A DNA stretch of 64,000 nt, from positions 310,001 through 374,000 of the forward strand of contig CP048685.1 of the NCBI GenBank assembly GCA_015698285.1, in the 5' to 3' direction. The translations under genes and the position numbers were made by a program. The stretch's first letter is position 1; every line of letters starts with the position of its first letter. This DNA comes from Candidatus Nitronauta litoralis (GTDB lineage Bacteria > Nitrospinota > Nitrospinia > Nitrospinales > Nitrospinaceae). This document shows positions 1 to 64,000 of the stretch, piece after piece. Below the pieces are notes generated by a model. The model ran no database searches. It worked only from the letters and a program-made list of their open reading frames with translations, and had not been told where the DNA came from.

Positions 1-50
1 CTTTCATGCGGTGATTGTACTGGCTTCCAGGAAAAAATAAAATATCAATT

Positions 51-130
51 CCCCCTCCTTAACAAAGGAGGGGGTACGGGGGAGATTGTATTAAGCACCC
101 CTCCCATACCCTCCCCTTAAAAGGGGAGGG
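51..130. repeat. Pair of palindromic repeats (MITE/REP-like)
   Basis: Two perfect GC-rich hairpins lie side by side. Positions 51-60 pair with 65-74 (10 bp, AACA loop), and 109-118 pair with 121-130 (10 bp, 2-base spacer). The stretch between them (about 75-108) also partly self-complements, so the block looks like one composite palindromic element. Similar C/G-rich palindromes recur at 8805-8933 and 58443-58464. There is no coding capacity. The element type is inferred from symmetry only. Confidence 0.7.
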
Positions 131-191
131 AAGCCAGAAAGAACTTTTTTCAAGGAATCTCCAAGTTCCCCGCTTGTACAACTTATGTAAC

Positions 192-221
192 AGCCCCCCT
201 TCGACAGGCTCAGGGTGACAT
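192..221. repeat. Dispersed repeat family A, copy 1
   Basis: A 30-bp stretch containing TTCGACAGGCTCAGGGTGAC is identical to 8709-8738. Diverged versions form the centres of the chimeric repeats at 33735-33796 and 35006-35060. Together with the hairpins at 51-130 it fills the 312 bases before the first gene, where I see no gene. Confidence 0.75.
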
Positions 222-312
222 TTTTTGCCCACTCAAACAAAAAACCATAATAATTTTCACTAAACTGACCTAAACATGATAGGGTCATCCACCCTAAAGA
301 AAATGGAACAAC

Positions 313-1683
313 ATGCCAAAACCCACGTCAAATATTCCGGTCACCGTCGGCGACCAGCTTGAAGTCGAAGTCGAGACACTCAACTCGTCAGGCGATGGTA
401 TTGCCCGCGTCGATGGATTCACCGTGTTCGTTCCACAGGGCCTGCCGGGTGACCAGTGTAAGATCGAAATAACCAAAACCGCCAACCGCTACAGCGTGGC
501 GCGGGTTATTGAAAGAACCGCTCCGGGACCACATCGCATCGACTCTCCCTGCCCTGTTTTTCCCGAGTGTGGCGGTTGCCGTCTGCAGGATCTAAACTAC
601 GAACAGCAACTATACTTCAAAGCCGGAGTCGTAAAAGACAATCTTAAGCACATTGGAAAGATCGATTGGCCTGAGCCGATCAAAGCCATCCCGGCTATCC
701 CGGTTTATGGCTATCGCAATAAAGGCAGCTTTGCACTGGAAGGACGAGGCAAAAACCTTGGCATAGGTTTTTTCAAAACAGGCACGCATGAAGTGGTCGA
801 CTCCGCTACATGCGACACGTTGATGGAACCGGTCAATGCCGTCAAGGAATGGCTGCGCAGTCTGATCTCCTACCATCACGTTTCGATCTACGACGAAACG
901 AAGCACATGGGATTTTTAAGGAACCTCGTCATCCGGCATTCACCGACAACCGGGCAATCACTGGTCGGGCTGGTCACGACGCGCGGGATATTCAAGAAAC
1001 GGTTTTTACCGGATCTGACCAAGGAGTCGGATTTGAAACGGCTGGGTATTGTTGGCATTCTGCAAAATTTCAATGCACAGAAAAGCAATTTCATCCTGGG
1101 TTCAAAAAGTAAACCGCTTTGGGGACGCGAATACCTCGAAGACAACCTGGTCGGTTTGAAGTTTAAAATTTCACTCGGCTCGTTCTTCCAGGTGAATCCG
1201 AACGAATCGATTAAACTTTACAAGCTGATCGAAGAATGGACCCATCTTGAAAAGGGACTGATCGTCGATGCCTACTGCGGCAATGGCGGCATCGCCCTGT
1301 GGCTGGCGCGCGCCGGCCGGAAAGTGCTTGGCATTGACGAGTTCGCACCTGCCATTGAGGATGCAAAAACAAGCGCCGGCTGGAACAAGTTAAACGAAGT
1401 CCAGTTTGAAGCGGGAACACTGGAAAGTCATTTGGAAGGTTTGAAGGAAAAGAACATCGGCACACTCATTGTCGATCCACCGCGCAAAGGGTTGTCGACC
1501 CATGTGGTCGAGACCATCCCGAAACTGAATCCGCCAAGACTGATCTACGTCTCGTGCAACCCCGCCACACTGGCACGCGATCTCGCCCTGCTGACTGATT
1601 ACAGCATCAAGGACATACGCGTCATCGACATGTTCCCCCAGACACCCCATATAGAGACAGCGGTGTTGCTGGAGAAAGTTTAA
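313..1683 (+). CDS. rlmD: 23S rRNA (uracil-C5)-methyltransferase, RlmD/RumA family
   Basis: SAM-dependent methyltransferase that should methylate a uridine in 23S rRNA. An N-terminal TRAM-type RNA-binding domain spans about residues 8-62. The iron-sulfur cysteine cluster CPVFPECGGC follows at about 78-87, with a further cysteine near 170 (DSATCDTL). The SAM-binding segment DAYCGNGG, the motif VDPPRKGL and the catalytic cysteine motif YVSCNPATLARDL mark the C-terminal domain. The length of 456 residues fits the family. The ATG at 313 is the only upstream Met before the TRAM domain. The stop is one base from the convergent gene on the other strand. Whether the target is U1939 (RlmD) or another site (RlmC/TrmA-like) cannot be read from sequence, but the 4Fe-4S cysteines favour RlmD/RlmC over TrmA. 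Confidence 0.92.
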   Translation: MPKPTSNIPVTVGDQLEVEVETLNSSGDGIARVDGFTVFVPQGLPGDQCKIEITKTANRYSVARVIERTAPGPHRIDSPCPVFPECGGCRLQDLNYEQQLYFKAGVVKDNLKHIGKIDWPEPIKAIPAIPVYGYRNKGSFALEGRGKNLGIGFFKTGTHEVVDSATCDTLMEPVNAVKEWLRSLISYHHVSIYDETKHMGFLRNLVIRHSPTTGQSLVGLVTTRGIFKKRFLPDLTKESDLKRLGIVGILQNFNAQKSNFILGSKSKPLWGREYLEDNLVGLKFKISLGSFFQVNPNESIKLYKLIEEWTHLEKGLIVDAYCGNGGIALWLARAGRKVLGIDEFAPAIEDAKTSAGWNKLNEVQFEAGTLESHLEGLKEKNIGTLIVDPPRKGLSTHVVETIPKLNPPRLIYVSCNPATLARDLALLTDYSIKDIRVIDMFPQTPHIETAVLLEKV

Positions 1684-1684
1684 A

Positions 1685-2557
1685 TCAGCTATATTCCCAG
1701 AAATCATCTATGCATTCCGGCTGTTTTATTTTACCAGCCTTTATTTCCCAAGCCATTTTTCTGAACAATTTAAATGACTCCTCTTCCGGAAAAATCTTCA
1801 AAGCTTCTCCTGCTTCCTTAAGAGCTTTATCAATTTGCCCCGTCAGAATTTGAGCGCTCACCTGAAAAATTTTATATTCAACATCACCCTCAAAAATATT
1901 CCCGCTGGCTTCAGAAACTCGCAGAAATTCCTCAAATTTTTCCAAACTCAAACAACTGTCTAAATACAACTTCGCAATACCCTGATGATTAGGGTTTCCA
2001 TCAAAAGCCTGCATGAAAAACTTGGAGGCATTTTCTTCCTCTCCCAGGTCTTGATACAATTTACCCGCCTGAAACATCGATTCCCAGTCATCTGGATGAG
2101 CTTTAATTTTCTCAATATACTGAGAAATTTCTTCAACCCGTTTTCTTTTCCCAGTCTCCATTTTTGCCCAAAAAAAGAAACTAACTCCGATAATTAAATT
2201 TACAAAAACAGGAATCACAGCCCCCAAACCCTTCTCCTGGAAAATACCTGAAAATACTATGAACAAAGACATACCAAGATACAAAAAAGCCGCTGCCTGA
2301 AGCAAAACAGGAGAAATAATACTACGTTCTGCCTCATTTCCAACAATCAGGTAATAGGACCTTCTAATTCCCCAAAAGAATACCAATCCCGCGATAATAG
2401 CTAGAAATAGAATCAAAATCCCTATAGCACTAAAAATAACATCTGACTTTTTGAAAATGAAAAATAAAAAAAACCAACACATCCATCCTGAAAAAAGTGC
2501 TAGTAAAAAAAATACTGCGGCGGCTGGGAACCTTTGCCATTTCGATATCTTTTTCAT
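1685..2557 (-). CDS. Membrane protein with C-terminal TPR-like repeats
   Basis: I do not recognise a named family. The N-terminal 135 residues hold four hydrophobic stretches (about 10-35, 38-63, 84-106, 113-130) that look like membrane helices. A soluble C-terminal region follows with at least two TPR-like units (for example DWESMFQAGKLYQDLGEEEN and the segment after it, and another near 235-265), which usually bind proteins. It ends one base from rlmD, tail to tail, and starts at ATG 2557 behind an AAGGATGG-like ribosome site. The gene is clearly more AT-rich than its neighbours, which hints at a different origin. It is a single-gene unit. Confidence 0.75.
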   Translation of the reverse strand: MKKISKWQRFPAAAVFFLLALFSGWMCWFFLFFIFKKSDVIFSAIGILILFLAIIAGLVFFWGIRRSYYLIVGNEAERSIISPVLLQAAAFLYLGMSLFIVFSGIFQEKGLGAVIPVFVNLIIGVSFFFWAKMETGKRKRVEEISQYIEKIKAHPDDWESMFQAGKLYQDLGEEENASKFFMQAFDGNPNHQGIAKLYLDSCLSLEKFEEFLRVSEASGNIFEGDVEYKIFQVSAQILTGQIDKALKEAGEALKIFPEEESFKLFRKMAWEIKAGKIKQPECIDDFWEYS

Positions 2558-2634
2558 ACCATCCTTATAAAACGATCAAATAATTTACTCCATCCACCAA
2601 AACCACAATCCACCGAAAATTTTAAATTATGATT

Positions 2635-4035
2635 TTAAAACTTCGCGTGTTTTGGGAAACGTGGAAATGGAATGACGTCGCGGATGTTTTCAACTCCGGT
2701 GGCGAACTGCACCATGCGCTCAAAACCCATCCCGAAGCCGGAATGCGGCGCAGAACCAAACCGGCGCAAATCCAGATACCACCAGTATTCTTTCGGATCA
2801 ATCCCCTTCACATCGAAGCGTGACTTCAGTACTTCATAATCATCTTCCCTCTGCGAACCACCGATGATCTCGCCGAGTCTTGGCAGCAACACATCCATCG
2901 CCCGAACGGTTTTGCCGTCTTCGTTCATTTTCATATAGAACGGTTTGATCTTTTCCGGATAGTCAAAAATGATGACCGGTTTTAAAAAAATCGTTTCGGC
3001 AAGGTGCCGCTCGTGCTCCGACTGCAGATGCCCGCCCCACTCCACCGGGTACTCGAATTTATGCTTTGATTTTTTAAGCAGGTCGACAGCCTCGGTGTAG
3101 CTGATGTGTTCGAACGGTGTATCGTTCACATGCGTCAGTGTTTCGAGCAAATGTTTGTCGACGCGCTGGTTAAAAAATTCCAGGTCGTCGTGGCAATGCT
3201 CCAGCACATCATTCAAAAGATATTTGATGAACTCCTCGGCGAGGTCCATGTCGTCTTCAAGATCGTAAAACGCCATCTCCGGCTCGATCATCCAGAACTC
3301 GGACAAGTGCCGACTGGTATGGGAATTCTCCGCTCGAAAAGTCGGCCCGAAGGTGTAGATCAGTGACAGGGCCATGGCGTATATCTCGCCCTCCAACTGA
3401 CCGCTCACCGTGAGCCCGGTTCTTTCGCCGAAAAAATCTTCTTTGAAATCCACCCCGTCTTCGCTGCGTGGCGGATTGTTGATGTCGAGGGTCGTTACCT
3501 GGAACATTTCCCCCGCCCCCTCGCAATCGCTTGAAGTGATGATAGGCGTGTGCAGGTAGACAAACCCCTTGTCGACAAAAAACTGGTGGACCGCATAGGC
3601 CAACCGGCTACGCACGCGCATCACCGCACCGATGGTGTTGGTTCTGGGACGCAGGTGGGCGATCTCCCGCAGGTATTCCAGGGAGTGGCGTTTTTTTTGC
3701 AGCGGATAATGTTCCGGGTCGGCCTCTCCGAAAACTGAAAGCTCCGCTGCCCGCATCTCAACCGACTGCCCCTTGCCTTCGGATTCCACCAGTTCACCGG
3801 TAATCTGGATGCAGGCCCCTGTGTGTATCCTCGATTGCTGATTCTGATAGGAGACCAGCGTATGGTCGGCGATGATCTGCAGGTTTTTCAGGCAGGACCC
3901 ATCGTTCAGTTCGATAAAGGAAAACCCGCCTTTGGAGTCGCGGCGGGTGCGAACCCAACCCTGAACGGTGACACTGGGGTGTGCCCGCCCCTCGGTCAAT
4001 AGTTGTTTAATCGGCGTGCGCCTTTGTTCCGTCAT
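2635..4035 (-). CDS. asnS: Asparaginyl-tRNA synthetase
   Basis: Class IIb aminoacyl-tRNA synthetase that charges tRNA-Asn. The N-terminal OB-fold anticodon-binding domain (about 1-115) includes [20 protein letters not shown]. The catalytic core carries class II motif 2 ([20 protein letters not shown]) and motif 3 ([15 protein letters not shown] near the C-terminus). At 466 residues it matches the usual bacterial AsnRS length exactly. Features such as EGAGEMFQV and [12 protein letters not shown] fit AsnRS rather than AspRS. It is transcribed alone, away from yggT. Its 5' side is the tandem-repeat region 4054-4223. Confidence 0.96.
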
Positions 4036-4053
4036 GAAAAATCTCCCTGGGAG

Positions 4054-4223
4054 GTCCGTTGAAATAGTTTGAAGCCAATCCTGAAAATATTACCTGATAA
4101 ATGGCAAAATACCCCACCGAAAGGTGGTGGAAGTCCATGGAATCCGTTAGAAACCAGACCTGAAAATATTGCCTGATAAATGACAAAATGCCCCACCGAA
4201 ATGTGGTGCAGGAAGCCCGTATG
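4054..4223. repeat. Imperfect tandem duplication in the asnS upstream region
   Basis: Two copies of a unit of about 80-90 bp lie head to tail. The best-conserved cores are 4081-4129 and 4160-4208, offset by 79 bp and about 90% identical by eye. Each core ends in a small hairpin (CCACC-GAAA-GGTGG in copy 1; a one-base variant in copy 2). On the minus strand the block lies directly upstream of asnS, so it is either part of its leader or promoter DNA. No T-box features are seen. The gap from 4036 to 4404 holds this block and the terminator at 4287-4313 but no convincing gene. Confidence 0.75.
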
Positions 4224-4286
4224 GAATTGAAAAACAACGATTTAGAATCGACAAACCCCTGTATTTATAAGGGTTTTGGTGGATTC

Positions 4287-4313
4287 CCACCCATTGACAA
4301 CGGGTGGTTTTTT
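4287..4313 (+). terminator. Rho-independent terminator with no upstream gene on its strand
   Basis: The stem CCACCC (4287-4292) pairs with GGGTGG (4302-4307) across a 9-base loop and is followed directly by six T residues. A second weaker hairpin (AAACCC/GGGTTT) lies just before it, around 4253-4276. No + strand coding gene precedes it, since asnS runs the other way. It would therefore end a short + strand transcript starting within about 4040-4250, or act as an attenuator in front of yggT. Confidence 0.65.
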
Positions 4314-4404
4314 AGTTATCTTATCTTAGTTTACGCGCCCGTCAAATCTGAATGAACCGGTGGCCGCCGGGCAGTACAACAGGCCCCTATTTTCCCAACA
4401 TTTG

Positions 4405-4710
4405 ATGTCACTATTAGGCAATTTTCTCCAAGCGACGGCCGCTGTTCTGGGCATGGCTCTGACCGTATACGGGTGGATCGTTTTCATCCGCGTATTATTG
4501 TCCTGGGTCAATCCGGATCCTTATAACCCGATAGTTCAGTTTTTGAGCCGAGTTACCGATCCAGTATTGTATAAGATTCGGGAGAAATTGCCGATGACTG
4601 GAGTCGGGCTGGATTTTTCACCTCTGGTCCTGCTTCTCGGAATCATGTTCCTTAAGATTTTTCTGGTACAGAGTCTGATGGATTTAGCCATGCAGCTTAA
4701 AGCGATATGA
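4405..4710 (+). CDS. yggT: YggT family integral membrane protein
   Basis: Small membrane protein of the YggT/YlmG family (about 101 residues), linked in other bacteria to cell division and osmotic or cofactor-related roles that are not well defined. There are two hydrophobic segments, around residues 5-32 and 68-93, with the family-typical RVLLSWVNPDPYNPIVQFL between them followed by TDPVL. I chose the ATG at 4405, which puts the first helix at the N-terminus as in the family; a GTG at 4360 would add 15 unconserved residues. Neither start has a good ribosome site. The stop overlaps the next start (ATGA). Confidence 0.88.
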   Translation: MSLLGNFLQATAAVLGMALTVYGWIVFIRVLLSWVNPDPYNPIVQFLSRVTDPVLYKIREKLPMTGVGLDFSPLVLLLGIMFLKIFLVQSLMDLAMQLKAI

Positions 4711-5168
4711 AACTAACCTACCTGGACATTCTGGAGCAGGTCTTTCACGACAAGTGGAAAGGCTACGATAAAAAAGAAGTCGATACCTTCCTGCACCTTG
4801 TGGCTGAAGATTTCAAGGAGCTTCACGAGGAGTTGTCACAGCTTCGCGGAAAAGTCGAACGCCAGGAGAAAAAAATTGCCAAACTGGAATCGGCCAATGG
4901 CAACGGCGATGCAAAAAACCTGAGCCCGGAAGCACTTCGTGATAAAGCCAGACGTGTAATCCAACTGGCCCGTCAGGAAGCAGACAAACACCTCACTGAG
5001 GTGGATCGCGAGCTGACCCGGATCAAGGAAGAAGTTCAGGCACTGCGGCGCGAAAAAAAGGAATTGCTAAACGTGGTCAAAGGTGGACGGCGCGCACTGA
5101 GCCAGCAACAGGAACTCGCCGGTGCCAATACCCCCCGCAGTCATGAACCTGCCAACAGTCCTTCGTGA
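4707..5168 (+). CDS. DivIVA-domain coiled-coil protein
   Basis: The N-terminus (about 1-60) has the DivIVA membrane-targeting and crossed-loop pattern with GYDKKEVDTFLHLVAEDF. Coiled coil follows for most of residues 40-140, and the tail is polar. DivIVA proteins sense curved membrane at poles and septa and recruit partners. This one is shorter (153 residues) and in a Gram-negative type genome, so its partners are unknown. It overlaps yggT by four bases and the DUF167 gene lies directly downstream. The set yggT/divIVA matches the ylm-divIVA cluster of Gram-positives, with yggS-proC found separately at 37406-38979. Confidence 0.85.
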   Translation: MKLTYLDILEQVFHDKWKGYDKKEVDTFLHLVAEDFKELHEELSQLRGKVERQEKKIAKLESANGNGDAKNLSPEALRDKARRVIQLARQEADKHLTEVDRELTRIKEEVQALRREKKELLNVVKGGRRALSQQQELAGANTPRSHEPANSPS

Positions 5169-5460
5169 CGGGGGCATCCAGTTCGGCATCCGCGTTCAAC
5201 CCCGCTCCTCCCGAAACGAAATTTCAGGTATCCAGGGCGACCGCTTAAAAATCAAACTGACATCTCCTCCGGTTGACGGCGCGGCCAACAAATCCTGTTT
5301 AAAATTCCTGTCCAAGTATTTCGGCGTTTCCTTAAGTCGTGTTACGCTGGTCAGCGGCCAGTCGGGTCGAAACAAAACCATACATATTGAAGGATTGGAC
5401 GCGGCACAATTCGATTCCCTGCTCGCCCCGATCCTGTCTTCCAACTCCAACTCGAAGTAA
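5143..5460 (+). CDS. yggU: DUF167 (YggU) family protein
   Basis: A small soluble alpha/beta protein of about 105 residues. The family-defining stretch runs through RVQPRSSRNEISG, LKIKLTSPPVDGAANKSCL and VTLVSGQSGRNKTIHI. Its biochemical role is not established. The ATG at 5143 is preferred over a GTG at 5122 because the conserved domain begins about 15 residues after it. The gene overlaps the 3' end of the divIVA-like gene by 26 bases and is followed three bases later by mtnA, so translation of all four genes is probably coupled. Confidence 0.88.
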   Translation: MNLPTVLRDGGIQFGIRVQPRSSRNEISGIQGDRLKIKLTSPPVDGAANKSCLKFLSKYFGVSLSRVTLVSGQSGRNKTIHIEGLDAAQFDSLLAPILSSNSNSK

Positions 5461-5463
5461 ACA

Positions 5464-6501
5464 ATGATTCCTACTATTGAATACATTAACGGTGTGGTGC
5501 GCATGATCGACCAGACCCGTCTTCCCAACGAAACCGAATTTGTAGATTGCACCACCCCGGAAGAGGTGGGTGTGGCCATTAAAACCATGGTGATTCGCGG
5601 CGCCCCCGCCATTGGCGTCGCTGCCGCACTCGGTGCCAGCCTGGCAGCCGACCGAATTGAAGCGGGTGACTTCGATTCTTTCTTTGATCAACTTTCTACA
5701 GACTGTGAAGCACTCGCGGCAACGCGACCGACTGCGGTCAACCTGGCGTGGGCTTTGGAACGCATGAAGCGGGTTGCCCAGGAAAATAATAATCTTTCCG
5801 TTGCAGAGCTAAAAGTCCGGTTGCGGGAAGAAGCCTGCAAGGTGCTGGAAGATGATGTCACCATCAATAAAACCATGGGGAACAACGGGCAGACTCTTTT
5901 GCAAAGCGGTCAACAGGTGTTGACACACTGCAACGCCGGCGCACTGGCAACTGCCGGATACGGCACGGCATTGGGGGTGATCCGCGCCGCGGTGGAAAAC
6001 GGCAAGGATATCTCCGTGTTCGCCAATGAGACCCGCCCCTTCCTGCAGGGTGCACGGTTAACTGCCTGGGAACTCATGGAAGATAACATCCCGGTGACAC
6101 TCATCACCGACAACATGTGCGGTCATTTCATGAAAGAAAAAAAGATCGACGCTGTGGTGGTAGGAGCGGACCGTATTGCTGCCAATGGCGATGTCGCCAA
6201 CAAGATCGGCACGTACATGGTGGCGGTGCTGGCACAGAAAAACAACATCCCGTTTTATGTTGCCGCACCTATTTCTACGCTGGACCTTTCTCTTTCCAGT
6301 GGCGAACAGATTCCCATTGAGGAGCGCAGTGCAGAAGAAGTCGTGACCCTGGGAAAAACCCGCATCGCACCAAAAGATGTCCGCGCGGCGCATCCGGCTT
6401 TTGATGTCACACCCAATGATCTGGTCAGCGCTATCATCACCGAAAAAGGCGTGGCCAAGGCTCCATTCACCGAGTCACTGAAAGCGCTCGCCCAATCCTG
6501 A
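5464..6501 (+). CDS. mtnA: S-methyl-5-thioribose-1-phosphate isomerase
   Basis: Isomerises methylthioribose-1-phosphate to methylthioribulose-1-phosphate in methionine salvage. The eIF-2B-like fold is recognisable from [34 protein letters not shown] (active-site cysteine) and [18 protein letters not shown] (catalytic aspartate). At 345 residues it has the usual length. It starts three bases after the DUF167 stop, and its TGA overlaps the next ATG by one base. No other mtn gene is present in the window, so either the pathway is scattered or the enzyme serves a shunt. Confidence 0.95.
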
Positions 6502-7499
6502 TGAAAGCCATGGTGCTGGCGGCAGGATTCGGTACCCGCTTGAAACCGCTGACCCAGGTTCTCCCCAAACCCATGTTTCCCATTCTGGGAAAACCGGTGC
6601 TGGAACACACGCTGGCGCATCTGGCGCGTTTTGGTATCCGCGACATCACCGTGAACCTGCACCATCTGCCGGCTGCTGTGCAGGGTTATTTTGGCAACGG
6701 GGAAACGCTGGGCATCGAACTGCATTACTCGTACGAGCAAGAAATCCTTGGAACAGCCGGAGGGATTTTGAAGGCGCGGAAATATCTGGACGGTGGTCCC
6801 TTCATTGTGATGAACTCGGACATCATCACCGACATCGACCTCGAAAAAGTGATGGCGTTTCATCAGGCACGCGGTTCGGCCCTCACCATGGTGTTGACCG
6901 ATGGGGAAGTCACCGGCATTCATGATCCTATTGAGCTGGATGAAAATGACCGCGTGGTTCACATGCCTGGCGCATCCTCAAAAAATATGCCCGACACCAC
7001 ACGTCCGGTTACGTTCACGGGAGTTCAGATAATTGAGCCGGAAATATTCGACCGAATCCCCGTGAATCAGTTTTGTGGCACCACCAAAGAAATTTATCCG
7101 GAGATGATAGAAGACGGTCGGCGGGTCTATGGCTACCTGCACAAGGGCTACTGGCAGGACATGGGCACGCGCGAACAGTATTTGCAGGTCCATAAAGAAA
7201 TTCTGGACGGCAAGACCACCCTGCCCGCCTCGTCCTCTACCGCGTTACCGGAAGGTGCAAACATCGTCGCACCTGTCTGGATCGGGAAAGATTGCAAGAT
7301 CTCCAATGCAGCCACCATCGGACCCTATGCTGTATTAGGAAAAGGTTGTGTGGTGGAGAATGGAGCAGAGATTAAAAACACAGTCTGCTGGGAGCGGGTA
7401 CGTACTGGAGAAAACGCCCGAATTGAAAGCAGCGTCCTGGCAACCGGAGTTGTGGTTTTAGCGGACGCTGAAATTTCAAAAGAGTCTATCATCCCTTGA
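6501..7499 (+). CDS. NDP-sugar pyrophosphorylase (nucleotidyltransferase with left-handed beta-helix)
   Basis: Nucleotidyltransferase that would join a sugar-1-phosphate to an NTP. The N-terminal Rossmann-like domain carries the signature LAAGFGTRLKPLT with PKPMFPILGKP, the sugar-binding region ILGTAGGIL, and the metal-binding aspartate in FIVMNSDIITDI. From about residue 245 the protein shows hexapeptide repeats (VWIGKDCKISNAATIGPYAV and following). It resembles MurU, HddC and mannose-1-phosphate guanylyltransferase relatives; substrate cannot be decided. The start overlaps the mtnA stop, making it the last gene of the 4405-7499 run. Confidence 0.9.
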   Translation: MKAMVLAAGFGTRLKPLTQVLPKPMFPILGKPVLEHTLAHLARFGIRDITVNLHHLPAAVQGYFGNGETLGIELHYSYEQEILGTAGGILKARKYLDGGPFIVMNSDIITDIDLEKVMAFHQARGSALTMVLTDGEVTGIHDPIELDENDRVVHMPGASSKNMPDTTRPVTFTGVQIIEPEIFDRIPVNQFCGTTKEIYPEMIEDGRRVYGYLHKGYWQDMGTREQYLQVHKEILDGKTTLPASSSTALPEGANIVAPVWIGKDCKISNAATIGPYAVLGKGCVVENGAEIKNTVCWERVRTGENARIESSVLATGVVVLADAEISKESIIP

Positions 7500-7547
7500 T
7501 TTTTTGACCTTTTGTCTTCTCTTAATTTCAACCTTTAACATACTAGA

Positions 7548-8174
7548 TTAATGTTTTTGGTCTCTTAAATAGGGCAATCCAAGGGTTAGACCATCTGGGG
7601 AATACTTTTTCCAAAAATGTTCAAATTCATCAGAAAACGGTGCTCGTAGGGGCAGTTCTATTTTAGAAAAACCTGAAATAGAACAAGCTGCTTTTGGCAT
7701 CTCTAAAAGAATCTTTGTTCCACGGTATTTTTTATGAATCCAAAAAAAATGAATCCCCCATGGTCGCTTCATATCGGAAAATTTTTCAGTAGGAAATTTG
7801 CTTACTGGAATGTTTTCCCATTTTCCTCTCCAGTAAGATTCCATTCGAATTAAAACTATAATGGACACAGCCCTCCCATTAAGTATTCCTAACAGCGCAG
7901 CCATATCGTTTACTCGCATATCGTAAACTCCACCATCAAACTCCGTCTCCAAATTCCCCATACTTGATACTCTTTTCGTTCTTTCTTGCAAAAATAAAGG
8001 AGCGTTTTTTGAGACAAAAACAATGCGAAAATTAGTTCGACTATAAAAAATATTCTCTTTCAAAGGCGTTTCCCAATGGAGACCATTTATCACTTCATCA
8101 TGATACTTTTGATGAAAAATTTTGTCTTCAGATGAATTTTTGCTAAAACCCAATCCGCAATCTGCACATCGCAT
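7548..8174 (-). CDS. ESCO/Eco1-like zinc-finger protein with GNAT-like C-terminus
   Basis: The 208-residue product begins with a zinc finger, C3-x2-C6-x14-H21-x3-H25, followed by the pattern NGLHW. This order and spacing is that of the eukaryotic cohesin acetyltransferases Eco1/ESCO (for example the finger of yeast Eco1). The C-terminal part also lines up with ESCO: RIVFVSKN near 50, NGRAVSIIV near 99, GIHFFWIHKKYRG near 140 (ESCO: GISRIWV...RR.GIA) and APFSDEFEHFWKKY near 178 (ESCO: AFSDPTPDG). The acetyl-CoA loop is degenerate, with KYRGTK in place of RxxGxA/G, so activity is uncertain. I chose ATG 8174 because GAGGA sits seven bases upstream and the finger begins at once; a start at 8240 would add 22 residues. 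It is AT-rich and isolated, which suggests acquisition. Confidence 0.7.
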   Translation of the reverse strand: MRCADCGLGFSKNSSEDKIFHQKYHDEVINGLHWETPLKENIFYSRTNFRIVFVSKNAPLFLQERTKRVSSMGNLETEFDGGVYDMRVNDMAALLGILNGRAVSIIVLIRMESYWRGKWENIPVSKFPTEKFSDMKRPWGIHFFWIHKKYRGTKILLEMPKAACSISGFSKIELPLRAPFSDEFEHFWKKYSPDGLTLGLPYLRDQKH

Positions 8175-8270
8175 TCTTAATTCCTCGATTATTTTTATTG
8201 TACTTGCATAATAGATTTTCAAATATTCCAAACAAATCACATCAGTATATATTTGATTTGATCATAAAGA

Positions 8271-8399
8271 TTATTTACAAGGAGTGAACTGTTTTATATT
8301 GCACCCCTCAATATGCTTGGTATTCCGTGTCGCAATAGCATCACCCAGTTTTTTTGCTATGGATGCGGTCATGATATCAACTTGATGATTTCGAGTTTC
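8271..8399 (-). pseudogene. 3' remnant of a VapC/FitB-type PIN toxin
   Basis: Reading the minus strand in the frame that ends at TAA 8273-8271 gives the last 42 codons of a PIN-domain ribonuclease, with VDIMTASIAKKLGDAIATRN followed by TKHIEG. This is the standard C-terminus of VapC/FitB toxins (conserved Asp, then ATRN...F/HxG). The N-terminal two thirds, with the first catalytic acidic residues, is absent. The frame closes at a stop at 8414-8412, and the coding DNA upstream is the antitoxin in another frame. The toxin is therefore dead, and an internal deletion has joined the antitoxin 3' end to the toxin 3' end. Confidence 0.75.
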
Positions 8400-8610
8400 G
8401 TTTGGGCAATTCTAACTCTACGCCATGCTTTGCACCGAAATATTGTTCGGCAAGGCCCAGAATATTCAAAGATTCGGCACATTCTGACGATGAGGCTTTT
8501 TGCAAAACTTGACGGACATAAGCTTCAAGTGAAACCCCCGCCTGTGCCGCCTGGGCTTGTAGTCTCTTCCTGGTGTTTTCAGGTAAATCGCGAATAGTGA
8601 TATTGGCCAA
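8377..8610 (-). CDS. FitA/VapB-type ribbon-helix-helix antitoxin (orphan)
   Basis: A 77-residue protein starting with ANITIRDLPENTRKRLQAQA, the DNA-binding ribbon-helix-helix of FitA antitoxins, followed by GVSLEAYVRQVL. The C-terminal toxin-binding segment includes LAEQYFGAKHGVELELPKR, as in intact FitA proteins. The last few residues (NSKSSS) look like a frame change at a deletion junction, because the same DNA read in another frame continues into the PIN toxin remnant at 8271-8399. It may still bind its operator and affect related systems elsewhere. The sequence AAGGAG lies just upstream of ATG 8610. Confidence 0.85.
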   Translation of the reverse strand: MANITIRDLPENTRKRLQAQAAQAGVSLEAYVRQVLQKASSSECAESLNILGLAEQYFGAKHGVELELPKRNSKSSS

Positions 8611-8708
8611 AAAAAATCTCCTTAATAAATTATTGTATTTAATAATATCATTGTTGTCGGTTTACCAAGAGCTCACCTGATCCCTATAAATAATGCAAGA
8701 AATTTGGA

Positions 8709-8738
8709 AGCCCCCCTTCGACAGGCTCAGGGTGACAT
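8709..8738. repeat. Dispersed repeat family A, copy 2
   Basis: Thirty bases identical to 192-221. It opens a cluster of unrelated short repeats in the gap 8611-9027: this copy, family B at 8757-8795, and the palindromic element at 8805-8933. I see no gene in that gap. Confidence 0.75.
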
Positions 8739-8756
8739 ATTGGGCGCTAAACTGTA

Positions 8757-8795
8757 ATTCTGAACGGAATGTAATGAAGTGAAGAATCTAGCCTT
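8757..8795. repeat. Dispersed repeat family B copy
   Basis: The stretch with ATTCTGAACGGAATG and GAAGAATCTAGCC matches the outer arms of the chimeric repeat at 35006-35060 (TGTCATTCTGAAC and GCGAAGAATCTCGCC). In both places the text CCTTTGCTT follows. It is a variant of a widespread bacterial repeat with the form GTCATTCTGA...GAAGAATCT. Confidence 0.6.
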
Positions 8796-8804
8796 TGCTT
8801 TTTG

Positions 8805-8933
8805 CTCCCCCTTCTCCGAAGGGGGCTGGGAGGCATCTTCCACCAGTCTTTCTTCAAGAGTTACTTCATGGTTTTGTGCCGGGCATAGAATCGATCAAGC
8901 CCCCTGCTTCGCGTCCCCCTTCGGAGAAGGGGG
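8805..8933. repeat. MITE-like element with inverted ends
   Basis: The left end (8805-8826, CCCCCTTCTCCGAAGGGGG core) and right end (8915-8933, the same 19 bases inverted) flank about 90 bases that also carry matching GGGGGCT / AGCCCCC arms. The whole is a 129-bp imperfect inverted repeat without coding capacity. A single end-type copy occurs at 58443-58464. Non-autonomous mobility is inferred from structure only; no target-site duplication was identified. Confidence 0.55.
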
Positions 8934-8980
8934 AATATAATGGTTCCCCTTTCATTCCAAAAAGCCCACCCCGATACAAA

Positions 8981-9012
8981 AAAAGCCCGCAAGCCGAAGC
9001 CTGCGGGCTTTT
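8981..9012 (-). terminator. Terminator of the DUF3386 gene
   Basis: An 11-bp perfect stem (8981-8991 with 9002-9012, sequence AAAAGCCCGCA) and a 10-base loop lie 16 bases after the DUF3386 stop. On the minus strand it is followed by a run of T (complement of the A tract 8978-8984). Confidence 0.85.
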
Positions 9013-9027
9013 GAATTCTAAAACCAA

Positions 9028-9705
9028 TTACATCAATTTGTGGTTCGACAGGGTCATGGAATCAACGGACACCCAGTCATTCTCAGTATGGATGATCCGG
9101 CGCATTTCCGGAAGATCGAGGTCCCCCACGCGAGTGTACTGGTCGGTATAGCTTTCGACATCTTTCAACGCTTTGGTTTCAACATTGAAATAGTACACGG
9201 TATAGCTTTTGGTGAGAAACTTGCCTTCCTGATTCTTCATGCTTTCTTCTATGTTGATAGAGAATGCCATGCGCGGAGTCTGACGGTTGATCTGTTGAAT
9301 ACGACCGTCCTTGATCCTGTAGTAGGAGCTCATGCCGTCCCCGCCCATAACCACTTTGCGGCCCAGGGGATGGGTCCCGTCATCGCCAAACACAATCTTG
9401 TGTTTTCCGTCTGATTCTTCGAAAGAACGTGGACCACGGTGCATGGCAATTGATGCGAGGTTTTCTGTTAAATACGCTTTTGCTTTTTCATCGTCGATAG
9501 AGGTTTCAATTTCCTTTGGCCCCTTGACCGTCACGGTGCCCTTAAAATCCTGACCGTTCAGGTTGACGTTGATATCGGCCGTGAACCCGCCAAAGCCGGC
9601 GGTCCATCTGGCGGTATTGCCGAAAACTTCCTCCATCGCCGCGCGAGCCTGCGGGTCGTCCTCCAACGTTGTGGCGACATCTGCCTCTTTTTCATAAGTT
9701 GCCAT
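9028..9705 (-). CDS. DUF3386 family protein
   Basis: A 225-residue soluble protein without signal peptide or membrane helix. The order of features resembles the DUF3386 proteins known mostly from cyanobacteria and plants: a start rich in AxxxxxEVFGNTARW, then GFGGFTADINVNLNG, and a long beta-rich stretch ending in the motif with LPEMRRI. The function of that family is not known. ATG 9705 has AAGGAG eight bases upstream. It follows the parvulin and cytochrome c genes on the same strand with an 80-base gap, and ends at a strong terminator, so it is the last gene of that unit or a unit of its own. Confidence 0.7.
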   Translation of the reverse strand: MATYEKEADVATTLEDDPQARAAMEEVFGNTARWTAGFGGFTADINVNLNGQDFKGTVTVKGPKEIETSIDDEKAKAYLTENLASIAMHRGPRSFEESDGKHKIVFGDDGTHPLGRKVVMGGDGMSSYYRIKDGRIQQINRQTPRMAFSINIEESMKNQEGKFLTKSYTVYYFNVETKALKDVESYTDQYTRVGDLDLPEMRRIIHTENDWVSVDSMTLSNHKLM

Positions 9706-9785
9706 GAATGTGCTCCTTCACTCGTATAAGTATTTAAGAAGAATGAAAAATTCCTCTTTTAATTAAATAATTCCGCCAGGTGCGT

Positions 9786-10847
9786 TTAAGGTTTATACAA
9801 TAACTCGACCTTGGCTTTTTTACGCATCACATTGATGTGGCTGGATACGATTTTCTTTGCCTCTTCCGTAAACAGGTGATTCTGAACCGAGCCTTTGACC
9901 TCTTCAAACTTGGCCATTTCAGACGGCTTGGTTTCGTTTAATTTGATCACATGGAAACCGTAGGGGGATTCCACCACCGGGCTCACTTCGCCGGGCTTTA
10001 ACTTTGCCACCGCGGCATCGTATTGTTTGTCCAACATTCCCTTGTAGACAAAACCGAGATCGCCGCCTTTTTCAGCACTGCCTGCATCTTCCGAATATTT
10101 TTTGGCAAGCTCAGAGAAATCACCGCCGGCCTTTAGTTCTTTCATCACTTTATCCATTCGGACTTTGGCTTCATCGCGCAATTTTTCAGCATTGGCCTTC
10201 AATTCATCTCTTTTCATTTTCATACGTTTTTCGGCTGGAACGTAGGCAATGAAAATATGCTGGGAACGGTAGGATTCCGGCCGCTTGAAGCGGGCCTTGT
10301 TCTCATCGTAAAAGTTTTTCACCTGAGTATCCGTGATTTTCACCAAACCCTGAACCTTGGATTCCAGAAATTTGCGCGCCATGAGATCCATTTCGATGGA
10401 ATGCCTTAGAATCTTTTCATCGATACCGCGGGCATCCAACGCACTCTTCCAGGCCTTCTCAGTCGAGAATTGCTTACGCAGAACATCGTAAGATTCATCT
10501 ACTTCCTTTTTATCAAAGGTGGTTCCTGCTTCCTTAGCATTCTGGAAAACCATTTCGCGGGTGATCTCACTATCGATAATTTTTGCCACCAGCAGTTTTT
10601 CCTGCTTGTCATCCAAAGGGTTTGGATTGCTTCGGATAACCCGGTTGAATTCAAAATTAACATGGTGGGACGGCACATCAACGCCGTTGACCTTGGCGAC
10701 GACTTCCGGAAGGTTGAGCCGCTTGGCCGGCCCCGAAACTGTGTACGTTCTGTCAGCAAATGCCGGAGAACCTGTAAACAACACCATTCCAGCCACAAGC
10801 CAGAAGGAAAGAATCAGGGTTATTGGGGTGTGTGCTTTAAATTTCAT
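9786..10847 (-). CDS. Periplasmic parvulin-type peptidyl-prolyl isomerase (SurA/PpiC-like)
   Basis: Folding helper for exported proteins. Residues 1-31 form a Sec signal peptide ending in PAFA. An N-terminal SurA-like helical chaperone domain (about 45-190) precedes one parvulin domain (about 190-330), with SQHIFIAYV, FSELAKKYSEDAGSAEKGGDLGF and PYGFHVIKL, which hold the typical active-site and substrate-binding residues. At 353 residues it has a single isomerase domain, unlike E. coli SurA with two. It lies 23 bases after the cytochrome c stop, so the two are probably one transcript, which fits delivery of periplasmic proteins. Confidence 0.9.
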   Translation of the reverse strand: MKFKAHTPITLILSFWLVAGMVLFTGSPAFADRTYTVSGPAKRLNLPEVVAKVNGVDVPSHHVNFEFNRVIRSNPNPLDDKQEKLLVAKIIDSEITREMVFQNAKEAGTTFDKKEVDESYDVLRKQFSTEKAWKSALDARGIDEKILRHSIEMDLMARKFLESKVQGLVKITDTQVKNFYDENKARFKRPESYRSQHIFIAYVPAEKRMKMKRDELKANAEKLRDEAKVRMDKVMKELKAGGDFSELAKKYSEDAGSAEKGGDLGFVYKGMLDKQYDAAVAKLKPGEVSPVVESPYGFHVIKLNETKPSEMAKFEEVKGSVQNHLFTEEAKKIVSSHINVMRKKAKVELLYKP

Positions 10848-10870
10848 AATTTGCTTTTCCGAGATTAGGG

Positions 10871-11281
10871 TTATAGGGATTCAAGGTAATCTATCAGGTT
10901 TCTGATTTCTTCATCGGTCAGGAAAATCTGTTTTCCAATTACCGTTGCCATGAAACTTTCGCGAGGTCCGGGCTTCCTTCCCCGGTATTCAAAAAAACGC
11001 CGGTTGATATCCTGCACATCCGCTCCGTTTTCTTCCCAAACAGCCTTGGGATCTTTCAGCCAACGGGTCAACCATTCACGGCTGTGGCGATTTTTCACTC
11101 CTTTGAGTCCGGGGCATATAGGCTTGAATACCGTTCCCGGATTTTCTATTCGATGACAGAGCTTGCATTTCTTTTCGCTGAACAATTTCTGACCGATGGC
11201 AGGGTCGGCTTGCGCCGGTGTGACCCCGATCAGAAATGAAAGCACGATCGTGTATTTTACCACTAAAGATAAGCGAGGCAT
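10871..11281 (-). CDS. Periplasmic class I cytochrome c (single heme)
   Basis: A small electron carrier. A signal peptide (MPRLSLVVKYTIVLSFLIG, cut after TPAQA) precedes one heme-binding CKLCH motif at about residue 38. Before and after it are AIGQKLFSEKK and GLKGVKNRHSREWLTRWLKDP, with the C-terminal helix FLTDEEIRNLIDYLESL. The distal ligand is probably the Met in RESFMATV. I chose ATG 11281 because it opens directly into the signal peptide; an upstream start at 11383 would add 34 residues without family likeness. It is the first gene of the group with the parvulin, and its promoter region lies opposite the gene at 11541. Confidence 0.85.
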   Translation of the reverse strand: MPRLSLVVKYTIVLSFLIGVTPAQADPAIGQKLFSEKKCKLCHRIENPGTVFKPICPGLKGVKNRHSREWLTRWLKDPKAVWEENGADVQDINRRFFEYRGRKPGPRESFMATVIGKQIFLTDEEIRNLIDYLESL

Positions 11282-11540
11282 AGCCGGGTGAATTACCGCG
11301 AATTGTGGAGGAGGATAGCCCCCTTTTACCAGGGAAGAACCCATCACTAGGTATTTTTGAGTTATCTGGAAAAAGGCTAACATCTTGAAGGGTTGGTTGC
11401 AAACAACTCCCCGGGTTCTGGATGGAAAATCAACCCCCTACCGAGGCTCTGAAATGTTCCCGGTCTGGAGAGTATTCAGGAAAACGCCCAGCGGGGATAC
11501 GTTTGACTCGCCAAAGCCCGTGTGGGACAATCCGACGCCC

Positions 11541-14183
11541 ATGCCAAAAGCCCTTATGTTTGAATCTGATAGCCTCCGATCACTCCGGTTTTTACCGGGG
11601 CTCTGCCTGTTTGCCTCGGGTGCCGCCAGCCTGACCTATGAGTTGGTCTGGATCCGCCAGTTGTCACTGGTCTTTGGCGGAACCCTATATGCCATCTCCA
11701 CAGTGTTGTGCGCTTTTATGACGGGACTCGCTTTGGGCTCCTGGCTGGTTTCCCTTTGGTTGAAACGGAGCCAACCCCGAAACCTGTTTCTGTTATATGG
11801 AACACTGGAAGCCCTGATCGGGATTTACGGCCTTGTCTTCCCCTGGTTGCTGGAAGCCACCACCCCCCTGTACCCATTATTGGTCTCAATCGCGGGCGAG
11901 GGACCCGGCCTCTACTTTCTGGAATTTTTATGGGGCACACTGTTAATGCTCCCATCAACTTTTCTGATGGGTGCCACGCTACCCGTGCTGGGAACCTGGT
12001 CAGTAGGGCAACGCACCGATTCGATTCTGTCTAATGTCTCCTGGCTATATGGGATGAATACCGCCGGAGCCGTAGCGGGTTGTCTCTTCACCCAGTTTCT
12101 CACCATAAAGTGGCTGGGGATCGCAGGAGCCAATCTGGTCGCGGTCATTTTGAACGGGCTCGTATTTTTATTGTGTCGACTGTTCAATCCTTCGAACGAA
12201 AGTTCTGACCCACCAAAAAAACCTGCCCGGCAAAGCCAGGATATTTCTGTCACCCCAAAAGCCAGTTGGTGCCTGCTCGGGTTATTTGCCTTCTCGGGGC
12301 TGGTGGCGTTATCGGCCGAAATATTGTGGACCCGTGTCCTGGTCATTCCCCTGGGATCTTCTCTTTATTCTTTTGCGTTGATTCTGGCGGCTTTTCTTTT
12401 TGGTATCGCTTTTGGAAGTCTTGTTGCGGATCGTTTATTTAAAAATCATTCCCGGATCAAAACCTTTTTAATTCTTGAAGGGAGTCTTGGCCTTCTCGGG
12501 CTCCTGATGATTCCCCTGTTTGACCAGATCACTCCCCTCACCTCCTGGCTGGATGCCCATTTCTATGACACTGGAAATACTGCATTCAAGACCCTGACCC
12601 TTCGTTCAGCAGTTGCCTTCCTGCTCATGTTTCCCCCCGCATTTGGTTTCGGTCTGATCTTTCCAATTGCAAACCAGATCCACCTGTCGTTGTTTGAAAA
12701 CGTCTCCACCACCATGGGCGGAAGTTATGCGGTGAATACCATCGGGTCGATCCTCGGCACCGTCCTCACGCCTTTCGTATTTATTCCGCTCTGGGGAATC
12801 GAACGGTCTCTTTTCATTTTATTCGGTAGCCTGCTTCTGATGACCTGCCTGATTGTGCTGTTCATTCCGGAATTTAAAAAAAGAGCGCGGACCGTTCCTG
12901 CATTCGCAATCATTGTTATTGCTCTGGGATTCTGGATTATCAAACCCGGCATTGCTACCGACCAGCTGGGCAAAAATAACCTCTCTCGAATTGATCATGG
13001 CAGTTCATCTCGCGAATTAAAGCTGGTGGACTACCTGGAAGGAGATTTTTCGACCCTGAGCGTTGTTGAGGATAAGAAGAAAAAAACCCGAACCCTGTTC
13101 GTCAACGGATTCAGCACCGCCACCGTATCCGAACAATTTGGCGGCACCTCTTATATGCAGGCTATGGGGTTTGTTCCCATGATGCTGCACCCGAAGCCAA
13201 AGGATGCATTGGTTATTTGCTTCGGGACTGGCAATACAATCGGGACGGTAGCCTCGTTTCCCGAGGTTCAGGTCGATGGTGTGGAAATCGACCGCAACGT
13301 TTTGTCAATGGCGCACTGGTTTTCCGAATGGAATGGGGATGTTCGCAACAAAAGCAATGTCAATTTTTACATACAGGACGGACGGCAGTTCGTCCAATGG
13401 AGCGAAAAAAAATATGACGTTATCACTCTCGAACCCATGCATCCAGCCCATGCAGGAGTGGCGCATTTGTATTCCAGTGAATTTTATGAACAGGCCCGGG
13501 GCCGTCTGAATCCTGGCGGAATCATGATGCAATGGTTGCCATTGCACCTGTTAAACAGTGAAGATTCCCTGGCGGTTTTAAAAACCTTTAAACAATCGTT
13601 TCCGCACACCACACTCTGGAACAGTTACCTGACACGGATCGTCTTGCTTGTTGGTTCCGATCAACCCTTAAAACTGGATCCACAAAACTTTTTGAACCGT
13701 ATGCAGAACCCTGATGTTGGGCGGGCCGGAGGAGAAATAGGAGTGAGGTCGTTTCTGGATTTCCTCGATTTTTATATCACCGATGCCGACTACCTAAATC
13801 CTATTTTGGAAGGCTCCAGCTTAATCACGGACAACCGTCCCATACTTGAGCATTCGGCAGTCAATCTCCTGCCACCTTTCGCCAGAGAAACAGATGAAAC
13901 GTTTCTCAATTTTCTATTGGGAAGAATCGGGAAGTTTCCGAATGTAATCGGATTAACCTCGAACAACAAAACTCTTTTAAGGTCTGAGTTTGAAAAACGA
14001 ACGGCCCAGCGATTATCTGTTTTTTCGCAACGGTATCAGGGACCCGGTACCCAGGCGTTTCAATCAAAAAGCTACAGTGAAGGCCTGCAAGCTGTTTCTG
14101 ATTTTATGGAGAAAAAGAGTGGGAAATGGATCGGGCTTTCAGATGCCGGGTGGAAAGAAAAGGGTGTTGGCGGAGATGGATAA
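11541..14183 (+). CDS. Polytopic membrane protein fused to a spermidine-synthase-like domain
   Basis: The N-terminal half (about 15-500) has many hydrophobic helices in two blocks, each opening with a similar pattern (GAASLTYELVWIRQLSLVFG and GLVALSAEILWTRVLVIPLG), an internal duplication typical of the fused MFS/spermidine synthase proteins. The C-terminal half is a Rossmann methyltransferase-like aminopropyltransferase domain with CFGTGNTIGTV, VDGVEIDRNVL and LYSSEFYEQARGRLNPGGI. The place of the catalytic Asp-x-x-Asp motif reads LEPMHPAH, so true spermidine synthase activity is doubtful. I chose ATG 11541 (881 residues); an in-frame ATG at 11385 would add 52 residues and run into the divergent promoter region. 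Confidence 0.8.
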   Translation: MPKALMFESDSLRSLRFLPGLCLFASGAASLTYELVWIRQLSLVFGGTLYAISTVLCAFMTGLALGSWLVSLWLKRSQPRNLFLLYGTLEALIGIYGLVFPWLLEATTPLYPLLVSIAGEGPGLYFLEFLWGTLLMLPSTFLMGATLPVLGTWSVGQRTDSILSNVSWLYGMNTAGAVAGCLFTQFLTIKWLGIAGANLVAVILNGLVFLLCRLFNPSNESSDPPKKPARQSQDISVTPKASWCLLGLFAFSGLVALSAEILWTRVLVIPLGSSLYSFALILAAFLFGIAFGSLVADRLFKNHSRIKTFLILEGSLGLLGLLMIPLFDQITPLTSWLDAHFYDTGNTAFKTLTLRSAVAFLLMFPPAFGFGLIFPIANQIHLSLFENVSTTMGGSYAVNTIGSILGTVLTPFVFIPLWGIERSLFILFGSLLLMTCLIVLFIPEFKKRARTVPAFAIIVIALGFWIIKPGIATDQLGKNNLSRIDHGSSSRELKLVDYLEGDFSTLSVVEDKKKKTRTLFVNGFSTATVSEQFGGTSYMQAMGFVPMMLHPKPKDALVICFGTGNTIGTVASFPEVQVDGVEIDRNVLSMAHWFSEWNGDVRNKSNVNFYIQDGRQFVQWSEKKYDVITLEPMHPAHAGVAHLYSSEFYEQARGRLNPGGIMMQWLPLHLLNSEDSLAVLKTFKQSFPHTTLWNSYLTRIVLLVGSDQPLKLDPQNFLNRMQNPDVGRAGGEIGVRSFLDFLDFYITDADYLNPILEGSSLITDNRPILEHSAVNLLPPFARETDETFLNFLLGRIGKFPNVIGLTSNNKTLLRSEFEKRTAQRLSVFSQRYQGPGTQAFQSKSYSEGLQAVSDFMEKKSGKWIGLSDAGWKEKGVGGDG

Positions 14184-14187
14184 CGAA

Positions 14188-14619
14188 TCAGCGGCGTTTT
14201 TTGTATTTCTTTTTTGCAGCAACCCCGCTGAACATATCGCGGATAATGTTATAAACAAACAAAAATACGAACAACAGAACCAAGCCTATCCCAAAATAAA
14301 GTACCGACCCGAAAAACGCACCTGAAGCCTTGCCCTTGTCAAAACCGAACACATTATCCACCTCGGCTTTAAAAGAATTGACATAGCCCATGACCCAATC
14401 ACTTACCCGGTTCCAGGTATCGCTGGCTGTATCAGAAGCCCCTGACAACTTATCTTTTGCTTTTTTGGAAGCATCACTCTGGTTGTCTTCACCAGAACTT
14501 GTCGCCTGAGCAATCTGCACTACAGGTTCACCATATGCAAACGGGGCATATAAAGGGGCCGACCAGATAATGCCCGTCAGGAGGCTAATCATCAAAATGG
14601 ATAAAGGTGATCGTGTCAA
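14188..14619 (-). CDS. Small exported membrane-anchored protein of unknown function
   Basis: I do not recognise it. The 143-residue product has a signal peptide or N-terminal anchor (about 1-30), a polar middle part rich in Ser, Asp and Lys (about 40-75) that looks helical, and one strong membrane helix at about 102-126 followed by a basic tail ending KKKYKKRR. The start is TTG 14619 with a GGGGGAG ribosome site two bases away; an internal ATG ten codons later is an alternative. A TATAAT-like box is present around 14661-14671. It ends four bases from the convergent gene. Confidence 0.65.
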   Translation of the reverse strand: MTRSPLSILMISLLTGIIWSAPLYAPFAYGEPVVQIAQATSSGEDNQSDASKKAKDKLSGASDTASDTWNRVSDWVMGYVNSFKAEVDNVFGFDKGKASGAFFGSVLYFGIGLVLLFVFLFVYNIIRDMFSGVAAKKKYKKRR

Positions 14620-14696
14620 TGCTCCCCCAGAATAAAAAACGATAACTCATAAAACATTCATATTATATTGTGGACCCGGACAGACCCTTATGTCCA

Positions 14697-15266
14697 CTAC
14701 ATAATGATATCTTGAATTCTAGCGAACGATTCTGTTTTTTTTATACTTTCCTGAGTCTCCTCGTTGAGACCATTGCCAAAAATATCCAGGTACTCAAGGC
14801 CGGTGAGGGTCATGGACTCGCTGAGAGCTTGTGCTCCTTCCGGCCCAATCTGGTTTTGAGCCAGGTCGAGTCGTTTTAACTCGGACAAATACAACGACTC
14901 GGACAAGGCCCGCGCCCCTTCAGCTCCCACTTTATTTTTCCAAAGGTTGAGCCGCTTGAGTCGTGAAAAGTTTGCCGAGCTGGCCAGTATCCTGGCTCCC
15001 TCGTCTCCAATTGTGTTTCGGTGCAAATGCAAATCTTCCAACTGTGTCAGAACCCGTGATTCGGCCAAAGCCCGTAAACCATCGTCGGTGATCTCATTTC
15101 TCTCAAGATTGAGTTCACGGACATTTTTCAACTCCTCCTGCTCCGCCAGAAAACGCAAGCCCTCATCACCTATATATTTAATATGCAGGTCCAGGACGGT
15201 CCCGTCCTCGCTCAAACATTGTTTCACCAGCACTTCTATCGGCTGATCGTTAAACGGTTGGTTCAT
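14697..15266 (-). CDS. Leucine-rich-repeat protein (RNase-inhibitor-like type)
   Basis: A 189-residue protein made of about five LRR units with a 28-residue period, of the form L.eLnLerNeItddGlraLaeS. The long 28-residue unit with IGDEGARxLA is the RNase-inhibitor/NLR type seen mainly in eukaryotes. No signal peptide or enzymatic domain is visible, so it should act by binding a protein partner in the cytoplasm. The start overlaps the stop of the M1 aminopeptidase (ATGA), so the two are translationally coupled and the aminopeptidase is the obvious candidate partner. Confidence 0.85.
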   Translation of the reverse strand: MNQPFNDQPIEVLVKQCLSEDGTVLDLHIKYIGDEGLRFLAEQEELKNVRELNLERNEITDDGLRALAESRVLTQLEDLHLHRNTIGDEGARILASSANFSRLKRLNLWKNKVGAEGARALSESLYLSELKRLDLAQNQIGPEGAQALSESMTLTGLEYLDIFGNGLNEETQESIKKTESFARIQDIIM

Positions 15267-17863
15267 GATTTACCTTTTCGTTTGGGTTGTTTCTTTTCCA
15301 GAACTTCAAGACGGTCACGAAACGATTTATTTTCTTTCAGGACACCATCGAGTTCCTCACGCAACTCTTTTAGTTCCGCTGGTTTTTTAGCGGAAGCCAG
15401 CAGGGCCTGAACAGCGTCTCCGGCCCTTCGACATAACCGACCATCAGCCTCGTTGGATTCCACTTCGCGGAGTATTGGCAAAGCGGATAAGTCATCCATC
15501 ATTTGTAAAGCCTGAATAGCCCACAATTTTCCTCGGAAAACAGCTGCCGGGGTTCCCCGCTTTTCCCGGGCAAAGCGACGGAAACAATCCAACGCTTCAG
15601 ATTTTAATTGTGAATGGGTTTTCGCAAGCTTTGCCATGGCCATCATGGCCGCCGCACGACTCATTTTTGCCGCCCCGTAGTCCGCGTGTGCTACAAGCAT
15701 CTGCCAGCAGTCTGGATCTTCAAGGGCTCCCAAAGCTGACAGGGCTGCAGACTGGGCCATATCGTTGTGCGAAGGGCGAGACAATCCTTCTTCAATAAAT
15801 TCCCTCAAAGTCGGGTCTTTCATTTTTCCCAAAGATCGATACGCCTCAGCCTCTACACGGTACGAAGGATCCTCAGTCGCCTTTTTTAGAGCTTTCACCA
15901 CCTTCGGGTCATCGCGAAAATTGCCCAGGGCGCGCACAATACCATGGCGGATTTTGGGAGACGTCGATTTTAATCCACGCAGCAAACCATCTCGCGCCGC
16001 ATCTCCTCCGATTTTTGCCAACGCGGCAGCAATCCGGCATCCAACACCCCAGAAAGATTCCCGCCGTAGCCTGTCGGACAACAGGCTCACATCTTCATTC
16101 GACGGACTACGTGTCAGGGTCTCTGCAGCCTGGATTCTTCCTATGGGGTCCTCATCCCGCTTAAGCTGTTCGCGCACCATGGGCCGAGGACAATCCAGCT
16201 TCACCTTTTTACAGGGAACCGTATAGTCAGGATCCAGCCTGAAATAAAGCGGCTTCCGTTTTAGTTTGAATAAAAACTTTTCTTCTTTTCTGGTGATGCT
16301 GATGGGAATCCTTTCCTCACCCCGTTGGGTGTAAAAAGCCACCTCAAGGTCAAGATTGAAAAGTAAGGATTCGTTTTTCTTATCACTCCTCTGGGTCTGC
16401 CGTACATCGACAGTTGCCATTGATGTAGCAGAATCCCAGGCAAACTTTATCTCAAGTACAGGGTAGCCCCCACGATGGATCCATTGACCACGCCAGTCAT
16501 CATAATTACGATGGGTGGCCTCTTCCAGGCAGCGGAACAGATCGACCGTCTCTACCAGTCCAAACTCGTGGCGCTTGAGGTAAAGGGAGAGAGCCTCTCT
16601 GAATTTGGGCTCCGTTACTCTGGTCTTCAGATGATGTAAACGCACCGCCCCACCGGGATAAAGATGCGCGTCGAATAAATCAATGGGTTCTTTATATATA
16701 TGGGTGACGATCGGGCGACGGTATTTATTATCCTCGGCAAAATATGTTTCGGCATCCTCAAGAAGCTGGTAGCGAAACTCCTCCTCCCCCTTCGATTCGC
16801 GAGTGTAAAGCGCATCAAAATAGGTTGCGAACGATTCATGTAACCAGGCATGCGCCCAGCTCCTCGCCGTCAGTACATTACCGAACCAGGTATGAGCCGC
16901 CTCGTGCGCGACCAGTCCATCGGAATCAATATCGAGCGCGGCGCGGTCGTCATGTAAAGTGAGGTCAGTCTGGGTGGTGACGGTGAAGTTTTCCATGCCT
17001 CCAAAAATAAATTCCGGGACGGCAATCTGCGTGTAATGGGGATAAGGGTAGCGGTATCCCGTGTAGTTGGAAAAAAACTTCACCATGCGACCGGTATCCT
17101 TGAAAGCGTTGCGGCCTTCCTTCTCTCGACCAGGCTGCACATACCAGATGATATCCACTCCATCCTGTTTTTTCTTAAATTCTGAAAATTCTCCGGCAAC
17201 TATTGAAAGCAGATAGGTTGAATAGGGCTTTTCCATTTTGTAATGAAAAAAGGATTCTTTGGCGGTTTTCTTTTTCTTCAACAAGCGACCATTGGAAAGA
17301 CCAAACATGCCCGGAGGCAAGTGCAGCATCACTTCTGTTGTCTGCTTGAAGTTGGGCTGGTCGAAACAGGGAAAATAATACTTGGAATCTTCATCCTGCC
17401 CCTGCGACCAAACGGTTTTAAACCGATCAGGGTAAAAAGGATCCGCTTTTGTAAAGTAAATACCGGCCACTGGACGGGTCACAGAATGCTGGATTTCAAT
17501 GTCAAGGCGATCGCCTTTTTTTACCGATGCTGGTAATGGTATTAGAAGATGTTGATCCGTATTTTCAAACTCAACCTTCCGACCGCGCACCCGGACCCGT
17601 TCAACCTCAAGCTGCATGGCATCTAATCGCAACTCCCTTGTTTCAGGGTCCTGGACCTCAATTTTGTGGGTAGTGGTGCCCCAAACTCGCTCCTGCTCCC
17701 AGTCAAAGCTTAGATCAAGCTTAAGGTGTACCGGACGCAAAGGTACATCCGGGGCATAGTGGGGCTTTGCATCAGCACCCGCGAAGGCCTGTCGATCAAG
17801 CAGCCCCCAGTGCTCGGAATGCCCTTCAAGATAATGAAATTTGCAGATTTTTGTACCGGTCAC
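15263..17863 (-). CDS. M1 family zinc aminopeptidase with C-terminal HEAT repeats
   Basis: Removes N-terminal residues from peptides using one zinc. The N-terminal beta domain covers about 35-240. The exopeptidase motif appears as GGMENFT near 290, and the zinc motif is HEAAH at 320-324 with the third ligand Glu 19 residues later (LHESFATYFD). After a beta-sandwich (about 470-570) there are HEAT-like helical repeats (about 590-800, e.g. GLLRGLKSTSPKIRHGIVRA and LKKATEDPSYRVEAEAYRSL). A coiled-coil, lysine-rich end follows. The 866 residues are close to the length of PepN, but the C-terminal HEAT layout is that of the tricorn-interacting/CLPA-type M1 proteins. No signal peptide. It is first in a two-gene unit with the LRR protein. 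Confidence 0.9.
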   Translation of the reverse strand: MTGTKICKFHYLEGHSEHWGLLDRQAFAGADAKPHYAPDVPLRPVHLKLDLSFDWEQERVWGTTTHKIEVQDPETRELRLDAMQLEVERVRVRGRKVEFENTDQHLLIPLPASVKKGDRLDIEIQHSVTRPVAGIYFTKADPFYPDRFKTVWSQGQDEDSKYYFPCFDQPNFKQTTEVMLHLPPGMFGLSNGRLLKKKKTAKESFFHYKMEKPYSTYLLSIVAGEFSEFKKKQDGVDIIWYVQPGREKEGRNAFKDTGRMVKFFSNYTGYRYPYPHYTQIAVPEFIFGGMENFTVTTQTDLTLHDDRAALDIDSDGLVAHEAAHTWFGNVLTARSWAHAWLHESFATYFDALYTRESKGEEEFRYQLLEDAETYFAEDNKYRRPIVTHIYKEPIDLFDAHLYPGGAVRLHHLKTRVTEPKFREALSLYLKRHEFGLVETVDLFRCLEEATHRNYDDWRGQWIHRGGYPVLEIKFAWDSATSMATVDVRQTQRSDKKNESLLFNLDLEVAFYTQRGEERIPISITRKEEKFLFKLKRKPLYFRLDPDYTVPCKKVKLDCPRPMVREQLKRDEDPIGRIQAAETLTRSPSNEDVSLLSDRLRRESFWGVGCRIAAALAKIGGDAARDGLLRGLKSTSPKIRHGIVRALGNFRDDPKVVKALKKATEDPSYRVEAEAYRSLGKMKDPTLREFIEEGLSRPSHNDMAQSAALSALGALEDPDCWQMLVAHADYGAAKMSRAAAMMAMAKLAKTHSQLKSEALDCFRRFAREKRGTPAAVFRGKLWAIQALQMMDDLSALPILREVESNEADGRLCRRAGDAVQALLASAKKPAELKELREELDGVLKENKSFRDRLEVLEKKQPKRKGKS

Positions 17864-18009
17864 TGGACTCTATTACTTTTAGTTCGGGAAGTGTAAAATG
17901 GATTGAGAGAATGTCTCAAATAATGCGAGATTTTTTCACTCAGTTGAATGCAACATTGTAACGACCGACCTTCTAAAGTCAACCAAACCCTGATGAATTA
18001 GGCCTTAAT

Positions 18010-18927
18010 ATGGTAGAGACCGGCACTTTCAACTCTTCTCCCGAAATTCTGACCCGGATTGCTGCACTTAAAATCCATGCCACCCGTCTGGTTGAAGGGT
18101 TGTTATCGGGACAGCATAAAAGTCCCCACAAGGGTTCCAGTGTGGAATTCGCAGAGTACAAGGATTACACACCCGGCGACGATATACGGCATATCGACTG
18201 GAAGGTTGTGGGAAAAACCGACAAATACCATGTGAAACAGTTTGAGCAGTCCACCAATCTCAAGTGCAACATCCTGCTCGATGCCAGCGGCTCCATGGCC
18301 TATGAATCCCCGATCAAGGATTCAATTGCCATGAACAAAGCGGACTACGCAAGAACCCTGGTCGCCGCCCTGTCTTATTTGCTTTTAAAGCAATACGATG
18401 CGGTAGGGCTGATCACATTCAACGACCGGGTGTCAGACCACATCCCTCCTCGTTCCAAGCCCTCCCATTTCCAACCAATTCTTTATAGTGTGGGACAAAC
18501 CGAATTTTCAGGTGAAACCCGGATTAAACACACTGTTGAAGAATTGATAGAAGGGTTGCCCCGGCGCGGAATGCTGGTTATGGTATCGGATCTTTTATCC
18601 CGTGACGACGATGTTCTCAAAACACTAAAACTGATTTCCAGCAAGGGCCTTGAGGTTATTCTGTTTCATATACTACATCCGGATGAGGTTCTATTCCCAT
18701 TTGATGGCGACATTGTTTTTGAATCCCTGGAAGACGATCCACCCATCGGGCTTGATCCGGTCGAAATTCGTCAGCAGTATCAAGATTTGATTCAGGACAT
18801 GATCCGGCACTATCGGCACCATTGCCCCTCTCTTGGAATCGATTACCAGTTCACTCAAACTGATACGCCACTGGACCAGGTGCTTCGTTATTATCTTCTT
18901 AAAAGAAGGAGCCTGTTCAAGGCATGA
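18010..18927 (+). CDS. DUF58 / von Willebrand A domain protein
   Basis: Cytoplasmic protein of the kind found with MoxR ATPases and BatA/B proteins. The DUF58 core is seen in GSSVEFAEYKDYTPGDDIRH and IDWKVVGKTDKYHVKQFE. A vWA domain follows with an intact metal site, LLDASGSM near residue 92. At 305 residues it is normal. The next gene overlaps by four bases (ATGA), so the two products are made together. No MoxR ATPase gene is next to it in this window, which is unusual: an M1 aminopeptidase lies divergently upstream instead. Confidence 0.88.
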   Translation: MVETGTFNSSPEILTRIAALKIHATRLVEGLLSGQHKSPHKGSSVEFAEYKDYTPGDDIRHIDWKVVGKTDKYHVKQFEQSTNLKCNILLDASGSMAYESPIKDSIAMNKADYARTLVAALSYLLLKQYDAVGLITFNDRVSDHIPPRSKPSHFQPILYSVGQTEFSGETRIKHTVEELIEGLPRRGMLVMVSDLLSRDDDVLKTLKLISSKGLEVILFHILHPDEVLFPFDGDIVFESLEDDPPIGLDPVEIRQQYQDLIQDMIRHYRHHCPSLGIDYQFTQTDTPLDQVLRYYLLKRRSLFKA

Positions 18928-21071
18928 GCTTGAATTTTTTAAATCCAATCTACCTATTCGGGTTGCTTGGGATATCCCTGCCCGTTTTGATCCACCTCCT
19001 GACCAAAAGGCAACAAACACGAGTCCGTTTTTCTGCCGTGTATTTGCTGACCCAGGCACAGAAAAGATCAATCCGCCGATCACGTCCGAACCGTTTATTA
19101 CTGCTACTGTTGCGATGCCTGGCCCTGGCATTCCTATGCCTGGCCCTGGCCAATCCACTCTTTTCGATGACGGATCAGAGCGATCTCCTGCCGGACCAGC
19201 CGACAGCCACCGTTTTTATTCTGGATGATTCATACAGCATGGGCGCGCTAAGCCAGGAGGGTTCTCTTTTCAAGAAAGCCTTGAAAGTTTTCGATTCTTT
19301 TTTGGAAAAAATGCCAGACCATCATCAGGTCAGTCTGGTGCTGGCATCCGATCCACCTCGGGTTTTACAGGGCTGGACAGGCGAAACCGATGGACTAAGA
19401 AAACAGGTCCGATCCTTCAATCCCAGTTTCCAGACAACGAATATTGGCGGAGCATTTGAACTGGCGATGGATCTCCTTGGAAATGGTCCCAAGGGGATTA
19501 AAAGAGTTTTCCTCTTGACGGACCTTGATGAAAACGGGTGGCGGGAAGAATCCTTTCCTTCGATGGATGAGAAAAATGTTCAGGTCCGGGTGCTGGATTT
19601 TTCCGAATCCCAGTCGATTCCGAATCATGCTGCGGTTGAGTCAATCCGGGTTTCCCAGGAGTTTTTAACCCACAGCCGAATGATCCGGGTACGATATGGG
19701 ATCAAAAACCTCTCATCCACGCGAGCCCTGAACTCAGTCAATGCATCTCTCTGGGTCGACGGCAGCAAGCAATCAGAAGAAACGCTTTCGTTGAAACCAG
19801 GAGAACTCCTTCATAAGGAATTCACCTTCCCCCATCTCGGAAAAGACCGGTTAACGGGTTTCATCAAATTGTCCGACGATGGGCTGCTGACCGACAATAA
19901 AAGGATTTTTTCATATCAGCCAGATCAACGATTACGGGTCCTGCTGGTGGATGGTGACCCGCGCGGGGTGTCTCATCAGAATGAAATATTTTATATCGAA
20001 CGGGCCATGAATCCGTTCTCTCGGTCGGTTTCTGATATCGAACCGCAAATCTCCACACTTGCCGAATTGCCCAATCTGGATCTATCCCGCTTTTCTGCAG
20101 TAGTGCTTTGCAATGTGAGGCAGATTCCCTTCGGCTACGAAGAGGAACTGGAGCGGTTCGTGTCCCAGGGCGGTGCCTTGATGATAACTTTGGGAGATCA
20201 GGTCAACCCCCGAGCCTACAACCAAAAACTGGGAGGCCTGTTACCCGTTTCCCTTAAAACCATCAACCAGATCAACCGGAATGAAAAGCCTTTCCGTGTA
20301 CTGGCAGAAGCCAGCGGGCACCCCGCATTAAAGATATTTTCGGGCAAAATGCTTCAGGAGTTGGAGCATGTTCGTATCAATACTTTTTTCAGCCTCGAAT
20401 CAAAATCCGGACAACCCTATATTGTCCCCATGCGACTCACCAACGAGGAACCCTTGTTAGTGGAATCTGATTATGGAAAGGGCAAAGTGCTGCTATACAC
20501 CACCAGCATTGACCGGGACTGGAATAACTTCCCGATTCAACCGATGTTTCTTCCCTGGGTTCAACGCTGGATTAAGTACACAGCACAGTCGCTGGATGCC
20601 ATTACCCGAAAAGACCTGCGCGTAATGGAAGCAATCGAATTCGGTGATAACGAAGACAACTGGTGGGTGGAATCTCCCGAAGGGGAAGCTCATTACCTAT
20701 TGGCAGAAAACGACCTGTTGCCCCGTTTTGAAGAAACGCGAAAACCCGGTGTCTATTCCCTTTATACCGCTCCACCCACTCAAAAGGATTTTCAGGAAGG
20801 AGAACAAGTAGAAACAACCGACAAAATCCCTACTTCTGCGATTCCTGCCGGAGGATTTACTGTGAACATCGACACGCAGGAATCAGTAACCGAAAAAATA
20901 GGAGAAACCCGGATTCGGGACATATTGCGTGGGTTGACAGTTGACATTACGCACCAGCCGGAATCCATTAAATCCACCCGTGTTGAAGCTGGTTTTCCAC
21001 TGGTCACCCCTCTTTTACTGTTGGCTGCCCTTGCTCTTTGTACTGAAGGCTGGATGGTCCGAAAAGAATAA
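18924..21071 (+). CDS. BatA-type membrane protein with vWA and GATase-like domains
   Basis: The N-terminus carries the two-helix BatA anchor (FLNPIYLFGLLGISLPVLIH and LLLLLLRCLALAFLCLALAN). A vWA domain with the metal motif ILDDSYSMG (near residue 99) follows. The middle part is a beta-sandwich, and about residues 330-470 look like a class I glutamine-amidotransferase fold (RVLLVDGDPRG, VVLCNVRQIPFGYEEELERF, GGALMITLGD) without a clear catalytic triad. One membrane helix closes the C-terminus (about 690-710). The domains would therefore lie outside the cytoplasm. It overlaps the DUF58 gene and probably works with it in a MoxR-type envelope or stress process; the exact job is unknown. Confidence 0.85.
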   Translation: MSLNFLNPIYLFGLLGISLPVLIHLLTKRQQTRVRFSAVYLLTQAQKRSIRRSRPNRLLLLLLRCLALAFLCLALANPLFSMTDQSDLLPDQPTATVFILDDSYSMGALSQEGSLFKKALKVFDSFLEKMPDHHQVSLVLASDPPRVLQGWTGETDGLRKQVRSFNPSFQTTNIGGAFELAMDLLGNGPKGIKRVFLLTDLDENGWREESFPSMDEKNVQVRVLDFSESQSIPNHAAVESIRVSQEFLTHSRMIRVRYGIKNLSSTRALNSVNASLWVDGSKQSEETLSLKPGELLHKEFTFPHLGKDRLTGFIKLSDDGLLTDNKRIFSYQPDQRLRVLLVDGDPRGVSHQNEIFYIERAMNPFSRSVSDIEPQISTLAELPNLDLSRFSAVVLCNVRQIPFGYEEELERFVSQGGALMITLGDQVNPRAYNQKLGGLLPVSLKTINQINRNEKPFRVLAEASGHPALKIFSGKMLQELEHVRINTFFSLESKSGQPYIVPMRLTNEEPLLVESDYGKGKVLLYTTSIDRDWNNFPIQPMFLPWVQRWIKYTAQSLDAITRKDLRVMEAIEFGDNEDNWWVESPEGEAHYLLAENDLLPRFEETRKPGVYSLYTAPPTQKDFQEGEQVETTDKIPTSAIPAGGFTVNIDTQESVTEKIGETRIRDILRGLTVDITHQPESIKSTRVEAGFPLVTPLLLLAALALCTEGWMVRKE

Positions 21072-21218
21072 ACACGCACTGCAAAATGCGATCGCCCGAG
21101 GAAAATCTGTAATCAAATATTTCTTAACAAAGGCATTAAATTTTTTCCAAAATGCTGCAGGCTGGCAGGTCCATTCATTTGCTATACTGGAAGAAATCCA
21201 GCTTTCACCTTCACTCAA

Positions 21219-23720
21219 ATGATCCCGATGCAATCATCATGGCGTTTTATTAAAGTTTTTCTTTTTCTGTTTTTGCTAGTTTGCAGTCTGACAATACAGG
21301 TCCAGGCAAAAACTGGGAACCCTCTCCACAAAGAGCTCCTGAACACCCTGTCCTTTCCCAATGATCGTCTCAATTTGACTCAGGCTTTGTGGTCCATTTC
21401 AAAAGACTGGGATGGGACTGTCGACAAAAACCGCTTTCACCAATCGCTACAGCAATTGACCTCGGCTGTTGAGGCCAGGCTTGGCAATTCACCTTCACCA
21501 CAGAAAACCATTCAGACCCTCAGGGAAGTGATCCATAAAGATTACGGCTATCAATTCACTGATCAGGTGGACCCTCAGGGAATCCCTGTTAACCCGGCTG
21601 AACTATTCCTGCACGGACTCCTGAAATCCAAACGAGGGTATTGCATGAACTTGTCCCTCCTTTACCTGATCGTTGGTGACCGTCTGGACCTGCCGCTCCA
21701 TGGAGTGGCTTTGCCCAATCATTTTTTTGTTCGCTATGATGATGGCACTTTCAGGGCCAATATTGAAGCAACACAAGGTGGACAATCCTTTGATGATTCA
21801 TTTTATCGAGACCGGTTTTTGGGAGCCTCGGCGAACAATCCTTTCTTCATGAAAAACCTGACCAAAAAACAAACGCTCGGCGCTTATCTGAATAACGTCG
21901 GGATGGTGATGTACCGAAACAAACGGACCCCAGATGCTCTTTTTTATCTGGAACAATCGATCGCATTGAATCCAAAAGCGCTGGATGTCCGCAACAACCT
22001 TGCCAATATTTATTCGGAACAAAAGGATTTCAACCGCTCTATCGAGCTGTACCATAAGGCCCTTGAAACAGATCCCAATAACTGGCAAACCTATTTCAAC
22101 CTGGGAATTGCCCTATCGGAGGCCAAAAGGGATAAAGAAGCCATCGAGGCTTTCCGGCAGGTAGCACAGATCAACCCTGGGCACGCCCCGTCCCATAATG
22201 TCCTGGCACGGCTTTATATGGAAAAGGGAAAGTGGTCCAGCGCTTTAATCCACCTGAAAACTTTAATCCAACTCGAACCGCAAAACCCTGGACACCGTCT
22301 AAGAGTGGCGCATGCCTATCTCCAGATGGACCAGGCCCGGGTTGCCTTGAACTTTTTACAGGAAACTCAACGGGTGTTTCCTTTAACCCTGGATGTGAAT
22401 GAGCTCATAGCCGAGGCGCATTACAGGCTTAAAGAGTACAAATCCGCTGGAACCCAACTCGAACATATCATCGAAAAGTCCCCAGGTACCCAACATGCCT
22501 ATATTCAACTGGGCTGGATACACTACCTCCAGAATAATATTGAAGATGCCATTCAACGAACTCAGAAGGGACTTGAGGCGGGCAAGGACCCGAGCATGAA
22601 ATCTCTGGGTGAAATGAATCTCGGGCTTTTTCACCTGGTAAAAGGGGATGCGGAAGAAGCCGAACGCTGGTACCAAAAAGCGCTGTCTCAAAAAAATGAT
22701 GCTCTATTATCCGCTATGGCCGAAGATCTTTCCGAAGCGCAAAACAGGTTTCCTGAAAACGCTGAAACTTCTTTTTTTATTGGATGGGTCTTGATGGAAT
22801 CTGGTAAACCCGGGGAAGCGATTCCTCATTTAAAACGATTTCTGGAACGCAAACCCACCGGGCGACTTGCGAACCGGGCTCATTCATTTTTAAAGGAAGC
22901 AGAAAAGGCAGGCCCTTCAAGAAATGCAAAAGCACCCGAAGGCATGATCCTGATTCCGGAAGGGTTTTTCATCATGGGGTCGAACCACCATGGTGAGGAC
23001 GAGCGGCCTGAACACAAGGTTTTCGTTGATGCTTTTTTCATGGACGAAACGGAGGCAACCAACAAAGATTTTGCAGCCTTTTTGAACACCGTTAGCGATC
23101 CGAAGGACCGGAAGAAATTCTTCAAAGCGCAAAAGTTCTCAACCATCATTTCTGATGGAAGTCGATATTGGCCTGTGGCGGGGGCTGAAGAATATCCAGC
23201 GAATTCCGTCACCTGGTTTGGTGCGAAGGCGTATTGTGAGTGGAAAGAAAAACGTATTCCCACTGAAGCGGAATGGGAAAAAGCTGCGAGGGGGCCGGAT
23301 GGCCTGATCTTTCCCTGGGGCAACGAACCCCCAACCCATGACCGGGCACGTTATTTCCAGACCTGGACCCAGGAGCAGGGATTCCGCACCCTGATGCCCG
23401 TAAAATCGATGCCCGAAGGGAAGAGTCCCTACGGACTTTATCACATGCTGGGGAACGTTAAAGAATGGGTAGACGACTGGTTTGATCGCGAGTATTATAA
23501 GCAGGAAAGCCACAAAGTGAACCCGGTCAGCCCACTCGGCGGAGAATTTAAGGTACTCAAAGGAGGTTCCTGGCGGGATCTCAAGTCGGTCCTGTATTCT
23601 TCATTCCGGAACAATAGTTTTCCCGGGAGCGGGCTGGATGATTACGGTGTCCGGTGCGCCAAAAGCGCTGATGGCAAACTGGCTCCGGGCCGCCTGGCGA
23701 TGCTGGAGCCTTTACAGTAA
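21219..23720 (+). CDS. Exported transglutaminase-like / TPR / FGE-like fusion protein
   Basis: Three parts in one 833-residue chain behind a signal peptide (about 4-30, ending VQAK). (1) Residues 85-215 resemble the SirB1/Transglut_core2 fold, with the triad candidates Cys in KRGYCMNLSLLYL, His in LPNHFFVRY and Glu in NIEATQGG. (2) Residues 225-560 are about nine TPR units (e.g. ALDVRNNLANIYSEQKDFNR). (3) Residues 570-815 are a formylglycine-generating-enzyme-like domain (PEGFFIMGS, IPTEAEWEKAARGPDG, YGLYHMLGNVKEWVDDW, GGSWRDL, GVRCA). The paired cysteines used by real FGEs after GGS are replaced (WRDLKSVL), so that activity is not expected. It follows the BatA-type gene after 147 bases; the start may be 21219 or 21228. 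Confidence 0.85.
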   Translation: MIPMQSSWRFIKVFLFLFLLVCSLTIQVQAKTGNPLHKELLNTLSFPNDRLNLTQALWSISKDWDGTVDKNRFHQSLQQLTSAVEARLGNSPSPQKTIQTLREVIHKDYGYQFTDQVDPQGIPVNPAELFLHGLLKSKRGYCMNLSLLYLIVGDRLDLPLHGVALPNHFFVRYDDGTFRANIEATQGGQSFDDSFYRDRFLGASANNPFFMKNLTKKQTLGAYLNNVGMVMYRNKRTPDALFYLEQSIALNPKALDVRNNLANIYSEQKDFNRSIELYHKALETDPNNWQTYFNLGIALSEAKRDKEAIEAFRQVAQINPGHAPSHNVLARLYMEKGKWSSALIHLKTLIQLEPQNPGHRLRVAHAYLQMDQARVALNFLQETQRVFPLTLDVNELIAEAHYRLKEYKSAGTQLEHIIEKSPGTQHAYIQLGWIHYLQNNIEDAIQRTQKGLEAGKDPSMKSLGEMNLGLFHLVKGDAEEAERWYQKALSQKNDALLSAMAEDLSEAQNRFPENAETSFFIGWVLMESGKPGEAIPHLKRFLERKPTGRLANRAHSFLKEAEKAGPSRNAKAPEGMILIPEGFFIMGSNHHGEDERPEHKVFVDAFFMDETEATNKDFAAFLNTVSDPKDRKKFFKAQKFSTIISDGSRYWPVAGAEEYPANSVTWFGAKAYCEWKEKRIPTEAEWEKAARGPDGLIFPWGNEPPTHDRARYFQTWTQEQGFRTLMPVKSMPEGKSPYGLYHMLGNVKEWVDDWFDREYYKQESHKVNPVSPLGGEFKVLKGGSWRDLKSVLYSSFRNNSFPGSGLDDYGVRCAKSADGKLAPGRLAMLEPLQ

Positions 23721-23780
23721 GAAATCGGCCGACTGAAAACCGGTATAGAATCAAGAGCCCCTTACAGGAATTTTTTTTAC

Positions 23781-24047
23781 ATGATCGGCGCAATAGAAAT
23801 TCTGATTATCCTTGTGATCTTCGGCATCATCTACGGCAAGGATGCCATCGATAAAACCTACCGCAAGCGTCCGGATGAAGGGGTCGTCGAAAGCCTCGCG
23901 GTAGATGTAAAAGAATTCTACAAGGAAAACCCCCGCCGCCTGCTCTATATCCTGCTAGGTGTATTGGGTGGACTATCCTTTCTAGTCACCATTATGTACT
24001 ACCTGATCACCGAGACCGATCTAGGACGCATGATCGGGATGACCTGA
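23781..24047 (+). CDS. Small two-helix membrane protein
   Basis: I do not recognise it. The 88-residue product starts with a hydrophobic helix (IGAIEILIILVIFGIIYG), continues with a basic amphipathic stretch (KDAIDKTYRKRPDEG) and VKEFYKENPRR, and ends with a second membrane helix (about 54-76). The start superficially resembles TatA (hydrophobic helix, FG hinge, amphipathic helix), but the second helix is not a Tat feature. It lies 60 bases after the fusion protein on the same strand and may be cotranscribed. Confidence 0.7.
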   Translation: MIGAIEILIILVIFGIIYGKDAIDKTYRKRPDEGVVESLAVDVKEFYKENPRRLLYILLGVLGGLSFLVTIMYYLITETDLGRMIGMT

Positions 24048-24060
24048 TCTAATTGCACGC

Positions 24061-24537
24061 TCAATAATTAAATCCGTTGTCACGCACGTGAATTGCCGGA
24101 TCGCCTCCTTTGAGGGTTTTACCTCCGGTGATTTCACCTACATACAAAACGTGATCCCCGGTATGCGCCTGGTCCACCACTTCGCATTCAAGGTAGCTGA
24201 CTGCGTCTTTCAGAATTCGTGCTCCACCAATTCCCTCGGTTGTTTTCAGTCCCTCAAAAACTGACTTTCCCGGTTCCGGACTTTTAAAGAAGTGTTTCAT
24301 CAGTTCCTTATTTTCTTTTCCGAGTACGTTGATGATGAACACACCGGAAGCTTCGACCAGTAATCGTGCCGGACGCGCCACTCCAAGCGAAACCGTGAGC
24401 GCAGGTGGTTCAAAACCGCACTGGTTGACCCAGCTCGCCAATACCGCATCTTCCTGGTCACCGTGTTTGGCGGTCATTATAAACAAACCACTCGGAACAC
24501 GGCCCAACGCTTTTCCTACCTGCTTCTTATTTTTCAA
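24061..24537 (-). CDS. Flavin reductase-like (FMN-binding) protein
   Basis: An FMN-binding split-barrel of about 158 residues. Typical features are VPSGLFIMTAKHG at the N-terminus, AVLASWVNQCGFEPPALTVS, RPARLLVEASGVFIINVL and GDHVLYVGEI. Members reduce free flavin or pass electrons to a partner; the partner here is unknown. I chose a TTG start at 24537 because GGAGGG lies four bases before it and the family domain begins within ten residues; an ATG at 24585 would add 16 residues. It is the last gene on the strand after the suf and radical SAM genes (98-base gap). Confidence 0.8.
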   Translation of the reverse strand: MKNKKQVGKALGRVPSGLFIMTAKHGDQEDAVLASWVNQCGFEPPALTVSLGVARPARLLVEASGVFIINVLGKENKELMKHFFKSPEPGKSVFEGLKTTEGIGGARILKDAVSYLECEVVDQAHTGDHVLYVGEITGGKTLKGGDPAIHVRDNGFNY

Positions 24538-24634
24538 AACACCCTCCAGTCGAAATTCAATTTTCGAAATGATTATAGCCAACAATTATTGGATAAAACA
24601 GTTTTAGAGCTAAACATTTGAAGAGAAAAAATAT

Positions 24635-25684
24635 CTACCACCGGCCCGGAATTTCTTTACCACAGTCCGGGCAATGGCCATTTTTGAGTCTATTGGAATG
24701 TACCCTGAAACCGACACGTTCTATCAAAACAGCATTGCATCCCGGGCAACAGGTGTTCTCAAGTCCCCTGGTCTGCCCCGGAAGATTGCCACAATACACA
24801 AAATTCAAACCGGCTTTCTTGCCGCAATCATAAGCCCTCAATAACGTCTCGACAGGAGTCCTGCCCCGGTCAGTCATCTTGTAATCAGGGTGAAACGCCG
24901 TTACATGCCAGGGGATATCGCACGATACATCAGCCAGAAATTCCGCTATCGATGAAAGCTCTCGTTCAGAGTCGTTGTAATCCGGGATCACCAGCGTCAC
25001 CACCTCAAGCCACATACCTGCCTCTTGCACGTGTTTGATAGTATCGAGTACTGCCTCAAAACTCCCGCCCAGCTTCCGGTAATTTTTTTCGTCGAAGCAT
25101 TTAAGATCAACTTTGTAGAAATCCACAAAAGGACGGATGTACTCGATCACCTCGGGTGTGCCGTGTCCGTTGGAAACGTAGGCCGTGTTCAACCCTTGCC
25201 TCCTGGCTTCCTGAAACACTTCCACAGCCCACTCGCTGGTGATGAGAGGCTCGTTGTACGTTGAAACGATTGTCTGTGCACCTTCCCGTTTCGCCACAGA
25301 ACATAGTTCTTCGGCTGTAATGTGGGTGAAGTTTTGCGTTGAAGCTTCGTCGCGCAGAGTCTGGGACGTGAACCAGTTCTGGCAATAGGCACATTTGAAA
25401 TCGCAGCCCAACATCCCGAAACTTAAAGCCCGGCTTCCCGGCAAAGCATGGAAGAAGGGCTTCTTTTCGATGGGGTCATTGTGAACACCGGCGGCGTAGT
25501 GGGCAGGGACTTTTAAAACGCCGTCTTCATTGAAACGAACCTTGCATACACCCCGTTGACCTGCCTTGAGTTCGCAAAGGTGACCACATGCCGTACACAA
25601 CAACCTGCCAGCGCTGAGATCGCGAACGAGTTCACCAGGTCTTGTATTATTGTCTAATGAAATTTTTTCCAGGATTGGGGCCAT
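24635..25684 (-). CDS. amrS: AmmeMemoRadiSam system radical SAM enzyme
   Basis: A radical SAM protein of the AmrS type. The iron-sulfur motif C-x3-C-x2-C is CDFKCAYC (with GMLGCDFKCAYCQNW). Before it comes a zinc-like cysteine set (LLCTACGHLCELKAGQRGVC), and at the C-terminus two further CxxC pairs (CCPGC and CPDCG). Conserved family stretches are VSTYNEPLI and YVSNGHGTPEVI. AmrS usually occurs with an AMMECR1 and a MEMO protein, neither of which is in this window. It starts 29 bases after the sufU stop, so it is likely part of the suf transcript, consistent with its need for Fe-S clusters. The substrate is not known. Confidence 0.9.
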   Translation of the reverse strand: MAPILEKISLDNNTRPGELVRDLSAGRLLCTACGHLCELKAGQRGVCKVRFNEDGVLKVPAHYAAGVHNDPIEKKPFFHALPGSRALSFGMLGCDFKCAYCQNWFTSQTLRDEASTQNFTHITAEELCSVAKREGAQTIVSTYNEPLITSEWAVEVFQEARRQGLNTAYVSNGHGTPEVIEYIRPFVDFYKVDLKCFDEKNYRKLGGSFEAVLDTIKHVQEAGMWLEVVTLVIPDYNDSERELSSIAEFLADVSCDIPWHVTAFHPDYKMTDRGRTPVETLLRAYDCGKKAGLNFVYCGNLPGQTRGLENTCCPGCNAVLIERVGFRVHSNRLKNGHCPDCGKEIPGRW

Positions 25685-25713
25685 CGGCCGGGCCCTTCAA
25701 AATGAAGGAGAGA

Positions 25714-26166
25714 TCACTCGGTTGTGATTTTTTCGTTTTTCTCAAGAGCTCCGATCATGGAATGCCATGAAAGTGAAGCGCACTTTACACGCGAAGAGAA
25801 TTCGCGCACCCCAACAAACATTTTTAACTTGCCTAAATGGTGCTCATCTTTTTCCGGGTCCAGATCTCCCGTTACCATTTTTTGAAACTCATCAAATACC
25901 ACCTTGGCTTCGTCTGTGGTTTTTCCTTTCAGAAACGCCGTCATCATCGAGGAGCTTGATTTTGAAATAGCACACCCCGATCCCATGAAGCTCGCATCTT
26001 CAATAATATTATCCGGAGTCACCTTGAGGTAAACCGTGTAATCATCCCCACACATCGGGTTTACCCCATGGCATGAATGCGTTGAGTCTTCCATTTCCCG
26101 GAAGTTTCGTGGCTTCTTGTTATGGTCTAAGATCACCTGCTGATAAAGCTCTTTATCGTACGACAT
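25714..26166 (-). CDS. sufU: SufU/IscU-type Fe-S assembly protein
   Basis: A 150-residue scaffold or sulfur-relay protein. The three conserved cysteines are in NPMCGDDYTVYL, GSGCAISKSSSSM and RVKCASLSWH, with the SufU-type insertion between the second and third. In SufU proteins these bind zinc and accept sulfur from SufS. It follows sufS after 57 bases on the same strand, which supports a SufS-SufU pair. No SufE is seen. Confidence 0.92.
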   Translation of the reverse strand: MSYDKELYQQVILDHNKKPRNFREMEDSTHSCHGVNPMCGDDYTVYLKVTPDNIIEDASFMGSGCAISKSSSSMMTAFLKGKTTDEAKVVFDEFQKMVTGDLDPEKDEHHLGKLKMFVGVREFSSRVKCASLSWHSMIGALEKNEKITTE

Positions 26167-26223
26167 CCATCGCCTTTCAAAATCTAAAAATTATTTTTGA
26201 CCTGCAATCAACAGTCACTTAAC

Positions 26224-27468
26224 TCAGGAAAACAGTTTAATTGCCTTTTTCAAACTTTCCGCCAGAGCATCCAGTTCTTCATACTTGTTATAGAAAGATA
26301 CAGATGCCCGCGTGGTCGCTGGGACCTTAAATCGCTGCATCGTGGGCTGGGCACAGTGATGACCCCCACGACAGGCAATACCGTCCTGATCGAGCAAAGT
26401 CACCACATCGTGGGGATGAATCACATCGCTGACAAAAGACAGGATACTCGCCTTGTTTTGCGCCGTCCCGACTATCTGCACGTTATCAATATCGTTCAGG
26501 AGTTTCGTTCCATATTCCAGGAGATCGTTTTCATACTCCGCAATTTTTTCGACTCCGATTGCATTCAAGTAGTCCACTGCAGCACCCAATCCAATAACTT
26601 GTGAAATCGGTGGCGTTCCTGCTTCGAACCGACTTGGAGGGTCGTTATACGTCGTTTTTTCTAACGTGACCTGCCGGATCATATCGCCACCAGTGACATA
26701 AGGGGGCATATCCTTAAGGACTTCCATCCGGCCGTACAACCCGCCGATTCCACTCGGCCCATACATTTTATGACCAGAGAAGGTATAGAAATCACAATCG
26801 ATGTCTTTCACATTAAGTTTCATGTGCGGCGTGCTTTGAGCGCCGTCGATCAATACCTTCGCACCCACTTTTTTCGCCATCGCGATGATTTCTTTGACTG
26901 GGTTAATGGTACCCAACGCGTTAGAGACGTGATTGACCGCCACTATTTTCGTGCGATCACTCAGCAGTTTTTCATATTCTTCCAGGATCAACTCACCCCG
27001 GTCATTTACCGGAATAGCTTTGAGAACAGCGCCGCGCTCTTCACAAACAACCTGCCAGGGTACTGTGTTGGCATGGTGTTCAATATTAGAAATGATGATC
27101 TCATCGCCTTCATTGATGAACGCTTTACCAAAACTGTGAGCTACCAGGTTGATCGCCTGCGTGGTGCCACTGGTAAAAATGATCTCATTGGGGTCGGGAG
27201 TGCCCAGCAGGTCGGCCACTTTTTTCCGGGCCTCGTCATACATCCGGGTCGACCCCTCGCTCAGGAAATACGCACCACGTCGTACAGTACCGTATTCTTC
27301 GGAATCAAATTTATGGACACGATTGATCACAGCCCAGGGTTTCTGGGTGGTCGCCGCATTGTCCAGATACACCAGAGGATTGCCGTGCACGATTTGCTTC
27401 AGCACAGGAAAATCCGCACGGATTTTATCGACATCGAAGGGAAGGGTTTCGACGGTGGAATCAGTCAT
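26224..27468 (-). CDS. sufS: Cysteine desulfurase SufS
   Basis: PLP enzyme that takes sulfur from cysteine for Fe-S clusters. The PLP lysine motif is FSGHKMYGPSGIGGLYG, the N-terminal part has YLDNAATTQKP, and the active-site cysteine lies in ACRGGHHCAQPTM, which is the SufS (group II) form. Length is 414 residues. The start at 27468 overlaps the sufD stop by eight bases, so translation is coupled. Confidence 0.95.
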   Translation of the reverse strand: MTDSTVETLPFDVDKIRADFPVLKQIVHGNPLVYLDNAATTQKPWAVINRVHKFDSEEYGTVRRGAYFLSEGSTRMYDEARKKVADLLGTPDPNEIIFTSGTTQAINLVAHSFGKAFINEGDEIIISNIEHHANTVPWQVVCEERGAVLKAIPVNDRGELILEEYEKLLSDRTKIVAVNHVSNALGTINPVKEIIAMAKKVGAKVLIDGAQSTPHMKLNVKDIDCDFYTFSGHKMYGPSGIGGLYGRMEVLKDMPPYVTGGDMIRQVTLEKTTYNDPPSRFEAGTPPISQVIGLGAAVDYLNAIGVEKIAEYENDLLEYGTKLLNDIDNVQIVGTAQNKASILSFVSDVIHPHDVVTLLDQDGIACRGGHHCAQPTMQRFKVPATTRASVSFYNKYEELDALAESLKKAIKLFS

Positions 27469-28771
27469 TCTTCACCTCAAGTTTTTTTAGTAAAAGGGCT
27501 TTCATATCCGCCAGTACTTCCGGGTAGGGCACCTGACTGATCAGGCTTTCCACGAAACTTGTGGTGAGCAGCTCAGTTGCAAGGTCCCCGGGGAGTCCAC
27601 GGGTTTTAAGATAAAACAGCTGGTCTTCATCAATCTGTCCGACGGTCGCACCATGGGTGCATTTCACATCATCGGCAAAGATCATCAGGTTTGGTTTATT
27701 GTCCGCATGCGCTGTGTCGGACAACATCAGGTTGTTGATCAACTGGTGGGAAGAAGTCAGTTGAGCCCCTTCATTGACGATGACTGTTCCGTCGACACTG
27801 GAGCGCCCCTTATCATTGATTACATTTTTGAAAAGCTGATGGCTGATGGTGTGCGGTGCTTCATGATGAATACGAATAAAGTGATGCGATTGGTCCTCAT
27901 TGATTAGAACGGAAGCATTGGTCAGTCTGGCCTCGGCTCCTTCACCCTGCAAACGGATTTCACTGTGAACCCGCGCGAGTTTGCTGCCGCCGGAACCACA
28001 AAGCGCATTGAAGCGGCTGTCGCGTCCTTGAAACACACGGATCTTTTCCATGTGCCAGGCTTCAGCATGGTCGGCCTGCACCCGGGCAAGCGAAACACTG
28101 GCACCATCGTCCAAAATAAAATCCTGAACCGAATTGACAAAATACCCAGCGCCAGTGCCGATGTATTTTGTCACCAGTTTTACTTCAGACGTCCGTCCGA
28201 CCCTGACCAACAGGCGCGCATGGTGCGTTGCCGGAGTTTTTGTTTCCGTGCCAATAGTCAACACCTGCAAAGGCGTTTCCATAACAGTTCCTGCCGCAAC
28301 CTCAATCAGGAGCCCGCCTTTTAAAAACGCTGCGTTGAGGCAGGCGAAAACATCGTTTTCACCTTCGATGGTTTTTTCAAGGTGCGTCTTGATGTCGTCT
28401 TGTGACAATGCCTCTTCAAGAGCGATGAGTTTAACCCCCTGAGGCAATCCACTGGTATTGGATAAGCTTTCATCGTAAACACCGTCGACAAATACAATGC
28501 GGGAATCCTGACAGGATGCATAGGTGTTGGCATCTACAGAGGCCGGCTCGACCTTCCCAGAACTCAGTTGAAACTCCGTACCCGAAATTTCATGCGTGTT
28601 GACGAAGGTGTACATCTCGTGCTTGGGATGGGGAAATCCCAGCGTTTCGAAGCGTGCAATTCCTTTATCGTTAATTGATCGAAAAGAGGGACTCGCACCG
28701 GATTCCAGAAACTTGCGATGCAGTTCCTGAACAGCGGCCTCCCCTTTTTGTTCTGCGATAATATCCGACAT
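27461..28771 (-). CDS. sufD: Fe-S cluster assembly protein SufD
   Basis: Partner of SufB in the SufBCD scaffold. The C-terminal beta-helix core is seen in SSVDGTVIVNEGAQLTSSHQ, DDVKCTHGATVGQIDEDQLF and YLKTRGL, the common SufB/SufD signature. I chose ATG 28771 because AGGAG lies just upstream and the product then begins MSDIIAEQKG (436 residues); an upstream start at 28840 would lie inside sufC. It is ten bases after the sufC stop and overlaps sufS. Confidence 0.93.
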   Translation of the reverse strand: MSDIIAEQKGEAAVQELHRKFLESGASPSFRSINDKGIARFETLGFPHPKHEMYTFVNTHEISGTEFQLSSGKVEPASVDANTYASCQDSRIVFVDGVYDESLSNTSGLPQGVKLIALEEALSQDDIKTHLEKTIEGENDVFACLNAAFLKGGLLIEVAAGTVMETPLQVLTIGTETKTPATHHARLLVRVGRTSEVKLVTKYIGTGAGYFVNSVQDFILDDGASVSLARVQADHAEAWHMEKIRVFQGRDSRFNALCGSGGSKLARVHSEIRLQGEGAEARLTNASVLINEDQSHHFIRIHHEAPHTISHQLFKNVINDKGRSSVDGTVIVNEGAQLTSSHQLINNLMLSDTAHADNKPNLMIFADDVKCTHGATVGQIDEDQLFYLKTRGLPGDLATELLTTSFVESLISQVPYPEVLADMKALLLKKLEVKND

Positions 28772-28781
28772 GGGTCTCCTT

Positions 28782-29540
28782 TTAATTGGCAGTCTCGGCA
28801 ACGACCCAGTCGTAACCTTGTTTTTCCAGTTCCAGGGCAAGTTCCTTGCCTCCGGACTTTAAAATTTTTCCCTTGCCGAATACATGGACATAATGCGGCT
28901 GGATGTAATTGAGCAGGCGCTGGTAATGGGTGATCAGAATAAGGGCATTGTCCTTATTGATGAGTTTGTTCACACCCCCCGAGACGGCTTTTAAGGCGTC
29001 AATGTCGAGACCGGAGTCGGTTTCATCAAGAACGGCAAGACTCGGATTGAGCACTGCCATTTGGAGGATTTCATTTTTCTTTTTTTCACCACCGGAGAAT
29101 CCGTCGTTCAAAAACCGATGTTTGTACTTTGGGTCCATCTCCACCGTTTTCATTTTTTCATCGAGCAACTCATCAAAATCAAGTGGATCGAGCTCATCCT
29201 CGCCCTTGCTCACCAACTGCGCGTTATAGGCCAGACGCAGAAATTCAGCGTTGTTGACTCCTGGAATCTCCACAGGGTACTGGAAACCGAGGAAAATTCC
29301 GGCAAGCGCACGCTGCTCCGGCTCCAGTTCCAGCAGATCTTTCCCTTTATAGGTGATCGACCCCTGAGTCACTTCGTAAGACGGGTGTCCCGCCAGCACT
29401 TTTGACAACGTGCTTTTCCCAGAGCCGTTAGGCCCCATGATGGCGTGCACCTCACCAGCGTTGATCGTTAGGGAAACACCTTTGACAATTTCCGTGCCTT
29501 CAAACCCTGCATGTAAATCTTTTATTTCAAGCAACGACAT
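28782..29540 (-). CDS. sufC: Fe-S assembly ATPase SufC
   Basis: Cytoplasmic ABC ATPase of the SufBCD complex. Walker A GPNGSGKSTLSKVLAG, signature FSGGEKKKNEILQM and Walker B LAVLDETDSGLDIDALK are all present, with the SufC-specific FLGFQYPVEIPGV after the Q-loop. 252 residues, standard length. It is separated from sufB by 154 bases containing an inverted repeat. Confidence 0.96.
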   Translation of the reverse strand: MSLLEIKDLHAGFEGTEIVKGVSLTINAGEVHAIMGPNGSGKSTLSKVLAGHPSYEVTQGSITYKGKDLLELEPEQRALAGIFLGFQYPVEIPGVNNAEFLRLAYNAQLVSKGEDELDPLDFDELLDEKMKTVEMDPKYKHRFLNDGFSGGEKKKNEILQMAVLNPSLAVLDETDSGLDIDALKAVSGGVNKLINKDNALILITHYQRLLNYIQPHYVHVFGKGKILKSGGKELALELEKQGYDWVVAETAN

Positions 29541-29643
29541 TTATTGTTTTCCTCAGATTAATTAAATCTTTATTTGAAAATTTTCAAGACCTGCATCTTA
29601 GTCCGTTGGAATCAAGCACCTCTAAAAACGAGAGCCAGACCCC

Positions 29644-29682
29644 GTGACAATAGTCACAAGGCCCGGCCGGTTTTAATCCGGA
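29644..29682 (-). other. Inverted repeats between sufB and sufC
   Basis: The 154-base gap 29541-29694 is the only sizeable break inside the suf run. It holds GTGAC-AATA-GTCAC (29644-29657) and a second small palindrome CCGG-TTTTAAT-CCGG (29668-29682). No T run follows on the minus strand, so a terminator is unlikely. It might be an RNA processing or partial attenuation site that sets SufB against SufCD levels. Confidence 0.4.
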
Positions 29683-29694
29683 TTCAAACAGGTG

Positions 29695-31155
29695 TCAGCC
29701 GACGCTGTCTTCCAGTTTGAGCGCCAGAAGTTTTTGCGCTTCCACAGCAAATTCCATTGGCAACTGTTTGAACACTTCCTTACAAAATCCGTTGATCACA
29801 GTCTGGATCGCATTTTCACGAGAGATCCCGCGCGACTCAAAGTAGAACAACTGATCCTCTGAAATTTTTGAAGTCGAGGCCTCGTGTTCCAGTTGAACAG
29901 AACTGTTGGCAGTTTCTATGTAAGGAAACGTGTGGGCGGAACATTTATCCCCTACCAGCATGCTGTCGCACTGCGTGTAGTTCCTTGCGTTTTTGGCTTT
30001 AGGCCCAACCTTCACCTGACCACGATAACTGTTGCTCGACTTGTCTGCCGAGATCCCTTTCGAGATGATGCTTGAGCGGGTGTTTTCGCCAATGTGGATC
30101 ATCTTGGTTCCGGTATCCGCCTGCATCAAGCCATTGGTCAGCGCGACTGAATAAAATTCGCCCTGCGTGTTGTCACCCTGCAGAATGCAGCTCGGGTATT
30201 TCCAGGTGATGGCGGAACCGGTCTCTACTTGTGTCCAGGAAATTTTAGAGTTGTCGCCCACACACTTGCCACGTTTCGTGACGAAGTTGTAGATACCCCC
30301 CTTGCCCGTTTCCGGATCACCGGCATACCAGTTTTGAACCGTGCTGTACTTGATCTCCGCGTTTTCGAGCGTGACCAGTTCAACCACCGCCGCATGTAAC
30401 TGGTTCGTATCGAACTGAGGCGCGGTACACCCTTCCAGATACGACACATAACTGTTTTCTGCGCAGATTATGAGTGTACGTTCGAACTGTCCTGTCTCTT
30501 GGGTGTTGATCCGGAAGTACGTCGACAGTTCCATCGGAGAAATGGTATCCGGGGGAATGTAGACAAAGGAACCATCGGTGAACACAGCGCTGTTGAGCGC
30601 AGAATAAAAATTATCTCCAATGGGCACCACAGTACCTAGGTATTCCTCCACCAGCTCCGGGTATTCCTGTAAAGCTTCCGAAATAGGACAGAAGATGATG
30701 CCCACTTCCATCAACTTTTTCTTGTGAGTTGTGGCAACACTGACACTGTCGAATACCGCGTCAACTGCAACATTGGCCAGCTTCTTTTGCTCATCAAGCG
30801 GGATACCCAGCTTATCAAATGTCCTGAGCAATTCTGGATCGACCTCGTCAATACTCTCCAACACCTTTTTCGGTTTGGGAGCAGAGTAATAAGAGATGTC
30901 CTGAAAATCGATTTTCGGGTAATGCACATTCGGCCACTTGGGCTCTTCCATCGTCAGCCATTTTTTATAAGCTTTGAGACGGAAATTGAGCATGAATTCC
31001 GGCTCATTCTTTTTCTTCGAAATATGGCGAATGACATCTTCGTTCAAGCCCTTCGGCAGGGTGTCCGATTCGATGTCGGTGGTAAAACCGTACTTGTATT
31101 GACCACGGTCCTCCAGAACTTCATCAACGCTTGGGGACTTGGTTGGGTCTGTCAT
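29695..31155 (-). CDS. sufB: Fe-S cluster assembly protein SufB
   Basis: Core scaffold subunit. Clear family stretches are [42 protein letters not shown] and [19 protein letters not shown] (with the conserved cysteine), and the C-terminal [13 protein letters not shown]. Length is 486 residues. It starts 36 bases after the NifU-like gene. Confidence 0.96.
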
Positions 31156-31191
31156 ATTTTTAAACTCCTAACGAGTTTTTTAATAATTACG

Positions 31192-31938
31192 TTACATATT
31201 GGGAACAACCTGCAACTCCGGATACACATTGGTTCGCAGGGCTTGTTCAATAAACGATAGCGTTGCACCAAGAGAAGAACCGCAACTACCGCAGGCCCCC
31301 TGGTATTGCACCATCACCTTTTCTCCATCAACAATTTCCAGGACCTGGATATTGCCGCCATCAGCCATCAACGCGGGACGCACTTTTTCAGTCAGTACCA
31401 TGTCGACTTGCTGGATCTGTTCTTCCTCGGAAAGCCCCAACCAGGCCTGCTCGGCCAAAGTCAGGTCCTTGAAGGTGGACGCTGGTTTTCCCGCTTCCTT
31501 TACCGACGCACTGACTGCAGCCAGAGCTTTGGAGTTGGGGTAGTTTTCCTTAATGATTTTCATCAACTCGGCAACCGAAGCAAGCGACTTGGTTTTGGAT
31601 TCCGGAATCGCAGGAACACCTTCCTCGTCACGCAATTGCCTCTCTACATCTTCACCAGTAAGAGTGCAAGCCTCGTCAATTGTGAGACCTTTCACCATTG
31701 AACTGAGAGTTTCACAGATACCCAGGGACACTTTGCCCCCATAAGCGAAGAATTTGGAACTGTATACGCGGTCCTCAGAAGGATCGACCAGCCAGTACAG
31801 TTTCATGTCCTTGAACTTGGCTTCGACCAGCGCAAGCCCCTTTTCAGTGGCTTCTTCTTTATAAAAAGCGCCCCGGTGCTTTGGCTGACCTGCAGCCTCA
31901 TCGAATTTCTGGGAAAATTTTTCCTCAACAGCAGACAT
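31192..31938 (-). CDS. NifU-like Fe-S protein (IscU-like plus NifU C-terminal domains)
   Basis: First gene of the suf run. The N-terminal half (about 1-110) resembles an IscU/NifU N-domain in order but keeps only one of its usual cysteines (SLGICETLSSM), so it is probably not a working scaffold. The C-terminal domain (about 175-245) is a full NifU/Nfu domain with VRPALMADGGNIQVLEI and the cluster-binding GACGSCGSSLGATL. It would carry clusters from SufBCD to target proteins. 248 residues. Confidence 0.88.
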   Translation of the reverse strand: MSAVEEKFSQKFDEAAGQPKHRGAFYKEEATEKGLALVEAKFKDMKLYWLVDPSEDRVYSSKFFAYGGKVSLGICETLSSMVKGLTIDEACTLTGEDVERQLRDEEGVPAIPESKTKSLASVAELMKIIKENYPNSKALAAVSASVKEAGKPASTFKDLTLAEQAWLGLSEEEQIQQVDMVLTEKVRPALMADGGNIQVLEIVDGEKVMVQYQGACGSCGSSLGATLSFIEQALRTNVYPELQVVPNM

Positions 31939-32017
31939 AAGCTTTTATTTTCAATAAGTTAAAATGAGCCCCTCATTTGGAGCATCATTGGAATGGAAAT
32001 CTGGTTATTGTAAAGGA

Positions 32018-32045
32018 ATTATACTCCAACCCCTTAAATAAACAA
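32018..32045 (-). promoter_or_regulatory. Candidate promoter of the suf operon
   Basis: On the minus strand TTGTTT (32045-32040) and a perfect TATAAT (32023-32018) are separated by 16 bases, about 80 bases upstream of the NifU-like start. No IscR-type palindrome is obvious around it. The rest of the divergent gap to moaA (31939-32324) contains the structured segment at 32243-32278. Confidence 0.5.
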
Positions 32046-32242
32046 CCTTTCACAGTTTAAGATGCGCGCGACCCGTAAAAAGTTCCTGCTGTTCCTGAAT
32101 TTAAACCCACTTATAGATAAATTTCTTTGGTTTCACAGTCCAGGTCTCTAAAAAACGACGAAAATCATTGCCTCAGAAAACAACACAATTCCGGGAATTT
32201 AGGAAGGAAACGGGGTATAATTTGTAGCAAGCATAGGAACCT

Positions 32243-32278
32243 CCGGGACAGACCAAATAAATTTGGCTTCAATCCCGG
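32243..32278 (+). other. Nested hairpin in the moaA upstream region
   Basis: An outer stem CCGGGA (32243-32248) with TCCCGG (32273-32278) encloses an inner stem CCAAA (32253-32257) with TTTGG (32262-32266). It ends 46 bases before the moaA ATG. It could be a leader RNA structure controlling moaA. It does not match the Moco riboswitch as I know it, but I cannot score this without a covariance model. Confidence 0.4.
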
Positions 32279-32324
32279 GAATTATGGTCGTCCCGCGCCT
32301 TTCTGGGACTGTTTGAGGCATTCC

Positions 32325-33338
32325 ATGAGCGTAGATACCCAACCACAGCGCCCTATCCTGAAAGACGGAATGGGCAGAACCATAGTCAATCTCCGGATTT
32401 CCGTCACGGACCGGTGCAATTTCCGCTGTACCTATTGCATGCCTGCTGACAACGTCGAGTTCATGGACCGCGAAAAACTGCTGTCTTTTGAAGAACTCAC
32501 TCGTGTCGTGCAGGTAGTCTCCAAAATGGGGATCTACCGGCTGCGCCTTACGGGCGGTGAGCCTCTTTTACGCAAAGACCTGCCAAGCCTCGTAAAAATG
32601 CTGAAAGGAGTCCAGGGCATCGAAGATGTCGCCATGACCACCAACGCGTTCTTCCTGAAAGAACACGCCCAGGCACTTGCAGACGCTGGTTTGAGTCGAC
32701 TCAACATCAGCCTCGACGCTCTCGACAAGGAAAAATTCGCCCACGTCAACCGCCGCGACTGTGTTCAGCAGGTTCTCGACGGTATCGCCAAAGCCCGCGA
32801 TGTTGGATTCCAGTCAATCAAGATCAACGCCGTTGCGATGAAGGGTTTCTCTGAAGACGAGATTATCAAGCTTGTAGAGTACGGTCGGTCGGATGGTTTT
32901 GAAATCCGCTTCATCGAATTCATGCCACTGGATGCTGACAAAACCTGGGAACGCGACAAGGTCCTGTTTGGCCACGAGATCGTCGACATCATCAAAGCAA
33001 AGTTTCCGCTGGAGCCGATCCAGGATTCACTCGAAATCGGACCGGCCAGCGAATTCCGCTTTGCCGACGGTAAAGGAAAAATCGGGATCATCACCGCTGT
33101 GAGCAATCCCTTTTGTGACTACTGCAACCGCATCCGTATGACAGCGGACGGCAAGCTTCGCACCTGTCTCTTCTCCGAAAACGAGCACAATCTGAAAGAA
33201 CTGATCCGGGGTGGAGCAAGCGATGCGGATATAGAACAAAGAATCCGCGAGGCACTGGTCATTAAAGAACCAGGACACAAAATCAACCTGGATGATTTCA
33301 AGCGGCCAGAACGCGCCATGCACGCAATTGGCGGCTGA
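32325..33338 (+). CDS. moaA: GTP 3',8-cyclase MoaA (molybdenum cofactor)
   Basis: Radical SAM enzyme for the first step of molybdopterin synthesis. The N-terminal cluster motif is DRCNFRCTYCMP. The C-terminal second cluster is in NPFCDYCNRIRMTADGKLRTC (quoted in part: CDYCNRIRMTADGK), and the essential C-terminal Gly-Gly is present as the last residues (AIGG). I chose ATG 32325 (337 residues) because GAGG lies six bases upstream and the family begins there; the open frame upstream to 32127 has no family likeness. No other moa genes are nearby. Confidence 0.95.
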   Translation: MSVDTQPQRPILKDGMGRTIVNLRISVTDRCNFRCTYCMPADNVEFMDREKLLSFEELTRVVQVVSKMGIYRLRLTGGEPLLRKDLPSLVKMLKGVQGIEDVAMTTNAFFLKEHAQALADAGLSRLNISLDALDKEKFAHVNRRDCVQQVLDGIAKARDVGFQSIKINAVAMKGFSEDEIIKLVEYGRSDGFEIRFIEFMPLDADKTWERDKVLFGHEIVDIIKAKFPLEPIQDSLEIGPASEFRFADGKGKIGIITAVSNPFCDYCNRIRMTADGKLRTCLFSENEHNLKELIRGGASDADIEQRIREALVIKEPGHKINLDDFKRPERAMHAIGG

Positions 33339-33595
33339 TCCCCGGATTCCAACTTCCTGCCCTTCTAAATCCCTGCACTTTTTGCAATACTCAGGTTAAA
33401 TTTTCGTCCATAAGGCGCGGAAGTTCCATGTTTTCAACCCATTTTTTTTTACCCCTTTATTTACCTCCCAAAGCCATCCAAAAACAGATGGACCATGGTG
33501 GCGAAGCGACCGATAAGGAATATAATAAAGGCAGAAAGTGTTTTGAAGGGACTTCACACTTTGAACCCCTTCAACTTAAGTTTCACCTCCTCCTC

Positions 33596-33629
33596 AATCC
33601 GGGAGCGTTCCCCCCAACGCTCCCGGATT
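33596..33629 (+). terminator. Perfect 14-bp hairpin downstream of moaA
   Basis: Positions 33596-33609 and 33616-33629 are perfectly complementary around a CCCCCC loop and are followed by a C/T-rich rather than pure T tract. It is the best terminator candidate for moaA although it is 258 bases from the stop. The gap 33339-34054 otherwise holds only repeats (33735-33796 and a CCCGGAGG/CCTCCGGG palindrome at 33808-33850) and no convincing gene. Confidence 0.55.
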
Positions 33630-33734
33630 CTTCTTTGTTCGCCTTTTCAAAATTTTCCCTTACGTCAAAGTTTGTGCTAATTTGAACCCGATTTAGGAAG
33701 AGCTTGGCCAAAGCGGGATATTTTGGAGCAAAGC

Positions 33735-33796
33735 GAGCGTCATTGCGAGGAGTCCTTCGACAAGCTCAGGATAAACTCTAGCGACGAAGCAATCCA
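33735..33796. repeat. Chimeric repeat: family A inside a GTCATTGCGAGG repeat
   Basis: The outer arms, GAGCGTCATTGCGAGGAG (33735-33752) and AGCGACGAAGCAATCCAG (33780-33796), are the two halves of a well-known dispersed bacterial repeat that are normally nearly contiguous. Between them lie 27 bases (33753-33779) containing TTCGACAAGCTCAGGATAAA, a diverged family A unit. The same arrangement with different outer arms occurs at 35006-35060. Confidence 0.7.
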
Positions 33797-34054
33797 GCCG
33801 TGCAACGCCCGGAGGAAACTGGAAATAACCTCTGGATCTACCCCTCCGGGGCACTAGAGCTTTGGAAAAATACCGTGGCCGCGCATCCTCTGGTCGCTTG
33901 CGATGGCGGGTTTTTTGCCGCCAGTGGTATCAGACCGATCCGCTTTTGTTTTGGAATCTTGCAAAACCCTCAAAATAAAACTGCTGCTAAAATGACAGGC
34001 TGCTCACGACTGACTCGATAACCTCAAATTTAAAGCACAAGTAAACAACCCGCT

Positions 34055-34861
34055 ATGGATCTGGAACAAAAAGAAACGGCACTTCGAAGCTTTATTCGCG
34101 ATTGCGAAAGCACCGTAGTGGCTTATTCCGGTGGCGTGGACAGCGCGCTGGTGTTGACCGTCGCACATCAGGAACTGGGCGAAAAAGTTATTGGAGTCAC
34201 CGCCCACTCGCCAAGTGTCCCATTGAGAGAGCGAGAAGCCGCGGATGCTTTTGCCAAACAGATCGGTGTCCGTCATCAAGTTATAGAAACAGGAGAAGTG
34301 AACCTGCCGGAATACCGGCAAAATCCGGCCAACCGGTGTTTCTTCTGCAAAACCGAGTTGTACAGCCACCTCATCCGGTTTGCTAAAGAAGAAGGATTCA
34401 CAACACTCCTCAATGGCACCAATTGCGATGATCTCGGAGATCACCGTCCGGGCCTCAATGCCGCCGAAAACTTTCATGTGAAAAGTCCTCTGGTCGAAGC
34501 AGGTATGACCAAGCAGGATGTACGTGCGCTGTCTAAAAAAATGAGATTGCCTCTTTGGGAAAAACCGGCATCACCTTGTCTCGCTTCGCGAATCCCTTAT
34601 GGACAAGAGGTAAACGAGGAAAAACTGTTGATGGTCGAACAGGCAGAGGATTATTTGCTATCTCTAGGTTATCGCGAACTCCGGGTGCGCCATTTTGGCA
34701 ACACGGCCCGCATCGAATTACCGGTTGGTGAAATAAAGACCTTACGAGAGGGATCCCATTGGCAGGAAACCAAAGAGCGCTTTACCGAAATCGGGTTTCA
34801 CGAAATAGAAGTGGATGAAGAAGGATTTCGCTCCGGAAAGTTAAACGCTTCACTGACCTGA
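34055..34861 (+). CDS. larE: LarE-type ATP-dependent sulfur transferase
   Basis: PP-loop pyrophosphatase of the LarE family, which donates sulfur to make the nickel-pincer cofactor. The PP-loop SGGVDSALVLTVA is near residue 25. The sulfur-donor cysteine region is NPANRCFFCKTELY, followed by LLNGTNCDDLGDHRPGL and a third cysteine in KPASPCLASRIPYG. 268 residues, standard. LarB and LarC are not in the window. Family members with three such cysteines may hold a [4Fe-4S] cluster and act catalytically rather than sacrificially; here all three positions look filled. Transcribed alone. Confidence 0.9.
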   Translation: MDLEQKETALRSFIRDCESTVVAYSGGVDSALVLTVAHQELGEKVIGVTAHSPSVPLREREAADAFAKQIGVRHQVIETGEVNLPEYRQNPANRCFFCKTELYSHLIRFAKEEGFTTLLNGTNCDDLGDHRPGLNAAENFHVKSPLVEAGMTKQDVRALSKKMRLPLWEKPASPCLASRIPYGQEVNEEKLLMVEQAEDYLLSLGYRELRVRHFGNTARIELPVGEIKTLREGSHWQETKERFTEIGFHEIEVDEEGFRSGKLNASLT

Positions 34862-35005
34862 CACACATCACGAGGGAGAGCTTGGTATAAGTGCTTTTTG
34901 AATGAAAACAATAAAGGATGCCCCACTTCGACTGGAGAAGGACAAGCGCTCCTGTTCAAGAACCGCTACTCGCGTTCTTGAATGTGACACATTGAAACGA
35001 CAGGA

Positions 35006-35060
35006 TGTCATTCTGAACCCCTCGACTTGGCTCAGGACAAACTCCGCGAAGAATCTCGCC
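35006..35060. repeat. Chimeric repeat: family A inside family B
   Basis: The outer arms TGTCATTCTGAACCC (35006-35020) and CGCGAAGAATCTCGCC (35045-35060) are family B, also seen at 8757-8795. The middle 24 bases (35021-35044) contain CTCGACTTGGCTCAGGACAA, a diverged family A unit. It fills the middle of the gap 34862-35144. Confidence 0.65.
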
Positions 35061-35144
35061 TTTGCTTTGGATTTTCAGGGTTATACAATGGTCTGGCTAC
35101 AAAGGGGTTAACGGACTAATCCAAAATAATTAATAGAGGCACCT

Positions 35145-35378
35145 ATGTTTGAATTTAAGCTCCGTCCTGAAATGCGGAAGAAACTGAAAGACCCGGACCT
35201 GTTTGTTAAAGGTCAGGAAAAAGTGCATTGGGGAATCATCATCGCTATGAGCGGCGTGGTGATGTCCGGTATCCTGATTATCCAGGATCCTGAAAAATCA
35301 ACCCACCCCGTCTGGCTGATGATTTTGGGACTATGCGTTGCCGTCTTTGGTGAATACCAGAAGTTCCGGGCTAAATAG
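35145..35378 (+). CDS. Small two-helix membrane protein
   Basis: I do not recognise it. The 77-residue product has a basic N-terminus (RPEMRKKLKDPDLFVKGQEK), one membrane helix at about 28-46 (WGIIIAMSGVVMSGILII), a short loop and a second helix at about 55-70. AGAGG lies six bases before ATG 35145. It stands alone between repeats and the convergent SPFH gene. Confidence 0.65.
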   Translation: MFEFKLRPEMRKKLKDPDLFVKGQEKVHWGIIIAMSGVVMSGILIIQDPEKSTHPVWLMILGLCVAVFGEYQKFRAK

Positions 35379-35413
35379 CCTTTTCCAAACCTACACTCCT
35401 GAAAATATATCCC

Positions 35414-36382
35414 TTAAACCCCTGCCTCAGGATTTTGCTGTTTCACCTGGTTCTGGATGGTGTTGAACACGGCCAGGGCCTGAGCCACCATCGATCCCAT
35501 ATCACCTGTATTCTCGGGCAGCAGTACCGTGTTGGTTGTCCGGGCCAACCCGCTGAATGCATCGATGTATTGTTCCGCAAGTTTAAGGGCGACGGCTTTT
35601 TCGCCTCCGGTTTTTTCGATCGAAACGGCAACCGTTTCGATTCCTTCCGCCGTTGCGCGCGCCACTTCCAATATGGCCTGCGCTTCACCTTTGGCCCGAT
35701 TGATCTGATCCGTCATCGCAGCTTCTGACTTTAAAACAACCTCCTGCTTTTGACCTTCTGCAATATTAATTTGAGACTGGCGCTTGGCCTCTGAACCCAA
35801 CACCTCGGCCCGTTTTTGCCGCTCCGCCGCCATCTGCAGTTCCATCGCTTTAAGTACCGTTGCGGGAGGGTTGATGTCCTTGATCTCATAACGCAGACAT
35901 TGAATTCCCCAGACCTCTGAAGCCTCGTTGATGCTCAAGACAATATTCGAGTTCAAGGTTTCCCTTTCTTCGAATGTTTTATCCAGCGTCATCTTTCCGA
36001 GCTCCGAGCGCATGGTGGTTTGAGCCAGCTGAGAAATCGCGTAGCGGGCATCGCCCACTCCATACGAAGCCTGCTTGGGATCCGTTACTTTTAGATAAAG
36101 GACTCCGTCGATCACCAGTGTTACGTTATCCTTGGTGATCGCAGACTGGCTTGGAATGTCGATTGCATTTTCTTTCAGGGAGTGTTTATAAGCCACCTTG
36201 TCTACAAACGGAATGATGAAGTGAAGACCTGCATTGAGGGTTTGTGTAAACTTACCCAACCGTTCCACAACAAATGCGTTTTGCTGAGGAACCAGCTTGA
36301 CCCCGGCGGATACTACGACAAAGACGACAAAAGCGATCGCCAGGTAAAAAAGATCAAACCCTTCAATAATTTCTACTTCCAT
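35414..36382 (-). CDS. SPFH/band 7 (stomatin-like) membrane protein
   Basis: A membrane-scaffold protein of the QmcA/paraslipin type. An N-terminal helix (FYLAIAFVVFVVVSAGVKLV) is followed by the SPFH domain with NAFVVERLGKFTQTLNAGLHF, LVIDGVLYLKVTDPKQASYG and AQTTMRSELGKMTLDKTFEER. A long Ala/Glu-rich coiled coil covers about 180-270. 322 residues. The NfeD-like gene lies upstream on the same strand (126-base gap), the usual pairing in which the two proteins form membrane domains together. Confidence 0.92.
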   Translation of the reverse strand: MEVEIIEGFDLFYLAIAFVVFVVVSAGVKLVPQQNAFVVERLGKFTQTLNAGLHFIIPFVDKVAYKHSLKENAIDIPSQSAITKDNVTLVIDGVLYLKVTDPKQASYGVGDARYAISQLAQTTMRSELGKMTLDKTFEERETLNSNIVLSINEASEVWGIQCLRYEIKDINPPATVLKAMELQMAAERQKRAEVLGSEAKRQSQINIAEGQKQEVVLKSEAAMTDQINRAKGEAQAILEVARATAEGIETVAVSIEKTGGEKAVALKLAEQYIDAFSGLARTTNTVLLPENTGDMGSMVAQALAVFNTIQNQVKQQNPEAGV

Positions 36383-36508
36383 AACCTATACCTCCCTGGA
36401 ATGTGTCCAGATAATTTCAGTGCATTTGTGGATCTGAAAAAACTGGATTCAGAAACAAATCTCGTTTCAACATTTTTCAAAATCAAAAACCGATAACGAC
36501 AATAATCC

Positions 36509-36991
36509 TTATGCCTTATCAGGCAAACCCGGCTCCTGGCTCGATCGAACAATCAGAACACCCTGGGAAACCCGGGAAATGGTGACTTCTGATCCGACAT
36601 CGATACTATCTAATTCTCCAGACTCCATCTGGCAACTCATAATGGTGCCCGACCAACGTACTTTTCCTTTCTTGCCCTTTTCCAGGGGACTGCCGAAAAC
36701 GATAGCGGTGCTACCGACCATATCGTCGAACCCCGTCCCTTTCCCCTTGATGAATTCCTTCAGGGGTTTCCACAAGAGAATGGTCCATAATCCGGTGGCA
36801 AGGAAAAACAGGGTGAACTGGGATACCGTGCTTTCAATAGCCCCTGCGAGTAAAGCCGCCCCCACAGTGAGCGCCCCAAGGCCTGAAAACAGTCCGCCAA
36901 TACCGGGCAGTACCATGATCTCCATGCCAATCAGAATAGCTCCACCAACCAACCAATAGGTGCTGGGCGAAAATTCCATTACAATTTGCAT
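36509..36991 (-). CDS. NfeD-like membrane protein
   Basis: Membrane partner of SPFH proteins. The hydrophobic N-terminal half has helices around STYWLVGGAILIGMEIMVLP, GLFSGLGALTVGAALLAGA and FTLFFLATGLWTILLW. The C-terminal OB-fold (about 95-155) includes GSTAIVFGSPLEKGKKGKVR and SGELDSIDVGSEVTIS, which is the NfeD C-domain. I chose ATG 36991; ATG 36979 (MEFSPSTYW) is just as good, and the longer frame to 37099 adds 36 residues without family likeness. No clear ribosome site marks either. Confidence 0.85.
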   Translation of the reverse strand: MQIVMEFSPSTYWLVGGAILIGMEIMVLPGIGGLFSGLGALTVGAALLAGAIESTVSQFTLFFLATGLWTILLWKPLKEFIKGKGTGFDDMVGSTAIVFGSPLEKGKKGKVRWSGTIMSCQMESGELDSIDVGSEVTISRVSQGVLIVRSSQEPGLPDKA

Positions 36992-37156
36992 AAGCAGTTC
37001 GTCAGCTAAGAAAATATTTAAATTTAGAATACCACGCAGGGAAAAATAACCAGGGTCAATATTTATACTAATCCGGTACCCCGGATTCACCAATAGCAAT
37101 CTTTCGCAGAAACTTTTGGGAAGGAAGGATTGAATACTTTTACTTCAGAATTGAAA

Positions 37157-37284
37157 CCTGAGGGAATCGCTCAGGAATAGAAATGGGATTCAACCCGGGG
37201 TTGCCTCCCAGGAGCTCCATAGCTCCTGAGAAGCAACCCCTCATTGTCACCCCGGTGGAAGGATGCCCAAGGTCGACACCGGGG
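37157..37284. repeat. Three consecutive hairpins between proC and the nfeD-like gene
   Basis: The gap 37100-37405 holds CCTGAG/CTCAGG (37157-37162 with 37170-37175). Next is a two-part stem GGGGTTGC/GCAACCCC (37197-37204 with 37233-37240) that encloses CAGGAGCT/AGCTCCTG (37209-37216 with 37221-37228). Last is CCCCGGTG/CACCGGGG (37250-37257 with 37277-37284). None is followed by a T run on either strand. It may be a structured RNA, a transcript stabiliser after proC, or a palindromic repeat. No gene is seen. Confidence 0.6.
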
Positions 37285-37405
37285 GGTTTGGGGAACCAGT
37301 TCCAAATAGAAATATGGAGCCTTCCAGAAAATTGTCAAGTCCAGGGGAATAACAAATGCGCCGATTCGGCATTTCCGTCCAACCTGGAGATATCTTTTTC
37401 CCAGG

Positions 37406-38263
37406 TTATTTCTCTTTTTTATCGTTCTTGTTTTCTGCGGTTTGACCAAGCTCACGGGAACGCCGGGTGGCCTGCTCTACAGCGTTCATTAAAATCGAAC
37501 GGATGCCCCCCTCTTCTAATGCATGCACCCCGTAAATAGTTGTGCCTCCAGGAGAGGTCACCATCGCTTTTAGTTCGCCCGGATGCTTGCCGGTCTCCTG
37601 CGCCAGCCGCGCCGAACCCACGACCGTCTGCAAGGCCAGAATATCGGACACATCCCTGGATAACCCGACTTTAACTCCGGCATCGGAGAGGGCTTCAATG
37701 ATGGTGAAAATATAGGCGGGTCCACTGCCGCTAAGGCCAGTTACCGCATCCAGATGAGGTTCGGCGACATCGACTGTCTTGCCAATGGCTTCAAAAATGC
37801 GGTGTGCCACCTGCATCTCAGACTTTTTCACGTGTTTCCCTGCTGACAAAGCGGTTACCCCTTCCTGGACTACCGCAGGAGTATTCGGCATGGTACGCAC
37901 TACCCCTATTTTCTTTTTCTTCCCTAATTGCAAAAAGTCTTCGATAGAATCGATAGACACGCCGGCGGCAACCGAGATCACCAGTTTTTGATCGGTCACC
38001 AGGTCCTGGATCTCATGACAGACATCTTTCATGACCTGGGGCTTTACGGCCAGAACCAGAATGTCGCACTTCTTTACAACCTCGCGGTTATCCATTGTCA
38101 CTTTAATTTTGAAGTCGGAATGGAGGTCGTCAAGGCGCTCCTGCCGGACATCGGTGGCCCACACGGATTTGGGCTCAAGAAAATTTGCGTTCAGCAGCCC
38201 TTTGATAACAGCTTCCGCCATATTGCCGGCCCCGATAAATCCTATTTTCCTTTTGTTAAGCAC
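37406..38263 (-). CDS. proC: Pyrroline-5-carboxylate reductase
   Basis: Last step of proline synthesis, using NAD(P)H. The Rossmann N-terminus is KIGFIGAGNMAEAVIKGLL, the middle part has VRTMPNTPAVVQEG, and the C-terminal family signature is DAVTGLSGSGPAYIFTIIEAL with SPGGTTIYGVHALEEGGIR. 285 residues, slightly longer than E. coli ProC because of a charged tail (ENKNDKKEK). It lies 35 bases after yggS on the same strand, the common yggS-proC pair. Confidence 0.95.
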   Translation of the reverse strand: MLNKRKIGFIGAGNMAEAVIKGLLNANFLEPKSVWATDVRQERLDDLHSDFKIKVTMDNREVVKKCDILVLAVKPQVMKDVCHEIQDLVTDQKLVISVAAGVSIDSIEDFLQLGKKKKIGVVRTMPNTPAVVQEGVTALSAGKHVKKSEMQVAHRIFEAIGKTVDVAEPHLDAVTGLSGSGPAYIFTIIEALSDAGVKVGLSRDVSDILALQTVVGSARLAQETGKHPGELKAMVTSPGGTTIYGVHALEEGGIRSILMNAVEQATRRSRELGQTAENKNDKKEK

Positions 38264-38298
38264 AAGCGCTCTCCATTAGTTCTGGCTATAAAACCCGG

Positions 38299-38979
38299 TT
38301 AACTTCGCCCGCCAAACAGGGCTGTCCCCACCCGCACCCAGGTGGCACCCTCTTCAATGGCCACTTCAAAATCCCGCGACATTCCCATGGACAAATGCTT
38401 CAGGTTCAATCCGAACACCTTGTTCACATCATCTCTCAGTTCCCGGAGTTCACGAAACCAGGGACGGGCACTTTCCGGATCAGGATCAAACGGAGGAATC
38501 GTCATCAATCCCTCAATTGAAATTCCCGAATACTCCCGTGCCCTTTCCAAAATCACCTTTAAATTTTCGGGCGGAGTGCCCGACTTGGACGCTTCACCTG
38601 AAACGTTGACCTGAATCAATATACGGGTCACAAGCCCCTGCTTTTCACTTTCCTGATGCAGCTTATGGGCAAGCTCCAGAGAATCGATAGAATGCACCAA
38701 GGAAAATCGACCCGGAACGTATTTTACCTTGTTTTTTTGCAGATGCCCGACGAAATGCCAGTCGATACCAGCGTCTTTTAACTCTTCAATTTTACCAACC
38801 GCTTCCTGAATCTTGTTTTCCCCAAACACAAGCTGCCCGCATTCAATAGCTTCGCGAATGGAGTCTACAGGAAAAGTTTTGCTGATCGCCAGCAGGTTGA
38901 TATCCGACACGTCCCGTCCGGCACGGTTGGCTGCCGAGGCTATGCGCTTTTGAATGGCTTCAAGGTTTTTGGAAAACAA
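38299..38979 (-). CDS. yggS: YggS-family PLP homeostasis protein
   Basis: PLP-binding protein without known enzymatic reaction that helps keep B6 and amino acid balance. The PLP lysine is in NLLAISKTFPVDSIREAI, followed by FGENKIQEAVGKIEEL, WHFVGHLQKNKVKYV, the GLMTIPP segment and LSMGMSRDFEVAIEEGATWV. 226 residues. First gene of the pair with proC. Its usual neighbours yggT and yggU are 32 kb away at 4405-5460. Confidence 0.95.
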   Translation of the reverse strand: MFSKNLEAIQKRIASAANRAGRDVSDINLLAISKTFPVDSIREAIECGQLVFGENKIQEAVGKIEELKDAGIDWHFVGHLQKNKVKYVPGRFSLVHSIDSLELAHKLHQESEKQGLVTRILIQVNVSGEASKSGTPPENLKVILERAREYSGISIEGLMTIPPFDPDPESARPWFRELRELRDDVNKVFGLNLKHLSMGMSRDFEVAIEEGATWVRVGTALFGGRS

Positions 38980-39019
38980 GGAATTGTTTTAACCAGTAGA
39001 ATCCGTCAGGCAGGTAACG

Positions 39020-39367
39020 TCAGTAAAGTGCCTGCTCGCCCGTTTCGCCGGTCCGGACTCGTATCGTCTCATCAACCGGCAGGATAAAGATTTTTCCATC
39101 TCCCTGCTTACCAGTACGCAGGATTTGAACCAGAGCGTCGACCACTTCATTCACACCTTCATCGTCGAGGACTACGGTGATTTCCACCCGGGGAAGAAAC
39201 TGAGGCAACACAGACCCATTGGGATCGGATCCCGACCGCATCTGGCTCATAGGTTTGCCAATTCCTTTAACCTCTGAAACAGACAGACCCGGGGCGCCCA
39301 GTGCGAACAGTTTTTCCCGCACAGCTTCCAGACTTTCATATCGAATATAACAACGAATCATCTTCAT
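39020..39367 (-). CDS. Atypical PII-family signalling protein
   Basis: GlnB/GlnK-like trimeric sensor by its fold. The ATP-binding B-loop TGKQGDGKIFILPV and C-loop IRVRTGE are intact. The T-loop, which contacts partners, reads GIGKPMSQMRSGSDPNGSVL and lacks the tyrosine modified in GlnB and the usual glutamine that binds 2-oxoglutarate. It therefore should still bind ATP/ADP but not be uridylylated, and is a divergent paralogue with an unknown target. I chose ATG 39367 (115 residues, MKMIRCYIRY, as PII proteins start); ATG 39406 would add 13 residues. It is separated from the receiver gene by a strong terminator, so it has its own promoter. Confidence 0.85.
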   Translation of the reverse strand: MKMIRCYIRYESLEAVREKLFALGAPGLSVSEVKGIGKPMSQMRSGSDPNGSVLPQFLPRVEITVVLDDEGVNEVVDALVQILRTGKQGDGKIFILPVDETIRVRTGETGEQALY

Positions 39368-39387
39368 AAGAGTAAATACTCTAGTCG

Positions 39388-39424
39388 AAAAAAAAGGGCT
39401 TTGCAAGCAATGCCTGCAAAGCCC
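39388..39424 (-). terminator. Terminator of the receiver-domain gene
   Basis: A 10-bp perfect stem GGGCTTTGCA (39396-39405 with 39415-39424) with a 9-base loop, followed on the minus strand by eight T (complement of 39388-39395). It ends transcription from the receiver gene before the PII gene. Read on the plus strand there is no T run. Confidence 0.9.
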
Positions 39425-39514
39425 AGGAAATTTTTGTCCTACGAAGGAAAAGGTTACTATTCAAAGACATCGGCAGCCTTTGATTGAGCCGCCCTTGAGA
39501 CTCTGAAACCGGGT

Positions 39515-39910
39515 CTAAAAATCAAAATCCTTACCGGCCATCACGGCTTCCTCGACAACCTCTAAAAGCTTTTCACGATCAACCGGCTTGACCAGATAAT
39601 CCTTCACTCCTTTTTTTAGAAGGGAAACGGCGAGTTCTGCATCCGGATAGCCAGTCACAACAATGACGGGAATACCTGCTGCTTCTTTTTTAAACACCTC
39701 TATCGCTTCCACACCATTAATCTTTGGCATCCTGATGTCGCAAAGGATAGCGCCTACATTGACAAGATTGTCACCGCTTCTTAGAAGGGATATCCCTTCC
39801 ATACCATCAGTCGCTTCAATTACATGAAATCCGCCTTTTTCAAGATGAAGCCGAATCACTTCTCTTACATCTTCTTCATCATCAATTACTAAAATTTTTC
39901 CTTTAGCCAT
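39515..39910 (-). CDS. Single-domain response regulator
   Basis: CheY-like receiver of 131 residues without output domain. The acidic pair is in ILVIDDEEDVREVI, the phosphorylated Asp in AILCDIRMPKINGVEAI, then IPVIVVTGYPDAELAV and the lysine in GVKDYLVKPVDREKL. ATG 39910 has GGAGG upstream. It is divergent from the histidine kinase at 40173, its likely partner, with a shared 262-base control region. Confidence 0.93.
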   Translation of the reverse strand: MAKGKILVIDDEEDVREVIRLHLEKGGFHVIEATDGMEGISLLRSGDNLVNVGAILCDIRMPKINGVEAIEVFKKEAAGIPVIVVTGYPDAELAVSLLKKGVKDYLVKPVDREKLLEVVEEAVMAGKDFDF

Positions 39911-40107
39911 TTTGGGCCTCCTTCCGGTTTCAAAGAAAAACCGATTTCTGTTTTAGGCCACCCTGTTGGTGAAGGATTCTCTTCTAACCAGAACCCCTCC
40001 CATGGGGTCTTGAAATAATATAGGCACCTTTGTTTTGATCCCGCCAGTTTTTCTTTAGTCGAGTTAAATATCTATCTAGTTTCATTCAGCTATTATTTCC
40101 CAAGCTG

Positions 40108-40138
40108 TTGACAACCGCTTCAAAGGTTCCCAGATTAA
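40108..40138 (+). promoter_or_regulatory. Candidate promoter of the histidine kinase gene
   Basis: TTGACA at 40108-40113 is followed, 18-19 bases later, by AGATTAA (40132-40138), a weak -10. The kinase ATG at 40173 has GGGAG six bases upstream. The -10 match is poor, so the call is tentative. Confidence 0.35.
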
Positions 40139-40172
40139 TTAGTCAGGTAGGGAAAAATGATGGGAGTGCCTC

Positions 40173-42614
40173 ATGAGCGCAACTCCAGAAGGCGACGGAG
40201 CAGGGCATCTTCAGAAAACCGGACTGGTCGCCAAAATTCTAAAGATAATCATCGCAGTCGGAACTATCCCCCTGGTTCTGGCGATGGTCCTGGCTTATCT
40301 TCAAGGCAATGAATCTCTGCGCGGAGTGATAGGCTCAAGTTTTAAAGCGTTGGCATTTAGTAGCGCCACACAGGTTGACCGTGATCTGGAGGAAACGATT
40401 AACCGGATCTCTCAACTTTCCCGGCACCCTACCTTGAATCTGGCAGTACGCGAAAGGAATCGCTACCTGAAGTCAACAATCATTAGTGAGGATCTTGAAA
40501 AAAAACAATCGACTGAATGGAATGAAGGAGGCCCCATTCAGCAGGAAATTTTGAACAATGCCGGCAGTCGGGTTCTTAAAGGATTTTTGAAACAAAAGCA
40601 TCCCTCTTCTTCTACGATCAAAAGTGTTTTCATAACGGACCTGCGAGGCCAACTTGTCGCAAGTTCAAACACCTACCCTCAATTTTCCAACCAGCTGCGA
40701 AATTCCTGGATAACTATTGTCCGGGAAAATTCCTCTGCCATTTTTTTCAGCGATCTTGAACGCGACCCGAAGCTTCAACTCCACACTATTGAAGTAGCTT
40801 TACCGCTTTTGGACCATTCCGGGAATATCCAGGGGGCCTTCCATTTTGTTTTTGATGCAAAAGCCCTATTCTCGCCTTCTATCAAAGACATCCGGTTTGG
40901 GGAAACCGGCCACGTGATGTTGATCGACTCGGAAGGGGTGGTCATGTCCTGTCCAATACTCCCCACAGGGCACAAGCTGGACAGCCCGGCTCTGGTCGAG
41001 GCTGTAACCGGTCCCGCTCCAGCATGGGTTGAAACCGAAGGTAACGGGCATGGAAGCCCGGAGCTTTCAATCATCGGTTTCTCTCCCCTTTCAAAAATAA
41101 ATGAAAGAATCAAACCATTAAACGGCAAACGCCTGTACACATTCGCCTGGGAATCTTCTGAAGAACTATTTGCACCAACGAAAACCCTGTTCCTATGGAT
41201 TGCTTCTGCCGGCCTGTTTTCGATTATCATGATCGGATTACTCGGAACAGTTGCGGCGCGGAGAATGGTCAAACCCATTCAAAAGTTAAAACACACTGCC
41301 GAGGCTATAGGACGGGGAGAAAAGGTTGAACCCTTGAAAATAAAAACCGGGGATGAAATCGAAACGCTGGCTGAAGAAATCAACACCATGAATGGGCTGT
41401 TACAAAAGGCTTTTTCCGGGCTTGAGCAACAGGTAGAAGAAAAATCCAGGGAAGTCGATTACCTGCGGGAGTACACGGACTGTATCCTGATGAGTGTGCC
41501 TGAAACCATAATTATTTTTGACGAGGAACTCAAAATAGAATATGGCAATGCCGCTTTTGAAAAACTCTGCGGTCAAACCGCTGACAAATTCCACGGTCAA
41601 TCCCTGGGCAACCTGCCTCTGGAGGAACCAGAAAAATGGGAACAGGTTCAAAAAGAACTGGTCCTGTTCCAGGAAGGAGGCTCCAGGGAAAAAACTAACA
41701 GTCGCACTGGTGCACAGCACAATTACCTGGCCAAAGACCCCCTCTCCCCCGGCAATGAGTCTGTAGAAGATCATCCTCTCAATATAGAGATCGGAAACAA
41801 AATTTTTGCTTATGTCTTTTTCGATGTAGCCATAGAAGGCCATGAAGGAAAACGTTTTGGACTTATCATGAAGGACATTACCGAGGAGAAAAAGCTGCTG
41901 GACCAGTTGACCCTCGCCGACAAACTTTCAGGGCTCGGCACTCTGGCAGCAGGCATCGCCCACGAAATGAATAACCCTCTTTACACGATCATGGGGTATA
42001 CAGAAGCAATCAAGGATGAAACCGACCCTGCAAACATCAATAAATATGCCAATAAAGTTTTGACCCGTTCAAAACAAATGGCTTCGATCATTCTAAACCT
42101 CACGGGTTATTCACGGTCCAACGGGCACGACGAACCCAAACCCGTGGATGTTAACGAACAGTTAAAAGCGGCTACTGAAATGGCACTGCTCGCTTCCTAT
42201 TCCTCCGATATTGAGTTGGAGCAAACATTGGGAAACTTGCCTTTAATTTTGGCGAAGCCTGAGGAAATCCAGCAAGTCCTTCACAATATTATTCGCAATT
42301 CTGTGCAGGCAATGCAGGGGAAAGGAAAGATAAAAATGTCGTCACATTTCGACGGGCAACGGGTGGTGATCAGTATTCAGGACAATGGCCCTGGAATTCC
42401 GAAAGAATTTGCCAAAAAAATATTCGATCCCTTTTTCACGACCAAAGCTCAGGGAGAGGGAACAGGGTTGGGATTGAATCTGGTTCACAGGATCGTAAAA
42501 AAATACGGAGGAAATATCACAGTTGAATCGGATGTGGGGCAGGGAGCCCGCTTTATGATTATATTTCCCTGTGAACAGGCAGTCAGCCTGCAGGAGCCGG
42601 AGTCAGCAACTTAG
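40173..42614 (+). CDS. Membrane sensor histidine kinase (Cache-HAMP-PAS-HisKA-HATPase)
   Basis: Order of parts: cytoplasmic tail and first membrane helix (about 20-45), a large extracytoplasmic Cache-like sensor domain (about 46-340, with GETGHVMLIDSEGVVMSCP), a second helix (about 340-362), HAMP (AARRMVKPIQKLKHTAEAIG), a PAS domain (about 430-580), the HisKA box with the phosphorylated His597 (AAGIAHEMNNPLYTIMGY), and the ATPase with RNSVQAM, DNGPGIP and TGLGLNLVHRIVKKYGG. 813 residues. The ligand is unknown. The divergent single-domain receiver is the probable partner. Its 3' end overlaps the convergent SprT-like gene by 32 bases. Confidence 0.92.
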   Translation: MSATPEGDGAGHLQKTGLVAKILKIIIAVGTIPLVLAMVLAYLQGNESLRGVIGSSFKALAFSSATQVDRDLEETINRISQLSRHPTLNLAVRERNRYLKSTIISEDLEKKQSTEWNEGGPIQQEILNNAGSRVLKGFLKQKHPSSSTIKSVFITDLRGQLVASSNTYPQFSNQLRNSWITIVRENSSAIFFSDLERDPKLQLHTIEVALPLLDHSGNIQGAFHFVFDAKALFSPSIKDIRFGETGHVMLIDSEGVVMSCPILPTGHKLDSPALVEAVTGPAPAWVETEGNGHGSPELSIIGFSPLSKINERIKPLNGKRLYTFAWESSEELFAPTKTLFLWIASAGLFSIIMIGLLGTVAARRMVKPIQKLKHTAEAIGRGEKVEPLKIKTGDEIETLAEEINTMNGLLQKAFSGLEQQVEEKSREVDYLREYTDCILMSVPETIIIFDEELKIEYGNAAFEKLCGQTADKFHGQSLGNLPLEEPEKWEQVQKELVLFQEGGSREKTNSRTGAQHNYLAKDPLSPGNESVEDHPLNIEIGNKIFAYVFFDVAIEGHEGKRFGLIMKDITEEKKLLDQLTLADKLSGLGTLAAGIAHEMNNPLYTIMGYTEAIKDETDPANINKYANKVLTRSKQMASIILNLTGYSRSNGHDEPKPVDVNEQLKAATEMALLASYSSDIELEQTLGNLPLILAKPEEIQQVLHNIIRNSVQAMQGKGKIKMSSHFDGQRVVISIQDNGPGIPKEFAKKIFDPFFTTKAQGEGTGLGLNLVHRIVKKYGGNITVESDVGQGARFMIIFPCEQAVSLQEPESAT

Positions 42615-43347
42615 CCCAATGGGTTTTCTCCCACTTGACCGCCTCCCGGTAATGGCGATACTCCCGTTCTTTCTTTTTAAAGTCACGATGGTGAGACTGC
42701 CACTGGCCATTCCGCTTCACAGGTGGGCAGGCTTGATGACACATCTCATGAAAAATAGTGGATTCCAAAACATAATGCGGGACAAACTCCTGTTTGAGCC
42801 TGGGATGAATTCGAATCAGGTTTTTAGCTGAATCGTATGAACCAAACCTGAATGAACGCTTGTTGGGTGTCTTGACTTCCCGGCCCCATTCAATACGGGC
42901 ATCCAGCCTGCCTTTAAAATACTCCTTGTTCAACCGATCAAATATCCCCTGCAATCCGGTTTCTTCCTCCTCGACTTCGGGTTCCTTACGAGTGATGGTT
43001 GGGGTGGTCTTCTTCAAGTTTAGTAGATGTTCTTTCCCCAATTCACGGAACTTTTCCGGCACGATACTATGGCGCTCCAATCCTGAAAGCGACTTTGCCG
43101 CAAGATGCATCATGACGTTATCTTTTTCATCCTCAAAATAACCAAAATATCCTTCATTAAACATTTCAACATCCACCCGGTTTTGTCTGTTATCCAGACG
43201 AAGTTGGCCCAGGAAATCAAATCCACCTTTGCGGCAGGTGAACAAAAGCTTGAAGACGTCTTTTTCAAAGTCCTCTTCGCCAATTCCAAGGGAAACGGTT
43301 CCTGTATTCAGATTCGGGATCGTCATGCTTTCGGAGGTGGATTCCAT
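42583..43347 (-). CDS. SprT-like zinc metallopeptidase domain protein
   Basis: The C-terminal part (about 130-240) has the SprT/Spartan pattern. LNKEYFKGRLDARIEWGRE is followed by the zinc motif HEMCH (with ESTIFHEMCHQACPP) and HHRDFKKKEREYRHY, which supplies the third His. A C-terminal basic tail follows. The N-terminal 130 residues are a beta-rich region of unknown type with no signal peptide. Activity on DNA-bound proteins is known for Spartan in eukaryotes; for bacterial relatives it is inferred. 254 residues; start 43347, with an alternative Met eight codons later. Confidence 0.82.
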   Translation of the reverse strand: MESTSESMTIPNLNTGTVSLGIGEEDFEKDVFKLLFTCRKGGFDFLGQLRLDNRQNRVDVEMFNEGYFGYFEDEKDNVMMHLAAKSLSGLERHSIVPEKFRELGKEHLLNLKKTTPTITRKEPEVEEEETGLQGIFDRLNKEYFKGRLDARIEWGREVKTPNKRSFRFGSYDSAKNLIRIHPRLKQEFVPHYVLESTIFHEMCHQACPPVKRNGQWQSHHRDFKKKEREYRHYREAVKWEKTHWAKLLTPAPAG

Positions 43348-43564
43348 GATGTCTCAGAGTGAAGGTGGGAAATTCAGGTTGGACAATAGCTACAGGAGTT
43401 TACCTCTTTTGAGGCAACAGATTCAATGACTTTTTCCACCCATAGCCGGGCTTTTTTTGTTCCTTTTTCAGGCAAAAAATTAACAGAAAAAAACTTCAAA
43501 ATGTTTCATTCCCATAGTACCTGGGGACCTTTACTTTGCGTGTGGATTTATGTAAGGTGATGTC

Positions 43565-44905
43565 ATGCAAACAAGATGGCTGATGATTATTGGCCTGGTC
43601 TTTCTGACGGCGTGTTCCACCACTACTTCAACGCCACCGGAAACGGCTCAGGATGATTCCGTTATTCAGGAGAAGATTGACCGCTACCTGTCTACCACCA
43701 ATCCCGGTGAAGAGGCAGAGGTCGTCGCTGACCTGAAAAGCAGCGGTGTGACAACGGTGAAGTTGCGTGAGTTGATTCGCAAAAGGCCTTTAAGCAACAC
43801 AGGGAAGGCCGGTACTTTTATCAATCAGCCAGTAATGTCCGGGGAAAAGAAATATCCCTTCGCACTGTTTGCTCCACCCATGGAAAAGGGAAAAAAATAC
43901 CCGCTGGTTATCATCCTCCACGGTGCAGGAGGAAATGGCAAATCGACTCTCACCCGGTGGGTGAAACGTCTGGGCGATGATTTCATCATTGCCTGCCCAA
44001 GTTATCCTATGGGTGCCTGGTGGTCCTTCCGGGCCGAAGCTATGGTGTTGAACCTGATCCAGCATTTGCGTTTGAATTATCCTATTGATGCCAACAGAGT
44101 GTTGCTCGCTGGTATGTCCAATGGAGCGGTCGGCGCTTACATGCTGGGCATGTTTTACCCGGACTATTTTGCAGGCGTTGTCCCTATCGCAGGAACCATC
44201 AGCGAACGTTACATGCATTTTCTGGTCAACATGGTCAATACGCCTATCTATTCCATACAGGGAGAACATGATCCAATCTTCCCGATAAAATTTTCCCAAC
44301 GTATCCGGAAAATCATGACAACAATGAAATACCCGGCTGTATTCCGAGAGCATGACCAGAAAATATCGGCTCATGGCGGGCACTTTCTCCCTAAAAATGA
44401 AATCCCCGCGCTCGTCACCTGGATGAAAAATCAAAGACGCAAACCAAACCCGAAAGTGGTGCGGCTGGTCCGTGAAAGCAACCACATGGGACCGGTACAA
44501 TGGGCTCGAGTATCGAAAGGACTCAAACTGGCAGCCCTTCAACTTCCCGGCCCTGAAAAGGAACCCGTAAATGTTAAAGATGGAAAAATCGCAACCCTCA
44601 TCGGGCTCAAGACCGGCGACAACCAGTTTGAAATCCAGGGGAAAAATCTGCTGGAGCACGAACTCCTGCTGAACTCGGAACTGGTCGACTTTTCCAAACC
44701 CATCAAGGTCACCTTCATCGAGATCAAACAGGAAGGCAATAAACTTGTTACCGTTCCAAAAGGTGTTTCGTTTGAAGGCAAGGTGAATCCTGATATCAAC
44801 ACCCTGCTTCAAAGCTACAAGAAGCGGCGCGACCCTGATCTCTTGCATGAAGCCATTGTCCCGATTTCTGTCGAAGAAAAGGTCCAGATAGCCGCCGTTC
44901 CATGA
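43565..44905 (+). CDS. Lipoprotein with alpha/beta-hydrolase (esterase/depolymerase-like) domain
   Basis: The signal peptide ends in a lipobox (LTAC, Cys at about residue 18), so the protein is membrane-anchored outside the cytoplasm. The hydrolase domain (about 85-300) has the oxyanion region VIILHGAGGNGKSTL, the nucleophile elbow LAGMSNGAVGAYM (GxSxG with Ser in GMSNG), an acidic residue in GEHDPIFP and a His in SAHGGHF. This resembles feruloyl esterase and PHB-depolymerase relatives; the substrate is unknown. A C-terminal region of about 140 residues has no clear family. The mutS2 start overlaps the stop by four bases. Confidence 0.85.
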   Translation: MQTRWLMIIGLVFLTACSTTTSTPPETAQDDSVIQEKIDRYLSTTNPGEEAEVVADLKSSGVTTVKLRELIRKRPLSNTGKAGTFINQPVMSGEKKYPFALFAPPMEKGKKYPLVIILHGAGGNGKSTLTRWVKRLGDDFIIACPSYPMGAWWSFRAEAMVLNLIQHLRLNYPIDANRVLLAGMSNGAVGAYMLGMFYPDYFAGVVPIAGTISERYMHFLVNMVNTPIYSIQGEHDPIFPIKFSQRIRKIMTTMKYPAVFREHDQKISAHGGHFLPKNEIPALVTWMKNQRRKPNPKVVRLVRESNHMGPVQWARVSKGLKLAALQLPGPEKEPVNVKDGKIATLIGLKTGDNQFEIQGKNLLEHELLLNSELVDFSKPIKVTFIEIKQEGNKLVTVPKGVSFEGKVNPDINTLLQSYKKRRDPDLLHEAIVPISVEEKVQIAAVP

Positions 44906-47292
44906 CCCCCCCGGAAGAAAGCATTCCCTCCCTGCCGTTCACTTTGGAAAGTTCCATGTCCCTTCTGGGCTGGGATCTTGTTCGCCGTTCCCTGTCTGCA
45001 CATGCCCTGTCAGATGTCACCCGCGCGCGTTGTTTTGCTCTCATACCCGAAACAAGTTTTGAATCCGCCATCACACTCCTTAAAGAAACAGAGGCCATGC
45101 GAATTCTGCTCGACACTGCAGAGGGGCTTCCTTTAAGGACTTTCGCCGATATCGACCCAACCCTTCAGGAAGCCGAACAACACAGGATGATCGATCCGGG
45201 TCAGGGCCTTGCGGTGCTGGATCTATTGAGGCTGACTGAAAGCATTCGCAAGCGTTTAAAAAATGAGACCACACCGGATATCCTCAAAATATTTGGCACG
45301 AGATTAAACCCCATGCCTGGTTTGCTCTCGGAGCTTGATCGTTGTCTCGATCCTGAAGATGGAGTACGCGACAGCGCATCACCGGAATTAAAAGCAGCGA
45401 TCAAGGATGCGGCACAAACGAAGCAACAACTGGAAACACAGGTAAAAAAAATTATGGGATCCGCTGCCTGGAAAGACTCTTTGCAGGATGGTTACATCAC
45501 CGAACGAGAAGGACGCGCGGTCCTGCCCATCCGTTCCGATTCCAAAGGACGTGTGGAGGGAATTGTCCACGACAGTTCAGGAAGTGGCCAGACGCTTTTC
45601 ATCGAACCAACACAGGTGGTCCAACTCAACAATCAGTTAAAAATTGCCCGGATGAATGTGGAACGCGAACGGGTTCGCATTCTGGCACAACTCGCCGAAC
45701 GCATTCTGGAAGAAAAAGAACCGTTGTTAAGAAACCTGGAAAACCTTGCAGATCTGGACTTGATCCATGCCCGCGCCAATCTTGCCCGGGCGATGAAGGC
45801 CGGGCCCTTCGAGTTATCTCAATCTGGCGAGGTGGAGCTCAGGCACGCGCGCAACCCGGAACTGCTACTTTCAGGGAAAAATGTAGTTCCCAACTCCCTG
45901 CAGTGGAATCCGGACATTCGCGTGGTTATCATCTCCGGACCCAATACCGGAGGGAAAACAGTCACCCTGAAAACACTGGGACTCATGTCACTCATGGCAC
46001 GTGCCGGCCTGTTGCTCCCCGTGGATGAAGGTTCCCGCATCCCATTCTTTCCACAGGTGTATGCCGACATCGGCGATGAACAGGATATGAGCCAGGATCT
46101 TTCAACATTCTCCGGCCATTTAAAAAAGATCACCCACATCCTGGATGAAGCCGAAACCGGTGCCTTGATTCTTCTTGATGAGTTGGGGATTGCCACCGAT
46201 CCATTACAGGGAGCTGCCCTGGCCCAGGCGATCCTGATGCAGATGAAAGACCGACGCCTGATGACACTGGTCTCGACCCATTACCTGTCCTTAAAAGTCT
46301 ACGCCCAGACAGCAGAAGGGTTTACCAATGCCTGCATGGAGTTTGACCTGAATTCGATGACCCCCACGTTCCGACTGGTATTTGGCGCGCCAGGCCAGAG
46401 TGCCGCTCTTGAAACCGCTGAGCGGCTTGGACTTGACCCTGAAATCATCCGGAAATCACGTGAATTATACGATCGTGAAGACCATCGCGCAGAGGTCTTA
46501 CTTGATGAGCTCACACTCCAAAAACAGAATCTGGAATATCAACTCAAGGAGCTGGAGGACCAGAAAGAGCAGACCCGCCAGGCCTTACAGGAACAAAACC
46601 AGATACGGGCCCGATTGCGAAAACAGGAAGTGGATTTCAAGCGGGAGAAAAACCAGAAGTTACAGGCTCAGTTGCGCGACTCAAAGAAGGAAATCCGTAA
46701 ATTGATTGAAGAGGCACGCGGAACCAAAAGCGTAAAACAATTGCGAGGCACGGAAAAACGTTTACAAGCCATGGGAAGAGCGGCGGGAAACATCCCATCA
46801 GAGCGGCGGGCTCTTTATACAATACCGGCCAGTAAACTCAAAAAAGGGGACGAAGTTATAGTCGATGGTTACGACGCAATCGGGATTCTGGAGGAAGACC
46901 CGATCAGTAAAAGCAAAGTACAGGTTCGACTTGGTAACTTTTTCACTACAGTTGAAGTCAAACGGTTGTTTGGTCACACACAAGGACACCGGACTCGACC
47001 AAGGGAGAGTGAAACCCCTCAAGTCAGTATTCAGACGGAAACACATCAGGCACCCAAGACCACCTGCGATCTTAGAGGCAAAACAGTTGAAGAAGCCTTG
47101 CAGGAGCTTGAACTTTTCCTGAGTCAGGCGGTGGTCAATAAATGTCCACGAGTTCGGTTGATCCATGGACATGGAATGGGCAAAGTCAAAGAACTTGTGC
47201 GGGATTATCTGGGGTCAACGGGAATCGGAAAAAAGTTTGAGCCGGCTTCACGCGAGGAGGGAGGAGACGGTGTCACCATTGTGGAGTTTTGA
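44902..47292 (+). CDS. mutS2: MutS2 family ATPase/endonuclease
   Basis: Homologue of MutS without the mismatch domain; in other bacteria it suppresses recombination and splits collided ribosomes. The Walker A is GPNTGGKTVTLKTLGLM near residue 346, followed by DIGDEQDMSQDLSTFSGHLK and Walker B ALILLDELGIATDP with STHYLSLK. A long coiled coil (about 520-630) precedes a KOW-like part and the C-terminal Smr domain (DLRGKTVEEAL and IHGHGMGK). 796 residues, standard. It overlaps the lipoprotein gene by ATGA, so the two are translated together though the functions are unrelated. Confidence 0.95.
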   Translation: MTPPEESIPSLPFTLESSMSLLGWDLVRRSLSAHALSDVTRARCFALIPETSFESAITLLKETEAMRILLDTAEGLPLRTFADIDPTLQEAEQHRMIDPGQGLAVLDLLRLTESIRKRLKNETTPDILKIFGTRLNPMPGLLSELDRCLDPEDGVRDSASPELKAAIKDAAQTKQQLETQVKKIMGSAAWKDSLQDGYITEREGRAVLPIRSDSKGRVEGIVHDSSGSGQTLFIEPTQVVQLNNQLKIARMNVERERVRILAQLAERILEEKEPLLRNLENLADLDLIHARANLARAMKAGPFELSQSGEVELRHARNPELLLSGKNVVPNSLQWNPDIRVVIISGPNTGGKTVTLKTLGLMSLMARAGLLLPVDEGSRIPFFPQVYADIGDEQDMSQDLSTFSGHLKKITHILDEAETGALILLDELGIATDPLQGAALAQAILMQMKDRRLMTLVSTHYLSLKVYAQTAEGFTNACMEFDLNSMTPTFRLVFGAPGQSAALETAERLGLDPEIIRKSRELYDREDHRAEVLLDELTLQKQNLEYQLKELEDQKEQTRQALQEQNQIRARLRKQEVDFKREKNQKLQAQLRDSKKEIRKLIEEARGTKSVKQLRGTEKRLQAMGRAAGNIPSERRALYTIPASKLKKGDEVIVDGYDAIGILEEDPISKSKVQVRLGNFFTTVEVKRLFGHTQGHRTRPRESETPQVSIQTETHQAPKTTCDLRGKTVEEALQELELFLSQAVVNKCPRVRLIHGHGMGKVKELVRDYLGSTGIGKKFEPASREEGGDGVTIVEF

Positions 47293-47315
47293 TGATAAGC
47301 GCTTTATGCAGGAAC

Positions 47316-47975
47316 TCAGTTATCGCTTTTTGTGCGTGCAATAAACAACGTGCCTATAAAAGTTTTTTCCGACCCCTTGATTCGAACAACCTCATCCGAT
47401 TCCTTCCAAAGCCCGGAAGCATCCACTAAAAACTCCATTGAGGGCACTTCATAGGAAAGGACAGAGTCATCATTTGTTAAAAGAGTCACAGGGAAATTGA
47501 TAGTCGCACGGGGTCCGATTCTACGAGTGGTGATAGGAGGTAATTTTGTCTCATGATCTTTTTCAGGGATTAGAGATTTCAGGGACTTACCCAGAAGATT
47601 TTCACGCTCATAACCCAATTGGGAAACCGCAGGGTTGGCGAAAAAAATCTTTCCCTCTTCATCCACTTCAAGAATAATATCGTAGGAATTTTCGACAATG
47701 GTCCTGTAACGCGTCGCATTTTTTTCAGCCTGTATTTCTATTTCTTTCCAATCCTCCATCAGCATTTTCATGAGCGCGGCGGAAGGCCCCAGCAATGCCA
47801 ATGCCGTTACCCCAATAGAGACAAAAACTTCAAGAGTGTGTTTTGCAACGGGGCTCATACCCGTGGTCAGCGAATCCGACATCCCGAAAAACCATAAGGC
47901 CCATAGAAATGCGGCCCCTCCAACCACAAAGGCCATCAGTCTCACTAGCTTTGGCTTGATACTCTCAAAATCCAT
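47316..47975 (-). CDS. Membrane-anchored PAS-domain protein
   Basis: Two membrane helices (about 12-32 and 45-65) are followed by a short linker helix and one PAS domain (about 88-205, with RTIVENSYDIILEVDEEGKI and FANPAVSQLGYERENLLGKS). No kinase, cyclase or methyl-accepting domain follows; the 219-residue protein ends after PAS. It might report to a separate kinase or be a shortened sensor. It is convergent with mutS2 and lies 27 bases after the M16 protease stop on the same strand, so it may be... transcribed after it only if read from the right: in transcription order it precedes nothing else here. Confidence 0.8.
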   Translation of the reverse strand: MDFESIKPKLVRLMAFVVGGAAFLWALWFFGMSDSLTTGMSPVAKHTLEVFVSIGVTALALLGPSAALMKMLMEDWKEIEIQAEKNATRYRTIVENSYDIILEVDEEGKIFFANPAVSQLGYERENLLGKSLKSLIPEKDHETKLPPITTRRIGPRATINFPVTLLTNDDSVLSYEVPSMEFLVDASGLWKESDEVVRIKGSEKTFIGTLFIARTKSDN

Positions 47976-48002
47976 TTTGAACCATCAGAAAAACAAACCC
48001 TA

Positions 48003-50924
48003 TCAATTAAAAACCTGCACCAGATGCTTGAAGCGTTTCTTTTCTTTTTTTATTTTTGATTCATTTCCCAAAACGCAGACTCGCCCTTCATCCCTAAGCT
48101 GCTTGAATAATCCCGCGAACTCCTTCACATCTTTCAATGTAACTGAAAACAACTCGTCGCGCCGTTTTTGTCGAATATCACGGGACAACCCAGTAAGGTA
48201 TTCCGTCTTGGAAATCGCCCCTTTACGATCAGGAGTCAATGGAGGATCAAGATGCCCGACAGCTCCGATGACAATCTTTTCCAACTCCTTGTTAGACAAC
48301 TCAAGCTGTTCCAGAAAATCACCTATCCCGTCAAACACATCCAGAGTCTCACCTAAATTTGGGTCACGGTAGGAAACCACCCCAAGGTCTCCGGTGAAAG
48401 AATCAAAACTCAGAGAACAGCCATAAGCCCCGCCCTGAACGCGAACCCGATCCCACAAATACCCGGTACGTAAAATGGCTTTAACGGCTTCAAATTTCCC
48501 TGTGTATTCAAACCCCAGGTCGTATAAGTTTATTCCCTTGCCAACATACTGAATCGTGCTTGTCGTAAGAAAAGCTTCGTCCTCTGATGGCCCCTTTACG
48601 TTCCATTGTTCCTCGTTGGACACACCGGCAGGAAGAACATCAGCCATTTGTTCTGCACTTTTTTGCAGCTTGTTGAGATCCTTTCCTTTCGCTGTCAGGT
48701 TGACCAACAGGTTGTCTTGCGTAAACACCCAGGCCGCGACCTGTTCAAATTCGGCAGCCACTTTAGCCGGATCCTTTTCAGCCCGTTCCAAAAGCTCTTT
48801 GATAAAGTAGTGATAGGTCAACCCATCGGTTGTTTCATCGAAACGCCCCAGGTTGGATCCATAGGCCTGCAAACGGGCCAACACGTACTGGTTGCCATGG
48901 GGAATAATAGATGCCTCCAGGTTCGCCCGAGTGCTCCTCAAAATTTCCAGTAGCCGCTTATGATCCTTAAAACTGCGGTCCACCAAAACTTCCTGAAACA
49001 GATCAAACAGTTCCCCGGACTTTTCCATCAATGCGGTGCCTGAAATATTTAAATACGACCTGACCTTGTGGCGGTCGGCCAATGGAGAAAAGGAATAATG
49101 TGCCCCCGACATCCCGCCTGTGTTAATTCCAATCTGCTTTGACAATTCGACGTAATCCCGCTTTTTCGTACCCATACCCAGAATGAGTCGTCCCAGCAGG
49201 GGAAGATACTGAATATGGTCCTGGGGTACTGCGCGAGTATCAAAACACATCTGGGTGTACGCGATCTTGTTGGTGAACAGATCGTGAAACAACACCTGTG
49301 GACTGCCCTTCTTTTTAATTTCCAGCGGATATTCCTGGGACTCCCGATTACAATCTCCCAAAGATAGAGTGGGCAGAGATTCCAGTGCCTCGGGTGGGTC
49401 TGGAGTTATTTGCATTTCCTGCAGGATTCGGGTTTTTTCCACCAGTTGATCGAGTTGCTGATCGTTCATCGTCTTTTTCACTTCACGTAAACGTTTGCGG
49501 GTCTTGGCGGCTTCCTTCTCTTCAAGACCCGGCTTGGGTGTGAGCACAACAATACTTTGATGTTTGTTATTGAGGAGGTATTTTTCTATCAGTTTTTCAA
49601 AATAACCGTCTGGAGCCCGCTTTTTTATTTTTTTCATCAATCGGTCGTACTTTAGATGCATCATGGGATCCTCATCGTACAACCAGGAACCCAGGGCGTG
49701 AATGTTATACACAATCCCTTTTGGAAAACCACCGAAGTTGGCTTCACGCAGTTTAAAATCGATGGTGTTGATTGATGACTTGATCACATCCGGGTCAATC
49801 CCATCTTCTGCCAGGCTTTTTAATGTGCTGAAGATCAGATCCAGTATTTTGGTTTCGTTCTCAGCTTCCGTACCTTTTAATCCCACCGCCATCATGGTTT
49901 CGGCTCGGTTATCATCAAACCCACCGCCAATGACTTCTGTCCCGAGTTCTGATTCCATCAGGGCCTTGCGTAGGGGCGATGCTGCTGTTCCGAGTAGAAT
50001 GTGACTGAGAATCTCCATTCCCATGCAATGCTCATGATTGGTCGATTTACCGAGCTTCATTCCCAGAACTATGAAGGTCTTCTTCTCCAGAGACTCGTCC
50101 TTGGATACTGCATATGAAATCTCGCGGCGTTTAGGCTTGCTGAATTTTCGTTGAAACTGGATGGTGGAATCTACAACCTGCTTAGAAAAACGGCTGAGGT
50201 ATTGTTCATCGATGAACTTGAGGCATGAGGCGATCTCGCAATCCCCGTAAATGAACAACCGGCTGTTGGAAGGATGGTAATAACGCGTGTGGAAATCCTT
50301 AAACTCCTGATAGGTCAATTCCGGAATGTCTTTGGGGTCTCCTCCGGATTCGTAGCCGTATGTAGTTTTAGGAAATAAGGAATGCGCAAGGTAACGATCG
50401 AGAATATTTTCCGGACTGGAAAACACTCCTTTCATCTCATTAAATACAACTCCTTTGTATTCAAGATCCGCATCTTTGTCCGTCAATTCATAATGCCAGC
50501 CTTCCTGCATGAAAGTTTCTTCCGTGATTCGTGGAAAGAAAACAGCATCCAGGTAAACATGCATGAGGTTCAAAAAATCCTTTTCATTCCGGCTGGCCAC
50601 CGGGTACATGGTCTTGTCCGGAAACGTCATCGCATTCAGAAAAGTCTGCAAACTCCCTTTCATCAATTCGACAAATGGCTCCTTGACTGGAAACTGTTTA
50701 CTCCCGCACAAAACACTGTGCTCCAGGATGTGGGCTACACCGCGGTCGTTTGCCGGCGGAGTGCGCAGGGTGATACTGAATACCTTGTTGTCGTCCTCGC
50801 AATCCATGAACATTAACTGTGCTCCGGATTTTTCGTGCTCAAACATCAAGGTTTCGGCCTGGATTTCTTTTATGGGCTCACGCCGGACCAGCCGAAATCC
50901 GTGCAAGCTATCGTTTAATTCCAT
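48003..50924 (-). CDS. M16C metalloprotease (presequence protease-like)
   Basis: Large zinc peptidase of the PreP/Cym1 type that degrades unstructured peptides in an enclosed chamber. The inverted zinc motif HILEH is present (GVAHILEHSVLCGS), with the downstream acidic ligand region (YKGVVFNEMKGVFSSPE). Four M16 modules follow in about 970 residues, the last with GGAYGCSLSFD, typical of M16C. No signal peptide, so cytoplasmic. I chose ATG 50924 (973 residues); GTG or TTG codons upstream to 50987 could add up to 21 residues, with no clear ribosome site. Transcription continues toward the PAS gene. Confidence 0.9.
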   Translation of the reverse strand: MELNDSLHGFRLVRREPIKEIQAETLMFEHEKSGAQLMFMDCEDDNKVFSITLRTPPANDRGVAHILEHSVLCGSKQFPVKEPFVELMKGSLQTFLNAMTFPDKTMYPVASRNEKDFLNLMHVYLDAVFFPRITEETFMQEGWHYELTDKDADLEYKGVVFNEMKGVFSSPENILDRYLAHSLFPKTTYGYESGGDPKDIPELTYQEFKDFHTRYYHPSNSRLFIYGDCEIASCLKFIDEQYLSRFSKQVVDSTIQFQRKFSKPKRREISYAVSKDESLEKKTFIVLGMKLGKSTNHEHCMGMEILSHILLGTAASPLRKALMESELGTEVIGGGFDDNRAETMMAVGLKGTEAENETKILDLIFSTLKSLAEDGIDPDVIKSSINTIDFKLREANFGGFPKGIVYNIHALGSWLYDEDPMMHLKYDRLMKKIKKRAPDGYFEKLIEKYLLNNKHQSIVVLTPKPGLEEKEAAKTRKRLREVKKTMNDQQLDQLVEKTRILQEMQITPDPPEALESLPTLSLGDCNRESQEYPLEIKKKGSPQVLFHDLFTNKIAYTQMCFDTRAVPQDHIQYLPLLGRLILGMGTKKRDYVELSKQIGINTGGMSGAHYSFSPLADRHKVRSYLNISGTALMEKSGELFDLFQEVLVDRSFKDHKRLLEILRSTRANLEASIIPHGNQYVLARLQAYGSNLGRFDETTDGLTYHYFIKELLERAEKDPAKVAAEFEQVAAWVFTQDNLLVNLTAKGKDLNKLQKSAEQMADVLPAGVSNEEQWNVKGPSEDEAFLTTSTIQYVGKGINLYDLGFEYTGKFEAVKAILRTGYLWDRVRVQGGAYGCSLSFDSFTGDLGVVSYRDPNLGETLDVFDGIGDFLEQLELSNKELEKIVIGAVGHLDPPLTPDRKGAISKTEYLTGLSRDIRQKRRDELFSVTLKDVKEFAGLFKQLRDEGRVCVLGNESKIKKEKKRFKHLVQVFN

Positions 50925-51113
50925 TTTCACTTGGATTCTCTTATTTGAAAGGGGCGGTTTTGCCGGGACCCCGGTTAATTCAGGCAAACTAAACAGTCAT
51001 TTTTTACTTCTTCAGGCAAGAATGTAAAGGATACCATAGCCGGGAAAGGGAACCAATATTGTCATAACTCCAAAATCAATAAACAACACAACAGAGTTTT
51101 CGATGGTTGCTGA

Positions 51114-51878
51114 CTATTTCAGCTTAAGACCAATCGGGCAATGATCCGAACCCATAACCTCCGGGGAAATGAAGGCATCCTGCACCTGTTTGACCAGGTC
51201 CGGGGTCACAAAAAAATAATCAATACGCCAACCGATGTTCCGGGCTCTTGCGTTGGCGCGGTATGTCCACCAGGAATAATGGTCCGACTCATCGGGGTGC
51301 AACTGGCGAAATGTGTCGATGTACCCATGAGAAAGAAATTTATCGACCCAGGCCCGCTCTTCCGGCAGGAACCCTGAGTTTTTTTCATTCTGTTTCGGGT
51401 TTTTCAGGTCGATGGCCTGATGCGCTGTATTGACGTCCCCACAGATGACCAGGTTTTTTCCTTCACTTCGCAGATCCTCGCAATGCTGCAAAAAGGCGTC
51501 GTAAAATTCCATCTTATACTGCAACCGCTCTGGCCCACTGGTTCCGTTGGGAAAATACACATTGAATAAATCAAATTTTGCAAATTCGTGCCTGAGAATT
51601 CGTCCCTCAGAATCGAAACGCTCAATCCCCATTCCATGGTGAACTGCTTTGGGTTTCTTTTTTGTGAAGGTTGCGACTCCACTGTAGCCCTTCCGTTGAG
51701 CAGGATTCCAATCCATCTGATATCCCTCAATTTCAAGGACCTCTTTCGGGACCTGGTTGACCTCAGCCTTCACCTCCTGCAGACACACGATATCTGGCGA
51801 TTCTTTTTTCACCCAATCCGCAAACCCTTTTTTGGTGGCAGCGCGGATACCATTGATATTCCAACTGTACAACAGCAT
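51114..51878 (-). CDS. xthA: Exodeoxyribonuclease III
   Basis: AP endonuclease and 3'-5' exonuclease of base-excision repair. Motifs in order: YSWNINGIRAATKKGFADW (Asn metal site), DIVCLQEVKAE (Glu), FNVYFPNG, VICGDVNTAHQAIDL (Asp/Asn), WWTYR and the C-terminal catalytic GSDHCPIGL. 254 residues. Transcribed alone. Confidence 0.96.
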   Translation of the reverse strand: MLLYSWNINGIRAATKKGFADWVKKESPDIVCLQEVKAEVNQVPKEVLEIEGYQMDWNPAQRKGYSGVATFTKKKPKAVHHGMGIERFDSEGRILRHEFAKFDLFNVYFPNGTSGPERLQYKMEFYDAFLQHCEDLRSEGKNLVICGDVNTAHQAIDLKNPKQNEKNSGFLPEERAWVDKFLSHGYIDTFRQLHPDESDHYSWWTYRANARARNIGWRIDYFFVTPDLVKQVQDAFISPEVMGSDHCPIGLKLK

Positions 51879-52044
51879 ATTACTTCCTCTTTCTTCTCTT
51901 CATTTTCCCTTTAACAAAAGAGGTCATCTTAGTCTCGGGACAATCCTCTGTCAATGAACCTTCCAAGGGAAATTCTGAAAATATCCTGCGATAAACTTAT
52001 AATGGAAACATTGATTTCCTTGATTCCTTTTTCCAGAAAATACA

Positions 52045-54195
52045 TTGAAAATCAAACCGTCCCTGATCATCACCGCTGTTTTTCTAATATACGGCTTCCT
52101 GCTGACACCACTAGGACACATTGACCTTCCCACAATCAAAGACCTCAATCCTGGATACTATTCCATCAGGACTATTGACCCGGGTGATGATTCCGGGTAC
52201 TACGCCTATGTCCGATCAACAGTAATCGATGGCGACCTCGATTTTTTCAACGAAAAATATTTCTGGCATTTTGATTCAGTGGTCGACACCGGTTACACAG
52301 CCAACTACTGGTATATTGGTGCCCCCATCCTGTGGGCCCCGTTTTTCCTGACAGGACACCTCATCACACTGGTTTACCAGTCGCTGGGAATCCCCTTCTC
52401 GCTGGACGGTTACTCGCTGCCTTACAAAGGCATGACCTTCATCGGCTCCGCCTTCCTTTCCCTTTCCGGTCTGCTGATTTGCTTTGCCTGTCTGCGTAAA
52501 CACTTTCATGAAAAAATTGCGCTGGGAACCACCTTACTGGTTTTCGCGGCAACCTGCCTGCCCTATTTCACTTTTATCAGAAACAGGATGAGCCACAGCG
52601 GTGATGTTTTTATCGCCTTTGCCTTCTTCTATTTTTTTCTAGCTTACCGGGAGAACCGCCGCCAACCGGCCTGGTTTTTTATTGCCTGGGGACTGCTGCT
52701 TGGCCTGCTCACCGACCTCCGATACATCAGCATTCTTTACGCAATTCTTCCGGTAGGGCAAATGCTGGTCTACGGTGCGAGACTCCCCAAAACATCCCGA
52801 ACTTCTTTATGGACAGGTCTGGTTTGGGGTATCGTCGGCTTCCTGATTGCCTTTTCTCCGCAAGCGGCTTTCTGGCTCCGTATCCACGGTTCATTTTCCT
52901 CTCTGAACCCCTATTCCATTATGGTCGAGCCAACAGTTGCCAGTGTCTTCCACTCCATTGGAGAATTGTTTTTCAACGGTACCCGCGGATTGTTGAAAAT
53001 GGAATTTATCTGGGTACTCGGCCTTTGTGGTCTTCCCCTGGTCTGGAAGCGCGATCGGACTCTGGCAATCATGCTATCCCTGGTTTTTATCGGATTTTGT
53101 GTGCCGCAAATCGTCATCATGGATCCCGCGACTTTTGGACAACGCTATCTATTACCGGCCCTGCCTGTGCTGGCCTGGGGATTGGCCCAACTCACAGAAA
53201 CTCTCAGCCGGCTCAAGCAGTGGCGACTGATTTTCACTGCTGGCATTGCAGGAAGTCTCTGGATTTATATTCTCATCCTGAATTACAAAGTGATTCTGCC
53301 CCACAACGACCCGGAGTTTTTGTGGCATGCCCTGCAAGGATTGCCAAACCTGATGAATCGCCCGGAATTTTTTCGTCCAACCACATTCCTGGATTTATGG
53401 GCTTCCGGTGAGCTCCGCTTGCGAACAGCACAGGACTGGTTTTTCCTCGTCGTGCTTCCCCTGCTGACAGTCGTCCTTTGTATATTCGCACTAGCGATTT
53501 CCTGGAAACCACTTCCCTCCTCCTCGCGAAACAGTCTGCGAAAAAACGTTGTCAGCTTTGGAGGTATTTTCTGTATCGTGCTCACCCTGTGGATTATCGC
53601 CAGGCACCCTGCTTTTCCCCGCCAGGAAACAGCAGAACGATACCGTACTGCCGCTATCAGCAAATGGTTTAAGGATCCGGCTCACACTGAAACAACGCAA
53701 AAACTCCTCAACAAATCAGAGAAACTCAATCCGCAGGAAGCCGAAACCTGGCGGATTCGGGGCGACCTGGCGTTCATGCAGGGCGACTGGCCGACTGCGG
53801 AACAGTTTTACCAACAGGCGATTCTGCGAGATAACAACACGCCCGCCCGGGTACAACTGGAGAGGGTCCGGTTAATCATGAGGAAAAAATCTGAGAACGA
53901 ACAGGATGTCACTATCTTGAACGAAGTCAGAAGAGGATACCAGTTGCTCGATTTTCAAAAACAACCCTTCCAGGCACTGGAAGTTTTTAAATCAGCTTTG
54001 CGGCTTAATCCCTCATCACCCTATTCCTCGGGACTCATCGCCCTGCTGCGCCAACACAGCCAGCAAAATATTCGGATGCGACAGGCAGGAAATCAATCGC
54101 AGGGCATCTCAGACATCTCCTGGATGCTGCTCGGCACAAGCCTGAACGAAGTCCGGCTCAACCTACCACTTTTCCAACAAAGAATTAAATTTTAG
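52045..54195 (+). CDS. Polytopic GT-C-type membrane glycosyltransferase-like protein with TPR tail
   Basis: About 11-12 membrane helices cover residues 1-530. The first periplasmic loop carries an acidic motif (DPGDDSGYYAYVRS), as in GT39/GT83 mannosyl- and arabinosyl-transferases that use lipid-linked sugars. The C-terminal 170 residues contain TPR-like units (e.g. AETWRIRGDLAFMQGDWPTA and QALEVFKSALRLN across 640-680). 716 residues. The start is TTG 52045; the nearest upstream ATG (52001) is in another frame. Substrate and acceptor are unknown. It is convergent with the CarH-like regulator. Confidence 0.75.
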   Translation: MKIKPSLIITAVFLIYGFLLTPLGHIDLPTIKDLNPGYYSIRTIDPGDDSGYYAYVRSTVIDGDLDFFNEKYFWHFDSVVDTGYTANYWYIGAPILWAPFFLTGHLITLVYQSLGIPFSLDGYSLPYKGMTFIGSAFLSLSGLLICFACLRKHFHEKIALGTTLLVFAATCLPYFTFIRNRMSHSGDVFIAFAFFYFFLAYRENRRQPAWFFIAWGLLLGLLTDLRYISILYAILPVGQMLVYGARLPKTSRTSLWTGLVWGIVGFLIAFSPQAAFWLRIHGSFSSLNPYSIMVEPTVASVFHSIGELFFNGTRGLLKMEFIWVLGLCGLPLVWKRDRTLAIMLSLVFIGFCVPQIVIMDPATFGQRYLLPALPVLAWGLAQLTETLSRLKQWRLIFTAGIAGSLWIYILILNYKVILPHNDPEFLWHALQGLPNLMNRPEFFRPTTFLDLWASGELRLRTAQDWFFLVVLPLLTVVLCIFALAISWKPLPSSSRNSLRKNVVSFGGIFCIVLTLWIIARHPAFPRQETAERYRTAAISKWFKDPAHTETTQKLLNKSEKLNPQEAETWRIRGDLAFMQGDWPTAEQFYQQAILRDNNTPARVQLERVRLIMRKKSENEQDVTILNEVRRGYQLLDFQKQPFQALEVFKSALRLNPSSPYSSGLIALLRQHSQQNIRMRQAGNQSQGISDISWMLLGTSLNEVRLNLPLFQQRIKF

Positions 54196-54222
54196 AGAGA
54201 TGAAAAAACACAAGTAAGTTTA

Positions 54223-55176
54223 TCAGCCACTGAGGGTTCTGGAACTATTATTGAGCCAGAGAAAATAATCTTCTATCGAGGTGAATGCACTAACCCCTTC
54301 AGGAATTTTCTTTTCGGGAATGTTTCCGACACCCGCCCCGCCAAGAATAAGGTGCACCCTTTCAGGCAATTCGTTTCTTAATTCAAGAATGCATTTCAGG
54401 GCTTCTTTCACAGGGTAAGAAATAGAAATACTGATTCCCAACGCCTGCGAAGTTGACCGGTGCACGGCCGATACCGTATCTACTACCGGAGTGTCCTTCC
54501 CAAGAAAAACCACACGCCTACCGGCCAATGCTGTGGTCAGGGCACACATCTGGATGCCGACTCTGTGTTGCTCCCCAGGAAGTGTGGTGAGAACAAACGA
54601 TCCGCCTACATTTCGCTCATTGAGCTTGCGCCACTGGCCTCCCATAAAATCGCTTAACGCTTCAGACGCAAAATGCTCTTGTGAAACGGTCAGCTCACCA
54701 TCCTCCCACTGCTGGCCCACTTCTTTTAGAAAAGGAACTGCCAGTTCGCTTAAAAAAGGCAATGGACCCCGCAATCCCCATTCATGATAAAACTGGGCGG
54801 TCAGATAACCTTCATCATAGTGTCGGGATGCAGTGACCCACTCCAGAATCAGGGGCGTGTCTCGTAAAGTTGAAACGGGATGCTCTGTGTTCTCCAGGGA
54901 TGGATTAGCAGAGGTCGGGTTCAGCAGTTTCTCAAGCTCATCAAGAGAATTGTTGACCACCTTGCGCGTTCGGAATCCTTTGTCAATTGCCGAGGCCACC
55001 GCACGCAGTCGCTTGACCTCTTCATGTGGATAGCGCCGATGGCCGGAGGGCAAACGCAATACTTTAAGAGCGTCATAGCGTCTTTCCCAGACGCGGAGGG
55101 TGTGCTGACCAATTCCAGTGAGTTGCGCAAGCTGCCCGATGGTCAGTGTTTTATCTGGTTCGGTATCCTGGCTCAT
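54223..55176 (-). CDS. CarH/LitR-type B12-dependent photoreceptor regulator (MerR family)
   Basis: MerR-type DNA-binding domain at residues 9-75 (LTIGQLAQLTGIGQHTLRVW, RRYP), then a four-helix bundle and a cobalamin-binding Rossmann domain (about 190-310). The light-sensing signature is intact: W157-x9-E167-H168, the same spacing as the W/E/H set that caps adenosylcobalamin in Thermus CarH. The lower-ligand motif is GEQHRVG with H204 (ExHxxG), 36 residues after H168. Such proteins repress in the dark and release DNA in light, usually controlling carotenoid or photolyase genes. I chose ATG 55176 (317 residues), with AGGAG just upstream; the frame open to 55368 adds 64 Pro/Gly-rich residues. 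It lies downstream of the gene at 55387 on the same strand. Confidence 0.88.
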   Translation of the reverse strand: MSQDTEPDKTLTIGQLAQLTGIGQHTLRVWERRYDALKVLRLPSGHRRYPHEEVKRLRAVASAIDKGFRTRKVVNNSLDELEKLLNPTSANPSLENTEHPVSTLRDTPLILEWVTASRHYDEGYLTAQFYHEWGLRGPLPFLSELAVPFLKEVGQQWEDGELTVSQEHFASEALSDFMGGQWRKLNERNVGGSFVLTTLPGEQHRVGIQMCALTTALAGRRVVFLGKDTPVVDTVSAVHRSTSQALGISISISYPVKEALKCILELRNELPERVHLILGGAGVGNIPEKKIPEGVSAFTSIEDYFLWLNNSSRTLSG

Positions 55177-55386
55177 CCTCTCCTCTTCATGTTCTGCGAA
55201 CAACATTTTTGCCTCTCGCCGGTAAAAGAATAGCCTGTTTCCACAAACTTTCCAATGGAAGAAAAAAGGGAGGAGGACCCCACCCGGCCGGCTCCTTGAA
55301 CCCGGTGGAGTCCCTGGGGCTTCAGGGAAGGACTTCTCGAAACCCCGATGGTTCGGTTGCCCAAGCATCCAAACCCACCTCCCTGA

Positions 55387-56082
55387 TCAGTACCGTCCAA
55401 CGTTCTCACCCGGAACCGCTGCTATCGGCATGCCCTGCACATGCTTGAGAACCTGCAGTCCCATGGAAGTACGCTGGACGGTGAAGGCCATCCCACCCAG
55501 AAGCGTATTAAACGTATTGCCCACTTTGATCCCGTAACGCTGCAGCATTTTCTGTTCGCCCTGACTGAGTCCGATTGCTCCGGATGGGTTGTTTCCTGTC
55601 AGGTTGTTTGCGATCTTTTTCTGGGCATCCAGACTGAACACCCATTCGAAATCCAGATGGCGATGGTCATGCCCTGGGTGCGCTGCCCTCATTGATGATT
55701 TGATCACCTGATGGGTCGAACTCATGGGCAGATTCCATTGAGGGGCATCATCATGGCCCAGAGTCGGGCCTTCAATATGAAGGCCGGAGGACGTTCGGGT
55801 GACCTCAATCATTTGATCACCGACGCGGGTTTTAAAACGATTGCCTACCTGGATTCCATATTCCTTGAGAGTTTTCTGCTCAAAACCTGAAAGACCAACC
55901 GTTTCGTTTCCTTCATTCATACCGCGCTGGATCCTGTCGGCAACCTTCTGGTCAAAAGTCCAGCCGACCGGGATGCTGCGGTGATCGTGACCGGTTCCCT
56001 GGTGAGCCAGAGCATTTCCTGCATTGAGGAAAGAAGCGATTGCGAGAGCGCAGATGATTTTGGTGATCTTTCGGGTTGTCAT
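55387..56082 (-). CDS. Secreted protein with a duplicated GHDH-headed domain
   Basis: I do not recognise the family. After a signal peptide (cut near GNALA, about residue 26) the mature part consists of two tandem copies of one domain of about 75 residues, each introduced by GHDHR. Copy 1 has GWTFDQKVADRIQR, GLSGFEQKTLKEYGIQVGNR and VTRTSSGLHI. Copy 2 has EWVFSLDAQKKIANNL, GLSQGEQKMLQRYGIKVGNT and VQRTSMGLQV. The His/Asp headers could bind metal. ATG 56082 has AAGGAG eight bases upstream; the longer start at 56142 is not needed. Its promoter (56161-56216) carries two palindromes, and the CarH-like regulator lies 210 bases downstream. Confidence 0.8.
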   Translation of the reverse strand: MTTRKITKIICALAIASFLNAGNALAHQGTGHDHRSIPVGWTFDQKVADRIQRGMNEGNETVGLSGFEQKTLKEYGIQVGNRFKTRVGDQMIEVTRTSSGLHIEGPTLGHDDAPQWNLPMSSTHQVIKSSMRAAHPGHDHRHLDFEWVFSLDAQKKIANNLTGNNPSGAIGLSQGEQKMLQRYGIKVGNTFNTLLGGMAFTVQRTSMGLQVLKHVQGMPIAAVPGENVGRY

Positions 56083-56160
56083 GGCGTTTCTCCTTAAGTT
56101 TCGATTTTTCTTTTTATTTTTTAAAACTGGATGATTGAGCAATTCCAGAAATCAATTCGT

Positions 56161-56216
56161 TGTCTAGAATCTATATTAGACTATCTTCCAATTATGTCAA
56201 ACTAATTTTTTAGACA
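56161..56216 (-). promoter_or_regulatory. Sigma70-type promoter overlapped by two 34-bp-spaced palindromes
   Basis: On the minus strand a perfect -35 TTGACA (56200-56195) and a -10 TAATAT (56178-56173) are 16 bases apart. Two imperfect inverted repeats overlap them: TGTCTA (56161-56166) with TAGACTA (56177-56183), and TGTCAA (56195-56200) with TAGACA (56211-56216). Matching half sites are exactly 34 bases apart. The position fits an operator that blocks RNA polymerase. The CarH-like regulator encoded downstream is the natural candidate to bind here. The rest of the gap 56083-56490 is AT-rich with no gene seen. Confidence 0.65.
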
Positions 56217-56490
56217 AAATAAAAGAAAAAACATAACTATTTATTTTTAAATGGGTTAAATGATAAAAATATTTTAAGATTTTATATTTTCAGGGGGTTA
56301 GGGTGCGCCAAATTCGGGGGTTTTGAAGGACTTTCTCGTTTAGAGCCAGGGATTCGCGTCCCAAATTATGGTCCCTAAAGAACTGAAATCTGTATAATTC
56401 GGTATATCAATGCTTGAAAACCATGATTATTTCTTTGAGTTTTCATTTCGCGGAAATTAAAGCTGAAAGATTCGTTAGCCAAGGACTTTT

Positions 56491-57960
56491 ATGAAAGAAG
56501 ATTTAACCATCGAAGAAATCAAGGAGCTATGCGATGCCGATCCAGAAAATGTTGAATTGAAAGAAAAGCTCTTCTTGGAACTTTTCAACGGAGAAAGAGA
56601 TAAGGATGAATTAACTTCCTATCTAAAAAAAATACGTAACCTCTATGAATTAGATAAAAACAACACCACTATTAGAGAACTTTTTGCGATCGGATTGAGG
56701 CTTGCCCTGGAGGCTGAAGAACCTGAAGAACCAGAAAATCTATTAAATGAGATCCAAAGCCTCTATGAATTAGACGAGAAAAATATTTTTATTAGAACTC
56801 AACTCGCATTGGCATTAGCCAGTTATACTTTAGAAACAGACCTGGAATTAACCAAAGAGGTTGTTGAAAAAATAAAATCTCTTTATGAAAAAGATCAGGA
56901 AAATTCAACTATCAGGGAAGCATATGCGTATGGACTGGTGAATATCACCTGGGAAACAAATCAAGATGCAATATTATCCAATTCAAAAAAAATTGAGACA
57001 CTCTACAATAAAGAACCTGATAATCACACAATTAGAGAATACTTAGCCCAGGCTTTCGCAAATGGCTTTATAGATTTCAACCAGAATTCATCCTTAGTAT
57101 TTTTTGAAAAAATCCAGAATCTTTATGAAGTTGACCAAAATAATGTAGGAATAAGAAGAATTCTTGCAGATGTGATTTCCAAAGCAACGGTTTCATGCGA
57201 CAGCCAAAGTCAATTTATGCTAATTGAAAAATTACAATCCTTGTTCGAAGTAGACCCGGAAAATGATGAGATCAAAGAGTCTTTTTCAATTGCCCTTTAC
57301 AATGCTTCATTCGACTATAATGGTAAAGAGACCATTATCTTTATTGATAAAATTCAACGCCTGCATGAGAGCGCCCCAGACAATAACTCCATCAAAGAAT
57401 TGCTGGCTGGCTGCCTGTATAATGCCAGTGTATATGCTGACATAGAAACAGTGACAGAATTTATTTCCAGACTTCAACAGCTTTTCGATTCGGGACCGGA
57501 AAATTTCACCATTGGCGAATATTTAGCAAAAAGTCTCTACAATTTAAGCGTGGATGCAGACCTGGAATTAAAACAACAAATTTTAAGAAAAGTAGAAAAC
57601 CTCTATGAAAGGGATCTTGATGGTCAAATGGGTGGGATGGCGTTAGCAGGTTGTCTATATGAATTTACTCGAGCTTCTGGTTCACTAGATTTCCAAGAAC
57701 TTATAATACGTCTATTAAACCTTCATGAGACAGAACCAGAAGATGACCAAATCAGGGAGCTATTAGCGAAAAGCCTAGCCACCTACCTTTATTATATTTA
57801 TGGAGAGCAAAGGACAACATATCTTGAAAAACTTAAAGTATTAAAGAGGAATTGGCCTGACGATAGTTACTGGCAAGACATTACAAATTATTTTGCCAGC
57901 AAGGAAGATAAAAGCTGGAAGTTTCCCGCTGATTTTTTTCGTGGACAAATAAAAAACTAA
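56491..57960 (+). CDS. Protein of ten 40-residue helical tandem repeats
   Basis: I do not recognise a family. After about 46 residues the whole 489-residue chain is made of roughly ten repeats, each exactly 40 residues in the copies I counted. Each begins KIxxLYExDxxNxxIRExLA and continues xALxNaxxexd plus a variable amphipathic stretch. The pattern predicts a two- or three-helix unit, related in style to TPR or HEAT, forming a solenoid for protein binding. No signal peptide or enzyme domain is seen. The gene is strongly AT-rich compared with its surroundings and stands alone, which suggests acquisition. The start ATG 56491 lacks a strong ribosome site. Confidence 0.8.
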   Translation: MKEDLTIEEIKELCDADPENVELKEKLFLELFNGERDKDELTSYLKKIRNLYELDKNNTTIRELFAIGLRLALEAEEPEEPENLLNEIQSLYELDEKNIFIRTQLALALASYTLETDLELTKEVVEKIKSLYEKDQENSTIREAYAYGLVNITWETNQDAILSNSKKIETLYNKEPDNHTIREYLAQAFANGFIDFNQNSSLVFFEKIQNLYEVDQNNVGIRRILADVISKATVSCDSQSQFMLIEKLQSLFEVDPENDEIKESFSIALYNASFDYNGKETIIFIDKIQRLHESAPDNNSIKELLAGCLYNASVYADIETVTEFISRLQQLFDSGPENFTIGEYLAKSLYNLSVDADLELKQQILRKVENLYERDLDGQMGGMALAGCLYEFTRASGSLDFQELIIRLLNLHETEPEDDQIRELLAKSLATYLYYIYGEQRTTYLEKLKVLKRNWPDDSYWQDITNYFASKEDKSWKFPADFFRGQIKN

Positions 57961-58004
57961 AGATCGCCCAAAACTCCCACCTGCTTTTACAGGAATAACT
58001 TTTC

Positions 58005-58403
58005 TCACCCTTCTTCTTTAGGCGGGATACCGGCGGCGTGGTGGAGAGCCATCTTCCAGTTGCCGTTTTCTTTTCTGAATATATTGGTCGCGTGGACGGC
58101 AGACGACTGTACGCCCTGCTCGTGTATTGAAAATAAATTTTCCTGACAACTGACCCAGGCCATCCCGCCCGAAACCATCACCTCTGTGTTCGACAACTTG
58201 ATTTCCATGTGATCGGTGTTCTCGAAAATACCGCCCCAGCTGTCGATGATCTTGTCGTGCCCTTTGATAACGGGCCAACCGGGATGGATGCAGATGGGTT
58301 CGTCGCCTTCCAGCCAAAGCCCGTGCATTGCCTCAAGGTTCTGTTTATTGAACGCATCATAAAAACTCTGGTTCGCATGGAATACATCAACCTTTACGTT
58401 CAT
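58005..58403 (-). CDS. SnoaL/NTF2-like small protein
   Basis: A 132-residue NTF2-like cone fold. Features are FYDAFNKQNLEAMHGLWLEG, ICIHPGWPVIKGHDKIIDSW, MAWVSCQENLF and the closing ENGNWKMALHHAAGIP. Such proteins are binding or isomerase-type domains with many roles, often annotated SnoaL_3/DUF4440. Function here is unknown. Transcribed alone between the repeat protein and the ccm operon. Confidence 0.8.
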   Translation of the reverse strand: MNVKVDVFHANQSFYDAFNKQNLEAMHGLWLEGDEPICIHPGWPVIKGHDKIIDSWGGIFENTDHMEIKLSNTEVMVSGGMAWVSCQENLFSIHEQGVQSSAVHATNIFRKENGNWKMALHHAAGIPPKEEG

Positions 58404-58442
58404 TGGAAATTTACCTTTGGTTTTGACCTTTGGTTAATCTTT

Positions 58443-58464
58443 TCTCCCCCTTCTCCGAAGGGGG
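58443..58464. repeat. Palindromic repeat, end-type copy
   Basis: Twenty-two bases with the core CCCCCTTCTCCGAAGGGGG, identical to the left end of the element at 8805-8933. It is followed by CGGGGGGCTTCTTCC, similar to the inside of that element. It lies in the 210-base gap 58404-58613, which holds no gene. Confidence 0.6.
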
Positions 58465-58613
58465 CCGGGGGGCTTCTTCCTTCTGATTTTTACCTGGATA
58501 AAAATAACAGGCTCAAGCTAACTGTACTTTAAAATTACCCCGCTTCGCATACTTCTAAAAAAAGCGTTATCATCTCACCCTCCCCTTCAACAGGCACAGA
58601 AAAAAGCTGCTGA

Positions 58614-59219
58614 TCAGGGCTTCCTGTTTAACAGAAACTCAATCGCTTTAAACGTCTCTGGACTCTCCCAGTTTTTAGCACCGTCGACTCGGGCGGCGAT
58701 CATGCCATGTTTATCGACCACAAAGGTCGACGGGATGGTCAGGGTCTGGTATTTATTTTCAACTTCCATATCGTGGTCGAGCAAAATTGGAAACGACAGA
58801 TTCTTCTCTTTAGCAAATGCGCGCACGGCCTCGTCTCGCCCTTTATCAAAACTGACGGCGAGCACGGTCAATCCTTCTGATCGAAAACGGCGATACAGGT
58901 TTTCGATACTCGGCATCTCCACCCGGCACGGTGCACACCAGGTGGCCCACAGGTTGATGACCACCACCTGCCCGTGAAAATCCGACAGACGCACGCGTTT
59001 CCCCTCAAGATCGCTGACGGTGAAATCAGGCGCGATGTAGCCTTCTTCAGCCTTCACCTCACCTTTGTGCACATTGTCCGCGATACCCTCTCGGGTCACG
59101 GCATCTTCAAAGAAGTGCTCGGTGAACAGGAGAATGGCGATCACAAAACACAGGACGAATATCGCCGCGTATTTTTTAATTAGAGTAGAGTCGCTGTTTT
59201 TTAAGGCGATCGATTTCAT
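58614..59219 (-). CDS. TlpA/ResA/CcmG-type thioredoxin-like protein
   Basis: Membrane-anchored thiol-disulfide oxidoreductase that should reduce apocytochrome cysteines for heme attachment. One N-terminal helix (AAIFVLCFVIAILLF, about 20-34) is followed by a thioredoxin fold with the active site WATWCAPCRVEMPSIENLY and the cis-Pro region TIPSTFVVDKHG. 201 residues. The start at 59219 overlaps the ccmC end by 44 bases. It is the last gene of the ccm run, in the usual place of ccmG. Confidence 0.9.
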   Translation of the reverse strand: MKSIALKNSDSTLIKKYAAIFVLCFVIAILLFTEHFFEDAVTREGIADNVHKGEVKAEEGYIAPDFTVSDLEGKRVRLSDFHGQVVVINLWATWCAPCRVEMPSIENLYRRFRSEGLTVLAVSFDKGRDEAVRAFAKEKNLSFPILLDHDMEVENKYQTLTIPSTFVVDKHGMIAARVDGAKNWESPETFKAIEFLLNRKP

Positions 59220-59904
59220 CTTTCATCTTTTCAATTCGGACCCGCACGCTGACCAGTAGAAAATAAATAAGCGTGAACGCGCCGAGCGCCACCAGCAGGG
59301 TGACCCCCATGGAGGTGTCGATGCCGGTACCGATGCCTTCCGACGTGATGATTTTTGGCGACGGGTGCTGCGACCCCCACCACAATACGGAAAAGTGGAT
59401 TAAAGGAATGTCGAGCGCACCGACGATGCCGATGATGGCTGAATACTTGGCGCGGGTGGAGCCTTCATTGGTTTGCAGTCGCAGCATGAGATAGGCCGCG
59501 TAGATCAGCCAGAGCACCAGTGTGAGTGTGAGACGTGGGTCCCACGTCCACCAGATACCCCAGATCGGCTTGGCCCAGATGGGACCTGTGATGAGGACCA
59601 GCGAACAGAACAGCATGCCGACTTCTGCCGACGCGTGTGCGTAGATATCCCATTCCCTTTCCTTGCGCCAGAGAAACAGGATGCTGCAAATGAACACGAT
59701 GAAAAATGCGAAGAATGCCACCCAGGCGCAGGGTACATGAAAATACATGATGCGCTGGACAATGCCTTCGGTCCGTTCAGTTGGAACAAAAACAAATATA
59801 GCGGCCAGCATGGCGATGCCGCCGGCAACCGTCAACCAGAGCAGTAACCCCGGACCTTCATCATTTGTTTCTCCGGCTTCGAGAGTCTCTTCAACAGCAC
59901 TCAT
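59176..59904 (-). CDS. ccmC: Heme exporter/handling protein CcmC
   Basis: Integral membrane protein that passes heme to CcmE. Six helices are visible. The tryptophan-rich heme motif appears as PIWGIWWTWDPRLT, flanked by the two periplasmic heme ligands in MYFHVPCAW and PLIHFSVLWW. 242 residues. Its ATG overlaps the ccmD stop (ATGA). Confidence 0.92.
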   Translation of the reverse strand: MSAVEETLEAGETNDEGPGLLLWLTVAGGIAMLAAIFVFVPTERTEGIVQRIMYFHVPCAWVAFFAFFIVFICSILFLWRKEREWDIYAHASAEVGMLFCSLVLITGPIWAKPIWGIWWTWDPRLTLTLVLWLIYAAYLMLRLQTNEGSTRAKYSAIIGIVGALDIPLIHFSVLWWGSQHPSPKIITSEGIGTGIDTSMGVTLLVALGAFTLIYFLLVSVRVRIEKMKDEIDRLKKQRLYSN

Positions 59905-60050
59905 TTTCCTGATTCCTTGTCCAGGGTTTCTTTAAGAAGGTCGAGGTCCTGGCGAAGTGCGCGGTGGCGCTTCATCAGCGTGAACACATAGAACACGATA
60001 CCTCCCCAGACCGCGAGATTGGCCGCGAACAGGAATCCCAAGTTTTTCAT
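59901..60050 (-). CDS. ccmD: CcmD-like small membrane protein
   Basis: A 49-residue product found by reading the gap between ccmB and ccmC. One N-terminal helix (FLFAANLAVWGGIVFYVFTL) is followed by a charged helix (RHRALRQDLDLLKETLDKE), the CcmD pattern. In system I, CcmD helps release holo-CcmE from CcmABC. GGAGGAG lies just before ATG 60050, inside the end of ccmB, and the TGA overlaps the ccmC ATG. Size, place and topology all agree. Confidence 0.88.
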   Translation of the reverse strand: MKNLGFLFAANLAVWGGIVFYVFTLMKRHRALRQDLDLLKETLDKESGK

Positions 60051-60731
60051 CTACTCCTCCAGAATATGGTCGATAGTCATGATCGACACCGCCAGAAAAA
60101 TCACATCGAAACACAGGATCATGCCGACCCAGTTCATCATATCGCCGAGTTCTCCGCCTCTCAGCACCTGCGCCGTTAACCGCACCGAGCCGATGGCGAT
60201 CGGTACCATCAGCGGATACAACAAAAGCGGAAGCATAATCTCCCGCGTCTTCAGGTTCGACGACAACGAAGACAGGAGCGTTCCCAGCACGCTGAAACCC
60301 AAAGTTCCGATAAACAGGACAAACAGCAGCGGTCCCAGATTGGCGAGCAGGTCGATATTGAAGAATACCATGAACACCGGAAGAATGAACGCCTCCATAA
60401 CCAGGAAAAATATCAGGTTGCTCAGCATCTTGCCAAAATAGATAGCCGATCTGTCTATCGGTGCCAGCAGCAGGCCTTGGAGGCCGCTGTGTTCCTTTTC
60501 CAGTGTGAACGAACGGTTGAGCCCCAGTGTTCCAGCAAAAATCACGGCCACCCACAACACACCGGGCCCAACTTCATTACTGTTGACCAGGCTGAGATCC
60601 ACAGAAAAAATAAAAATGAGAATCACCAGCACCGCGAAAACAAACATCGAACTGAACAGTTCGCGGGTTTTAAATTCGGTCAGGAAATCCTTCCAGACGA
60701 TGGCCTTGATTTGTCCGAAGTAACTGTTCAA
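60051..60731 (-). CDS. ccmB: Heme exporter membrane subunit CcmB
   Basis: Membrane partner of CcmA. Six helices, with KDFLTEFKTRELFSSMFVFA at the N-terminus and EHSGLQGLLLAPIDRSAIYFG, the typical CcmB segment. 226 residues. Its start overlaps the ccmA stop by four bases, and ccmD follows at once. Confidence 0.92.
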   Translation of the reverse strand: MNSYFGQIKAIVWKDFLTEFKTRELFSSMFVFAVLVILIFIFSVDLSLVNSNEVGPGVLWVAVIFAGTLGLNRSFTLEKEHSGLQGLLLAPIDRSAIYFGKMLSNLIFFLVMEAFILPVFMVFFNIDLLANLGPLLFVLFIGTLGFSVLGTLLSSLSSNLKTREIMLPLLLYPLMVPIAIGSVRLTAQVLRGGELGDMMNWVGMILCFDVIFLAVSIMTIDHILEE

Positions 60732-61474
60732 GCCGCCTGCTCCACTGTGTCGATATAAAGCTGCTCGAAGGAAGCGGCGTCGATCTCATCACGCAAACGA
60801 TTGAGTGCAAACCGGCCTTTCACCTGAACCGCAACACGGTCACACATTTCGAGTCCTCGACCAAAGTCATGGGTGGTCATGAGCACCGTGCGTTTTTCTG
60901 TTTTCAGTTTCTTCAGATGGCTCTCCAGCAGTAGCGACGCATGCTGATCCAGGCCGGTATAGGGTTCATCGAGAAATAAAATGGAAGGGTTGTGGATCAT
61001 GGCGCGCGCAATGGAAACCCGTTGTACCATCCCCCGTGAGAACGTGCCGACTTTATCGTGCCGCCTCAGAGACAACTCAACACCTTCAAGAGCCTCTAGC
61101 GCCTGCTGTTCCGGTTGATCGAGGCCGTAGAGCCTTGCGTAAAATACGAGGTTCTCCAGCGCGGTCAGGTCCGGATACAAAAATGACGCGTGGGAAATTA
61201 CGCCGATCTCACGCCGCATGCGTGGATCGCTTTCCGCAACATCGTAACCGGCAACGCGGGCTTCGCCCATCGTCGGCCTTGTGAGCGAGGCGAGAATACT
61301 GAGCAGCGTGGTTTTGCCTGCCCCGTTGGGCCCGAATATGGTTAAAAACTCGCCGGAACGCAGCTGGAAATCGATTCCCCTGAGTGCCTCAATCAAGCCA
61401 AACTGCTTGACCAGTCCTTTGGTTTCGATTGCAAATTCATTGGCAGGTGGGGAGGCGGCCATAGCGGGTCCCAT
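60728..61474 (-). CDS. ccmA: ABC ATPase CcmA
   Basis: Supplies ATP-driven release of holo-CcmE. Walker A GPNGAGKTTLLSILASLT, a signature FSRGMVQRVSIARAM and Walker B ILFLDEPYTGLDQHA are present. 248 residues. An internal Met four codons in is an alternative start. It follows the CcmI-like gene after 17 bases. Confidence 0.92.
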   Translation of the reverse strand: MGPAMAASPPANEFAIETKGLVKQFGLIEALRGIDFQLRSGEFLTIFGPNGAGKTTLLSILASLTRPTMGEARVAGYDVAESDPRMRREIGVISHASFLYPDLTALENLVFYARLYGLDQPEQQALEALEGVELSLRRHDKVGTFSRGMVQRVSIARAMIHNPSILFLDEPYTGLDQHASLLLESHLKKLKTEKRTVLMTTHDFGRGLEMCDRVAVQVKGRFALNRLRDEIDAASFEQLYIDTVEQAA

Positions 61475-61491
61475 AAAAGGATGCGTGGGAG

Positions 61492-61830
61492 TCAGGCGAT
61501 ATCGACGGAGCGGGACGCTGGCTTTTTAGTTTTCAAAACTTTTTCGAGAGCATCGATTTTTTCCATCACGTCCAGCGCCTCTTTTTCCAGCTTTTGTCGG
61601 ATAATATCAAAATCCTTTTGAGACATTTTGTTGACCTTAAAATCCAATTCCGCCTCTTTGATCGCAAGCAGCACCTCTTCCTTGCGAACCAGCAAATGCT
61701 TGTATTCTTCTGTTTCTTTATCCAGTGGCGCAAACAGACGTCGTGGAGGAAATTTTTTGAACAGGGGTATCCCGACCAGGACAAGGACAACTGCAATGAA
61801 AATAAATTCTACAAATTTAATACCGGACAT
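61492..61830 (-). CDS. Small membrane protein, CcmI N-terminal-like
   Basis: One N-terminal helix (FVEFIFIAVVLVLVGIPLF) is followed by a charged helical region with LLAIKEAELDFKVNKMSQKD and DFDIIRQKLEKEALDVMEKI. This resembles the first part of CcmI/CycH, where a similar ELEFDY...G.ls..dY pattern occurs, but the TPR part of CcmI is missing. At 112 residues it could be a short CcmI that presents apocytochromes. It sits between ccmH and ccmA with gaps of 4 and 17 bases. Confidence 0.7.
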   Translation of the reverse strand: MSGIKFVEFIFIAVVLVLVGIPLFKKFPPRRLFAPLDKETEEYKHLLVRKEEVLLAIKEAELDFKVNKMSQKDFDIIRQKLEKEALDVMEKIDALEKVLKTKKPASRSVDIA

Positions 61831-61834
61831 GCAG

Positions 61835-62398
61835 TCAGTCTTCTAGATTGTCCAGCTCGCGTTTTACACGGCTTGAATATTCTGAGGAAGGTTCATCATT
61901 ATCTGTGGAGCCCGTTGTGGACGCCTCATCAGCACCAGAAGATGCCACTGCACTTTTACCAGACTGTTTGTCGGCTGGCTTGATCCATTTTCGCATCACC
62001 GTGCGCACTCCCACTCCACCGATAACCAGGGCAATAAATGGAGTCACCCAGGCGGAAAGGTTGAAGCCGGATTTGGTGGGAGCGGATAAAATCGTCTCAC
62101 CGTATTCGTTTACATAGGCCTGAACGATCTGTTTCACCGTAAGGCCGGAGTCGAGCTGCGCCTTGAGTTCCTTGCGCATTTTCTTGGAGTGATCGCATGT
62201 ACAGTTGATGAGCACCTTACCGCACTCATCCTTGCAATTGCACATCAACTCATTTTCGAGGTTGTCCATTTGCGAGGCCGCCATGGCAGGAACCACCGCT
62301 AAAGCCAACACGATAGACATCAATAGGATTTGCGCGATCTGTTTGAAATAAACAGGTCGATTCGCATTCAGAAAATTTTTAGCAGCCAATGAGGTCAT
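61835..62398 (-). CDS. ccmH: CcmH/CycL-type cytochrome c maturation protein (variant Cys motif)
   Basis: Thiol protein of the heme lyase complex. A signal or anchor helix (QILLMSIVLALAVVPAMA) is followed by the periplasmic CcmH domain. Instead of the usual LRCxxC it has a cysteine-rich LMCNCKDECGKVLINCTCDH, then DSGLTVKQIVQAYVNEYGET, the normal family continuation, and a C-terminal membrane helix (about 120-140). I chose ATG 62398, eight bases beyond the ccmF stop; a start at 62428 lies inside ccmF. 187 residues. Confidence 0.85.
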   Translation of the reverse strand: MTSLAAKNFLNANRPVYFKQIAQILLMSIVLALAVVPAMAASQMDNLENELMCNCKDECGKVLINCTCDHSKKMRKELKAQLDSGLTVKQIVQAYVNEYGETILSAPTKSGFNLSAWVTPFIALVIGGVGVRTVMRKWIKPADKQSGKSAVASSGADEASTTGSTDNDEPSSEYSSRVKRELDNLED

Positions 62399-62405
62399 CG
62401 TCAAA

Positions 62406-64000
62406 TTATTCCTGTTGAGCCGGAGCAAAGATACCTTCCATCCGTTTCATACGTTCGAGTCGTCGGCGTGCTTCTGCACGATCCGGCCAGGCTGCGATCA
62501 CGGTACCAAAAGCAATGGTCCAGCCCCCCAACCAGATCCACGCCACCATCGGCATCACATGCGCCTTGATGGTCGCTTCTCCGTCTTTAATTGTCGCCAT
62601 GGTCGGAGACATCGGTTCGAACTGTTCGCCCCGGTAATCCGCCAGAATCAAATACAAGTCTTCTTTTAAAGTCGACCGCAGGTCAACTTCCGATACCGGC
62701 TGATTCTGCCCCTTGTAAAATTCTTTCTCAGGCTTTCCGGTCCAGATACGGGTTCCATCCTTGACCACAGCCAACTGTGCGATCAAACGTTCCTTGGTTT
62801 CATTGGCCTTGATCCAGATAACCTTTTCCAGGGTCAGGTCGTAACCTTTGAGTTGAATCGTATCGCCAATCTTGAGGTGTCTTTCAACATCAACACTATA
62901 CGCTTGCGAACCTGCGATCCCGGCGAAAATAAAAACAACGCCGATGTGTACAATATAGCCCCCGTAACGCCGCTTGTTTTTCCAGACCAGGTTGGAAAAA
63001 GAAACCGGCAACGATTCATGATGCATCGATTTTCTTGCTGACGCACCTTTCCAGAACTCCAAAAAGATACTGGTCAAAACAAATGCACACAGCATGAACG
63101 CAATAAACGACAATGTCTCGGCCTTGTCCGTAATCGGCACAAAAGGAAACACGACGGCACCACAGACAAGCCCACCTAAAACAGGTATCGCAAAATTCTT
63201 TTTAAGGTTCGACCAGGTCGCGCGCCGCCAGGCAATGACGGGACCAATACCGATCAACGCCAGCAGTACCAGTCCGATTGGAACGTTGACTTGATTGTAA
63301 AAGGGAGGCCCGACGGTGATCTTCACACCTCGCACCGCCTCCGAAATGATGGGAAAAATGGTTCCCCAGAATGTAGAGAAAGCGATGCCCAGAAGCAAGA
63401 GGTTATTGAAGAGAAAGCTGCTTTCCCGCGACAGGAATGAATCCAGTTCGTTTTTACTTTTTAGAAGCGGCAGTCGACGTATGATCAGTACAATACAAAA
63501 AATGGTGACAACTCCCAGAAACGCCAGAAAGTAATAGCCCAAAGTTGCTTCATCAAATGTGTGCACAGACTGAATCAACCCGCTCCTTGTGATGAACGTG
63601 CCGAAGATCGTCATGACGTAGGTCAACAGGATCAGCACCATGTTCCAGACCTTCATCATGTCTTTCTTTTCCTGGATCATCACGGAGTGCAGATAAGCCG
63701 TTGCAATCATCAGGGGCATGAAGGCTGCATTTTCGACCGGATCCCATGCCCAGTACCCCCCCCAACCCAGTTCGACATACGCCCACTGGGCACCAAACAG
63801 ATTACCCATACACAGAAAAAACCAGGAGATCAGAGTCCATTTGCGAGTCATGCGGATCCAACCGTCATCCAGATTGCGCGTCAGCAATGCGGCGACTGCA
63901 AAGGCGAACGGCACGGTGAACCCCACATACCCCAGATACAACGTTGGGGGATGTATCACCATCCAGTAGTTTTGCAAAAGCGGATTCAGGCCGCGACCGT
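62406..64000 (-). CDS. ccmF: Heme lyase CcmF (5' end beyond window)
   Basis: Large membrane protein that attaches heme to apocytochrome c. The frame is open to the right edge, reading GRGLNPLLQNYWMVIHPPTL, so the N-terminal 100 or so residues are missing from the window. The WWD heme motif is WGGYWAWDPVENAAFMPL; heme-ligand histidines lie near IHPPT and in YLHSVM. The C-terminal periplasmic domain includes YSVDVERHLKIGDTI. It is the first ccm gene seen; ccmE, not found here, may lie further right. Confidence 0.95.
   Translation of the reverse strand, partial: GRGLNPLLQNYWMVIHPPTLYLGYVGFTVPFAFAVAALLTRNLDDGWIRMTRKWTLISWFFLCMGNLFGAQWAYVELGWGGYWAWDPVENAAFMPLMIATAYLHSVMIQEKKDMMKVWNMVLILLTYVMTIFGTFITRSGLIQSVHTFDEATLGYYFLAFLGVVTIFCIVLIIRRLPLLKSKNELDSFLSRESSFLFNNLLLLGIAFSTFWGTIFPIISEAVRGVKITVGPPFYNQVNVPIGLVLLALIGIGPVIAWRRATWSNLKKNFAIPVLGGLVCGAVVFPFVPITDKAETLSFIAFMLCAFVLTSIFLEFWKGASARKSMHHESLPVSFSNLVWKNKRRYGGYIVHIGVVFIFAGIAGSQAYSVDVERHLKIGDTIQLKGYDLTLEKVIWIKANETKERLIAQLAVVKDGTRIWTGKPEKEFYKGQNQPVSEVDLRSTLKEDLYLILADYRGEQFEPMSPTMATIKDGEATIKAHVMPMVAWIWLGGWTIAFGTVIAAWPDRAEARRRLERMKRMEGIFAPAQQE

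Follow-up and report, generated by a model that had tools for sequence, protein, structure and literature searches.

A mobile zinc finger-GNAT gene of Candidatus Nitronauta litoralis probably encodes a diverged bacterial relative of the Eco1/ESCO cohesin acetyltransferases

In eukaryotes, cohesin is locked onto DNA by Eco1/ESCO, an enzyme that acetylates Smc3. Eco1/ESCO proteins have a PIP box on the N-terminal side of their zinc finger (PMC10656103), and the catalytic residues of MmEsco2 are E491, S527, S566, and D567 (PMC7300003). In xEco2, a central hairpin located between beta4 and beta5 has been called unique to cohesin acetyltransferases, and W623 is involved in substrate binding (Chao et al., PMC5349539). 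Cohesin is regarded as eukaryote-specific, and the complex, like its acetylation, is taken to be an invention of eukaryotes (PMC12188315). No paper on bacterial relatives of Eco1/ESCO was found among open-licence papers. We analyzed a stretch of 64,000 nucleotides of the genome of Candidatus Nitronauta litoralis (CP048685.1, positions 310,001 to 374,000; referred to as the window), in which a sequence-only reading had reported a protein with the full domain order of Eco1/ESCO. This 208-residue finger-GNAT product of the minus strand is referred to as the window protein.

The open reading frame was confirmed, with 208 codons plus a stop running from position 8174 down to 7548 (Table 1). The ATG start was preferred over a GTG at position 8240, because the Shine-Dalgarno-like sequence lies ahead of the ATG. 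The protein starts two residues ahead of the first cysteine of the finger and has neither an N-terminal extension nor a PIP box. All the motifs previously read in it were present, namely, C3-x2-C6-x14-H21-x3-H25, NGLHW, RIVFVSKN, NGRAVSIIV, GIHFFWIHKKYRG, and APFSDEFEHF. Judged on sequence, their likeness to the ESCO motifs exceeds chance.

Table 1. Features of the finger-GNAT locus (positions in the window)
Feature	Position	Strand	Basis
CDS of the finger-GNAT protein (208 aa plus stop)	7548..8174	-	Open frame with Shine-Dalgarno; PF13878 match; 93.7 bits on the family profile
Shine-Dalgarno-like GAGGA, 7 nt 5' of the ATG	8182..8186	-	Read from the sequence
ESCO-type C2H2 zinc finger, C3-x2-C6-x14-H21-x3-H25	8100..8168	-	PF13878; finger DNA pattern
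GNAT domain, residues 34-208	7551..8075	-	AlphaFold model; nearest PDB folds all Eco1/ESCO; GNAT-only profile
beta4-beta5 insertion with invariant W119 (xEco2 W623 position), region of the ESCO central beta-hairpin	7758..7844	-	Alignments; PMC5349539
beta5 and acetyl-CoA loop, GIHFFWIHKKY-RGTKIL (altered R-x-x-G-x-A/G)	7707..7757	-	Alignment
C-terminal APFSDEFEHF, Pro aligned with ESCO SDPTPDG and bacterial PFTE-x-G	7614..7643	-	Alignments
Variable cassette between NDP-sugar transferase and conserved 225-aa gene	7500..9027	.	GC 39%
ORF of a FitA-like ribbon-helix-helix antitoxin, located upstream within the cassette, its toxin apparently lost	8377..8610	-	PF22513, 54.9 bits; congener G002 has a homologue at this site

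Searches against Pfam-A matched the window protein to a single family, PF13878 (zf-C2H2_3, "zinc-finger of acetyl-transferase ESCO"), with an E value of 1.2e-5 and a score of 25.5 bits for a cut-off of 27. The genome-wide search with this profile returned the same place at 29.6 bits, above the cut-off, and gave no match besides the window gene in 77 genomes of the phylum. The ESCO acetyltransferase domain profile, PF13880, did not match the window protein at E ≤ 10. Of the two ESCO Pfam profiles by which the assignment was to be checked, the finger profile was thus recovered and the acetyltransferase profile was not. In a single-sequence phmmer search, the sole PDB chains at E < 0.1 were ESCO1 (E = 0.0048; residues 2 to 133) and ESCO2 (E = 0.0089; residues 3 to 107). 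An ad hoc ESCO profile scored the window protein at 39.6 bits, and its GNAT part alone matched that profile marginally, 6 of 20,000 shuffles scoring higher. A profile of four relatives, built without the window protein, scored it at 93.7 bits, the part following the finger scoring 56.2 bits by itself, for a best value of 7.9 in 20,000 shuffles of that part. NCBIfam, PHROGs, and PADLOC gave no match to the window protein.

The relatives were retrieved with a DNA pattern of the finger (Cys, Cys-Gly, Tyr/Phe, Asp/Glu, His, and His at fixed spacing) that did not include the GNAT domain. In the window, the pattern matched the window gene only, with 0 matches in 100 shuffles. Across 257 billion bases of prokaryotic genomes it identified 21 stretches, and viral contigs yielded 6. 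When read, twelve of the genome matches were finger-GNAT proteins, seven were HTH-finger proteins from Bacillota, and the remaining two were of neither kind. Selection by the pattern builds finger similarity, but not GNAT similarity, into the set of relatives, and the repeated occurrence of a GNAT domain behind the finger is therefore independent evidence. Relatives that were of the window protein's type and complete in length were L020 (Armatimonadota; 27% identity with the window protein), L006 (a planctomycete), L029 (a viral contig), and L014 (Sulfuritalea). Further searches yielded L068 (a planctomycete prophage), L069 (a fragment), L086 (a viral contig), and, from a Streptomyces plasmid, a protein whose finger is a variant one. 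A second type, found in Rhizobiales and relatives, has a PF13878 finger followed by a GNAT domain, without the hairpin insertion and with an extra N-terminal domain. PF13878 scores of the relatives ranged from 27.5 to 40 bits, with one at 26.5. L020 cleared the cut-offs of both ESCO profiles (33.2 bits for 27 with PF13878 and 23.2 bits for 22.8 with PF13880), and the L069 fragment cleared that of PF13880 (24.7 bits for 22.8).

The family is rare, with one member in 201 genomes of the Armatimonadota set, two convincing members in 398 genomes of the Sulfuritalea phylum, and three in 392 of the planctomycete phylum, these being rough figures from sets each centered on a known member and in which scoring covered only some of the candidates per genome. 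When plasmids, phages, viral contigs, and 60 related genomes were searched directly with the window protein, no relative emerged; tblastn of the plasmids and phages returned nothing at E ≤ 1. Peptide-pattern scans of viral contigs based on the window protein or on ESCO alignments also returned nothing; one scan alignment, in which two ESCO copies carried altered residues, served solely for searching and underlies none of the conclusions. Candidates L061, L063 to L066, and L070, from the searches of Pseudomonadota and Planctomycetota, resemble GNATs that are generic or have no finger, and were excluded as members. As far as the sequences tell, the finger-GNAT architecture is not confined to eukaryotes and forms a sparse family in scattered bacteria, prophages, and defence islands.

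The same searches revealed other proteins bearing this type of finger. In proteins of Bacillota and viral contigs (L004, L005, L008, L010, L011, L019, L022, L026, L028, L079, L084, L094, and L095), an XRE-type helix-turn-helix precedes an ESCO-type finger and a different C-terminal domain; representatives clear or approach the PF13878 cut-off. A 133-residue protein with an ESCO-type finger and no GNAT domain (L062:1471-1869; PF13878, 29.0 bits) is encoded beside a phage capsid gene. Small proteins of viral contigs (L080, L081, L083, L087, L090, L099, and L100; open frames of 38 to 71 residues) end in a finger like CAICGMIYVYWETDDLEYHTQQHE and may form a family of phage proteins with a single ESCO-like finger. 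The finger of the Streptomyces plasmid GNAT (L036:3674-4453) is of the variant form C-x-CG...H-x3-HH, and a DNA cytosine methyltransferase is encoded two genes away.

Kinship with Eco1/ESCO appears to extend beyond the finger. A profile of the window protein and four relatives, compared to all PDB sequences, matched ESCO2 (E = 9e-19) and ESCO1 (6e-12), both over positions 2 to 197, and the finger-less XEco2 acetyltransferase domain (3.7e-5), the first non-ESCO acetyltransferase appearing at 0.63. With a GNAT-only profile, the matches were ESCO2 (5e-8), XEco2 (6.5e-6), and ESCO1 (0.0052 and 0.047), followed by the next GNAT at 0.19. Omission of the window protein from the GNAT-only profile left ESCO2 (1.1e-6) and XEco2 (1.2e-5) ahead of the next GNAT (0.047), with ESCO1 at 0.68, a value that does not separate it from generic GNATs. 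The GNAT part of L020 alone had XEco2 as its sole PDB match at E ≤ 10.

AlphaFold models, made without templates and from 5 to 6 sequences each, were obtained for the window protein (pLDDT 80, pTM 0.77) and for L020 (pLDDT 88, pTM 0.84). Foldseek comparison with 350,542 PDB chains gave Eco1/ESCO chains for all of the best 12 matches of both models, with E values of 2.8e-11 to 1.2e-6 for the window protein (next match, 2.5e-4) and of 5.6e-12 to 1e-8 for L020 (next match, 5e-6). The gap between the Eco1/ESCO chains and the next GNAT exceeded two orders of magnitude in E value in both searches. A fold search of BFVD returned generic GNATs only. In the main branch of the bacterial family, an insertion is present at beta4-beta5 and contains a tryptophan that is invariant in the aligned members (W119 in the window protein); the L020 model shows long beta4 and beta5 strands and the window protein model a strand at residues 113 to 117 only. 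Thus, the proposed Eco1/ESCO domain order was borne out by the finger match, by the modelled GNAT fold of the C-terminus, whose nearest solved structures are Eco1/ESCO enzymes, and by relatives with the same finger-GNAT order.

These comparisons bear on the possibility that a generic GNAT independently gained an ESCO-like finger, the likeness of its GNAT domain to ESCO resulting from convergence within a huge superfamily. The finger is indeed promiscuous, being also fused to HTH repressors in Bacillota, and L020 scores higher with the generic Acetyltransf_1 profile (26.7 bits) than with Acetyltransf_13 (PF13880; 23.2 bits). However, GNAT-only sequence searches put ESCO2 and XEco2 first, all 12 Eco1/ESCO chains are the top structural matches, and the hairpin insertion carries an invariant tryptophan, making independent gain of the finger decidedly improbable. 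Common ancestry with Eco1/ESCO is the reading that we retain below.

The active site has diverged. In the alignment, E491, S527, S566, and D567 of MmEsco2 correspond to I109, H142, R177, and A178 of the window protein, so that all four catalytic residues are replaced; the catalytic glutamate is retained in L020 and L029 only. The FSD of APFSDEFEHF had been read as a match to the ESCO FSDPT motif, but it is out of register: with the conserved proline aligned, APFSD falls after the catalytic Ser-Asp position, which is occupied by R177-A178, and its assignment as the catalytic pair was rejected. The alteration reported for the acetyl-CoA loop is real; RGTKIL stands in place of R/Q-x-x-G-x-G/A. 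The loop is canonical in L020 (RRRGLA), L006 (RRMGFA), and the Streptomyces protein (RRQGVG). Replacement of Gly by Lys is common to the window protein and ESCO1 (RRKKIA), whereas the Leu in place of the usual Ala or Gly is not. The loop of yeast Eco1, RKLGIA, is only a lead. Loss of the four Esco catalytic residues together with the RGTKIL loop casts doubt on the activity of the window copy, which may be a weak or re-specialised acetyltransferase or may only bind. Since neither a PF13880 match nor the catalytic residues were found in it, the window protein was filed as a related branch and not as an ESCO orthologue.

The gene had been suspected of acquisition because of its AT-rich composition. 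This was supported by a GC content of 36.4%, versus 53.2% in the neighboring gene, by its absence from each of 76 related genomes, and by the same site in congeners, which is empty or holds other cargo. In congener G001, 66 bp separate the conserved genes that flank the site, and in congener G002 a homologous FitA-like antitoxin gene lies at this site beside an unrelated AT-rich orphan of 217 residues (L051:1998-2651, minus strand; no Pfam match). The window gene is therefore cargo in a variable site, which is a hot spot for such insertions, and its horizontal acquisition, apparently recent, was demonstrated computationally. Proximity to smc, which had also been proposed for inspection, was rejected, as the SMC gene of the host, an ordinary bacterial one (G000:C1:1440052), is located 1.12 Mb from the window gene. 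Three further observations were made in the window. The frame MTASIAKKLGDAIATRNTKHIEGCNIKQFTPCK (8263-8376, minus strand), beside the FitA-like antitoxin gene, resembles by reading the C-terminal remnant of a VapC/PIN toxin. Short dispersed repeats link the cassette to distant parts (8709-8741 and 192-224, 33 bp, 97%; 8801-8841 and 58440-58480, 41 bp, 90%). Positions 56001-58000, with a GC content of 0.34 to 0.37 versus approximately 0.49 around, are possibly another acquired island.

The antitoxin gene is on the same strand and in the same cassette as the window gene, as would be expected if the latter encoded a GNAT toxin of the TacT/AtaT type neutralised by its neighbor. We rejected this proposal as hardly credible: G002 has the antitoxin without a finger-GNAT gene, beside a different orphan, FitA-like antitoxins pair with PIN toxins, and relatives of the window gene have no obvious antitoxin neighbor. 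The window copy could instead be degenerating, inactive cargo left in a decayed toxin-antitoxin cassette. The changes at the four catalytic positions and in the acetyl-CoA loop would fit such decay, as would the end branch of the protein (1.85, the longest of the 18-row tree described below), the nearby antitoxin deprived of its toxin, and the restriction of the gene to one genome. Against decay, the 208 codons are intact and preceded by a good Shine-Dalgarno sequence, the finger ligands and core fold residues are retained, and the family in general keeps only some of the catalytic residues, so that different residues may serve. We consider decay unlikely, although it deserves attention, and hold to a diverged member of the mobile family.

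The settings of the relatives are mobile or defence-like, which is a lead drawn from few loci. An AbiJ_NTD4 gene is directly upstream of L020, two TIR genes are near L029, a TIR gene and a serine recombinase gene are near L013, and the Agrobacterium plasmid copy is surrounded by Gabija and a wider defence island. L068 lies between the terminase and portal genes of a prophage, L027 lies near capsid and tape-measure genes, and L006 is beside groEL and isochorismatase genes. At these few loci, the neighbors included no obvious antitoxin and no conserved partner gene. The family might consist of effectors with an anti-phage or counter-defence role, whose target for acetylation during infection would be a replication or chromosome protein of the phage or host, as the AbiJ_NTD4, TIR, serine recombinase, and Gabija neighbors and the prophage head modules around L068 and L027 suggest. 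The small number of loci, the groEL/isochorismatase setting of L006, the lack of a conserved partner, and the attraction of many unrelated cargo genes to defence islands and prophages weigh against this proposal, which we regard as tentative and somewhat unlikely.

An unrooted tree with 18 rows united the four eukaryotic proteins in one clade (99/99); the window protein lay outside it, and its nearest rows were bacterial. A weakly supported split (88/89) placed the eukaryotes together with the window protein, L020, L006, L068, and L029 and apart from L014, the Streptomyces protein, and the Rhizobiales type. The yeast Eco1 row, one of the four, is only a lead, and the conclusions are based on PDB sequences. 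The position of the window protein outside the eukaryotic clade indicates that its gene is no recent copy of a eukaryotic gene; the direction of an ancient transfer is not settled by the tree. The EDK-x2-HQKYH and RGKW spellings of the finger and hairpin do resemble ESCO and yeast Eco1, as a recent transfer of an ECO1/ESCO gene into Candidatus Nitronauta litoralis would predict. Against such a transfer are the score on the bacterial profile, which is 93.7 bits without the window protein versus 39.6 for the ESCO profile, the bacterial nearest rows and the exclusion from the eukaryotic clade, and a gene without intron remnants or the eukaryotic N-terminal extension. It was rejected as exceedingly improbable.

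Together, the computational analyses establish the finger-GNAT order, the ESCO-like fold, and the presence of relatives across several phyla and within prophages or defence islands. We favor, with reasonable but incomplete confidence, the conclusion that the window gene is a diverged bacterial member of a mobile zinc finger-GNAT family sharing common ancestry and architecture with Eco1/ESCO (finger, GNAT core, and central hairpin with its tryptophan). Members of this family are most likely acetyl-CoA-dependent protein lysine acetyltransferases, as the fold, the hairpin, and the canonical loops of the relatives suggest, and the hairpin and C-terminal strand would hold the substrate, as in xEco2. 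The target of the window protein would not be Smc3 or cohesin, because bacteria have none. A family of bacterial and phage proteins that share with Eco1 the finger, the GNAT core, and the substrate-binding hairpin provides a prokaryotic relative for asking about the origin of Eco1 and its role before cohesin, and L020 and L068 are small proteins suited to the biochemistry of finger function. More speculatively, and rather improbably at present, eukaryotic Eco1 may descend from a mobile finger-GNAT acetyltransferase of this family, of bacterial or phage provenance, that was recruited during eukaryogenesis to acetylate cohesin; the bacterial members would then act in conflicts between phage and host by acetylating proteins bound to DNA, SMC-like or other.

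Generic GNATs (RimI/NatA-type, AAC(3), and Hat1) share the core fold with the window protein, although their matches were weaker than those of every ESCO structure in both fold searches. Rhizobiales-type proteins, such as WP_080843353.1 of Agrobacterium, annotated only as "C2H2-type zinc finger protein," have the PF13878 finger followed by a GNAT domain but differ from the window protein by an extra N-terminal domain, the lack of the hairpin insertion, and a shorter C-terminus. The bacterial finger-GNAT proteins (L020, L006, L068, L029, L086, L014, and that of Streptomyces plasmid NZ_CP108606) are similar to the window protein in length, order, and motifs, but several keep the canonical RRxGxA/G loop, and L020 and L029 the catalytic glutamate; among those whose finger is standard, the window copy has diverged furthest. 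Eco1, ESCO1, and ESCO2 (PF13878 plus PF13880; PDB 6sp0, 5t53, 5n1u, 5n1w, 5n22, and 4mxe) differ from the window protein in sequence (20 to 24% identity with the eukaryotic proteins), in having a longer hairpin, and in context, since the window gene is on mobile DNA in a host with SMC and without cohesin. They are nevertheless its nearest counterparts by profile and by fold, with a finger of the same family directly N-terminal of the GNAT domain, a tryptophan at the xEco2 W623 position of the beta4-beta5 insertion, GI ahead of beta5, and the Roberts-syndrome tryptophan (xEco2 W640) kept as W145.

Follow-up and report, generated by a model that had tools for sequence, protein, structure and literature searches.

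A CarH-type regulator gene and a putative inverted-repeat operator at a secreted-protein locus of Candidatus Nitronauta litoralis and related Nitrospinota

Organization of the locus

The window analysed here is a stretch of 64,000 nt from Candidatus Nitronauta litoralis (GenBank assembly GCA_015698285.1, CP048685.1, positions 310,001-374,000), whose 3.9 Mb genome is labelled G000 in the coordinates below. Two genes lie in the same orientation on its minus strand: the first encodes a secreted two-repeat protein of 231 aa (55387-56082), and the second a CarH/LitR-type regulator (54223-55176). They are separated by 210 nt, across which they are presumably co-transcribed, and the operon seems to consist of these two genes only. 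A transcription attenuator between them was considered and rejected, the hairpin z-scores being unconvincing (-0.49 in the window, -1.99 at a paralogous locus). Pfam found no LOV or PAS match in the neighbouring genes at 52045-54195 and 56491-57960. The latter, divergent from the operon, encodes 489 aa with about ten degenerate repeats of about 43 residues (SLYELD..N..IRE) and has no Pfam match.

The CarH-type regulator

The regulator ORF extends from 54223 to 55368 on the minus strand, and translation likely starts at the ATG at 55176, which follows GAGGAGAGG. Pfam analysis revealed a MerR helix-turn-helix domain (MerR_1, 2.7e-12), B12-binding_2 (5.4e-08) and B12-binding (4.5e-07), the last with 30.2 bits, slightly below the Pfam cut-off of 32.1. 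The best solved relative was CarH of T. thermophilus (phmmer 1.5e-24 to 1.9e-24). The W-x9-E-H cap and the ExHxxG cobalamin ligand, which a preliminary description of this DNA had reported, were borne out by alignment: GQQW-x9-EH and PGEQHRVG, with the His ligand, match T. thermophilus CarH (5c8d/3whp) residue for residue. The published signature of adenosylcobalamin (AdoCbl) photoreceptors, GxxW, EH, GxxH and GxxxP (PMC11796333), is complete in the protein (GQQW, EH, GEQH and GKDTP). It thus has the domains, cap, His ligand and GxxxP motif of the CarH proteins of T. thermophilus and B. megaterium. The top NCBIfam model was the CarH equivalog NF052513, with 107.6 bits against a cut-off of 400; we therefore call the protein CarH-type and not an equivalog.

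A second CarH is encoded in the host genome at G000:C1:2268406-2269311; it is 49% identical to the window CarH and has the complete signature. A PduO-type adenosyltransferase is also encoded (5.7e-59), so that AdoCbl can be made from cobalamin; no CobA/BtuR-type adenosyltransferase was found in the genome. Elsewhere in the genome, L020:4930-5847 (G000:C1:2486839) encodes a third, distant B12-binding MerR protein (GDLW..EEH, LPDEQHELA) with a RudS gene next to it; the repeats upstream are TGTCAA/TTGACA, not TGTCTA, and this regulator and its repeats are perhaps a separate light regulon.

The secreted protein

The coding sequence of the first gene begins with an ATG after AAGGAGAA and includes a signal peptide. 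The protein had no match in Pfam or NCBIfam, in line with the preliminary description of it as a secreted protein of unknown type. Two paralogues with 47-50% identity were found in the host genome. The protein is rich in histidine and consists of two repeats of about 85 residues each, with an HDH motif in both. Cleavage probably occurs between ALA and HQGTGHDH, leaving His as the mature N-terminus, and the product is probably located in the periplasm. In 27 of 31 family members a His directly follows the predicted AxA cleavage site, and the HDH motifs are conserved too; the N-terminal His and the paired HDH motifs suggest, as a guess from motif conservation, that the protein binds metal.

Structure prediction of the full protein gave a poor model (pLDDT 52) with no fold match. 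The model of a single repeat reached a pLDDT of 74; Foldseek gave nothing below E 0.001, and VIA-align gave Z scores of up to 5.7, with RsmE chains (PUA-like, N-terminal domain) making up most of the top rows. The modelled fold of a single repeat may weakly resemble PUA-like domains.

Promoter and candidate operator

A sigma70 promoter was found upstream of the secreted gene on the same strand, as the preliminary description had claimed, with a TTGACA -35 box (56195-56200) and a TAATAT -10 box (56173-56178) spaced by 16 bp. It is overlapped by two palindromes, also described before, and on the minus strand positions 56216-56161 read TGTCTA AAAAATTAGT TTGACA TAATTGGAAGAT AGTCTA ATATAGATTC TAGACA. 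The distal inverted repeat, TGTCTA-N10-TTGACA (56195-56216), has the -35 box as its inner arm, and the proximal one, AGTCTA-N10-TAGACA (56161-56182), covers the -10 box; the remainder of the leader (56083-56160) leads to the start codon of the secreted gene. The palindromes start 34 bp apart and have one mismatch per arm pair, so that four half-sites of alternating orientation follow each other at steps of 16, 18 and 16 bp. TAGACA, TTGACA and their complements in this region are TnnACA half-sites overlapping a promoter, and the region is a candidate CarH operator.

A lone palindrome is not rare: with two mismatches, two were found in the window against 1.0 expected, and with one mismatch there were eight sites genome-wide against 14 for the reversed control. 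It is therefore the arrangement that carries weight, not one palindrome. With up to three mismatches, the four-half-site arrangement had a single match in the window and none in 100 shuffles of it.

Copies of the candidate operator in the host genome

Pattern searches of the genome for sites of the TGTCTA-N10-TAGACA type, a check proposed in the preliminary description, found palindrome pairs at exactly 34 bp at three loci: the window, G000:C1:1473352/1473386 and 2270216/2270250. Each of them precedes a paralogue of the secreted family. At 2270216/2270250 the secreted gene is followed by the second CarH gene and an NmrA-type dehydrogenase gene; at G000:C1:1473352 no CarH gene is adjacent. Two more single palindromes, at 2214849 and 2907287, are located on promoters with TTGACA-16-TATAAT/TAATAT geometry, and the -35 to -10 spacing is 16 bp at all five sites. 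The composite TTGACA-N13-GTMTA-NNAT had five matches in the genome, exactly these five loci, and one in the reversed control.

Among the three paired promoters the half-sites are identical at 23-24 of 24 positions, while the spacers are identical at 16-17 of 28 (57-61%). The spacer identity indicates that the three paralogous promoters share ancestry, and near-invariant half-sites between drifting spacers point to selection on the half-sites in addition.

Two sites found no support as general members of a regulon. One precedes a gene for a small membrane protein (L018), in front of which relatives have no operator even where CarH is present; the gene at the other (L019) was found in this genome alone among the phylum genomes. 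The latter gene (L019:7414-7767; G000:C1:2907413) encodes a secreted protein of 117 aa in which WY/NP motifs recur, and has the same type of operator upstream. The only FAD_binding_7 photolyase gene of the genome (L140, G000:C1:448570-449169) is located at none of the five sites.

Conservation in Nitrospinota

In a set of 77 Nitrospinota genomes, the secreted family was found in 27 and CarH (E ≤ 1e-20) in 32; CarH is present in 25 of the 27 genomes with the secreted family. In every one of the 25, one or more copies of the secreted gene are followed, at a distance of no more than about 1.3 kb, by a CarH gene in the same orientation. The remaining two genomes, G016 and G024, have a secreted homologue with neither CarH nor the operator, the operator scores (12 and 13 of 23) being at background level; these homologues are divergent, have few histidines and have lost the N-terminal His and HDH.

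Comparison of 30 regions upstream of secreted-family homologues found a composite promoter of the TTGACA-N12/13-TGTCTA type before 21 of them, 14 with TTGACA-N12-[TAC]GT[CA]TA and seven more with TTGACA-N13-TGTCTA, against none in 9000 Markov-shuffled controls. The distal arm TAKACA had been left out of the anchoring; across the 19 promoters that could be anchored, each of its fixed positions is conserved at 79-95%. Absence of the palindromes from relatives had been named beforehand as evidence against the preliminary description; they are conserved before most homologues in CarH-bearing relatives. These relatives keep the proximal palindrome over the -10 box together with TTGACA, and this is the widely conserved element. 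The exact 34-bp repeat is not shared: in the aligned sequences of relatives the outer TGTCTA of the distal palindrome varies in position, from -13 to -16 counted from TTGACA, and the repeat is therefore peculiar to this genome.

The link between presence and absence of operator and CarH is, taken alone, suggestive (Fisher p = 0.08, for strict matches in 30 related sequences with two CarH-less cases). A stronger point is that in two genomes, G023 and G055, the composite operator immediately precedes CarH itself, and G055 has no secreted gene; evidently, the operator travels with CarH. In G023 the CarH gene and a CbiX gene diverge from a promoter region (L112:7297-7472) whose TnnACA half-sites cover both directions.

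In six Nitrospinota CarH proteins, which form one clade (99% support), Tyr replaces the cobalt-ligating His (PGE-x-Y) with W-x9-EH intact; their genes are L038, L045, L031, L076, L081 and L127 in genomes G046, G045, G031, G055, G053 and G059, respectively. In the CarH of G065 (L034) the same His is replaced by Gln, again with W-x9-EH intact. Several promoters of the Tyr clade keep TGTCTA sites, so that the CarH proteins of Nitrospinota do not all sense light or B12 alike. The clade is a naturally occurring set in which to ask whether light sensing disappeared and the operator was retained.

Across the phylum, genes beside CarH encode, among others, an Epimerase+DUF1731 protein (11 copies), CbiX, DUF4149, a lipocalin, an NmrA SDR, a peroxiredoxin-like protein and RudS. 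The RudS gene adjoins CarH in G056 and G057, and in the host genome it adjoins the distant third CarH-like gene. RudS, lipocalin, DUF1731 epimerase and peroxiredoxin fit a response to photo-stress, a role that the secreted protein may share. No carotenoid genes were seen in the examined neighbourhoods, in agreement with the preliminary description, which had not placed them among the targets.

Comparison with known systems

Characterised CarH operators consist of 11-bp direct repeats, nnnnTnnACAn, with TnnACA as half-site, and a -35 box inside an operator repeat is typical for CarH (PMC9304148). The half-sites TAGACA, TATACA and TTGACA fit TnnACA, and the -35 box of the window promoter lies inside the operator. 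However, the operators of T. thermophilus and B. megaterium have three to four tandem 11-bp direct repeats, whereas the window has inverted repeats (TGTCTA-N10-TAGACA), and the target at the window is a secreted protein. In the CarH/CarA operons of Myxococcales, carH is part of the operon it controls, operator design is plastic and repression occurs in the dark (PMC9304148). The window carH would likewise be inside the operon it controls, with a similarly plastic operator, but the myxococcal operons are carotenogenic.

The class II LitR proteins PplR1 and PmlR2 of Pseudomonas are associated with TGTACA-N12-TGTACA over a TTGACT-N16-TATGAT promoter (PMC9758184); PmlR2 is light-blind itself and is inhibited by a LOV protein. 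The window resembles this system in having two spaced TGTnnA/TnnACA half-sites over a promoter, and SDR-type genes occur in the regulon. It differs in spacing (N10, not N12) and in the AdoCbl photoreceptor signature of its regulator. With a LOV partner like that of Pseudomonas in mind, we examined the PAS histidine kinase adjoining the paralogous CarH, which lacks the LOV cysteine (GKTPRILQG). RudS (TudS-DUF1722) has been reported in light-responsive, LitR-controlled operons (PMC11417400); it adjoins some Nitrospinota CarH genes but is absent from the window's own operon.

None of the papers searched links Nitrospinota to CarH, to LitR or to a photoreceptor based on B12. What appears to be new here is CarH in Nitrospinota and the orientation and spacing of the operator; the half-site and its overlap with the promoter were already known.

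Proposed regulation and alternatives

We propose, in line with the light-controlled unit suggested in the preliminary description, that the locus is an autoregulated CarH operon, repressed in the dark and induced by light through an inverted-repeat operator over its promoter, and put the probability of this reading at about three in four. In the dark, AdoCbl-loaded CarH (54223-55176), its paralogue (2268406-2269311) or both would occupy the TGTnnA-N10-TnnACA inverted repeats and, lying over the -10 and -35 boxes, block RNA polymerase. Light would break the Co-C bond and release CarH from the DNA, upon which the secreted protein and CarH itself would be produced. The sequence itself shows the photoreceptor signature and the geometry of the operator, which recurs at paralogous promoters and accompanies CarH across the phylum; the binding of CarH, the sign of regulation (repression in the dark) and light as the signal are inferred. 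Against a light operon are an operator layout unlike the 11-bp direct repeats, the Tyr clade, the low NF052513 score and a photolyase gene outside the operator sites, as well as two of the five genomic sites, which drive a gene whose operator is unconserved (L018) and a unique gene (L019).

CarH could also bind the operator and read cobalamin status or redox instead of light, with AdoCbl as an ordinary co-repressor. The six Tyr proteins and the Gln protein, whose promoters are retained although the ligand His is gone, argue for this, as does the CbiX chelatase gene in several operons; but the window protein and most others keep the full photoreceptor signature, and RudS, linked to light-responsive operons in the literature, is found among the neighbours, and we regard it as unlikely. 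That a different transcription factor owns the TGTCTA-N10-TAGACA sites, with CarH a mere neighbour, is less probable still. In its favour, the layout of the sites differs from that of known CarH operators, and the copy at G000:C1:1473352 has no CarH beside it. Set against this, operator and CarH are present or absent together across genomes, the operator precedes CarH itself in G023 and G055, and the half-sites match TnnACA.

Common ancestry of the three paralogous promoters, seen in their spacers, and a lone loose palindrome no commoner than in controls would also be expected if the palindromes had arisen by chance in an AT-rich promoter and persisted only because the duplicated genes share descent. 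Since the composite is also found before unrelated genes and in different genera, against none in 9000 controls, and the half-sites stay almost invariant while the spacers drift, a chance origin is largely refuted and hardly credible.

More tentative than the proposal for this locus, and in our judgement somewhat short of an even chance, is the idea that Nitrospinota in general have a CarH regulon induced by light, with an inverted-repeat operator of its own and a new secreted, probably metal-binding family as its conserved first product.

Implications

Among the known nitrite oxidisers of the marine water column, Nitrospinota are the most abundant (PMC10839748), and it is debated whether light affects marine nitrifiers directly or only via competition (PMC5865239). 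The conserved CarH operon links this question to a particular gene, to a DNA site and to a target. The CarH family gains an operator geometry and an uncharacterised secreted family whose promoter follows the photoreceptor. If true, a general CarH regulon would be the photo-stress answer of this lineage, and would bear on how sensitive marine nitrite oxidation is to light.
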